This document shows positions 1-35,053 of a stretch of 35,053 nt of DNA, one piece after another; position 1 is the first letter of the stretch, and the number at the start of each line of letters is the position of its first letter. Location: positions 1 to 35,053 of IMG/VR virus record IMGVR_UViG_3300025759_000300; one strand, 5' to 3'. The translations under genes were made by a program, and so were the position numbers. A model generated the notes under the pieces. That model did not search any database, had not been told where the DNA came from, and was given only the letters and a program-made list of their open reading frames with translations. Origin of the DNA: a virus.

Positions 1-323
1 TTATTTTTGTGTAAAAAATTGACAGCTTCAAAGTTAGTAATGACCATTTCGTGGGAAGGGTCTGAAAATATTTTTTTACGGTTTTTAGCATATGCTACTC
101 CATATTTAATAGTTGGTTGAAACTTTATTATATCTTCAACCCAAGCAGCTTCAAGTATTGATAAAGGTGCAAGTACAAGAGTGCGGCCTGGTATTTTTGT
201 AATAGCATCAAGCACGGCTCGTGTTTTACCGGTACCTGGATCTGATGTAATAAGACAGCGTGGGTGAGATAGAATAAAGTTAGTGGTTTCTGTTTGATGC
301 TCGTAAGCAGGAATATCTTCCAT
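1..323 (-). CDS. SNF2/DEAD-like superfamily 2 helicase, N-terminal part (cut by window edge)
   Basis: About 107 residues are visible before the reading frame leaves the window, with no stop codon. Residues about 26-36 read ITSDPGTGKTR, a Walker A (helicase motif I) P-loop. It is followed by a TLVLAPLSILEAAW segment like motif Ia of SNF2-type SF2 ATPases and by a VITNFEAV segment. The start at 323 is preceded by a GAGGA ribosome site at good spacing. The neighbouring nuclease and primase-helicase genes place it in DNA replication or recombination. SNF2-like helicases are common beside Cas4-like nucleases in marine phages (family knowledge). Motifs II-VI lie outside the window, so the subfamily and any fused domain cannot be told. 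Confidence 0.8.
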   Translation of the reverse strand, partial: MEDIPAYEHQTETTNFILSHPRCLITSDPGTGKTRAVLDAITKIPGRTLVLAPLSILEAAWVEDIIKFQPTIKYGVAYAKNRKKIFSDPSHEMVITNFEAVNFLHKN

Positions 324-370
324 GATTCGTTCCTCGTTGTTATTTGTTCGTTGTTAAGTATTTATTATAC

Positions 371-1126
371 TTATTTTATTCCCCATTCGCAAATAGGGTA
401 TTCACCCTTACCATACGAACACCACTTGCAATTGTAATTGCTAGGGTTTGGTGGAAATTTTGTAGCAGTAGTCATAGTTATTGCGCGTTCATGTAATGTT
501 GGCATAAACATCATAGCTTCATCTCTTGTATATGTTTGTTCCATAGTTGTTCCATGATCTAAATACCATATTTCTGTATTAGCGCTTTGTAATTCTGGGT
601 AACGCATAAAACTTCCTATAGCATAAGTTAAAGCTTGCTGTGAATGACTTATCTCATTACCAAATTGTTTACCTGTTTTATAATCAATGACTCGCGCTGA
701 TGTTTCTGTTTCATGTACAATAGCGTCTAATTTAACTCTACCCCATACTTCAGGAGCCATCCAACCACAGGGTTCCCAATCAATTGTAAAACCCCATTCA
801 CCTTCAAGTTCAACTCTTGCATCTGCAAAAAGAGTTTTGAGCTTTTCGAATTGAGGTTCAAATTTTTTAAGGGTATCAGGAAATTCAGTAAGTTCTCCTT
901 TAACATAATCTTCTGCTTGTAAATGTATATTAGTACCACGCGCAGCTGCTGGTCCAAAGTCTTCTTGTACTTTTTTTACTTTAGCAATGTAAGATCTATA
1001 GGAACAGGCTTCGTATGTTTTTAAAGCCGAATGGGACCATGCAGGTATTAGGCCCAGTTCCGTGGGTTTGTCCAGTTCTTTGACATCTATTTGATCTGGA
1101 CGCTTGTTTTGTACAAGCTCACTCAT
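371..1126 (-). CDS. Cas4/RecB-like PD-(D/E)XK nuclease with probable Fe-S cluster
   Basis: The 251-residue protein shows the RecB-type nuclease signature in order: SALKTYEAC near residue 33, H68 in RGTNIH, D134 in VKLDAI, D148 and K150 in VIDYKTG, and the QALTY motif at 164-168. Cysteines C41, C233, C236 and C246 match the one-plus-three arrangement that holds a 4Fe-4S cluster in Cas4 and AddB nucleases (family knowledge). All catalytic positions are present, so it should be active, probably resecting or processing DNA ends during phage replication or recombination. It lies 9 nt downstream of the primase-helicase gene and shares its direction. No strong ribosome site precedes the ATG, which suggests coupling to the upstream gene. 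No cas1, cas2 or repeat array is nearby, so a CRISPR role is not supported. Confidence 0.88.
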   Translation of the reverse strand: MSELVQNKRPDQIDVKELDKPTELGLIPAWSHSALKTYEACSYRSYIAKVKKVQEDFGPAAARGTNIHLQAEDYVKGELTEFPDTLKKFEPQFEKLKTLFADARVELEGEWGFTIDWEPCGWMAPEVWGRVKLDAIVHETETSARVIDYKTGKQFGNEISHSQQALTYAIGSFMRYPELQSANTEIWYLDHGTTMEQTYTRDEAMMFMPTLHERAITMTTATKFPPNPSNYNCKWCSYGKGEYPICEWGIK

Positions 1127-1135
1127 TGAATAATA

Positions 1136-3586
1136 TTAACTCTCTTTAATTAATTTTAAATCGTTTTCTTCAAAATGATTTTCTATTATGTCTTCTCGTA
1201 TAGTATTAGTTAATTTCCAAGTTAATACAACCCCCCTGACTGTTTTACTTTGTATGCGCTTGACAGCTGTAGTTATATTTAGTCTAGACATTGCTTTAGT
1301 AAAGTCTCTTTGTGAAAGTTTATTACGACTATCGGTAAGAATATCGTAAACTAATTTAAAGTGAGACATAGGTATACACATGTCTTGACCTACACGTGCA
1401 ACCCAATCCTTAACATAGCGTTGTGCTGTACTTATACCACCGGCGTCAAAAGTGTTTGTAAGTGGTATTTCTAATACATCAATAAAATATTCGAGATTAC
1501 GTTGTCGAATTGCAAAAGCAAACTCTTCAAGTACTGACATAGAAATTTCTTTCATTTGTGTTTTAGCTTCATTTTCTAACGCAGTATGTGCCATGCGTTG
1601 ATCTACTTTAAACTTATTTAATATCCCTGCTATAGTGTACAACTCAGTCTCTAGCTGCGTCATGTTTGTAAGTAACTCAGGATGAGCTTTTTCTAATTTT
1701 ACTTCTTGTCTGGGGCCTACATTGTAACGACGATCCCCATCTTCTATTTTTACCGCATCGCCTCTATTAGTAAGAAATAAGAAATTACAAAAACTTGGCA
1801 GCTCAATTTGGTTTGTACGCATTGCGCGAATAGTAAGATTAGGTTCTGTTATTTGATGTTTTAATTTATCTGCCATTTTACCAACTGAACCTGAATCTGC
1901 CATCCTAAATTCGTCAACTACAAGAAAGAGCGCTGTTCTCATGTATAAATTAAATTGTTCTTCTATGTTTTCTAGCGCTCGCATTGGTACTTGTTGTTCA
2001 CCAAATAAAGGTTTAAGTACTTTATGGATTAACAACCCTTTACCGGTGCCTGGTACACCAGTAAAAATCCATGCTGTCATTGTTTTGCGTTTATTCTGGT
2101 AAATGTATGCAAGCCAATTAATAAAGTGTTCAAACTCTGTTTTACCTGAGCCAAGAACATGGGACAACAACTTCGCAGTTAAGGGAGCTGCGCTGTGAAG
2201 TTTGTGTGCTGTCCCATATTCTAATTCAGGTGCATCTTCTGATGCTTGTAACATGTAAGGAGTTTTTCTATATAAGTTTACATAGTAAGGTGCTTCTTCT
2301 AACTGGATACCTTTATTAACAGACGGGTCAAATACAACCCGAGCGTCAGGAACGTAATCCAAGGGAGGGCGACTATGAGAACGCATAAAATCTTCAATCG
2401 ATTGTTTATTTGTTGGAGTAAGTGGGTATTCGTCTGTAAATTGTTCAATTGTTTCATCATAAATTCCGTTGTAATAAGTGTCAGTGTAAAAATCTCTTAA
2501 AGCAATTGGTCTTAACTTTTTATCCTGATCTATTTTGTCTGCAAATATTTCAAAGATATTTTTATAGAAGTCTGGATCTGCTTTTTGTATTTCCCAAATA
2601 GGTTCACCTTTAAAGTTATACATGTAATGTGGGCTCGTTAATAAAAAATAATATCCAGCACTGTCACCGCCATTAACATTACAATTAACATAAGGTTCTG
2701 CAACCCTGCTTACTTCGATTGTCATCTTATCAGGGTTTTGTAATACCTCTTGTGGTTCTCCAGCAATAGTAATTGTGCTGGTTTTAGTTGTTTTCTTTGG
2801 TAAGTTTAATTGTTTTCTTAAGTTATCTTTTATTTGTACGCCTAAGTTGTGCACTCGTTCTGGGTTAACAGAAAACAATAATGTAGAAAGATCTAAGGTT
2901 GATGATCCACGGTTGATTAACACAAAACGTGAACCTTGTATTGGATCTTTTACACCATCAATAAAAGTAGGGGGTGCAATATAAATAATTTTAGAGTTGT
3001 CAGCTACGCCTGGATCAAGTTTGTAAGATAAACTTTGACCATTTGCAGACAGAGTTAATCGTTCTGCTAAAAATTGTGTTTCATAATTTAATAATTTAAG
3101 TGCTTCTTTTAATACTTTGGGGTGTATAGAATTTTCTAATATAAAAAAGATGTGTAAAGAAACAGATTCTTTTTTATATCCTAATGAAGCGCTGGCTTGT
3201 GCAATGTATGTTACATCGTGAAACTCAGGAGGTAATTGCTGTACAAGTTGTTCAGCTAAATTTTCTAGGTCTTGTGTGTTTAATTCAGTTTTCTTTGGTA
3301 AAGGTAATTGAATATTATCAAAATCAAGAACAAGTAAATGAGTTGATGCTACACGGTCCGTCATCAACGCTCGAGGTTCGTTGTTTAACTCACGTTTAAG
3401 GGGTCCTTTGTGTAAACACATACCAGCTGAGGCCGCTTTTGTAAGTTCTGTTAATAACTTACTTGGATCTTTTTTGATTGATTTGTGTACTGATGTAAAA
3501 TTTTTAATCAGTGGATAAGGTGTCACTCCTTGTTTAGATATTTTTTTTGCAAGCTTTTGCTTGGCTTTGAGGAAAACTAGCTCCAT
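1136..3586 (-). CDS. Primase-helicase: N-terminal AEP-like primase plus C-terminal SF3 helicase (DUF5906 type)
   Basis: This 816-residue replication protein joins two modules. The N-terminal part has LDFD (D88 and D90) and a later SVSLHIFF (H145), compatible with the metal and nucleotide-binding positions of archaeo-eukaryotic-type primases. The C-terminal part has a Walker A GVPGTGKG at 510-517, Walker B LFLVVDEF at 553-560, a sensor-like FLFLTN at 602-607 and an arginine pair at 619-620. This is the layout of the SF3 helicase domain of P4-like plasmid and phage primases. It would unwind DNA and prime synthesis for the PolA encoded upstream. AGGAG lies 6 nt before the ATG. The helicase assignment is firm. 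The primase half rests on short motifs only. Confidence 0.87.
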   Translation of the reverse strand: MELVFLKAKQKLAKKISKQGVTPYPLIKNFTSVHKSIKKDPSKLLTELTKAASAGMCLHKGPLKRELNNEPRALMTDRVASTHLLVLDFDNIQLPLPKKTELNTQDLENLAEQLVQQLPPEFHDVTYIAQASASLGYKKESVSLHIFFILENSIHPKVLKEALKLLNYETQFLAERLTLSANGQSLSYKLDPGVADNSKIIYIAPPTFIDGVKDPIQGSRFVLINRGSSTLDLSTLLFSVNPERVHNLGVQIKDNLRKQLNLPKKTTKTSTITIAGEPQEVLQNPDKMTIEVSRVAEPYVNCNVNGGDSAGYYFLLTSPHYMYNFKGEPIWEIQKADPDFYKNIFEIFADKIDQDKKLRPIALRDFYTDTYYNGIYDETIEQFTDEYPLTPTNKQSIEDFMRSHSRPPLDYVPDARVVFDPSVNKGIQLEEAPYYVNLYRKTPYMLQASEDAPELEYGTAHKLHSAAPLTAKLLSHVLGSGKTEFEHFINWLAYIYQNKRKTMTAWIFTGVPGTGKGLLIHKVLKPLFGEQQVPMRALENIEEQFNLYMRTALFLVVDEFRMADSGSVGKMADKLKHQITEPNLTIRAMRTNQIELPSFCNFLFLTNRGDAVKIEDGDRRYNVGPRQEVKLEKAHPELLTNMTQLETELYTIAGILNKFKVDQRMAHTALENEAKTQMKEISMSVLEEFAFAIRQRNLEYFIDVLEIPLTNTFDAGGISTAQRYVKDWVARVGQDMCIPMSHFKLVYDILTDSRNKLSQRDFTKAMSRLNITTAVKRIQSKTVRGVVLTWKLTNTIREDIIENHFEENDLKLIKES

Positions 3587-3595
3587 GTTTAACTC

Positions 3596-3778
3596 CTATG
3601 TTTTATTTTTTAAATTGTATACTTCTTCCCTGTCAATGATAACTGATGAATCTGCTTCAAAAGCAAGTTTAACTTGTTTAAGGCCTACATGAGTAACAGT
3701 TACTTTACATAGTTCCTGATCATCTTGTTGTAGAATAATTGAATCCCCCTTTTTTCTTGTTAAAACTAAATTTTTCAT
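3596..3778 (-). CDS. csrA: CsrA/RsmA-family RNA-binding translational regulator
   Basis: The 60-residue product aligns along its length with bacterial CsrA: LVLTRKKGDSI at the N-terminus, KVTVTHVG and QVKLAF strands, and the hallmark DREEVY near the C-terminus. The two RNA-contacting regions are kept: R8 and K9 match R6 and R7 of E. coli CsrA, and R50 matches the essential R44. A four-residue insertion lengthens the loop between strands 1 and 2. CsrA dimers bind GGA motifs in mRNA leaders and usually block or alter translation (family knowledge). The ATG overlaps the polymerase stop as ATGA, and the stop codon lies in the ribosome site of the next gene, so it sits inside the replication operon. 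The target, host or phage mRNA, is unknown. Confidence 0.88.
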   Translation of the reverse strand: MKNLVLTRKKGDSIILQQDDQELCKVTVTHVGLKQVKLAFEADSSVIIDREEVYNLKNKT

Positions 3779-5574
3779 TTGTCATATTGTTGACTATGTC
3801 CTCCTTCTGCGTCAAGTGGTAAATCTGAACACCAAAGAGGAGGTGTTTTCATTATATCTATAATTTTGTTAAGTGTCTCGTCTGGATTAATATTTGACCC
3901 AATAGATATAATCTCATCATGGACTTGTAATACAACTGATACTTCAGGCATTCGGTGCACAGCTAACATTTGTTCAACAATTACGGCCCGGGCTAACGCT
4001 TGTACTACATTTTCTACAAGGCGTGCCCCATATGTTTTAATCATTGTTTTACCTGAGTTATACATATGATTGCCATTTTCATAAATAAGTCCTGGATAAT
4101 TTAAATGCATACCATTTGGCAGCTCAATAGCTTTTGATTTAATAAACAAAGGTCCATAAGGAACTTTATTATCTTTGTTAGTTACAGCCATAGTAAATAA
4201 ATGATATTTAAATGCATTCCACAGCTGTGGTATGTTGGGGTACATAGCTCGATATTGACTAACAATTGACATAGCAGTAGTTTCTGTAATATCAACGGAA
4301 GGAGTACCAACTTTAAGAGTATATTTAAATTTTTCATGGCCCATACCATAACCCAGCCCTAAAATAGCTGTTTTACCAACATAACGTTCTAGTTTGTCAG
4401 CTTTTGTTACAGGTTTTCCATAAATTTGAGAAGCAAATTCACTGTACACATCACGGCCAGCAGCGAATGCGTTAAGTAAATCTTGTTGATTAGACAACCA
4501 TGCAAGCATACGCGCTTCGATGTTTGATAAATCAGCAACAAATAAACGTTGACCTTCAGGAGCTGTAAGTGCTTTACGTAAGACAGATCCTCTGGGTAAG
4601 TTTTGTAAATTAAGACTGTCTGTACCACCAAAACGCCCAGTGTGCGCTGCATAATATCTAAGCGGTACTGGAAATGTACCATCAGGGTTAATGTTTTCTA
4701 AAAATCTTTGTGCACGGGTTTCTTCTAGTCGTGATTTTACAGCTTCCCTGGCGTCCCATAAGTGTTTGTATTCTGGATACATGTTTTGCATTTGTATATA
4801 TGCAGAATCTGTTTTACTAAAAGCAGGGATTTGTTGTCCTGTATTAGGGCTTTTCTTTGTTGGTACAGTAATATCTAAACTTTCTAAATGTTCAGCAAAC
4901 TTTTTTTGAGATGCAAGTACATCTCTTGTTACGCCAGATTTTTCAATAAGATTTAAAGTTCTTTGTTTTGTTTCTTCTTTGTGGGTTATTAATAGTTCAC
5001 TGTTTAATGTAAGTTTTGGTTCAACAAACATACGACAGGTGAGATCTATTACATCTAATTCTTCTTGAGGGTATGTTTGTATAAATTGTTGAAAGATTGC
5101 ATAAGTTAAATCTACGTCTTGTATACAATACCCTCCAATTTGTTCGTCTAGTTCGGGGTTTAAATCACGTATACCTTTTGCATTAATTAACTCTTCTCCT
5201 TTACGCATAGTTTCATCGTTAGGAAATACACGTTCAGCGGTCGCTTTTAAAGACGCAGATTGATTTGGATACAAACCACGGGCCATGGCAGCTGTGTCGT
5301 AATAGTATGCTGGATATAAACCAAGGTGTTGTGTAAGTATGTAAGCATCGAATAGAGTATTGTGACAAATTACAGCACAGTCTTCCCAGGGGATCTCTTG
5401 TAATGCATCTAAATATTCATCTTCACCGAACCATTCTGTGGGTTCATTATTAAATTTAATACCTACGCCCCAGATTTTAAATTCTGGGTGGTGTACATAT
5501 TGCAATGTAGTCTGCTTTGATAATGAAAGTTCAGTATCATAATAAGTTTCAAAGTCTAAATAAACTTTATTCAT
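3775..5574 (-). CDS. polA: Family A DNA polymerase with 3'-5' exonuclease domain
   Basis: The 599-residue enzyme is the phage replicative polymerase. The exonuclease is complete: D7 and E9 in LDFETY, D76 in CHNTLFDAY, and Y149/D153 in YCIQD. The polymerase domain shows motif A with D348 (VADLSNIEAR), motif B with R397, K401 and Y409, and motif C VHDEI at 551-555. The residue matching E. coli Pol I F762 (T7 Y526) is leucine, L405. In virioplankton PolA, leucine here is associated with temperate or slow-replicating phages and is thought to lower speed and raise selectivity (literature knowledge). There is no 5' nuclease domain, as in T7. It overlaps csrA by 4 nt and the small upstream gene by 8 nt. 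Confidence 0.95.
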   Translation of the reverse strand: MNKVYLDFETYYDTELSLSKQTTLQYVHHPEFKIWGVGIKFNNEPTEWFGEDEYLDALQEIPWEDCAVICHNTLFDAYILTQHLGLYPAYYYDTAAMARGLYPNQSASLKATAERVFPNDETMRKGEELINAKGIRDLNPELDEQIGGYCIQDVDLTYAIFQQFIQTYPQEELDVIDLTCRMFVEPKLTLNSELLITHKEETKQRTLNLIEKSGVTRDVLASQKKFAEHLESLDITVPTKKSPNTGQQIPAFSKTDSAYIQMQNMYPEYKHLWDAREAVKSRLEETRAQRFLENINPDGTFPVPLRYYAAHTGRFGGTDSLNLQNLPRGSVLRKALTAPEGQRLFVADLSNIEARMLAWLSNQQDLLNAFAAGRDVYSEFASQIYGKPVTKADKLERYVGKTAILGLGYGMGHEKFKYTLKVGTPSVDITETTAMSIVSQYRAMYPNIPQLWNAFKYHLFTMAVTNKDNKVPYGPLFIKSKAIELPNGMHLNYPGLIYENGNHMYNSGKTMIKTYGARLVENVVQALARAVIVEQMLAVHRMPEVSVVLQVHDEIISIGSNINPDETLNKIIDIMKTPPLWCSDLPLDAEGGHSQQYDK

Positions 5575-5767
5575 AAGGATCTCGTTTTTTTGTAGGGCGG
5601 GTTAAATATCTATGAAAGTTATAACTAATAGTATCTTTCTCAGGGTTAAAATAATCTTCTTGAAATATAATTTCGGCTTTTGTTTTAGCTTCTTTTTCAG
5701 ACTTTGCGTCTGTTATCCATATATCTCGTGATCTAGTTTCACTAGCTTTTATACAATAGTCAGTCAT
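5567..5767 (-). CDS. Small hypothetical protein, upstream of polymerase
   Basis: A 66-residue charged protein with an alternating Lys/Glu middle (DAKSEKEAKTKAE) and a basic C-terminus (RPTKKRD). No family is recognised and no membrane segment is visible. AGGAG sits 6 nt before the ATG. The start overlaps the preceding gene as ATGA, and the end overlaps the polymerase start by 8 nt, so the three are very likely translated together. The WITDAKSEKEAK segment resembles small phage proteins with a beta-alpha fold, but that is only an impression. The operon position suggests an accessory role in replication. Confidence 0.7.
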   Translation of the reverse strand: MTDYCIKASETRSRDIWITDAKSEKEAKTKAEIIFQEDYFNPEKDTISYNFHRYLTRPTKKRDPYE

Positions 5768-5970
5768 AGTTTCTCCTTAAACTTTTGCATTTGCATGCAC
5801 CATTGTTCATATTCGTTTTTCTTTGCTCGTTCCCAACCAATTTGTTTACTATGGACCATATTAAAAGCTATGCCTTTACTAACTAATTTCCATTGTATAA
5901 ATGGTAGATCGTTTGGATCTGAATATCGGTAGGGGTGTACTGGATTACGTTTTACGTAAACTTTTGACAT
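5764..5970 (-). CDS. Small hypothetical protein, first gene of the polymerase operon
   Basis: A 68-residue, aromatic and basic protein (PVHPYRYSDPNDLPFIQWKLV at the front, a Lys/Gln-rich end) with no recognised family. It is the most upstream leftward gene before the rightward gene at 6070, so a leftward promoter probably lies within about 5971-6050. Its ribosome site is weak: only a GGA-type sequence about 8 nt before the ATG. The stop overlaps the next start as ATGA. Cysteine is single and no metal-binding pattern is seen. Confidence 0.65.
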   Translation of the reverse strand: MSKVYVKRNPVHPYRYSDPNDLPFIQWKLVSKGIAFNMVHSKQIGWERAKKNEYEQWCMQMQKFKEKL

Positions 5971-5993
5971 TGAAAATCATCCATAATTTTTAG

Positions 5994-6021
5994 TTGACAT
6001 TCATCCTGAATGCTTTATGTT
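5994..6021 (+). promoter_or_regulatory. Candidate sigma70-type promoter for the isolated rightward gene
   Basis: TTGACA, a perfect -35 hexamer, is at 5994-5999 and TATGTT (4 of 6 matches to TATAAT) at 6016-6021, with a 16-bp spacer. It faces the gene at 6070 and lies in the only non-coding gap between it and the leftward polymerase operon. A start site near 6028 would give a leader of about 40 nt that includes the palindrome at 6044-6055. Confidence 0.45.
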
Positions 6022-6043
6022 TTTTAAGTATGACACAATTAAG

Positions 6044-6055
6044 TGTTATATAACA
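6044..6055. promoter_or_regulatory. 12-bp perfect palindrome TGTTATATAACA, operator candidate
   Basis: TGTTATATAACA is fully self-complementary. It lies between the candidate promoter and the ribosome site of the gene at 6070. Its arms differ by one base from the TGTTACA/TGTAACA units clustered at 13679-13994, so the same DNA-binding protein may recognise both. AT-rich palindromes of this length can occur by chance. The position is the main support. Confidence 0.35.
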
Positions 6056-6069
6056 ATAAAGGTGAAATT

Positions 6070-6480
6070 ATGGCTACTTTTTCAAGTGACATGGTTAGTG
6101 GCAATCAATCATTCAAACCGTTTCCAAGTGGAGCGATTGGTGTTAGATATGCTAAATTTAATGTAACTGCTGCACCTAATGCTGCTGATGTTTACCAAAT
6201 GGTAGATATCTTTGCTGGTGAAACTTTACATGACATCAAAATCAAATCTTCTGATTTAGATGGGGCTACTTCATTAGTATTAGACGTCGGTGACGGGTCT
6301 GATTCTGATAAGTATATTGATGGTTCAACAATCGGCCAAGCTGGTGGTGAAGATCATCAAGATGCAAACATGGCACCTGTAGAGTACTCTTCAGATGATA
6401 CTATTGATATCACCTGTCAAGTAGCTCCAGGTAGTGATGTTGCGACTGGCACATTAGAAATGTGGATTTACGTATCGTAA
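6070..6480 (+). CDS. Probable small virion (decoration-like) protein; lone rightward gene in the leftward region
   Basis: A 136-residue protein starting MATFSSDMVSGN. The ATG at 6070 is preferred over an in-frame ATG at 6043 because AAAGGTG lies just upstream of 6070 and the upstream codons overlap the palindrome. The sequence is Asp/Ser/Gly/Thr-rich with alternating hydrophobic residues, no Cys-pairs apart from one late Cys, and no membrane segment. It looks like a compact beta-sheet protein. It has its own candidate promoter and a terminator just after the stop, so it is an autonomous transcription unit, as expected of a highly expressed capsid decoration protein or a late-acquired moron gene. 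No specific family was recognised, and the virion role is inferred from composition only. Confidence 0.7.
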   Translation: MATFSSDMVSGNQSFKPFPSGAIGVRYAKFNVTAAPNAADVYQMVDIFAGETLHDIKIKSSDLDGATSLVLDVGDGSDSDKYIDGSTIGQAGGEDHQDANMAPVEYSSDDTIDITCQVAPGSDVATGTLEMWIYVS

Positions 6481-6490
6481 ATTAATCTTT

Positions 6491-6532
6491 TAAAAGGTTC
6501 CTTAATGAGTAAGGAAGTTAGGGAACCTTTTA
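6491..6532. terminator. Bidirectional intrinsic terminator between convergent genes
   Basis: TAAAAGGTTCC at 6491-6501 pairs perfectly with GGAACCTTTTA at 6522-6532 (11 bp). The loop itself can form an alternative CCTTA/TAAGG hairpin. A/T runs flank both sides, so it can end the rightward transcript from 6070-6480 and leftward transcription from 6530 onward. The stop codon of the leftward gene (6530-6532) lies inside the stem. Confidence 0.75.
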
Positions 6533-6850
6533 TTTACGCCAGTCTGGTTGATATTCTTTCCAACGTATTGTTGGTTTACTAAGGTCAAGTTTGTAAAACT
6601 TCATTGGTTTTTTCTCAACTACAAGTTTTTCATGGACCATAGTTTTCTTCATAATAAATAAAGTAATTGACGCACATAAACCACCAACCATGGCAGCAGC
6701 CATGCCGCTGAATGTGCCGTAAAAACACACCATAAGTGTGACGGTAATTAGTACGTCAACAAAAATATCATTACCAATAGTCTTACGACCGCCAGCTTTA
6801 AGCGCCAGCAGCAACAGACCTAGCGCGCTGAAAATGCCTATCCATAACAT
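6530..6850 (-). CDS. Small membrane protein with basic tail, holin candidate
   Basis: A 106-residue protein. The ATG at 6850 is preferred over one at 6889 because GGAGGG lies 8 nt before it. Hydrophobic segments are at about 2-18 (WIGIFSALGLLLLALKA) and 30-65 (long enough for one or two passes), followed by a soluble basic and tryptophan-containing tail ending RWKEYQPDWRK. Size, two to three membrane spans and a charged tail fit a holin, but no family is recognised and no endolysin gene lies in this window. It follows two other small membrane-protein genes, one overlapping it, so the three probably act together. Confidence 0.7.
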   Translation of the reverse strand: MLWIGIFSALGLLLLALKAGGRKTIGNDIFVDVLITVTLMVCFYGTFSGMAAAMVGGLCASITLFIMKKTMVHEKLVVEKKPMKFYKLDLSKPTIRWKEYQPDWRK

Positions 6851-6950
6851 TGTTTTTGTCCCTCCACATAAGGTATGCCATATAGGCAAATTGAATTAGC
6901 TCAATGAGAATCCATAGAGCGGTTGTTGCAGATGCGATAATATTACCCAT
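6798..6950 (-). CDS. 50-residue single-span membrane protein, overlapped at both ends
   Basis: The product begins MGNIIASATTALWILIELI and has one hydrophobic segment at about 3-28, then a charged tail (WRDKNN, RHFQRAR). It shares its last 53 bases with the following gene in another frame. Its ATG overlaps the stop of the preceding gene (GATGGGTAA), and GGAG lies about 9 nt upstream. A nested small membrane gene overlapping a holin-like gene recalls lysis cassettes, but this is inference. Alternatively it could be a subunit that anchors the neighbouring VWA protein. Confidence 0.55.
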   Translation of the reverse strand: MGNIIASATTALWILIELIQFAYMAYLMWRDKNNVMDRHFQRARSVAAGA

Positions 6951-7128
6951 CAGTTAGTCTCCACAATAAATAAGCAGTACATCCCATAGCAACTAGGATG
7001 CCCACTAGCATAATAAAATGATGCAATGATGTTGCAATGGCTAATAAGCCAAGAACTACTGCACCTCCAGTTAGAACAGATACACCAAATTCTTTAGCGT
7101 GCTGTTCAAATTTCGATGATTTCACCAT
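6943..7128 (-). CDS. 61-residue two-span membrane protein
   Basis: A short charged N-terminus (MVKSSKFEQHAKEFG) precedes two hydrophobic segments at about 17-34 and 37-56. The start lies 23 nt inside the end of the VWA gene in another frame, and the end overlaps the 50-residue membrane gene by 8 nt. The overlaps tie its expression to the VWA gene. No family is recognised. It could be a membrane partner of the MoxR-VWA pair or part of a lysis set. Confidence 0.7.
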   Translation of the reverse strand: MVKSSKFEQHAKEFGVSVLTGGAVVLGLLAIATSLHHFIMLVGILVAMGCTAYLLWRLTDG

Positions 7129-8203
7129 AAGGCGCTTCTCCTTTTTCTGTAGTTACCCAGAGAACTGGATAAGGGGGTTGATCTCCAAAGTCGTCTGAAC
7201 CTAAATCAGTGAGATACACTAACGCAGCTACACGTGGGTGCTTTTCGTTAATGTAATCAATAACAGGACTAAACATAGTTCCGCCTCGACCTTGGTACTC
7301 AACTTTGAGTGGTAATGATTCACGTGTGTATTCATCATCTTTGTGAACTTCAGTATCGCATTGAATAAAATGGATACGTTCTGGACTTAGATCACGCAAA
7401 ATATGAGATGTTTCACTGGTAAAAGTTTGTAATTCTTCATCACTTACTGAACCAGATGTATCAACTGCAATAGCAATTTCTTCAAGACAAGGGTTGTACA
7501 TAGAAGGAAGATACATACCTTGCCAGATAAAACGTCGGTTAGGCCGTATCCAACTAAAATCAGAATTGGTATTAGCCCGCAAAAATCTTGCAAGTACTGC
7601 ACGCCAATCAACTTTAGGTTTTACAATATCTTCAATAAGAGTATTCATGTTAGCAGGTAGTTTGCCTTGTGCTCTTGCTTGTTCAGCTGCTTGTTGTATT
7701 GCAACAGTTAGTTGAGATTCAACAGCACCAACAGATTCACTGGATCCTGCATCAGGGTGGTCTAGAACATCGCCAGCACCTTTAGCACTCAACAGGGCGC
7801 CAAAGCCCTCTGGAGGTTCGGGCAATATACTGTATACATGCTCGGTAGTCATGTCGGCGTATTGTTCATCGAGAAGACCACCCGATGGAAGAATAAAAGC
7901 ATTACTTTTAAGAATAAGATTAATAACGTAATCTGCAGCCACATTCCATTTTTCTGCATGGCGTTCTTGTCTACGTGTGTGATGCATAAATACAACATGC
8001 ATAACTTCGTGAGCAAGAAAACCTATACGTTCTTCGGGTCTAAGTTTTTCAAACCAGATAGGATTGTAAAACAAATGTTTACCATCAGTGGCACCTGTAT
8101 CTATATCGTCACGCTCTACAGGTTTGAGTCTAAGACATAAGGTACCAAAAAATGGACTGTCAAGAATAAGACGTGATCGTGCACGTACAAAAGAATCATT
8201 CAT
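7106..8203 (-). CDS. VWA-domain protein with metallopeptidase-like N-terminus (DUF2201 family)
   Basis: The 365-residue protein has an N-terminal HEVMH at 65-69 within FLAHEVMHVVFMHH, followed by WNVAADYVIN, as in the metallopeptidase-like domain of DUF2201 proteins. The C-terminal von Willebrand A domain starts near 243 with AVDTSGSVS, where D248, S250 and S252 form the metal-ion-dependent adhesion site. VWA proteins of this type work with MoxR AAA+ ATPases encoded beside them to remodel or activate target complexes (family knowledge). Here the MoxR gene lies about 1.3 kb upstream in the same direction. AGGAG is 6 nt before the ATG. The substrate is unknown. The zinc site looks intact, so proteolysis is possible but not shown. 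Confidence 0.88.
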   Translation of the reverse strand: MNDSFVRARSRLILDSPFFGTLCLRLKPVERDDIDTGATDGKHLFYNPIWFEKLRPEERIGFLAHEVMHVVFMHHTRRQERHAEKWNVAADYVINLILKSNAFILPSGGLLDEQYADMTTEHVYSILPEPPEGFGALLSAKGAGDVLDHPDAGSSESVGAVESQLTVAIQQAAEQARAQGKLPANMNTLIEDIVKPKVDWRAVLARFLRANTNSDFSWIRPNRRFIWQGMYLPSMYNPCLEEIAIAVDTSGSVSDEELQTFTSETSHILRDLSPERIHFIQCDTEVHKDDEYTRESLPLKVEYQGRGGTMFSPVIDYINEKHPRVAALVYLTDLGSDDFGDQPPYPVLWVTTEKGEAPYGEIIEI

Positions 8204-8211
8204 AAAATCTC

Positions 8212-8862
8212 CTAAGATTGTAATTTACGTAATAAAACTTGCGCTTTACGTTTTTCAAAGTTATCCATTTGTTTTTTTGCAAATTGAATAAGTTCTGGGT
8301 TATTAGATTGTTGAACATCCATATCTTTAAACAACTTATTTTTATCGTAATATTTAAATCGATGGTTTTTTTGTTGAGTTTTAAATACTCTTTTCCATTG
8401 ATTATTAATATGTTGAAAAGTAGAACCATAATGTTCATAACTGTCTTTATCTAAATCAATAACTCCTTGAATATCTAACTGATACACAGGTAAAAAATAT
8501 TTAGATACATATTTATACATGGGTTGTTTACCTTCAGGCCAATCTTTTGGTCTGTATTCAGGGTGTCTTGAATAATAATGGTTTGGATCTTGATCTTCCC
8601 AACCATCTCGTACATGACCTGAACCAACATGTGCGCCCCAAGCAGCAGTAGTTCCATAGAGTTTAGAACATAAATATACAATAAACGGATCTGGTGAATG
8701 TAAATTACCATTACGATCTGTATATTGTTTTGGAATATGCCATTTGTAAGAGTTCACAAAAGCAAAACCTGTACCACCACAAAAGTTGTATGCAATAAAA
8801 CTACCAGGATCAATTAATCGTTCTGTTCCTTGGTAAATATTGGGTTGTTGCGTGTAGCCCAT
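8212..8862 (-). CDS. Hypothetical protein between MoxR and VWA genes
   Basis: A 216-residue protein, rich in Tyr, His, Trp and Gly in its first half (CGGTGFAF near 28, AAWGAHVGSGHVRDGWED near 93-110) and in Lys/Gln with likely helices in its second half. No family was recognised. It is encoded between the MoxR ATPase and VWA genes with gaps of 1 and 8 nt and a GAGG ribosome site, so it likely belongs to the same functional module, perhaps as a substrate or adaptor. The many conserved-looking His, Asp and Trp residues suggest a ligand or metal site, which is inference only. Confidence 0.75.
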   Translation of the reverse strand: MGYTQQPNIYQGTERLIDPGSFIAYNFCGGTGFAFVNSYKWHIPKQYTDRNGNLHSPDPFIVYLCSKLYGTTAAWGAHVGSGHVRDGWEDQDPNHYYSRHPEYRPKDWPEGKQPMYKYVSKYFLPVYQLDIQGVIDLDKDSYEHYGSTFQHINNQWKRVFKTQQKNHRFKYYDKNKLFKDMDVQQSNNPELIQFAKKQMDNFEKRKAQVLLRKLQS

Positions 8863-8863
8863 G

Positions 8864-9523
8864 TTAGTCCTCTAGTAAGTTTGCAGTTAATAACACTTCA
8901 TTAAGTTCTTGTTCTTGAACTTCAATGTGTTCACGTTGTTGCTGTTGTTTAGCTTTACGTTCTACTTTTTCATAAACTTTTTGCACATACTTATCTTGTA
9001 CAAGATCTTTAAGTGCAGGCCAAGCTTTGAGCGCTTGGTTAAGTGTTGAAAATGGTTCAATAGCTTCTTCAATTTTGTTGACGTATTCACGTTCACCGTC
9101 ACGACAAGCTTCGTTGTGTTTATCAACAGCTTCACATTGTTGTACAAGAAAATGCTCACGTGGCAAATGCACAGAAAGAGCTTCATATCGTTCTGTTAAG
9201 AATTTTGGGATTGTAGTATATGTATCAAAAGGACATCTATATGTCGTTTTAATGTGGTCTTCAACCCCATCGTCATCTTGTACAATTTTAGTAGTGTGAA
9301 TATCAAGTTTGTTGACTTCTTCTACTTTGTCAAAATTAATATATGCACCACCAAAATGTTCTTTTGCTTTTTCTACAAAACTAGGAATTTTGTTTTTAAA
9401 AGTTTCATTTACCCAAGTATCTGCACTAGGAAAATCTTTGTAAGGATTAACCTTTTTGAATTTTTCTCGTGCAGTGCTTCTGATTTCGCTCAACAAACGT
9501 CGAGACATTCTTACTGTAGCCAT
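8864..9523 (-). CDS. Hypothetical helical protein in the MoxR-VWA operon, possibly Nmad5-like
   Basis: A 219-residue, charged protein. The C-terminal half contains a segment EEAIEPFSTLNQALKAWPALKD (around 150-171) followed by a Lys/Gln-rich coiled-coil-like tail (about 185-210). The F-x-T-L-x-Q-x-x-x-x-W-P pattern recalls the small phage family called nucleotide-modification-associated domain 5. I recall this from memory and the match is weak. No catalytic motif is visible. AGGAGG lies 6 nt before the ATG. The 1-nt gap to the next gene and 9-nt gap from MoxR indicate co-transcription. Confidence 0.7.
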   Translation of the reverse strand: MATVRMSRRLLSEIRSTAREKFKKVNPYKDFPSADTWVNETFKNKIPSFVEKAKEHFGGAYINFDKVEEVNKLDIHTTKIVQDDDGVEDHIKTTYRCPFDTYTTIPKFLTERYEALSVHLPREHFLVQQCEAVDKHNEACRDGEREYVNKIEEAIEPFSTLNQALKAWPALKDLVQDKYVQKVYEKVERKAKQQQQREHIEVQEQELNEVLLTANLLED

Positions 9524-9532
9524 AATTACCTC

Positions 9533-10555
9533 CTATAAAACTACGTTAGCATTGTCGACAATCCACTTACGCAGTGCATCGTCGGATTTAAGATTTGGAT
9601 CAACAGCCAAACAACCTTTGACTAAGATCACTTGAAACTCAACTGGCAATTTACTGTTGAGCGTCATAATGTTTTTCATCAACTCAGGCTTAGCCCTAGA
9701 TGCAACAGCACTAGATAATGCATACAAGATAGCAGGGTTGTCGTTTTTCTTGTACGTTGTTGGGTTTTCTAACAGCTTGTCAATATCAGGGAGTTCGTCA
9801 GCAATTTCTTTGTATGCAATAAACTCACCAGCTGGACCGTCACCGACCAATGCTGAGATACCAAAGAACAACGAATCATGGTCGACGTCATCTGGTTGAA
9901 ATTTAAGTTTTCTGTCTACAAACGACCAAGATCTGGGTGTTGGAAACGCATACTCATCAGCGCTGAAGTTGTACAAAAGGCCTGGTCTGTATTGTATGAA
10001 ACCAATAACTTCTGGGTTAACATTGTTTTCATAAGCCCAAGCTGTCCAATCATCTAGGTTAGCTTCAAGCTCGTAATGAGCAAGACGATTTCTTACAGGT
10101 GATGGCATTTGATACACAGCAGCGGCATCGGTTAGTCTGTTACCTGCGGCAATTACAGACCAGCCTTCAGGTAATGTGTAATCACCAATTTTTCTGGTTA
10201 GCAAAAGTTGTAAGAAAGCATTCTGTGTTGCAGGTGGAGCTGTAGGTAACTCGTCAATAAACAAGATACCTGTATCACCATCGCGTTGCGCGATTGGAAA
10301 CACATCAGGTACGGCCCAACGTGTAAAACGTTCGCCTGTTTCTTTTACAGCTTGGATGTGAGGCACGCCACGTACATCGACTGGGTCAAACAAGTTGGCA
10401 CGAAAGTCAATCAAAGTCATTTTGAGACTGTCAGCTACTTGTTGTGGTATTTCTGATTTACCAATGCCTGGACCACCCCAGATCATTGAGTTGATGCCAG
10501 CACGCATATTCTGCTTAATTTCTGACATTAGGTTGGTGGGTTTGATTGAATGCAT
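9533..10555 (-). CDS. MoxR-family AAA+ ATPase
   Basis: The 340-residue protein has a Walker A GGPGIGKS at 27-34, Walker B ILFIDE at 97-102, sensor-1 N139 in AAGN, and an arginine-finger region at PVRNR (153-157). The DPVDVRG segment near 57-63 is typical of the MoxR branch. MoxR ATPases act as chaperone-like rings that work with VWA partners to insert cofactors or assemble complexes (examples: RavA-ViaA, CbbQ-CbbO). The partner VWA gene is in the same operon, two genes downstream. GGAGG lies 7 nt before the ATG. All ATPase motifs are intact. The phage function is not known. Confidence 0.92.
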   Translation of the reverse strand: MHSIKPTNLMSEIKQNMRAGINSMIWGGPGIGKSEIPQQVADSLKMTLIDFRANLFDPVDVRGVPHIQAVKETGERFTRWAVPDVFPIAQRDGDTGILFIDELPTAPPATQNAFLQLLLTRKIGDYTLPEGWSVIAAGNRLTDAAAVYQMPSPVRNRLAHYELEANLDDWTAWAYENNVNPEVIGFIQYRPGLLYNFSADEYAFPTPRSWSFVDRKLKFQPDDVDHDSLFFGISALVGDGPAGEFIAYKEIADELPDIDKLLENPTTYKKNDNPAILYALSSAVASRAKPELMKNIMTLNSKLPVEFQVILVKGCLAVDPNLKSDDALRKWIVDNANVVL

Positions 10556-10557
10556 AA

Positions 10558-10755
10558 TTAATCCTCCATGGTTTCAATCGGTTCTACATTATTTACTATA
10601 AGATTCTTGCCTTGTGTGATTTGCCCAATAAAAGCAAGTTTAGCTAGAAGTTTATAGTTCCAATTATCCGAAAATTCAGGTGCTTCAAACTCAATAGTTA
10701 TTTGCATATCTTCAGAATCTTTATGTGCAAGAGTTGCACGCCATTTAACTAACAT
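10558..10755 (-). CDS. Small hypothetical protein upstream of MoxR
   Basis: A 65-residue acidic protein with alternating hydrophobic residues in QITIEFEAPEF and LIVNNVEPIE, suggesting a small beta-rich fold. AAAGGAGG precedes the ATG. The start overlaps the previous stop as TAATG, and the gene ends 3 nt before MoxR. No family is recognised. Confidence 0.7.
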   Translation of the reverse strand: MLVKWRATLAHKDSEDMQITIEFEAPEFSDNWNYKLLAKLAFIGQITQGKNLIVNNVEPIETMED

Positions 10756-11087
10756 TATTTACCTCCTTTAATTAATGTTGGTGTCCAATTGGGGTTGGGT
10801 TCTTTGTCCCAAGGTTCAAAAGTTATTTCATCTTCTTCTCTAGGAGTGGTAAACCATACACCGACATGCAGCGGCATGTTTGTATCAGATTCTGCTGATA
10901 CTCGGTAGAGTTCACATAACTCTTGAATCTTTTCTGTTATCTGATCAAAAGAATTAATAATATTAGAGTGATCAGTAAAACCTAATGAATAACTTGTGTA
11001 ATCAGGTAATTCGTCAATACTGCGTTTGCGTTCGACTTCGTACTCTTCAACTGATATTTGTACGTGAAATTGAAATACGTCTGACAT
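10755..11087 (-). CDS. Hypothetical protein at the head of the MoxR operon segment
   Basis: A 110-residue acidic protein beginning MSDVFQFHVQ. The ATG at 11087 is chosen because AGGAGG ends 6 nt before it. A GTG at 11093 is in frame but has no room for a ribosome site. The N-terminal FQFHVQISVEEYEVER strand pattern and a tryptophan-rich end (WDKEPNPNWTP) are visible. It is not assigned to a family. The structured gap at 11112-11205 lies directly upstream and may be its leader. Confidence 0.7.
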   Translation of the reverse strand: MSDVFQFHVQISVEEYEVERKRSIDELPDYTSYSLGFTDHSNIINSFDQITEKIQELCELYRVSAESDTNMPLHVGVWFTTPREEDEITFEPWDKEPNPNWTPTLIKGGK

Positions 11088-11111
11088 GCACACCTCCTGT
11101 GTGAAAAATTA

Positions 11112-11205
11112 TTAAGGCAGCTTTAGTATCAGATATGCAGTAGGCCTGCGGCTTCTAACTGCTTAGGGTGCACCTGGCCAGTATGGTCGTATCCAGCTGC
11201 CTTAA
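11112..11205 (-). ncRNA. Candidate structured RNA or leader element closed by an 11-bp stem
   Basis: TTAAGGCAGCT (11112-11122) is perfectly complementary to AGCTGCCTTAA (11195-11205). Inside lies a second hairpin, GCAGT (11138-11142) to ACTGC, extended inward by AG:CT and GCC:GGC pairs around small bulges. The remaining part holds the self-complementary GGTGCACC and CTGGCCAG. The element is more GC-rich than the surroundings and contains no convincing gene. It sits in the 5' region of the leftward gene starting at 11087, and on that strand the closing stem is followed by AATAATTTTT, so it could be a leader, attenuator or free RNA. Strand is inferred from the operon. It was tested by eye as a tRNA and does not fit. 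Confidence 0.5.
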
Positions 11206-11208
11206 GTT

Positions 11209-11283
11209 TTAAATGATCAATAATATAATGATACAAACAATAAGCCCTGTGAGGGCAACTCGCATTAGTTCTTCGTGGTTCAT
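11209..11283 (-). CDS. 24-residue membrane microprotein
   Basis: The peptide MNHEELMRVALTGLIVCIIILLII is one hydrophobic span after a charged head, ending at the last membrane residue. Its ATG overlaps the stop of the upstream gene as ATGA, and GGAG lies 7 nt before it, so translation initiation is well supported despite its size. The reading frame ends just before the structured element. It may be a small toxin, a lysis regulator or an anchor. Nothing more specific can be said. Confidence 0.5.
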   Translation of the reverse strand: MNHEELMRVALTGLIVCIIILLII

Positions 11284-11474
11284 GATTCGTCTCCAAAAGC
11301 TAAGTTGTAGACTTCTTTAACAAAGTCATAATCAACTTTCTGGGCATCTTCTCTAAGATCACGCATCACACAAACAGTAGCGAATAGTTGATTCTGAGTT
11401 AAATGCGGTTTGTTAGAAGCAACAGTTTCGAGGTCAGCTTGGACATCCATAATTACATCTTTTAATCTGCTCAT
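11280..11474 (-). CDS. Small hypothetical helical protein
   Basis: A 64-residue, probably all-helical protein (MSRLKDVIMDVQADLETVA, then VCVMRDLREDAQKVDYDFVKEVYNLAF). No family is recognised. GGAGG is 5-6 nt before the ATG, and the start overlaps the upstream gene's end by 4 nt. The stop overlaps the microprotein start. It belongs to a chain of small accessory genes that are probably early-expressed. Confidence 0.65.
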   Translation of the reverse strand: MSRLKDVIMDVQADLETVASNKPHLTQNQLFATVCVMRDLREDAQKVDYDFVKEVYNLAFGDES

Positions 11475-11668
11475 CTAACCCTCCTGTAATCTACAGTTGT
11501 TTTTCTACGTTTGTCGCGTGGGTATTCTGTAACTACACGACCATCTTTATACCAAGTCTGTATTCGACCGGGTCTTACTTCTATTGAATATACTTTTTTA
11601 GCTAGCTCTTCGCTTTTGATTTCTTCTTTGCGTTTAGCTAACTTTTCGATATGCTCTGGATAAGCCAT
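11471..11668 (-). CDS. Small basic hypothetical protein
   Basis: A 65-residue, Lys/Arg-rich protein. It starts with a helix-like EHIEKLAKRKEEIKSEELAKK and ends in a basic beta-like stretch (TWYKDGRVVTEYPRDKRRKT). The net positive charge suggests nucleic-acid binding, which is inference. AAGGAG lies 8 nt before the ATG. It overlaps the next gene by 4 nt. Confidence 0.65.
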   Translation of the reverse strand: MAYPEHIEKLAKRKEEIKSEELAKKVYSIEVRPGRIQTWYKDGRVVTEYPRDKRRKTTVDYRRVR

Positions 11669-11686
11669 AAAATACTCCTTTTTTTG

Positions 11687-12070
11687 TTACCACCAAGGAC
11701 TATACCAAACTACTTTACCTTGATCCAACCAAGCAAGCGCTCGTTCACAAAATTCTTTATCTGTTTCAAAGTAATATTTAGCACTTTCTTCTTGAGCATC
11801 TTGCCCCCAAAAGAAACCATCTTTTGCTTTAGGCAACTGTCCTGAGTGAATTGCTTGTTTAAGATCAATAATATCTTCTCGAGTAAGATACACATCTGAA
11901 CAATTAAACTCGCAATCCATGACACCTACCGGTGCTTCTTTACCTTGCTTGCTGTAATACAACTGACGCATGTACTCGTTGAGTGACGCGTGTTTACGCC
12001 AATCAAACTCTGTAACAGGTTTGTTGTCTTGTTCTTTGTCTAGCCAACCGGCTGCCATATCTAAACCCAT
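11687..12070 (-). CDS. MGLD-type conserved phage/bacterial protein of unknown function
   Basis: The 127-residue protein starts MGLDM, has WRKHASLNEYMRQLYY near 24-39, FFWG near 86-89, and ends VVWYSPWW. This pattern (MGLDMY start, WRKhN-like block, F-F-x-G, and a terminal Y-x-S-W-W) is a widespread small family in phages and bacteria, often mislabelled as phosphoglycerate kinase. Its function is unknown as far as I know. GGAGG lies 8 nt before the ATG. The structured stretch 12100-12296 lies immediately upstream. Confidence 0.75.
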   Translation of the reverse strand: MGLDMAAGWLDKEQDNKPVTEFDWRKHASLNEYMRQLYYSKQGKEAPVGVMDCEFNCSDVYLTREDIIDLKQAIHSGQLPKAKDGFFWGQDAQEESAKYYFETDKEFCERALAWLDQGKVVWYSPWW

Positions 12071-12099
12071 AGCACACCTCCAAGTGTTAAAAATTAAGT

Positions 12100-12296
12100 G
12101 GTTCGTTGTGACATAAGGTGAACCAAGCCTGTAATGAAGGAGGCATAACTGGAGATCCCCCTCTGTCGTTTTTCAATATACACAGGTGCTGGGCTTTTCA
12201 TCCCAGCGTGGTCGTTAAGGAGACACCTTCCATGGTTAACGCTCCACGGACAACGGGCGGTAGAGGAAGCTCAGGAGATAACCGAAAACCTCTACC
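12100..12296 (-). ncRNA. Candidate structured non-coding RNA with three or more hairpins
   Basis: This gap between two leftward genes holds several perfect inverted repeats: GGTTC (12100-12104) with GAACC (12120-12124); GCTGGG (12188-12193) with CCCAGC (12202-12207), enclosed by AGGTG/CACCT; and GGTAGAGG (12259-12266) with CCTCTACC (12289-12296), plus CCGTGG/CCATGG with one wobble. It is richer in G and C than adjacent genes. A 35-codon frame on the minus strand (starting in GGGATGAAAAG) lacks a ribosome site, and a 63-codon plus-strand frame has unlikely composition. It could be an RNA made with the leftward transcript or a leader of the gene at 12070. Strand is inferred. Confidence 0.5.
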
Positions 12297-12305
12297 CCAT
12301 TATTG

Positions 12306-13085
12306 TTAAGCTACGCTTGCGACATCCATTGCATTGTTTGCTTGGGTAGTCATGACGCGTGCACTGAACTTAGAAGAGTCTACGATATTTTTGTAATTCC
12401 ACTCCGCAAGTCTTTGCAATCTTAACTCGACTTGAGTTTTAACTCTGTCGACTTTAATTGACACATCTTTAAGACCAAAGTCATTATCAATGGTAGCTAA
12501 CGCTTGAGACAACATTCTGGATTTTCTACCGAGCTGAAGCATTTTGTCTTCGCGCTCAATCAACCATTCTGGTATCTCTTTGGTTGGATCTTGTTCAGAC
12601 ATTGATTCTTGATACTCGAATACAATGGAACAAAACTCAGCCCATGTTCTGGTAGCCAACTGTAAAAAGTTGATACCAGTTGTTTGTGGGTCAACTTCAA
12701 GTAATGGTCGTTGACCAAGAACGATCTGTTCAACCTGTAGGTCGAAATATTCACGTTCTTTGCTAGCCTTAGCTTCGTCGTCGCCGAAGTGTGGCTCTGT
12801 ACCGTACTTTTCATTGAACACTTTCATGATACCGCCGATTCTACCAGCGTTGAATGTCGGGTTGCCCTCGAGATCCAACTGATACTTCTTGTAGAAATAG
12901 TCAGGTAGAACGATGTCATCTTGCTCGGCTCTGTTTTCAGAACCTACAGGATCACCGTTAGTATCAGGAATGAACGCTGATTCTGGAGTTGATTGCTCTG
13001 GGAGCAACTCTCCGTTTTCACCGTTCGCCATATCGATTTCGACCTCAACATCTGCTGGGTCAAATATATCTGCACCTTTACTCAT
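12306..13085 (-). CDS. Hypothetical protein with acidic, disordered-looking N-terminus
   Basis: A 259-residue protein, starting MSKGADIFDP at 13085 where AGGAGG lies 6 nt upstream. An in-frame ATG at 13127 lacks such a site. Residues about 1-60 are acidic and low-complexity (GENGELLPEQ, ENRAEQDD). The rest is probably helical, with a long charged region near 165-235 (KMLQLGRKSRMLSQALATID, KVKTQVELRLQRLAEW) that could form coiled coil. No family is recognised. It is the largest unassigned gene of the leftward accessory set and starts next to the control region, so it is probably expressed early. Confidence 0.75.
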   Translation of the reverse strand: MSKGADIFDPADVEVEIDMANGENGELLPEQSTPESAFIPDTNGDPVGSENRAEQDDIVLPDYFYKKYQLDLEGNPTFNAGRIGGIMKVFNEKYGTEPHFGDDEAKASKEREYFDLQVEQIVLGQRPLLEVDPQTTGINFLQLATRTWAEFCSIVFEYQESMSEQDPTKEIPEWLIEREDKMLQLGRKSRMLSQALATIDNDFGLKDVSIKVDRVKTQVELRLQRLAEWNYKNIVDSSKFSARVMTTQANNAMDVASVA

Positions 13086-13221
13086 GTTTACCTCCTTGTG
13101 GTTTAGAGTGTTGGTTTCTATTTGCAATTACTTGCAATACTTCTGAGTTCTTCAACTCAGGAATATACAAATAACTACTCGCTTCTTGACGAATTGACTC
13201 GTCAATGTGTTTTTCTTCCAT
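13078..13221 (-). CDS. 47-residue small protein with strong ribosome site
   Basis: The frame encodes MEEKHIDESIRQEASSYLY... ending KPQGGKHE. AAGGAGG lies 6 nt before the ATG. The end overlaps the start of the next gene by 8 nt, and the ribosome site of that gene is read as the codons for PQGG. It is charged and soluble, with no recognised family. The good initiation site and overlap support it as a real gene. Confidence 0.6.
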   Translation of the reverse strand: MEEKHIDESIRQEASSYLYIPELKNSEVLQVIANRNQHSKPQGGKHE

Positions 13222-13257
13222 ATATACCTCCTTGTAATAAAAGAAAGAAATTAAAAT

Positions 13258-13599
13258 TCATACCTCAACGCGAGTTTTGGTACACCAGTCATAAGGCCCA
13301 TCATCATCTTGTGGTAAGCCTTTGTTACGTTTTTCTATAGCGTTGTGTTCAGTCACACAATCAATACATAATGAAACCATCAATCCGCCGTGGCCATCTT
13401 CTACTGCAACCGAGCCGTCAGCCAAGATCCAGGTATCTTCATCAATTTGTTCTAATTCAAGAACCGAGCCTTCATATCGAACATCAGGAACATGCTCGTC
13501 ACATACTGGACAGTGTTCATTCTGTTCGAATGGACTACGAAAAGATGCCATCTTTTGATGTTTAGTTAATTTTTTTAAGTCATTTAAGTTCCAAGTCAT
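13258..13599 (-). CDS. Zinc-ribbon-like hypothetical protein, first gene of the main leftward unit
   Basis: The 113-residue protein has two CxxC pairs, C30/C33 (CPVC) and C78/C81 (CIDC), that can hold one zinc ion, flanking an acidic middle (ELEQIDEDTW, VEDGHGG). GGAG lies 7 nt before the ATG. It is the gene nearest the TGTWACA control region and is read away from it, the usual place for an early regulator or host-takeover protein. That role is inference. No family is recognised. Confidence 0.7.
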   Translation of the reverse strand: MTWNLNDLKKLTKHQKMASFRSPFEQNEHCPVCDEHVPDVRYEGSVLELEQIDEDTWILADGSVAVEDGHGGLMVSLCIDCVTEHNAIEKRNKGLPQDDDGPYDWCTKTRVEV

Positions 13600-13632
13600 A
13601 ATTTATCTCCATATATATAAAACATCCTAAGA

Positions 13633-13654
13633 CAACGCTCCCCATGGAGCGTTG
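13633..13654. promoter_or_regulatory. Strong 9-bp hairpin in the leader of the leftward operon
   Basis: CAACGCTCC (13633-13641) and GGAGCGTTG (13646-13654) form a perfect stem with loop CCAT. It is about 35 bases upstream of the leftward gene starting at 13599. No clear T run follows on either strand, so it is more likely a leader, attenuator or stabilising hairpin than a terminator. Confidence 0.5.
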
Positions 13655-13700
13655 CAAGCGGATATTTCGCAAGTTAGCTGTAACATCTGAACGTAAGAAT

Positions 13701-13769
13701 GCGGGTTTGCGAGCGATTGTTACACTTGTTACAGCTGATTTTAGGGTACTGTAACAGCCTGAAACCCGC
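13701..13769. repeat. Nested inverted repeats within the TGTWACA array
   Basis: GCGGGTTT (13701-13708) is complementary to AAACCCGC (13762-13769). Inside, TGTTACA (13727-13733) faces TGTAACA (13750-13756), separated by 16 bp of AT-rich sequence. The whole could extrude as a large cruciform, or fold in RNA, with the binding sites in its arms, an arrangement seen in some origins. Confidence 0.55.
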
Positions 13770-13896
13770 GTGGTTGTACTGTTTGCTTGGATTATGTTAC
13801 ATGTAACAGATGATTTATGTTCTAAGATAAATAACCACGGTCGACGGTCGTTATGGTACAACCTCTATCTGGTCTTGCTGTAACGCTGTAACATTT

Positions 13897-13912
13897 GGTG
13901 TATCAGTACACC
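13897..13912. repeat. Small perfect hairpin within the control region
   Basis: GGTGTA (13897-13902) and TACACC (13907-13912) pair around the tetraloop TCAG, just after a tandem pair of TGTAACA-type sites. The role is unknown. Confidence 0.4.
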
Positions 13913-14036
13913 GCAAAGTACCATGGCTATCGCACAGGCAAGCGTTACACTTGGTCTGTTACACATGGGCATTTTACGTGTAACACGTGTAACATCATTC
14001 CTGGAGCGAGTCGCATGGTTCATACCTGGCGGTTTT

Positions 14037-14060
14037 TAAAAAAAGCCCCATTGCGGGGCT
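14037..14060 (-). terminator. Intrinsic terminator for the leftward mini-operon
   Basis: Read on the minus strand, AGCCCC-GCAAT-GGGGCT (14060-14044) is followed directly by a run of seven T (14044-14038). It lies 13 bases after the stop of the 35-residue membrane gene and shields the TGTWACA array from transcription coming from 14,622. No T run follows on the plus strand, so it acts leftward. Confidence 0.85.
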
Positions 14061-14073
14061 ATGATAGTAGTGA

Positions 14074-14181
14074 TTACTTAGATTGGAAGAAGATAAAGAG
14101 TCGGACGACTCCATAGATTTGAACTGCTAACAGAATAGATAACAGTGAGAGGAAGATAGTTCCTGCGGTCTCTAACATCAT
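14074..14181 (-). CDS. 35-residue membrane microprotein
   Basis: The product MMLETAGTIFLSLLSILLAV... has one hydrophobic span of about 22-28 residues and ends FFQSK. AGGAGG precedes a double ATG (14181 and 14178). The first ATG overlaps the upstream stop as ATGA and the second has the better 6-nt spacing, so the protein may be 34 residues. It is the last gene before the terminator. No family is known. A small membrane-acting or lysis-timing peptide is a guess. Confidence 0.6.
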   Translation of the reverse strand: MMLETAGTIFLSLLSILLAVQIYGVVRLFIFFQSK

Positions 14182-14387
14182 TCACCTCCTTGTAAAGGAA
14201 GTTCAGGTTGATGTGGTCGATCGGACTTGGTGCGTTGGACTTTGTATCCATCTTGAACCATGTCGATTGCTTTATGACCGAGGGCTAGTGCTTTGCCTGT
14301 CCCTCTCAGTAGTAATCGCCCACCTTTGTAGGTGAGCGATATGGCGTCTCTAGTAACGCCGACGATAGTAGTTTTAGGATTAGCCAT
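14178..14387 (-). CDS. Small basic hypothetical protein of the mini-operon
   Basis: A 69-residue protein starting MANPKTTIVGVTRDA. The ATG at 14387 follows AAGGAGG at 11 nt. Upstream in-frame codons to 14507 overlap the preceding gene and read as low-complexity. It contains a glycine-rich stretch YKGGRLLLRGTGKALALGHK and a polar end. The charge suggests nucleic-acid or membrane-surface contact, but nothing specific is seen. It overlaps the preceding gene by 8 nt. Confidence 0.6.
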   Translation of the reverse strand: MANPKTTIVGVTRDAISLTYKGGRLLLRGTGKALALGHKAIDMVQDGYKVQRTKSDRPHQPELPLQGGE

Positions 14388-14622
14388 TTGCTGCTGCCTC
14401 CTTCTTATCTTCTTGTTGGAAGATGAAGATAGGTTCGACTTTACCGTCAACCACGAGCGGTTGAAAGTTAGGACGAAGCGTGATGCTTGCTCCGCCGTTA
14501 GATGCAAAGCCGATGGTTGTCCAACCGGGGTTCATCTGAGCCACTCCGTTCTCATCTACTTTAAGGTTGCCCTCTTCATCCTTAGCGGGGAAGGGACGTT
14601 TTACTTTAGCTATATATTTCAT
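14380..14622 (-). CDS. Small hypothetical protein, first gene of the mini-operon
   Basis: An 80-residue protein starting MKYIAKVKRPFP at 14622, where GGAG lies 6 nt upstream. The longer frame to 14748 would run through hairpins and is rejected. The segment WTTIGFASNGGASITLRPNF followed by GKVEPIFIF resembles a small plasmid/phage protein type with pattern W-x-x-I-G-x-A-x-x-N-x-x-G, of unknown function. The match is from memory and weak. It is probably transcribed from a promoter between 14625 and 14720. Confidence 0.6.
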   Translation of the reverse strand: MKYIAKVKRPFPAKDEEGNLKVDENGVAQMNPGWTTIGFASNGGASITLRPNFQPLVVDGKVEPIFIFQQEDKKEAAANG

Positions 14623-14654
14623 GTTTACTCCTGTGTATATATAGTTAGTGTTCC

Positions 14655-14715
14655 AATGAGCCAGTCTCATTAGAATCAAGAGACTACCTACGACACATGG
14701 ACCACTGTCCATGTG
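14655..14715. repeat. Two hairpins upstream of the leftward mini-operon
   Basis: AATGAG (14655-14660) pairs with CTCATT (14666-14671) around CCAGT. CACATGGAC (14694-14702) pairs perfectly with GTCCATGTG (14707-14715) around CACT. They lie in the divergent gap 14623-14891 between the mini-operon and the virion operon, so they may be operators or transcript hairpins. Confidence 0.5.
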
Positions 14716-14736
14716 CGATGACCGACGTTTTTCTGG

Positions 14737-14777
14737 ACAAGGTTCCAAAGCTAAAAAATTAGAAACAAGGTTCCAAA
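14737..14777. repeat. 13-bp direct repeat ACAAGGTTCCAAA, two copies
   Basis: ACAAGGTTCCAAA occurs at 14737-14749 and 14765-14777, 28 bp apart. This is close to three helical turns, so a dimeric protein could bind both on one face. It sits in the divergent control gap ahead of the terminase genes and could be a regulator or terminase recognition site. Confidence 0.5.
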
Positions 14778-14787
14778 ATCGGAAATC

Positions 14788-14819
14788 GGGGAAGGGGGTG
14801 GCCGAATAGGCGGAAGGGG
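14788..14819 (+). promoter_or_regulatory. G-rich tract upstream of the virion operon, possible packaging site
   Basis: G runs of 4, 5 and 4 occur at 14788-14791, 14794-14798 and 14816-14819 in an otherwise AT-rich genome, with shorter GG pairs between. The tract lies just upstream of HNH and terminase genes, where cos or pac sites of many phages lie. It could also favour G-quadruplex formation. No cleavage site can be read from sequence alone. Confidence 0.25.
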
Positions 14820-14847
14820 AGACAATGTATGAGCGATATAGTATAGT
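14819..14847 (+). promoter_or_regulatory. Candidate rightward promoter of the virion operon
   Basis: GAGACA (4 of 6 to the -35 consensus) at 14819-14824 and TATAGT (5 of 6 to -10) at 14842-14847 are separated by 17 bp. It faces the HNH and terminase genes in the only long gap upstream of them. A phage-specific promoter or activator could be used instead. Confidence 0.4.
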
Positions 14848-14891
14848 ATTTTCAAAAAAAATTTCTGAGAAAAAATTTCCAGAAAAAATTT

Positions 14892-15371
14892 ATGACAACC
14901 AAAGTTTGCGATCGGTGCAAAAAAGAACTGGATCTTTCTAGATTTGTTCAAGAGAAGTTGAAATCTGGAAATGGCACTTACCCACGTAATGTTTGCAAAA
15001 CATGTACCGTCGACCTTCGACAACGGAGATCGAGCGGGGACCCCAAACGTTTTCTACGACACGTGTTCAACAGTCTAAAAAACAAGCGCAAAGATACTTG
15101 CGAATGGGACCTTAGTGTTGAGGATCTTTTTGAATTGTGGGAAGAACAAGAGGGCCGTTGTGCGTTGTCCAATAATATTATGACGTGGAAAAAAGGTGGG
15201 GGCTACCATGATTTTAATGCTAGCGTTGACCGAATCCAGCCTGACGGTCCGTATACCAAGATGAATTTACAGCTAGTTTGCTACCGAGTTAACATCATGA
15301 AACACGTGCTCGATGATCACGAGCTCTATTGGTGGTGCAAGAATATCGTGACAAATAGAGAGGAATACTAA
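14892..15371 (+). CDS. HNH endonuclease upstream of terminase
   Basis: A 159-residue protein with two CxxC pairs (C6/C9 and C35/C38) forming a probable zinc-binding N-terminus, then a basic linker (RQRRSSGDPKRF). The C-terminal nuclease region has LWEEQEGRCAL near 82-92, DRI at 113-115, N125 and N134 in NLQLVCYRVNIMK. This is the pattern of HNH nucleases with an S-x-D-R-I-x-P-x-x-x-Y core. HNH proteins encoded next to terminase are needed for cos cleavage in several phages, but free-standing homing nucleases look similar. No ribosome site precedes the ATG; the leader is three A-tract/T repeats, so initiation is unusual. Confidence 0.8.
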   Translation: MTTKVCDRCKKELDLSRFVQEKLKSGNGTYPRNVCKTCTVDLRQRRSSGDPKRFLRHVFNSLKNKRKDTCEWDLSVEDLFELWEEQEGRCALSNNIMTWKKGGGYHDFNASVDRIQPDGPYTKMNLQLVCYRVNIMKHVLDDHELYWWCKNIVTNREEY

Positions 15372-15386
15372 TATAATTCAATTTAC

Positions 15387-15908
15387 ATGCGTTTATTAGA
15401 CGAAGACAGACCTACAGAAATAACCGAACAGGATAGAGCGGAGTTTCAATCCCACCTACCTTATGCCGGATTACACCTAAACGAGCTTTCTGTTCAAGAA
15501 GAAAGGTTGGTGTTATTTCATTTACGCGGTATGACAAAAGCAGCCGCTGGGAGAGCTGCGGGTTATAGAGACGTAGACCGTGTTTACTCTTTATTTAAAA
15601 CAGAAAAATTACAAAAAGCTCTAACCTACTTACGCAATGAAATGCGTGAAGAAGTTAAGTTTGATAAAAACACAGCAACGGGAATGTATTTAGAAGCGCA
15701 CCGTAAATCGGCGACCGCGACTGAAGAAAAAAATGTTGTCGATTCGTTGTGCAAGCTCCACGGTCTATTTATGCCTGAGAACGCAACGCAAATAAATATA
15801 AATGTGGATAAAGTAGAACAGTTGGAAAGGTTGTCTGATGCAGAGTTGTTAAAACTTGCGGGGGCAGATACAAAATATTTAGAGCCAGCTAATGACACAA
15901 AAGACTGA
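15387..15908 (+). CDS. terS: Terminase small subunit
   Basis: The 173-residue protein has an N-terminal helix-turn-helix-like block (LFHLRGMTKAAAGRAAGYRD, about 47-66) followed by helical segments and KLHGLFMPENATQININV near 129-146, typical of phage small terminases that recognise the packaging site. It lies directly before the large subunit, overlapping it by 17 nt. It lacks a clear ribosome site before the ATG. The role is to bind phage DNA and recruit the large subunit. Confidence 0.8.
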   Translation: MRLLDEDRPTEITEQDRAEFQSHLPYAGLHLNELSVQEERLVLFHLRGMTKAAAGRAAGYRDVDRVYSLFKTEKLQKALTYLRNEMREEVKFDKNTATGMYLEAHRKSATATEEKNVVDSLCKLHGLFMPENATQININVDKVEQLERLSDAELLKLAGADTKYLEPANDTKD

Positions 15909-17538
15909 ATGCCAAAGATGTAAAGGGTTGTATCATGAAACCCTTATATTGTTAGATGATATATGTGTTTACTGTAGGGCGGACGAGGCTGAGAAAGTGC
16001 CTGAGCCCCAGTCGAGGTCTGAACCGGTTCAAGCGAAACAAGAAGACTTATCCGCACAAGTAAAAGCGGAACAAGAACTAGCAAAAAGAATCTTAGCACG
16101 TAAAAGGTTACTCCCATTTGTTGAACGTTTTAATCCAGATTATTTAGCCGGCTGGGTACACAAAGATATCTGTCAAAGATTAGAAAGATTTAGTGAGCAA
16201 GTAGCAAATAAAGAATCACCTAGATTGATGCTCTTTATGCCACCGCGACACGGTAAATCTACTTTAGCCAGTGTTGCATTCCCTGCTTGGCATTTGGGTC
16301 GACATCCTAATCACGAGTTTATAAGTTGCTCGTATTCAGGTTCTCTTGCAATGAATTTTTCAAGAAAAGTTCGTCAACTACTTAGAGAACCAGTATATAA
16401 AAATGTGTTTGAAAAATCTAGGCTAGATAAAGATTCTCAGTCAATTGAATCGTGGCAAACGACTCAAGGTGGTGGTTATGTTGCGGCGGGTGTTGGCGGA
16501 GGTATTACTGGTAAAGGTGCACACGTAATGGTAATTGATGATCCAGTAAAAAACCGTGAAGATGCAGAATCCGATAACAACCGCGAAGCGACCTGGGATT
16601 GGTATACATCAACTGCTTATACACGTTTATCACCCGGAGGCGGCATACTTGTAATTTTGACAAGATGGCATGACGATGATTTAGCGGGTCGATTATTAAA
16701 ACAAGCAGAAGAAGGTGCGGACCAATGGGAAGTAATTAAATATCCAGCGATTGCAGAAGTTGATGAAACTTTTAGAAAATATGGTGAAAGTTTACATCCA
16801 GAAAGATATAATGTAGATGCGCTCGAGCAGATAAGGAAAGCCATCGGCCCCCGAGATTGGTCTGCTCTGTATCAACAGAATCCAGTATCCGACGAAGGCG
16901 ATTACTTTAGCCGAGACATGATCCGTTATTACGAAGATGAAGATATTGAATATGCACAACTTAATTACTATTGCGCGTGGGACCTTGCGATCGGGCAGCG
17001 TGACCGGAACGATTATTCAGTTGGTATTGTTGTCGGGGTCGATGAATATGATAATTTATTTGTTGTTGATGTCGTTCGCGGAAAGTATGATGGCTTTGAG
17101 TTAGTTGAACAGATCTTAGACTTGTATGAAACTTGGCGCCCAGGTATAGTGGGCATAGAACGAGGGCATATTGAAATGGCCCTAGGGCCCTTTTTGCAGA
17201 AGCGTACTAGAGAACGGGGATTAAGCGAAGCGTACTTTAAAGACCTAAAAGTAGGTCGTAGAGACAAAGAAGCAAGAGCACGTGCAATCCAAGGTAGAAT
17301 GCAACAAGGTATGGTATACTTTCCAAAGGACGCTGTTTGGACTGGAACCATGGTTGCAGAACTTTTACGTTTTCCAAATGGAGCCCATGATGACCAAGTC
17401 GATGCATTGGCATGGATAGGTTTAATGATGACAGAATTTGCTACTTTCTATGAACGACCGGAGCATGTTCCATCTTGGAGAGATAAGTTAAGACATTTAA
17501 CTAAAGGCGATAAACATAAATCATCGATGAGCGCTTAA
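15892..17538 (+). CDS. terL: Terminase large subunit with N-terminal zinc ribbon
   Basis: The 548-residue packaging motor and nuclease has Walker A PPRHGKS at 117-123, Walker B VMVIDD at 212-217, and the coupling segment ILTRWHDDDLAGRLL at 255-269. The nuclease domain shows D364 in CAWDLAIG, E423 in GIERG and D500/D501 in GAHDDQVDA. It pumps DNA into the prohead through the portal and cuts it. Unusually, it opens with a four-cysteine ribbon (C7, C10, C25, C28) followed by an acidic linker, before the ATPase. The start overlaps the small subunit and the end overlaps the portal by one base (TAATG). Confidence 0.95.
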   Translation: MTQKTECQRCKGLYHETLILLDDICVYCRADEAEKVPEPQSRSEPVQAKQEDLSAQVKAEQELAKRILARKRLLPFVERFNPDYLAGWVHKDICQRLERFSEQVANKESPRLMLFMPPRHGKSTLASVAFPAWHLGRHPNHEFISCSYSGSLAMNFSRKVRQLLREPVYKNVFEKSRLDKDSQSIESWQTTQGGGYVAAGVGGGITGKGAHVMVIDDPVKNREDAESDNNREATWDWYTSTAYTRLSPGGGILVILTRWHDDDLAGRLLKQAEEGADQWEVIKYPAIAEVDETFRKYGESLHPERYNVDALEQIRKAIGPRDWSALYQQNPVSDEGDYFSRDMIRYYEDEDIEYAQLNYYCAWDLAIGQRDRNDYSVGIVVGVDEYDNLFVVDVVRGKYDGFELVEQILDLYETWRPGIVGIERGHIEMALGPFLQKRTRERGLSEAYFKDLKVGRRDKEARARAIQGRMQQGMVYFPKDAVWTGTMVAELLRFPNGAHDDQVDALAWIGLMMTEFATFYERPEHVPSWRDKLRHLTKGDKHKSSMSA

Positions 17539-19655
17539 TGGCAGAGTACAAAAAAACTAAAAAGAAACTGGATGCGGCGGAAGAACTAAATCTTGCTCGT
17601 CGTCAATGGGAAGCCTATACCCGAGCTAGAGACAATGGTCATGATGACTATATTGAAATGGCAAAACAATGCGACGCTTTTTATCGCGGAGAACAATGGG
17701 ACGAAGCTGACATGGCAGCGCTCGACGACCAAGGTCGACCCGCGTTAACAATCAACACAATTTTACCTACTATTAATACTGTTATTGGTGAACAAAGCAC
17801 CAGACGTGCGGATGTACAATTCAAACCGCGGGGATCTGGTATGCAAGAAACTGCTGACTTGCTAACAAAACTTTTCATGCAGATTTCTGATAACAACAAA
17901 CTCGATTGGATAGAATCACAAATTTTTTCTGATGGTTTAATTCAAGACAGAGGGTGGTTTGATGTAAGAATAGATTTTTCTGATCACATACAAGGGGAAG
18001 TAAGAATTACACCCAAAGACCCACTCGATATTATTATTGATCCAGATGCAAAAGAATATGATCCTAGAACTTGGAATGAAATTTTTGAAACAAAATGGAT
18101 GAGCATAGATGACATAGAAGAAATCTATGGACAAGAAAAATCAGATAAGTTAAGAGTTATTGCAGAAGTTGGATCTACCTTAGGCGCAGATTCAATTGAG
18201 TATGAAGAAGAAAGATATGGTGATACATATAGTGGCGAATACTCAAGTGACTATCCAAATAATCCAGAAGAAGCAAAAGCAGTAAGATCAATTCGTGTTA
18301 TAGAAAGACAACATTATAAATTAAAAGAATGTATGTTCTATGTTGATCCTGTTACGGGCGATCAAAGAGAAGTTCCATATAATTGGAGTGAACGCAAACG
18401 GAAAAAGTTTGCTGATGATATGGGTCTTTATATTATTACTAAGACCATTAAAAAAGTTAAGTGGACTGTAACAGCAGACACAGTCGTTTTATTTGATGAC
18501 TGGTCTCCCTATGATCATTTTACTTTGGTTCCTTATTTTCCATATTGGAGAAGAGGTAAACCTTTTGGCATGGTAAGAAACTTAATTTCACCACAAGAAC
18601 AACTAAACAAAATTTCATCTCAAGAACTACACATTGTAAATACAACTGCGAACAGTGGTTGGGTAGTTGAGTCAGGCTCTCTTACAGGAATGACAGCAGA
18701 TGATTTAGAAGAACACGGTGCGGAAACTGGTTTAGTCCTCGAGTTTAATCGAGGCTCTACTCCCCCAAGTAAGATCCCCCCAAACCAGATTCCCACCGGC
18801 CTGGATCGTATAAGCCAAAAAGCGGCTATTAATATAAAAACAATTAGTGGTATTTCTGATGCCATGTTGGGAACCGATAGCCCTGAGGTTTCTGGTATTG
18901 CCATTCAAGCAAAACAGAACCGTGGTGTTTTAATGATTCAAGTTCCTTTAGATAACTTAAGGAAAACACGACAGTATTTAGCAGAAAAAATTCTAAACTT
19001 AGTACAAAAATATTATACGGAAGAAAGGGTTGTACAAATCACAGATGAAAACGACCCCCGTAAACCAAAGGTCCCGGTTAAAATAAACCAAATGACACCC
19101 GAAGGTAATATTATTAATGATCTTACTCTAGGTGAATATGAAGTAATTATTGGAACAGCACCTTCTAGAGATAACTTTGAAGAAACACAATTTGCACAAG
19201 CCATTGAGCTTAGAAAAGCGGGTGTACCAATTCCGGATGACTTAATTATTGAATACTCTCATTTATCTAAGAAAGCAGAAATTGCAGAACGTATTAGACA
19301 AATGCAAGGAATGGCTCCACCTACTGAAGCGGAAGCTGCATTACAACAGTTCCAGGCTGAAGCCGCAATTACACAAACACAACTTGAGATTGCCAGACTT
19401 GAGGCTGAGGTACAAAACCTACAGTCTGTTACACAGTTAAATATGGCTAAAGCCCAAGGTGAAGCTAGCGAACCACAAGTAAAAGTGGCAGAGCTACAAA
19501 GCAAACTTCAAATGAAGAGAGAAGAACTTGACTTACGAGAAAGGTTATCTGGTATGACCAACGAAGTAAGAAAAGAACAAAGTGAAACTACTGCAGCAGC
19601 AAAAATTGCTACTGCGGCCATGAAACCAAACCAAGGAGGTAGAAGAGATGGCTAA
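17538..19655 (+). CDS. Portal protein, P22-like
   Basis: The 705-residue protein begins with a charged helix, then YRGEQWDEADMAALDDQGRPALTIN (near 49-73), the hallmark N-terminal block of P22-like portals, followed by INTVIGEQSTRRADVQFKPRG. The length is close to P22 gp1 (725 residues). The C-terminal part from about 590 to 690 is a Gln/Glu/Ala-rich helical or coiled-coil stretch, consistent with the barrel of P22-type portals. It forms the dodecameric DNA gate and binds the terminase. The start overlaps terL by one base and the end overlaps the scaffold gene by 8 nt. Confidence 0.92.
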   Translation: MAEYKKTKKKLDAAEELNLARRQWEAYTRARDNGHDDYIEMAKQCDAFYRGEQWDEADMAALDDQGRPALTINTILPTINTVIGEQSTRRADVQFKPRGSGMQETADLLTKLFMQISDNNKLDWIESQIFSDGLIQDRGWFDVRIDFSDHIQGEVRITPKDPLDIIIDPDAKEYDPRTWNEIFETKWMSIDDIEEIYGQEKSDKLRVIAEVGSTLGADSIEYEEERYGDTYSGEYSSDYPNNPEEAKAVRSIRVIERQHYKLKECMFYVDPVTGDQREVPYNWSERKRKKFADDMGLYIITKTIKKVKWTVTADTVVLFDDWSPYDHFTLVPYFPYWRRGKPFGMVRNLISPQEQLNKISSQELHIVNTTANSGWVVESGSLTGMTADDLEEHGAETGLVLEFNRGSTPPSKIPPNQIPTGLDRISQKAAINIKTISGISDAMLGTDSPEVSGIAIQAKQNRGVLMIQVPLDNLRKTRQYLAEKILNLVQKYYTEERVVQITDENDPRKPKVPVKINQMTPEGNIINDLTLGEYEVIIGTAPSRDNFEETQFAQAIELRKAGVPIPDDLIIEYSHLSKKAEIAERIRQMQGMAPPTEAEAALQQFQAEAAITQTQLEIARLEAEVQNLQSVTQLNMAKAQGEASEPQVKVAELQSKLQMKREELDLRERLSGMTNEVRKEQSETTAAAKIATAAMKPNQGGRRDG

Positions 19656-20700
19656 AAAAGAAGAGACCAATGAAGTGATTATGGAGGCTATGCCAGGAGG
19701 TGAGCCTATTAAAGAAGAAGACGTTAGTTTTGACGTGGATCTTAATTTTGAAACCGTAGAAGAAGAGGAATCTGATAATGAAGAAGTCAAGGAAGAAACT
19801 GACGCACCTGCAGAAGAAGAAGTTGTTGAAGAAGAACCTGAAACATCAGAAGAAGAAGAGGCACCTGCAGAGCCAGAAGCTGTTAGCGAAGAGGGAGTGG
19901 ATGAAAACAGCGAAGCAGATGCATCACCAGATATTCAGCCAGCTGAGGGAAGCGATGAAAACGTTGCCCAAGAAGTAGAACAACCAAAAGCACCCATGGT
20001 GCCTAAATCTAGGTTAGATGAAGTGCTTGCAAAACAAAAAGCATTACAAAAACAACTAGATGAGGCTAAAGCAGCACAAGAACAAGTGCTAGAAAACGCT
20101 CCTGAGTATGATTTTGGGTCAAAAGAAGCTGAATATCAGCAATTAGTACTTGATGGCGAAGCAGAAAAGGCCGTAGCGCTTAGAACTGAGATTAGAAACG
20201 CTGAAAAAGAGCAATTTATGTTTGAAGTTCAAGCAAAAATGGGTCAAACAGTGCAAAAAAACCAAGAAATGACTGAATTACAGACAAAAGCAGCTGAAAT
20301 AGAAGCTACTTTTCCTGTTTTAAACGAAAATAGTGCTGATTTTGATGTTGATTTACAAAATGAAGTAGTCGAATTGCGAAATGCTTTTATGTCTCAGGGT
20401 TATACACCCGCTGATTCATTAACTAAAGCAACTGAATACACTTTAGCAGCAAAAAGACCAGAATTGTTAAATTCAACAGAAGTAGCAGAGGCCCCAAAGG
20501 TAGACGAACAAGTTGTGCAGAAGAAAAAAGTAGCTAATATTAATAAAAAACTAAAAGCTGCTGATTCTCAACCACCTTCTATGAAAGGAGAGTCTGCTAA
20601 AGGGGATAAAAAAATAGATTTAAATATGTTATCTGACGATGAGTTTAGCGCACTTCCAGAGGAAACTTTGAGAAGAATGCGTGGTGACTTTGGTATGTAG
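19648..20700 (+). CDS. Capsid scaffolding protein (probable)
   Basis: A 350-residue, extremely acidic protein. Residues about 25-100 are Glu-rich (runs such as EEEVVEEEPE), then a helical Lys/Gln region (VLAKQKALQKQLDEAKAAQEQ near 128-148), more coiled coil, and a basic patch near 296-306. Acidic, helical proteins encoded between portal and capsid are typical scaffolds, which guide prohead assembly and then exit. Family membership is not visible from motifs, so the call rests on composition and position. GGAGG lies 10 nt before the ATG. Confidence 0.85.
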   Translation: MAKKEETNEVIMEAMPGGEPIKEEDVSFDVDLNFETVEEEESDNEEVKEETDAPAEEEVVEEEPETSEEEEAPAEPEAVSEEGVDENSEADASPDIQPAEGSDENVAQEVEQPKAPMVPKSRLDEVLAKQKALQKQLDEAKAAQEQVLENAPEYDFGSKEAEYQQLVLDGEAEKAVALRTEIRNAEKEQFMFEVQAKMGQTVQKNQEMTELQTKAAEIEATFPVLNENSADFDVDLQNEVVELRNAFMSQGYTPADSLTKATEYTLAAKRPELLNSTEVAEAPKVDEQVVQKKKVANINKKLKAADSQPPSMKGESAKGDKKIDLNMLSDDEFSALPEETLRRMRGDFGM

Positions 20701-20726
20701 TTGGTATAACATATAAGTAATTCGTC

Positions 20727-20829
20727 CGTCAAAACGATATTTGACGCAGGTCGTTCTGCTAAAACAACGTTTTCGCCTGCCACGGCGTAAATCTGGCTGG
20801 AGTCGTGTCCGTAAAAACACGAAAACGTT
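20727..20829 (+). promoter_or_regulatory. Structured leader between scaffold and capsid genes
   Basis: In the 219-bp gap 20701-20919, CGTCAAA (20727-20733) pairs with TTTGACG (20740-20746) around ACGATA. AACGTTTTCG (20766-20775) pairs perfectly with CGAAAACGTT (20820-20829), with CGTGT/ACACG nested inside. The gap is otherwise gene-free, and the capsid ribosome site is about 80 bases further on. It may set the high expression of the capsid gene by RNA processing, stability or a separate promoter. No good promoter hexamers were seen. Confidence 0.5.
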
Positions 20830-20919
20830 TCCCAACGATAAAGGGTACACGGGTAAGTAGTCGGCCCAGAAAAGCGACTGGTTAGTTTAACTTTAATCTT
20901 AAATTTGGAGGATGCCATT

Positions 20920-22065
20920 ATGGCTAACACAAACTTTTCATCACTGACCAGTGAACAGCTTACTATCTGGTCGCGTGATTTTTGGCGTGTTGCTAGGAAC
21001 ATGTCCTTCATTAACCAATTTGCGGGTAGCGGACCTAACGCTATGGTTCAGAGAATATCTGAACTTACCCAATCAGAAAAAGGCGCAAGAGCTGTTATAA
21101 CACTTCTTGCCGACATGACTGGTGACGGTATTGTTGGAGACAACACCCTCGAAGGAAATGAAGAGACTTTAAGAGCCTACGACATCGTTGTACAACTTGA
21201 TCAATTAAGATTTGCTAATAGACTTTCGGGTAGATTAGCTGATCAAAAATCAGTTGTTAATTTCCGTGAGCACTCACGAGATGCACTTGCATATGCAATG
21301 GCTGATCGTATTGACCAATTAGCGTTTTTATCGCTTTCTGGTATTAACTACACACTAAAAAATAGTGGAGCATTAAGACCTGTAATGAATTCAGGACAAA
21401 ATCTTGGTGATCTTGCTTTTGGTAGTGATGTAACTGCACCAACTTCTAACAGACATAGAAGATGGGATGCTACAAGTAAACTTGTTGCTGGTGATGTAAC
21501 AGCTGTTGCAGCTGCTGACACCATCACTTACGAGTGTATTGTTGCTCTTAAAGCTTATGCTAAAGACAACTACATCCGTGGAGTAAGAAGCGCAGGTGGA
21601 GAAGAGGTATATCATTTATTTGTATCACCTCAGGTAATGGCGGACCTTAAACTTGATTCAGATTTCTTGGCTAACGTCAGAAATGCTGGAGTAAGAGGAC
21701 CAGGCTCAAGCTTGTTCTCTGGCTCTTCAAGCTTAATGGTTGATGGAGTAATGGTTCATGAGTTTAGACACGTGTTTAACACTGCTAACGCAACTACTGG
21801 AACATCTTCAAACGCCGGTTCTGCTGGATATAAGTGGGGAGCTGATGCTAACATCAACGGTTCTGCTTGTTTATTCTGTGGAGCACAAGCCCTTGCTATG
21901 GCTGATATTGGACTTCCTGAAATTGTTGAAGACACCTTCGACTACGGGAACCAAAACGGTATCTCTATTGGTAAGATCTTCGGTCTTAAGAAGCCTAAGT
22001 ACAACAGCGACTATAATGGTGGCGTTGAAGACTTTGGTGTTATTAGATTGGATGTTGCATACTAA
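20920..22065 (+). CDS. Major capsid protein, N4-gp56 family
   Basis: The 381-residue protein starts MANTNFSSLTSEQLTIWSRDFWR. GGAGG lies 8 nt before the ATG at 20920; an upstream TTG overlaps that site and is rejected. The KGARAVITLLADMTGDGIVGDNTLEG block (near 57-80), then YDIVVQLDQLRFANRLSGRLADQ, matches the N4-gp56-type (HK97-fold) capsid family. It ends with VIRLDVAY. It forms the icosahedral shell. It has its own structured leader and a strong terminator just after, which fits high, separate expression. Confidence 0.92.
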   Translation: MANTNFSSLTSEQLTIWSRDFWRVARNMSFINQFAGSGPNAMVQRISELTQSEKGARAVITLLADMTGDGIVGDNTLEGNEETLRAYDIVVQLDQLRFANRLSGRLADQKSVVNFREHSRDALAYAMADRIDQLAFLSLSGINYTLKNSGALRPVMNSGQNLGDLAFGSDVTAPTSNRHRRWDATSKLVAGDVTAVAAADTITYECIVALKAYAKDNYIRGVRSAGGEEVYHLFVSPQVMADLKLDSDFLANVRNAGVRGPGSSLFSGSSSLMVDGVMVHEFRHVFNTANATTGTSSNAGSAGYKWGADANINGSACLFCGAQALAMADIGLPEIVEDTFDYGNQNGISIGKIFGLKKPKYNSDYNGGVEDFGVIRLDVAY

Positions 22066-22077
22066 GTATGCTTTTGT

Positions 22078-22107
22078 GGGTGGTTCATTTTGAGCCACCC
22101 CTTTTTT
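22078..22107 (+). terminator. Intrinsic terminator after the major capsid gene
   Basis: GGGTGGTTCA (22078-22087) pairs with TGAGCCACCC (22091-22100), 10 bp with one G-U pair and a TTT loop, followed by C and six T. Since tail genes follow without an obvious promoter, it is probably partly read through and lowers their level relative to capsid. Confidence 0.9.
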
Positions 22108-22118
22108 AAAGGAAAATT

Positions 22119-22382
22119 ATGAAAGGTTTATATTTAATTTTAATCGGCTTATTTGCAACTTCATGTGCTACTGTTAATTCAGTAATTGAAGGTGGTAAAG
22201 ACATAGCTATGACTACTGTAGATACAACTGTAAAAACAGCAGGCTCTATTTCAGGCGCAGCACTAAAAGATGTTAGTGGCGTTGTTAATACAGTGGCTGA
22301 AACTTACGAAGGCGTAATTGATACAGTTGTAGAAAATGTTGATAAACAAACTGATGAACTTCAACCAAAGGAAGAAGACTAG
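22119..22382 (+). CDS. Small predicted lipoprotein
   Basis: An 87-residue protein with a hydrophobic N-terminus and a Cys at 16 in LFATSC, resembling a lipobox with an imperfect -3 position. The mature part (Thr/Val/Asp-rich, DTTVKTAGSIS, VVNTVAETYEGVIDTVVENVDKQTDEL) looks like an amphipathic helix and ends acidic. If processed, it would sit on a host membrane. With Ala at +2, sorting to the outer membrane is expected in Gram-negatives. Phage lipoproteins act in superinfection exclusion or as spanins, but its place among virion genes leaves a structural role open. AAAGGA lies before the ATG. Confidence 0.7.
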   Translation: MKGLYLILIGLFATSCATVNSVIEGGKDIAMTTVDTTVKTAGSISGAALKDVSGVVNTVAETYEGVIDTVVENVDKQTDELQPKEED

Positions 22383-22404
22383 TTAGTTATTTTAGGAGTA
22401 AATT

Positions 22405-22722
22405 ATGATCGTAGTATCAGATATTGACAGGTATATTTCGACCACCTGGGGCGCATCAATCAGATTGGAAGCTGGCGTACCAAAAGAAGTCGGACAAGAT
22501 ATAGGTATTTTTTGTTTACAAGAAGGGTGTACAGAAGTTAAGCCCCACTCTATTAAAGAGAAAAAACCAAGCGAACCAATTAGAGCTAGAAATGAAGATG
22601 GCACTTTAAAAGGTGATGATCTAAGTACCCCCGATGTAAATGAAGCATGGGAAGGTGGCAAAGCACCAGCAAAGAAAAAGCCAGCAGCTAAAAAAACAAC
22701 GAAGAAAACAACTAATAAATAA
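22405..22722 (+). CDS. Hypothetical protein with lysine-rich tail, virion cluster
   Basis: A 105-residue protein. The first 55 residues form a compact region (DIDRYISTTWGASIRLEAG, then GIFCLQEGC), and the end is a low-complexity basic tail (AKKKPAAKKTTKKTTNK) likely to contact DNA or the acidic capsid lumen. AGGAG lies 7 nt before the ATG. The stop overlaps the next gene as TAATG. Small basic-tailed proteins at this place are often minor capsid or head-tail junction components. No family is recognised. Confidence 0.7.
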   Translation: MIVVSDIDRYISTTWGASIRLEAGVPKEVGQDIGIFCLQEGCTEVKPHSIKEKKPSEPIRARNEDGTLKGDDLSTPDVNEAWEGGKAPAKKKPAAKKTTKKTTNK

Positions 22723-23438
22723 TGGGAACACTAACGGGCACTAATATTATTGATAGAGCTAGACTTACATTACAAGATAGCTCCGGTGTTCGTTGGACTG
22801 ATGCAGAATTATTAATATATATTAATGATGCACAGCGAGAAATTGTAAACTTTAGGCCAGAGTCAACTGCTACACACTCAAATGTTCAGCTATCAACCGG
22901 AACGGAACAAACGTTACCTTCCGGCGGACTTCGTCTTATTAAAGTAACTCGTAATATGTCAGGAACAGCTTCAGATGCTACTGGTGCTAAGTCAGTTAGG
23001 ATTGTAGAAGAAGACTTATTAAATTCTATTGAACCCGATTGGCATGACCCAACTGTAACAGGGTCTTCAGCGCATGGTGCTGTTGTTAAAAACTACTTGT
23101 TTGATCCAGATGATCCTAAAAAGTTTTATGTATATCCAGGAGTAGCCTCTGGTTCTAATGCTTATGTTGAATTAATTTATTCAAAATTACCTACTGATTT
23201 AAGTTCAGTTTCTAGCACAATAGATATCGAAGATACTTACGGTAATGCTATTTTAAATTTTGTTTTATATAGGGCTTACCTAAAAGATGCAGAGTTTGCG
23301 GGTAATCAACAAAGGACAGCAACTCATTATCAATTATTTATAGGTAGTATTTCTGGTGGCGGTAATGCTGAGGCTATTTTAGACCCTAACTTAGATAGAA
23401 GCGCAGAAACAGGTAGAACTGTAGGAGTACCACAATAA
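22722..23438 (+). CDS. Head-tail adaptor protein, DUF6682-like
   Basis: A 238-residue protein with an N-terminal adaptor-like helix block: IIDRARLTLQDSSGVRWTDAELLIYINDAQREIVNFRP (near 9-46), which is the recurrent head-tail connector pattern of podoviruses. A beta-rich middle and SKLPTDLSSVSSTIDIEDTYGNAILNFVLYRAYLKDAEFAGN (near 149-190) follow. It should form a ring beneath the portal. It overlaps its neighbours as TAATG on both sides. The family name is from memory of the W-x-D-x-E-L-x-x-x-I-N-x-A-Q-R-E motif. Confidence 0.85.
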   Translation: MGTLTGTNIIDRARLTLQDSSGVRWTDAELLIYINDAQREIVNFRPESTATHSNVQLSTGTEQTLPSGGLRLIKVTRNMSGTASDATGAKSVRIVEEDLLNSIEPDWHDPTVTGSSAHGAVVKNYLFDPDDPKKFYVYPGVASGSNAYVELIYSKLPTDLSSVSSTIDIEDTYGNAILNFVLYRAYLKDAEFAGNQQRTATHYQLFIGSISGGGNAEAILDPNLDRSAETGRTVGVPQ

Positions 23439-24121
23439 TGGCAAATTTTAGTTCTTTAGTTAAAGAAGTTTTACCCTACGTTCCTAATTGTCCAGACTCT
23501 TTAGTTGAGTCTACTCTCAGATCAGCAACTATAGAATTGTGTGAACGTTCTGGTGCATATGTATTTGATCTTGACCCTATTACAACCATAAGCGGTGTGT
23601 ATGAATATGAGTTTGATCAACCTGCAGGTACCGATGTCCACAAAATTTTATGGATGACCTATGATGGAGATGATTTAGATCCAACTAGCCCAAGAAGTTT
23701 AGAATTGAACTATCCCGATTGGAGAAACAAAACATCTTTACCCCAAGTTTACTTACAAAAAACACCGGATACTTTTTGGGTTGTACCAGTTCCTAATTCA
23801 TCAGTTACAAATGGTTTACAAGTAAGTGTGGCCTTAAAACCAACTAGAACTTCAAACAACATAAGTACTGATTTTTCAAATGATTATCGAGATGGAATTA
23901 TATATGGCACCTTATATAGGTTGTTAAGGATTCCAGCAAGAGATTGGACTGACCCGCGTGCAGCTGCAGATTACTTAGGTTTATTCAATCAAGAAGTAAC
24001 TCAAGCAGAACAACGAGCACGCAGCGGTGATTTAGGTGTACGTAGATTAGTAAAATACCGTGGGGTTGGATTGTCTCCGCGTAAAAGGTATAAGCGATAT
24101 GGTTCAGAGATTGACTATTGA
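23438..24121 (+). CDS. Tail tube/adaptor-like protein
   Basis: A 227-residue protein with N-terminal VKEVLPYVPNCPDSLVESTLRSATIELCERSGAY (near 8-41), beta-rich middle (EYEFDQPAGTDVHKILWMTYDGDDL), and a C-terminal helix ending in basic residues (LSPRKRYKRYGSEIDY). This organisation is typical of the nozzle- or gatekeeper-side adaptor of short-tailed phages that follow the P22/N4-like connector gene. The role is inferred from position and architecture. It overlaps the following gene by 23 nt. Confidence 0.8.
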   Translation: MANFSSLVKEVLPYVPNCPDSLVESTLRSATIELCERSGAYVFDLDPITTISGVYEYEFDQPAGTDVHKILWMTYDGDDLDPTSPRSLELNYPDWRNKTSLPQVYLQKTPDTFWVVPVPNSSVTNGLQVSVALKPTRTSNNISTDFSNDYRDGIIYGTLYRLLRIPARDWTDPRAAADYLGLFNQEVTQAEQRARSGDLGVRRLVKYRGVGLSPRKRYKRYGSEIDY

Positions 24122-24542
24122 TGGGGTTTCGATTGAACAGATCCCTCAAAATGAGCTCAAGTATTCTTTTGAAAAAATTGAACCACATCTACAAAAGATT
24201 AGAAAGAAAAGCTATTCTGATTGGATCGTAGCTGACGTTTACCTATCCCTAAGAGAGGGCGATTCAACTTTATATATGTTTTATAAAGGGGATCAATACA
24301 TAGGTTTTGTTATAACACAGTTTGTAACAGATCCAAGTGGCGTTGGAACCCTTTTTGTCTGGGCAAGTTATCAAAAACCAGAGTATAATTATATAAAAGT
24401 AGGATTTGACTTTTTAGAACGGTTGGCAGAAACATTAAATGCTGTCGCAATAGAATTTGAATCCAGTAGACAGGGGTGGAAAAAGACCGCTGAGAAATTT
24501 GATTTTAAATTAGTCACATCGACATTTAGAAAAGAGTTATAA
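24099..24542 (+). CDS. GNAT-fold-like virion-associated protein
   Basis: A 147-residue protein starting MVQRLTIDGVSIEQIP. The ATG at 24099 is chosen because AAAAGG precedes it at about 10 nt and the upstream frame overlaps the previous gene. The layout SDWIVADVYLSLREGDSTLYMFYKGDQYIGFVITQF, then GVGTLFVWASY, then a helix and FESSRQGWKKTAEKFDFKLVTSTFRKEL follows the strand-helix order of GNAT acetyltransferases. The canonical Q/R-x-x-G-x-G/A acetyl-CoA loop is not evident, so an enzymatic role is doubtful. Similar GNAT-like proteins occur among tail genes of podoviruses. Confidence 0.65.
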   Translation: MVQRLTIDGVSIEQIPQNELKYSFEKIEPHLQKIRKKSYSDWIVADVYLSLREGDSTLYMFYKGDQYIGFVITQFVTDPSGVGTLFVWASYQKPEYNYIKVGFDFLERLAETLNAVAIEFESSRQGWKKTAEKFDFKLVTSTFRKEL

Positions 24543-24545
24543 AAT

Positions 24546-25250
24546 ATGAGCAGAAGAAAGGTAAAAAAAGGTAGGTTCCTCGACGAAACTCAAGCTGAGA
24601 AAAACCTTAAAGCAAAACTGGACCCTAAAGTTAACGCTTTACGTGATCGGTTAGATGCAGAGTTAACTACAGCAATCCAAGAAAAAGGAATGGATCGAGT
24701 ATCTACTGCACAAGGAATTGCGTCCGCTGATAGAGAACAACGAGTTGCAGATATGATTGACACGGGGCTAGCAAAAAATGTTGCCCTAACTGCACAACTC
24801 GCATCTAATGCTGTTGCCGATATGACTACGGGTAGAAGAGTAGGTACAGCCCAAGAAACACAAACAGACGTAGATGTTGCAAAAGCTGTTTCAGGTAAAG
24901 AAAACATTGAAGATAAAGGTGAACTTAGAAAAACAAGCCAAATTGCAAATATAGATTTAACTGAAGCCGCGGCTAAAGAAAAAGGAGATTTAGCTAAACG
25001 AGGGGCTTTGTATAACACAGCGAGCGGTTTCATATCTGGCAGGTTAACTGCGGCGGGCAAAGCGTTAACGAAAGATCCGGGGTATACGGTTGATGCAAAG
25101 GGCAACACAGTACCAGCAGAAGGACCTAATCTGTTTCAAGCAATTATGGATCCAACTCTTGGCGGGTCTTCTTTAGCAAAAGTAGATTATGCCCCAAAAG
25201 ATATTAAAACTCTTCAATCTTCTAAAGGGTCGGGGCTAGCTTTTAGTTAA
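24546..25250 (+). CDS. Probable internal virion protein
   Basis: A 234-residue, Ala/Lys/Thr-rich, mostly helical protein with a basic start (MSRRKVKKGRF), a middle rich in ASADREQRVADMID-like helices, and a Gly/Pro-containing end. No family is recognised. It precedes two further helical, Ala/Gln-rich genes and the giant protein, in the place of podoviral ejection proteins released into the host cell. It lacks a clear ribosome site and starts 3 nt after the upstream stop, so translational coupling is likely. Confidence 0.7.
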   Translation: MSRRKVKKGRFLDETQAEKNLKAKLDPKVNALRDRLDAELTTAIQEKGMDRVSTAQGIASADREQRVADMIDTGLAKNVALTAQLASNAVADMTTGRRVGTAQETQTDVDVAKAVSGKENIEDKGELRKTSQIANIDLTEAAAKEKGDLAKRGALYNTASGFISGRLTAAGKALTKDPGYTVDAKGNTVPAEGPNLFQAIMDPTLGGSSLAKVDYAPKDIKTLQSSKGSGLAFS

Positions 25251-25251
25251 A

Positions 25252-25797
25252 ATGGAATTATTTCAATCTACATTAGCGAACTTAACTACTCAAACGGAAC
25301 CGGGGGTCACTAAGGTTAATGCTAATCCATATGAAACAAACGTAACTGAATATACTCCCCCTGTAAGTGAAACTATTAACATGCTTCCAGAAGAAGTTAA
25401 TACCGTTGCAGAAACAGAAGCTGATGCGCGAGCCGCAAATGAAGCGGCGCAACAAAGAGCGGCAAGAGAACGTAGTCGATACGGTGTACAGCAAACAGCA
25501 GTCGAGGCACAAGAATCAAGTAAGCTAGGGCAAATACAAGGCCAAGCAAATATTGCAGGCGCAAGAACTCAGGCTATAAGAAGTGATGAAGCTATTAATC
25601 AACAAGTAAATAGAGCAAATATAGGTTTATTAAGTCAAAATTTTCAAAGTGCTTTATCTAATTTACTTGGTTTAGGTGATATAGATGTAAAAAGAAAGAA
25701 TGCTTACGCAAATGCAAAAGCAGCTTCTAGATCTCAGCACTATGGGTTTTTAGGGGGTATTGGTGGTGCAGTAGGGAATCTTTTAGGGAGAATATAA
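25252..25797 (+). CDS. Probable internal virion (ejection) protein, gp14-like
   Basis: A 181-residue protein with an Ala/Gln/Arg-rich central helix (ARAANEAAQQRAARERSRYGVQQ near 58-80), a QGQANIAGARTQAIRSDEAINQQVNRA stretch, and a Gly-rich hydrophobic C-terminus (YGFLGGIGGAVGNLLGRI). This composition is typical of small podoviral ejection proteins such as T7 gp14 or P22 gp7, which form a channel through the envelope. The call is by composition and position. It overlaps the next gene as TAATG. Confidence 0.7.
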   Translation: MELFQSTLANLTTQTEPGVTKVNANPYETNVTEYTPPVSETINMLPEEVNTVAETEADARAANEAAQQRAARERSRYGVQQTAVEAQESSKLGQIQGQANIAGARTQAIRSDEAINQQVNRANIGLLSQNFQSALSNLLGLGDIDVKRKNAYANAKAASRSQHYGFLGGIGGAVGNLLGRI

Positions 25798-27956
25798 TGG
25801 CAGAACCAACTTTTAAAACATTTAGTGACGCAGAAGCTTACAAAGTAAATAGAACACGAGAAGTTGGCACACAGATTTCTAGAGAAAATAATCGCTTAAA
25901 CCAACAGTTGAACAAAAGCTATGCTGATTTTATACAAGACAACCCCAATAGCTTATTAAAAACCGAGCAAGATTTTGAGGCATATAAAGCTAAGTATAAC
26001 CCTGGTGATGTACAAGACCGTTTTCAGGCGTATATTGATGTATACGGACCACAAGGCGGCATGGAAAGAGCTTTTAATTATACTGGGATTGCTCCTATGT
26101 GGTTTGGTGCAGATGAAAACGAAACCCGAGAATTTGATCCTAGTACTTTAAACTACAACCCAGAAACCGGGGGATTTCAAGCGCAACTACGTGTTGCAGA
26201 TAAAAAAAATAACCGAAGCTTTACTGCACCAATTACTGCCGCTGGCAAAAAAGTAGCAGAACTTTTTGGTTTTGGTGGTCAAGAAGCAGTAGAAGAAAAT
26301 ACTCTTGCAGATGTACCGTTAGAAGCTGCTGAAGAAATGTTCATAAAGGCAAATGATTTTGTTGGTCAAAAGATAGGCGACCCGGGAATACGAATGCTTC
26401 AAACACCCACTACAAACAATGTTTTAAATCGATATGCTTTTGATCTTAGTCCAGAAGGGAGAACAGCAAAAGAACAGTTTATCCGCGACGTTACTGGCTT
26501 TGAAGAAGGCTTAGTTACAGAGGGGGAAGAACCTCAACAACAAGAGGGAGCTGTTGGTTTAGACGCATCTACACAAACGATAGACCAAGTTGCAATTGAT
26601 ATAGCAAAAAGAACTTATGGTATTGATTCTAAAAAAGATACTGCTCTTGTTAGAAGGCCCAGCGAAGTAAAAGAACTAAGAGATGCCCTTGGAGAGGATT
26701 TTTATTTAGAACCTAATTTTGAATTTAGTGAAGAAGATAACCAAAGACTTTCTGCTGATGACAAAGAACGGGTTATTAAAAGACTTAAAGAACAATCAGA
26801 TTCAAATATTACAGGGGCACTAGCCCAAGTAAAAGGCGCGGCGATAAAAAACGCTCGTGATATAAGAGAAGTGCCTGGGGCTTCTAAAGAAGAGCTAGCA
26901 CAAGCGGCAACTGTAAACGATTTTTATCAATCTAATGGAAAAGCACTAAATAAAATTTTTGCTGCACGTCCTAGCTTGTATGACGAGTTTAAAGCAGATT
27001 CAAATGCGTTTGCTTTAAAGTATAGTAATCCAGAAGAATTTAATAAAATTGATGCTAGTTCTATACCCCAAAAAGAGAAAAATGACGTTGTAAAAAATAA
27101 CCCTCTTACAGTTTCCGCTTCTGACAGAAAAGAACTTAGAGAAGCTATAAATACAAAAGACACAAAAAAAATGGGAGAAATTTTAGATAGACTATCGCAA
27201 GGACGAACAGTACCACAAGAACAACAAGAAAGAATTGTAAGTTTGCTTACAAAAACTTCTGGATATTTTAATGTAGGTACTAAACCAAATTCATTTGATG
27301 AAAAATTTACTGACTCTCTTATATTAGATATCTATGCTTCTGTACCTGCGGATCAACAAACAGATGCTTTTAGGGCTAAATTAGCTTTATTTAAAGAGAC
27401 GGGTTATTTTGACTTGAGCGGTGTTGAGCAACAAAGGAAATTAGATGCTGAAAGGCGTCAAGGCATGGGCAGTGTTAAAGATAAAGTTGTAGACGACTTT
27501 AAGGGTCTTGTTACAGAAATGTCTCAACCAAACTTTGATATTAATGAACGAATAGATATCGGACAAGAAATTAGAATGCTTAGTAATCAAATAGAGAGCC
27601 CAGCTGATATGCGAGCTTTTACTGATACAGTAGGTATTTATTTGAAGAAGTTTTTTGCCGAAAAAGGCAAGCCAACTTGGGTTGATAGGATTCTTTCTTT
27701 TGGACAAGCAAAAGGACCAGCAAGTGCTTCTTTATCACTCAAACCAAATATTCAAATTTGGGATGCTCAATACAATCGCACTAATGATCCTGCTAAAGCT
27801 GCTTATTTTGCTCCTATGGATGAAGGGGGTAAAGCAATTAGAGGAAACGCGGTTGCTATTAACACAGTTCTTCAGGGCCCAGGTGCTCCTGCTATACCAC
27901 TTCTAGTCGAGCTTGGGTTACAAAGAAATAAATTTAATATGTCGGGCGGGGAGTAA
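25797..27956 (+). CDS. Large internal virion protein (ejection-type)
   Basis: A 719-residue, charged, mostly helical protein with a Glu/Gln-rich N-terminus (TREVGTQISRENNRLNQQLNK near 20-40) and no transmembrane segment, cysteine motif or catalytic motif I could identify. Its length and place, just before the giant 2123-residue protein, resemble the gp15/gp16-type pair of podoviral ejectosomes. It may be a scaffold part of the ejection tube. The start overlaps the previous stop, and the giant gene begins 4 bases after its stop. Confidence 0.75.
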   Translation: MAEPTFKTFSDAEAYKVNRTREVGTQISRENNRLNQQLNKSYADFIQDNPNSLLKTEQDFEAYKAKYNPGDVQDRFQAYIDVYGPQGGMERAFNYTGIAPMWFGADENETREFDPSTLNYNPETGGFQAQLRVADKKNNRSFTAPITAAGKKVAELFGFGGQEAVEENTLADVPLEAAEEMFIKANDFVGQKIGDPGIRMLQTPTTNNVLNRYAFDLSPEGRTAKEQFIRDVTGFEEGLVTEGEEPQQQEGAVGLDASTQTIDQVAIDIAKRTYGIDSKKDTALVRRPSEVKELRDALGEDFYLEPNFEFSEEDNQRLSADDKERVIKRLKEQSDSNITGALAQVKGAAIKNARDIREVPGASKEELAQAATVNDFYQSNGKALNKIFAARPSLYDEFKADSNAFALKYSNPEEFNKIDASSIPQKEKNDVVKNNPLTVSASDRKELREAINTKDTKKMGEILDRLSQGRTVPQEQQERIVSLLTKTSGYFNVGTKPNSFDEKFTDSLILDIYASVPADQQTDAFRAKLALFKETGYFDLSGVEQQRKLDAERRQGMGSVKDKVVDDFKGLVTEMSQPNFDINERIDIGQEIRMLSNQIESPADMRAFTDTVGIYLKKFFAEKGKPTWVDRILSFGQAKGPASASLSLKPNIQIWDAQYNRTNDPAKAAYFAPMDEGGKAIRGNAVAINTVLQGPGAPAIPLLVELGLQRNKFNMSGGE

Positions 27957-27959
27957 AGT

Positions 27960-30900
27960 GTGGCAGAAAAACCAAACCCACTCGCTCAATATTTCGCTCA
28001 AATGGCCGCAGACACTGAGGCACTTTCAAGAGGTGCGGCTAGAATGGAGGAGTTTGAGGGGAGAACCGATCTAGCAAAACCTGTTGGGTTTCGTGAACAA
28101 TTTTCTGAGTCTGTAAGGGCTGGGGCTCAGCAGGTAAAATCTGATGTTGCTGGTTTTGGCGCTATTGCTAGTTTTATAGCTGGTAATGAAGACGAAGCAC
28201 AGAAAAGACTTAACTATTCTAATCGTTTACAAGAAAGCTACAGCTCAATTATTGAACCTATTGGTAACTTTGAAGAGTTCTTAGAACAACCAACCTTTGA
28301 TGGGTTTGTTGATGAAGTATCTAAAGTAGGACTTGTTGTACCCCAAGCAGCTTTTTCTTTAGCAAGTGCGGGTACCGGTTTATTAGCTGGTTTACTTGGC
28401 AAAGCTGCAGTAAGTGTTGGTAGTAAATCTGCAGCAAAAAAACTTCTTAATGATCTACAAAAAAAGAAATTAAATAGTAAAAAAGGTATTGGCCCTGTAT
28501 TAACACCCGAAGAAGATGAAATATTAGAAAGTGTGTATCAGGGTTTACGCGCTGCAAAATATACTGCCGCTGGTCAAGCAGAAGCAGCCGCAGCTTTACA
28601 AGCATCCAGAGCTTCAAATATTCCTTTTGCAAAACTTGGTTTTTGGTCTGGTGCTTTTGCACAAGGTGAAATAGTTGGCGCATCACAATCATTCCAAGAA
28701 TATGAAGATGCAGGCTATGAATTAAGTAAAGATGAAGCACAGATGGCGCTTCTTTTAGGTATACCTCAAGCAGCTCTTGATACTTTAGGCGAAAGAGTTT
28801 TCTTTGGGGCACTTACAAAAAAACTAACCGGGGATCTTGTATCGGAACCCGTTGTCAAAAATATTTTAAAAAAGCAAGCAGCAGGTGGAACACTTTCCAA
28901 AGCTGATCAACAGCTCTTACAAAAAGCAGTTGGAAATGTTCCTGCAGGTGTTTTTTTAAAAGATTTAGGTAAAGCCGCAGCAAGTGGATTCTTACTCGGT
29001 GGTACACAAGAAGGGCTAGTTGAACTTGGTCAAGAACAAATTCTTATTTCACAACGACAAGCAATTGATCCTGAGTACAGCAACCAACAAGCTAACTTAC
29101 GAAGAGCAGAAGCTGCCTTTCTTGGTTTCTTTGCTGGTGCTGGTAGAACCGCACCTACAAATGTAGTTGCTAAAGCTGCTAATTTATTAGGAACAGGACA
29201 AGAAGTTTCTGAAGACATTAAGCAACAAATTCAAATGCTACAAGACCCTGACGGCAATGTCGTTGATGGTCCTGTACCAGAAACACCACAAGCGTTGGCT
29301 AAACAACTCAAAGCTGTGTTTGATCCAAATAACCCAAGAACCGTTGTGTTTATCCCTGAGTCTCAAGACACTGCTTCTATTTTAAATGACATAATTGATG
29401 ATGCAGATAGGGATAAAGTCGGTGGGTTCTCGGCAGAAGGGGGTACAGTTATATATGATAAATCAAACCCTTTAAGCCAAGCAGATGCAGAAAGACTTCA
29501 GAAAGAAGGTTTTGATAGTGAAGAAACATTAAGAGATGTTTTAGGTTTTACTGAAGTACAAGACCCAACTCATGAGTTAGTTGTTTTTGCTAGAGATGCT
29601 GATGGCGATGTTGTTTTTAGACAAACAGTTAGTAATACAAAAAACGCTGTTGAACAAGCAAAAGCAAATGCACGTCGACGTAATCCAGGGGCCACTGTTG
29701 ATGTACAAACCAAAGAAGATGCTATTAAAGAATCAATGGCAGTGGTTAGACAAGTAGAAGATGAGAATGATTTTGAAACTCAACAAGCTCTATCAGAAAC
29801 AGGCGGTGTTGATCCAACAACAGGTACTGTTGAGGGTGAAGCAAATATTGAAGGCGAAGCCGTTAGTGATCGAGTTCCTTTTGCTGCATCTGAAGATGGG
29901 TATCTACAAAAACCTGTTGGTAAAACTAATCGTACAGAGGAAATCTTTTTCCCTACAAGAACAGAACGTTCAGTAAAAGTTAAAGCTTCTGACTTAGAAG
30001 ACTTAGATCTTTCAGGAAACATTAGGTTAAATGAGATACCAAAAAAAGCAGTCACTCAAATAAATAAATTACGAGCTAAATATCCCACAACAAATTTTGT
30101 TTTAGAAAGAACCACAGAAGAATCTACTAGAAACCCTGGTACTAGAATAGAAGGATTTAAAATACGAGTAGACGGGCCCTTAGAAGCTGACATAAAAGTT
30201 GTAGTTGAGGAAGCAATTACAGAAGCAAGAGATGCTTTAGGACAACAGTTTGGTGAGAATGCTCCGCAACGAAGAGATTTTACTGTTACTGATATTGAAG
30301 GGAATGCTGATTTAACCCCCGTACTAATTCAAAGTCTATTAGAAAATAAAGAATTAATATCCGATTCAGAATTAACTGATAGTGGTGGGTCTTTCTTGAC
30401 AGGACAGCAAAGATTAAGACGACAGTTTGAACTGTTAGTGGGGCAGTTGGCACTAGCTAATAAAGAAATACTATATAAAGGTAATAAGGTTTTAAGTTTT
30501 ACAGAAGAGATGTTGGGTTCAATACAGCTACCTACATTTGAAGAAGGACAAGCTGTACGTAACCGAAGACTCAATCCTAGAGCAGGAGAGTTCTCACCAA
30601 CAAATCTTCAAGATTTACAAAGAACCTCAGATAGAATTATTGATCTTTTAGAAAGAAATGGTGTTGAAGATATTCCAGAGAGAACCGTTGGCCCTATTCA
30701 ACGAGCATTGTTGACTAGACAAACTACAGCGGGCCCTGCGGAATTACAACAAACTGCTGATGCTAGTTTAATTGCAGAAGAACGAGCATACATTGACCGT
30801 CTTGTACAAGTTGCAGCAGATAATAATGTAGAAGTAGGACAAGTTACTGGGACTGATTTAGACCCAGAATCTTTTGCCCCAGAAGTTGTAGATGAAATAG

Positions 30901-33900
30901 GGGTATTTGAACCAACTAGATACAATGAGGCTAGAGCAAAAGCTTCTGATTCTCCAGTTTCTAGGTTAAACACAGAAGAAGGCGAAGCGCCTAGAACTTA
31001 CTTATCAGGGAAAAAAGCAGAAGCAAAGAAAGTTGCACCCAGAGGTGAAAGAAAGAAAGTAGATCAGTTTAGTGCTAGTGATTCTGTACAACAAACACTT
31101 GGTGCAAGTTTGTTTAACTCATACAAAAACATTCTGACTAAACTAGGGATGAAAGAAAACCTTAGGTTTATGTCTGTAGATGATGTGTTATTTTCAGAAG
31201 ATACAACAATTGCAGAGGAAGGCAAACTTACTGCTGTTGCACAAGGTTTAGATTTACAAAAAGAATATGCTATTGAAAAAGAAGATGGGACAATTGAGTT
31301 TATTAATGCAAATGATTTATTTGAAACACAAAAAGAAAGTTTAAGAAACTCACCAGCAAGTGCACGTTTTATAAGATTTGGTAATCAAAACATTGTCTTA
31401 ATTGATCCTAATAAAGACGTCGGGAAGTTAGGTAGTGCTTTAAGTAAACAAGCTAAACAACTTATTGATATATCTCACGAAGTAGGACATGCTTTTTTAT
31501 ATACTTATAAAGATGCAATTATCGGTACACCACTTGGAAATCTTTTATTAAAAGATTTTGACAAAGCCAGAAAACGTTTAGAAGAGCAAGGCTCACGTAA
31601 ATATAGTGATCCTAAAACCGGTTTTGATGAGTGGTTTGCAGATCAATTTACTATTTGGACTCAAAAAGCAGCACAAGGAGAAGGGGCTAAAAATAGAGTC
31701 GATGCTTATTTTAGAACCCTAACAAATAGCTTGAAAAAGTTTTATGAACTTGTAAGTGGATTAGTTTACAACTCTAGATTCTCACAAAACCAACTAAGCC
31801 AAACATTTGAAGAGTTTATGGCAGACGTTAGTAGAAGCGTTGAAGAAGGAAAAAGTTTTGATGCTTTAACTACAGCAGAAAAATTTGAGGCTGCTAAAGC
31901 AGTCGAAGATAGTGCAAAACAAGCAGAGAAGTTTGGTGTTGATAGCAAAACCCTAAACTACTTTAAAAACAAAGCAATTCAAATGTTAAAGTCAGGTATT
32001 AACCAAGAGTTTACGTTCTTACCAGAAGATAAAAAACATTTTAGTGTTGCGTACATTCTTAGAACAGCAGATGGTTATATGCGCTCAAAAAGTGATGAAC
32101 TTGGGTTAGCACTATATAAAAGATCTGTTACTAAAGGTGATCCAGGATATTTAAATGTAAGAGTACGAGTATTTCAAAAGTATTTAAATATGGGGTTTGA
32201 TTTAACTGATGCGTCAGGCAGACCGTTGTTTAAAGACGCAGATGGAAATATAGACTTCGATAAATTTAATGCTGCACACATCGCACAAGAAGATGAGACT
32301 ATATCTTTAGAACAATTAACTGATCCAGCTGCAAAAGCAATTAGACAGTTTAAGGAAGACTTCTTTGCAACATACATTGAGCCTTCTGGTATAGGTATTA
32401 ATAAACGACAAAACTTTTCAGAAAGAGAGTGGAACAAAGCCTTAATGATGGAAAGTGCTGATGCACAAGCTCGTTTAGTTGCTTTGCTAGAACAAAAAAA
32501 CCCCAACGCAGTATTAAATGGGGAGCCAGTTGATTTTGCAGACTTTGTTAGAAAATGGGTTATGTCAGATGATGCAAGCGTTACTTCTGATGTATCAGTT
32601 GGTCTAGATTTTGATAGAGCTGAGTTTTTTATAAACATTACTAATAAAGAAGCACGAGAGGCTGGGTTGTTGATTGAACCAGCAGCTGCTTTCCGTTCTT
32701 ACATAAATAATGCTGTGCGACGTGTTGAATATCATAAAAGAGTAAAGACAACAGTAACAGAAGCAGATTTAAATAATAAAAACATACAAGGCACAATTAT
32801 TCTGCCTAATATTCCAATAGTAGCTAGAGACTCTAAAAATAAAGGGGACAAAACTAAAGGTGGATGGGCTGCTTTTAATAGAGAAAAAAATGTTATTTAT
32901 TTAGATGAGTCAGAATTAAAACGTACCTTTGATGAAAAAGCTTGGACTAAACCTAAAGTAGAGGGCGTTACTCCTTTACCTGAAGATCGATTTACTACTT
33001 TAGATCAATGGCGAGATTTTGTTATTGGGCATGAGTCGGCGCACGCTAAGTTCCCACAAGAACCGGGCGAGTCTAAAGCTGCATATGAAAACAGAATGAA
33101 TTACATTTCTCTTAACAGTATTAAAGTTGGAGATGTTGCAAATGCAGATGTAGCAGCAGAGATTATGTTAGGTAGAATACCGGATGCACTTGACAGACAA
33201 GGGGCCCGACACACTTTACGTAATATGCTAGGTAAGTCTGGGCACGACATGAGCCCTCTTATGCGTAAGTTAAATAGTTATGGACTGTTGGTTAATATGC
33301 TTACTCTCTTACCTTTTGCTACTATTGCTTCATTACCCGACTTAGCTGGCCCTATGTTGCGATCTAAAGGTATGGTTAGTTTTAAAGAATATTTTAACGA
33401 AATGAAATATGCTTTTAATAATCAAAAAGAAGCAGAAGCATTTGCAAGAGATCTAGGTTTAGTAACTCATGATTCTATTCATACTATGTATGTAAATGCA
33501 TATGAACTTGGGTTTATGGATGAAACTGCAAAAGCTGTTGGGGATAAATTTTTTAAAGTTATTCAATTAGAATGGTACACAAAATTCTCTAGGACTTTTG
33601 CTGCTGGTATGGGACAAAGATTTTTAATAAAACTTGCCCAAGAAAACACAGAAAAAAGTAATGCAGATTTAAAAGAACTTGGTCTTACACGCCAACAAAT
33701 TATAAAAGCTTATGACAAAACTTCTGGTACTTTAGATACGAGCAGTCTTGAAATTAAAAATGCCCTTGGTGCTTTTGTTGATGAGTCTATTCTTAGGCCA
33801 AACGCAGCAGAAAGACCGGGTTGGGCATCTAATCCATATACAGCTTTAATTTTCCAACTTAAATCATTTTTCTATGCGTTTGGTGTTAATATCATGGGAG

Positions 33901-34331
33901 GATTATTTAGAGAAGGTAAAAACGGCTATAATGAAAAAGGTATTCCAGGAGCTGCTGTACCGTTAGTGTTAGCAGCAAGTACGTTATTACCGCTTTCTAT
34001 ATTAGGTTTAGAATTACGTGAGTTTATAAAATATTTAGGTCGAGGAGTTACTCCTGGATTTATAGAAGAACCACTACGTGGGGTTCAAGTACAAGATACA
34101 TTTAGTTATTCAACCGCTTTTAGAACTGATGGTATGCCGTGGAATGAATACATTTTAGAAATTTTAGATAGAGCAGGTATCTTTGGACCAGCTACAATAG
34201 CTTTTTCTATGGGAGATAATGCAAAATATGGAGATGCATGGCTAACACCAGCATTTGGTCCAACAGCAGAACGTTTAGAAGATTTATTAATAGACGGAGA
34301 ATTTAGGTTTGGAGATATCTATCCGTTTTAG
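27960..34331 (+). CDS. Giant internal virion protein with two HExxH metalloprotease-like motifs
   Basis: A 2123-residue protein starting at GTG with GGGGAG 5 nt upstream. A hydrophobic Gly/Ala-rich segment lies near 120-150. HEVGH at 1173-1177 (ISHEVGHAFLY) is followed by DEWFADQ with E1224, compatible with a gluzincin-type zinc site. A second motif, HESAH at 1691-1695 (FVIGHESAHAKF), lies in another domain. The C-terminal part has hydrophobic stretches near 1770-1800 and 1990-2015. The size suits an ejected podoviral internal protein such as T7 gp16, but no transglycosylase motif was seen. Tandem protease-like domains resemble large polyvalent phage proteins, which act in the host after injection. 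No RNA-polymerase signature of the N4 virion enzyme was found. Confidence 0.85.
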   Translation: MAEKPNPLAQYFAQMAADTEALSRGAARMEEFEGRTDLAKPVGFREQFSESVRAGAQQVKSDVAGFGAIASFIAGNEDEAQKRLNYSNRLQESYSSIIEPIGNFEEFLEQPTFDGFVDEVSKVGLVVPQAAFSLASAGTGLLAGLLGKAAVSVGSKSAAKKLLNDLQKKKLNSKKGIGPVLTPEEDEILESVYQGLRAAKYTAAGQAEAAAALQASRASNIPFAKLGFWSGAFAQGEIVGASQSFQEYEDAGYELSKDEAQMALLLGIPQAALDTLGERVFFGALTKKLTGDLVSEPVVKNILKKQAAGGTLSKADQQLLQKAVGNVPAGVFLKDLGKAAASGFLLGGTQEGLVELGQEQILISQRQAIDPEYSNQQANLRRAEAAFLGFFAGAGRTAPTNVVAKAANLLGTGQEVSEDIKQQIQMLQDPDGNVVDGPVPETPQALAKQLKAVFDPNNPRTVVFIPESQDTASILNDIIDDADRDKVGGFSAEGGTVIYDKSNPLSQADAERLQKEGFDSEETLRDVLGFTEVQDPTHELVVFARDADGDVVFRQTVSNTKNAVEQAKANARRRNPGATVDVQTKEDAIKESMAVVRQVEDENDFETQQALSETGGVDPTTGTVEGEANIEGEAVSDRVPFAASEDGYLQKPVGKTNRTEEIFFPTRTERSVKVKASDLEDLDLSGNIRLNEIPKKAVTQINKLRAKYPTTNFVLERTTEESTRNPGTRIEGFKIRVDGPLEADIKVVVEEAITEARDALGQQFGENAPQRRDFTVTDIEGNADLTPVLIQSLLENKELISDSELTDSGGSFLTGQQRLRRQFELLVGQLALANKEILYKGNKVLSFTEEMLGSIQLPTFEEGQAVRNRRLNPRAGEFSPTNLQDLQRTSDRIIDLLERNGVEDIPERTVGPIQRALLTRQTTAGPAELQQTADASLIAEERAYIDRLVQVAADNNVEVGQVTGTDLDPESFAPEVVDEIGVFEPTRYNEARAKASDSPVSRLNTEEGEAPRTYLSGKKAEAKKVAPRGERKKVDQFSASDSVQQTLGASLFNSYKNILTKLGMKENLRFMSVDDVLFSEDTTIAEEGKLTAVAQGLDLQKEYAIEKEDGTIEFINANDLFETQKESLRNSPASARFIRFGNQNIVLIDPNKDVGKLGSALSKQAKQLIDISHEVGHAFLYTYKDAIIGTPLGNLLLKDFDKARKRLEEQGSRKYSDPKTGFDEWFADQFTIWTQKAAQGEGAKNRVDAYFRTLTNSLKKFYELVSGLVYNSRFSQNQLSQTFEEFMADVSRSVEEGKSFDALTTAEKFEAAKAVEDSAKQAEKFGVDSKTLNYFKNKAIQMLKSGINQEFTFLPEDKKHFSVAYILRTADGYMRSKSDELGLALYKRSVTKGDPGYLNVRVRVFQKYLNMGFDLTDASGRPLFKDADGNIDFDKFNAAHIAQEDETISLEQLTDPAAKAIRQFKEDFFATYIEPSGIGINKRQNFSEREWNKALMMESADAQARLVALLEQKNPNAVLNGEPVDFADFVRKWVMSDDASVTSDVSVGLDFDRAEFFINITNKEAREAGLLIEPAAAFRSYINNAVRRVEYHKRVKTTVTEADLNNKNIQGTIILPNIPIVARDSKNKGDKTKGGWAAFNREKNVIYLDESELKRTFDEKAWTKPKVEGVTPLPEDRFTTLDQWRDFVIGHESAHAKFPQEPGESKAAYENRMNYISLNSIKVGDVANADVAAEIMLGRIPDALDRQGARHTLRNMLGKSGHDMSPLMRKLNSYGLLVNMLTLLPFATIASLPDLAGPMLRSKGMVSFKEYFNEMKYAFNNQKEAEAFARDLGLVTHDSIHTMYVNAYELGFMDETAKAVGDKFFKVIQLEWYTKFSRTFAAGMGQRFLIKLAQENTEKSNADLKELGLTRQQIIKAYDKTSGTLDTSSLEIKNALGAFVDESILRPNAAERPGWASNPYTALIFQLKSFFYAFGVNIMGGLFREGKNGYNEKGIPGAAVPLVLAASTLLPLSILGLELREFIKYLGRGVTPGFIEEPLRGVQVQDTFSYSTAFRTDGMPWNEYILEILDRAGIFGPATIAFSMGDNAKYGDAWLTPAFGPTAERLEDLLIDGEFRFGDIYPF

Positions 34332-34348
34332 TATATAATGAGGTAAGT

Positions 34349-34723
34349 ATGGCATATTCAGACACAATAAAATTAGTAGTAGGAGACACACTCCCTGAAC
34401 TAACTTTTACCTTAAAAGATAGCAATACAGCTGCTTCTGGTAAAACACTTGATGCGGAAGATGATACTACATGGGCACCAATTAATTTAACTGGTGCAAC
34501 TGTAAAACTACGTATTCGTGAAGTAGGAAAAACAACGGTTCTTTCTACCATCACTGCTACAATCACTGATGCTACAAATGGCATTTGTGCATTAACGTTC
34601 CCTACAGGAACGTGGACGACTGCGGGTACATTTGAAGGAGAGATTGAACACACGACTTCTGGGTCTGGTATTCAAACAGTACAAGATTTCATTAAGTTTA
34701 AAGTACGCGATGACTTTGATTAA
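34349..34723 (+). CDS. Baseplate/fibre protein with BppU-like N-terminal Ig domain
   Basis: A 124-residue, all-beta protein. The pattern IKLVVGDTLPELTFTLKDSN, then PINLTGATVKLRIRE, then an ATITDATNGICALTFPTGTW block is that of the BppU/DUF2479-type domain found in phage baseplate and tail-fibre proteins. It ends with IKFKVRDDFD. GAGG lies before the ATG. It probably anchors the receptor-binding protein encoded next. The next gene overlaps it by one base (TAATG). Confidence 0.8.
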   Translation: MAYSDTIKLVVGDTLPELTFTLKDSNTAASGKTLDAEDDTTWAPINLTGATVKLRIREVGKTTVLSTITATITDATNGICALTFPTGTWTTAGTFEGEIEHTTSGSGIQTVQDFIKFKVRDDFD

Positions 34724-35053
34724 TGGCCTTCAAGTTTACAGTTGACTACACCAATTTAAGAGTCATTATTGATACGGATTCGGTTGAACCGATTTCCGTT
34801 TTTCAAAATCTTAAGTCCCTTGTTACATTTACAAACCTACAAAACTCATTACAGTATGTAGATTTATCAGCTGTAAATGTATTATTAGATGCCGATAGTA
34901 AAAACCTTTACTTCCTTTCTGGGCATCCAAATGCTGAAAGTTTTGGTTTAACCGACGCACCAGCACTTACATTTAGTACAACAAAAACAGAAACTGTTTC
35001 TATAGCAGAAGAACTAGCTTCAGCATTTGCTAGCAGTAAATCTGAAACCGTTG
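34723..35053 (+). CDS. Tail-fibre-like protein, N-terminal part (cut by window edge)
   Basis: About 110 residues are visible before the window ends. A beta-rich start (MAFKFTVDYTNLRVIIDTDS) is followed by a compact region with LVTFTNLQNSLQYVDLSAVNVLL, then FSTTKTETVSIAEELASAFASSKSETV. The last part looks like the beginning of repeats of the kind ETVSIAEELA...SSKSETV, seen in long marine-phage fibre and adhesin-like proteins. It is probably the receptor-binding or fibre protein. The repeat number and C-terminus are outside the window. Confidence 0.65.
   Translation, partial: MAFKFTVDYTNLRVIIDTDSVEPISVFQNLKSLVTFTNLQNSLQYVDLSAVNVLLDADSKNLYFLSGHPNAESFGLTDAPALTFSTTKTETVSIAEELASAFASSKSETV

Follow-up and report, generated by a model that had tools for sequence, protein, structure and literature searches.

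A heptamer array that switches in concert with a primase-helicase wing as the probable replication origin of marine phages

The window (the whole stretch of 35,053 bp that was analysed, an IMG/VR virus record) encodes on its minus strand a replication module comprising a PD-(D/E)XK exonuclease (371–1126), a primase-helicase (1136–3586) and a DNA polymerase (3775–5574) whose best phage matches are annotated as DNA polymerase I. The primase-helicase, our proposed initiator, is a protein of 816 aa with a DUF5906 domain and an SF3 helicase resembling that of the NrS-1 polymerase. Its C-terminal domain (1139–1549, minus strand; aa 680–816), the proposed iteron-binding domain, contains a predicted winged helix with a predicted recognition helix at 1283–1312 (aa 759–768) and a wing beta-hairpin at 1220–1267 (aa 774–789). 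A CsrA-family gene (3596–3778, minus strand; Pfam E 1e-11) overlaps the end of the polymerase gene and occurs in nearly all relatives compared. Two tandem hypervariable genes are found at 8212–8862 and 8864–9523 on the same strand, with identities of 30–50% where their neighbours are 61–88% identical; the first was not found in some relatives and the second is weakly Nmad5-like. This pair is flanked by genes for a DUF2201 metallopeptidase/VWA-like protein (7106–8203) and an AAA ATPase (9533–10555), both on the minus strand, which together form a MoxR/VWA-like arrangement.

A gap (about 13600–14077) precedes the leftward genes, as the preliminary description of this DNA had stated, and holds ten exact copies of the heptamer TGTWACA between 13679 and 13994 (starts at 13679, 13718, 13727, 13750, 13795, 13802, 13887, 13957, 13979 and 13988). 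Our recount bore out this number, and the earlier expectation of about 0.04 copies is correct for even base use. With two one-mismatch copies, TGTAACG at 13879 and CGTTACA at 13943, whose counterparts in some relatives are exact, the array has 12 site positions. Across the whole window TGTWACA occurs 21 times, compared with 8.5 ± 2.6 in dinucleotide shuffles, none of 100 of which reached 21. In 40 Markov-1 simulated windows the commonest 7-mer per 330 bp attained 3–5 copies versus the 10 observed here, and TGTWACA is the sole 7-mer that clusters this way in the window.

The left arm of the array (13679–13756) carries iterons at 13679 (+), 13718 (−), 13727 (−) and 13750 (+), the right-pointing form being TGTAACA. 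It is followed by an inner left pair (13795–13808) that forms the previously noted head-to-head palindrome, TGTTACATGTAACA, in the window and the tandem TGTTACATGTTACA in several class-A relatives. The central segment between the arms (13809–13878) is 60% A+T and presumably serves as the unwinding region; it includes an element, ACGGTCGACGGTC (13837–13849), that is near-invariant in most near-clade arrays whatever their heptamer. The inner right pair (13879–13893, plus strand) consists of TGTAACG and TGTAACA, and the right arm (13943–13994) of CGTTACA at 13943 (−, one mismatch), TGTTACA at 13957 (−) and TGTAACA at 13979 and 13988 (both +). Three tandem pairs 8–9 bp apart had been described; two are exact (13718/13727 and 13979/13988, 9 bp), and the third (13879/13887, 8 bp step) has an imperfect member. 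To the right of the array, an intrinsic terminator-like hairpin (14044–14060, minus strand), identified by consensus match only, would end leftward transcripts just before the array. It is adjoined at about 14059–14071 by a ATGATAGTAGT-type sequence that is kept in most classes despite diverged flanking DNA and reads TGATGATAGTAGT, i.e., serial stop codons, in many relatives.

Relatives were gathered by a terminase-guided search and then by DNA-polymerase-guided searches, which yielded dozens of arrays; the genomes compared are metagenome contigs, several of them incomplete. The array is kept in terminase-guided relatives up to about 19% terminase divergence, and in most of these the spacing is nearly base-exact (39, 9, 23, 45, 7, ~85, ~56, 13–14, 22–23 and 9 bp). 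TGTWACA itself is missing at the locus in many other relatives, some of them equally close, because other heptamer arrays occupy the same place. A motif-free scan revealed these replacement arrays, which are built from TGGAACA, TGGAACC, TGGTACA or GTGTACC-type sites and match the TGTWACA array in position and orientation, the intervening DNA having diverged. One phage (L019/G001) is of the TGGAACC type despite a terminase 94% identical to that of the window. In deeper relatives the array motifs are TGGCACA, TGGCACACA, CTGCACACA, TGCTACA, TGTCTCAC, GTCTCAC and CTGTGAC. Lack of the array in relatives that keep the flanking genes had been put forward as a refuting condition, and a literal reading of TGTWACA conservation was dropped once the scan had been made: the test would mislead because most relatives lack TGTWACA and carry another heptamer at the same positions and in the same orientations.

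Wherever an array was identified, the genome's own motif forms a single cluster, placed in the syntenic gap that precedes the replication genes; a second such cluster, or clusters of the motifs of other classes, were not found in these genomes. In G014 the cluster is split into two sub-clusters, and in G007 no array was seen in the sequence examined. By 7-mer counts within 10 kb, our means of detection, 14 of the 60 loci with enough upstream sequence had no array, at least three of these 14 having one further off. The same counts in 10 kb flanks gave no clear array of this kind in the bacterial-contig relatives (L326–L357), with a few higher values. In three of the more distant polymerase relatives, other 7-mers are locally frequent (L340, 16200–16575; L349, 10775–11150; L333, 18275–18650) and may represent coding repeats or further arrays. 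The class-B array pattern was recovered in 26 stretches, 24 of which carry marker genes of these phages, so that satellites carrying the same array were set aside as an explanation. The other two, L315 (array at 712–763) and L317 (213–264), are short stretches without these marker genes in the sequence examined, and may be either satellites or phage contigs that were cut short. The 12–16 kb region had no match in a nucleotide search against annotated phages.

The layout of the array is kept across at least four near-clade motif classes and in deeper classes. Two oppositely oriented arms are arranged such that inner tandem pairs (7–10 bp step) flank a centre of ~78–91 bp, with steps of 9–13 and 20–25 bp in the outer arms. 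A strict search for this layout was satisfied by about 27 arrays, the parse of G014 being a mis-parse. In the deepest relatives the arms are almost perfectly opposed (e.g., <<<<<<<< centre >>>>>>). Mean A+T content is 0.66 in the centre and 0.54 in the arms; of 39 arrays parsed automatically, among them duplicates and a few that were parsed wrongly, 34 have the higher value in the centre. In the window itself the centre reaches just 60% A+T, little different from the ~62% found for the loci of near relatives.

Which gene changes together with the heptamer was addressed at several levels. In a whole-gene comparison of the larger genomes, no gene segregated by motif class, either in presence or in identity, and the hypervariable genes (8212–9523) were rejected as the covarying factor on account of their low within-class identity. 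When columns were counted against the phylogeny in six genomes, the split between classes A and B was supported by 20 of 803 columns in the primase-helicase, which is also the longest protein, versus 0–5 in other proteins; the supporting columns include its C-terminal ~130 residues. In the 31 genomes where an array and an initiator are both present, the wing segment changes together with the motif. TGTAACA (class A, that of the window) pairs with the wing VKRI-(deletion)-KTVRGV, one wing position is K with TGGAACA (class B, e.g., G004) and R with TGGAACC (class C, e.g., G001), and ‘AP’ occurs in the wing with all GGTAC-type motifs and ‘IP/VP’ in the others. Two exceptions were observed: L250 has the ‘R’ wing without C at motif position 7, and the mixed GGTACA/GGTACC array of G014 does not cleanly fit the K/R rule.

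A tree of the primase-helicase without its C-terminal domain contains six class changes, in which three motif positions each changed twice independently, and the wing followed each time. Two independent changes at each motif position are too few for a sign test to become significant, and therefore the control with other proteins matters. This control covered about 1,890 columns from six other proteins of these genomes, with the small genes near the array partly included. Columns private to class A number four in the primase-helicase (aa 691, 737, 775 and 778) and one in the six other proteins together. For the other two motif traits private or disjoint columns occur in other proteins too, and the argument therefore rests on the wing, where all three traits coincide. 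Covariation lends indirect support to the proposed specific binding of the iterons by the C-terminal domain with its predicted winged helix.

Structure prediction places these residues in a plausible setting. The C-terminal domain was modelled with a pLDDT of 91.8 (AlphaFold2, 53 sequences) as helices, a recognition helix and a beta-hairpin wing, and the class-tracking residues 775, 778 (with the deletion) and 782 fall in the predicted wing. Its best match among solved structures is the NrS-1 polymerase at aa 617–718 (Foldseek probability 0.98, E 0.08), the C-terminus of which aligns with a Z of 6.6 over 95 residues. The next matches, the winged helices of RFX5, ORC and Orc1/Cdc6, reach a Z of about 3–4 and by themselves show no more than a common fold. 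The origin-binding domain of P4 alpha is not among the structural matches listed, although the two may share a fold; a sequence search of solved structures with the C-terminal domain alone gave nothing significant. The helicase part is homologous to the NrS-1 polymerase (HMM E 1.7e-41; Z 27.5 over 395 residues) and also matches the SaPI5 primase-helicase and the poxvirus D5/E5 helicases (Z 14–16). As to a possible archaeo-eukaryotic primase fold at the N-terminus, as in NrS-1-type primase-polymerases, alignments over this part come from the full-length model only and have an rmsd of 18 Å or more.

Two isolated phages carry the same kind of array, which is therefore experimentally testable. KPP25 (Pseudomonas), which has a related primase-helicase, contains eight TCGTAACA in one intergenic region (26394–26824), where an AT-rich segment of 118 bp has a pair with an 8–9 bp step on either side, the right pair having one mismatched member; the most obvious divergent gap of this phage (23756–24082) holds no array. 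In NrS-1 (Nitratiruptor; AB746912.1), eleven AGTGTAAC are located at 17062–17377, directly after the primase gene. The annotated hypothetical ORF NRS1_29 (17055–17456) overlaps this array and may not be a gene. The experimentally defined NrS-1 primer site TTTGGTTA (PMC8718748) has one exact occurrence in the NrS-1 genome, within the AGTGTAAC array. The available part of PMC7102993 considers two 8-nt primer-recognition sites as a possible NrS-1 origin and makes no mention of an iteron array. Gaps of the Aeromonas phage phiA008 contain no comparable array.

From the array, its conserved geometry, the concerted change of its motif, the covariation of the wing and the predicted winged-helix fold we infer, with considerable confidence, that the array is a bidirectional iteron origin bound by the phage's own primase-helicase and working like the origins of P4 alpha and SaPI/PICI. 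The iterons would be bound by the C-terminal winged-helix domain of the primase-helicase (1136–3586), and two groups of initiators on the opposed arms would place two SF3 helicase rings on the DNA. Melting would occur in the central ~80 bp and two forks would depart in opposite directions, with primers probably made by the primase-helicase and extended by the phage polymerase. All sites would switch in concert by lineage as a result of specificity changes in the initiator's wing, with the geometry of the complex unaltered. The cumulative GC skew gave no consistent signal, turning near the array in just one of five genomes tested.

The preliminary description had left the choice between an origin with iterons and a cooperative operator array; the former is now strongly favoured, and it is unlikely that the heptamers primarily serve a phage repressor or activator that controls the leftward early and perhaps the rightward late genes. 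Such control would agree with the position of the array in front of the leftward gene set and with tandem sites at steps of about one helical turn, and operators likewise co-evolve with their regulators. However, the residues that track the motif sit in a replication protein, and almost no class-A-private columns were found in the six other proteins, in which small genes near the array are partly covered. Furthermore, the leftward terminator-like hairpin precedes the array, promoter-like matches are no commoner than chance, and an origin better accounts for opposed arms separated by an AT-rich stretch of fixed length. Sites scattered over the genome, as in mycobacteriophage-like stoperators, were not observed, each genome having one cluster. 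A dual role, in which the array also mediates autoregulation of the initiator, is possible. There is very little probability that the heptamers form the halves of stems in a conserved RNA or DNA fold, e.g., a noncoding RNA. Both strands do fold more stably than shuffled sequences (z about −4.3), but inverted repeats of any kind would have this effect; all sites, whichever way they point, switch to one and the same word, a uniformity for which a fold has no need, the flanks diverge freely and there is no Rfam match. Least probable of all is a parS-like partition or pac-like packaging site bound by another phage protein, since, although such systems have site arrays of this size and the terminase lies 2 kb from the array, no ParA/ParB-like protein was recognised among the annotated proteins and in the six-genome column count it is the primase-helicase, not the terminase or its adjacent small protein, that tracks the motif.

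The iteron origin reading assigns a probable origin and initiator to marine phages that are known, in the collections searched, solely as metagenome contigs. It also points to candidate origins in two isolated phages, KPP25 and NrS-1, and suggests that the C-terminal domain of the NrS-1 polymerase, a biochemically studied enzyme, binds the origin. The matched variants of iteron and wing make a long-standing question testable, namely how an initiator and at least ten sites change specificity together. Whether the iteron–wing pairs amount to a natural readable recognition code, by which close relatives have repeatedly become mutually orthogonal replicons through replacement of all 10–13 origin sites in concert with a handful of wing residues, is a matter to which we assign even chances. 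The change of specificity is perhaps an escape from competitors or satellites that use the same origin, and the system may be a source of orthogonal replication origins.

The statement that no system with this motif was known to have been described in such phages was only partly right. The proposed origin would work like those of P4 alpha and of SaPI/PICI elements. Like these, the window encodes its own SF3 (primase-)helicase, as indicated by DUF5906, homology to NrS-1 and structural matches to SaPI5 and D5, and a C-terminal winged-helix domain, which is predicted from the AlphaFold2 model and its winged-helix matches at low Z. The P4 alpha protein uses a winged helix to bind the repeats of its origin and has a Toprim primase (PMC4234260); P4 structures are absent from our structural matches, although the two proteins may be related. 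The same work proposed that proteins combining an archaeo-eukaryotic primase, an SF3 helicase and a winged helix recognise stem-loops, not iterons. If the N-terminus of the window's protein is an archaeo-eukaryotic primase, the arrays described here suggest iterons for this branch. SaPI/PICI elements are satellites with a Rep or Pri-Rep and its ori, some with primase and helicase fused, and in the SaPI arrangement the ori lies just downstream of rep (PMC7581432). In the window, by contrast, the presumed origin lies about 10 kb from the initiator gene, without the usual, non-essential SaPI adjacency. It would moreover be the origin of a whole phage of ~57 kb, and its site layout is fixed over many motif classes. 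NrS-1, whose primase-polymerase (NrSPol) has a helicase and a C-terminal domain homologous to those of the window, bears its iteron-like array beside the primase gene and thus shows the SaPI-like adjacency. In geminiviruses, too, close relatives can differ in their matched iterons and initiators (PMC12548392), but their Rep is an unrelated rolling-circle protein acting in other hosts, and the origin is nicked there, whereas a helicase loader is expected here. What is new compared with these systems is the repeated concerted switching of iterons and wing.
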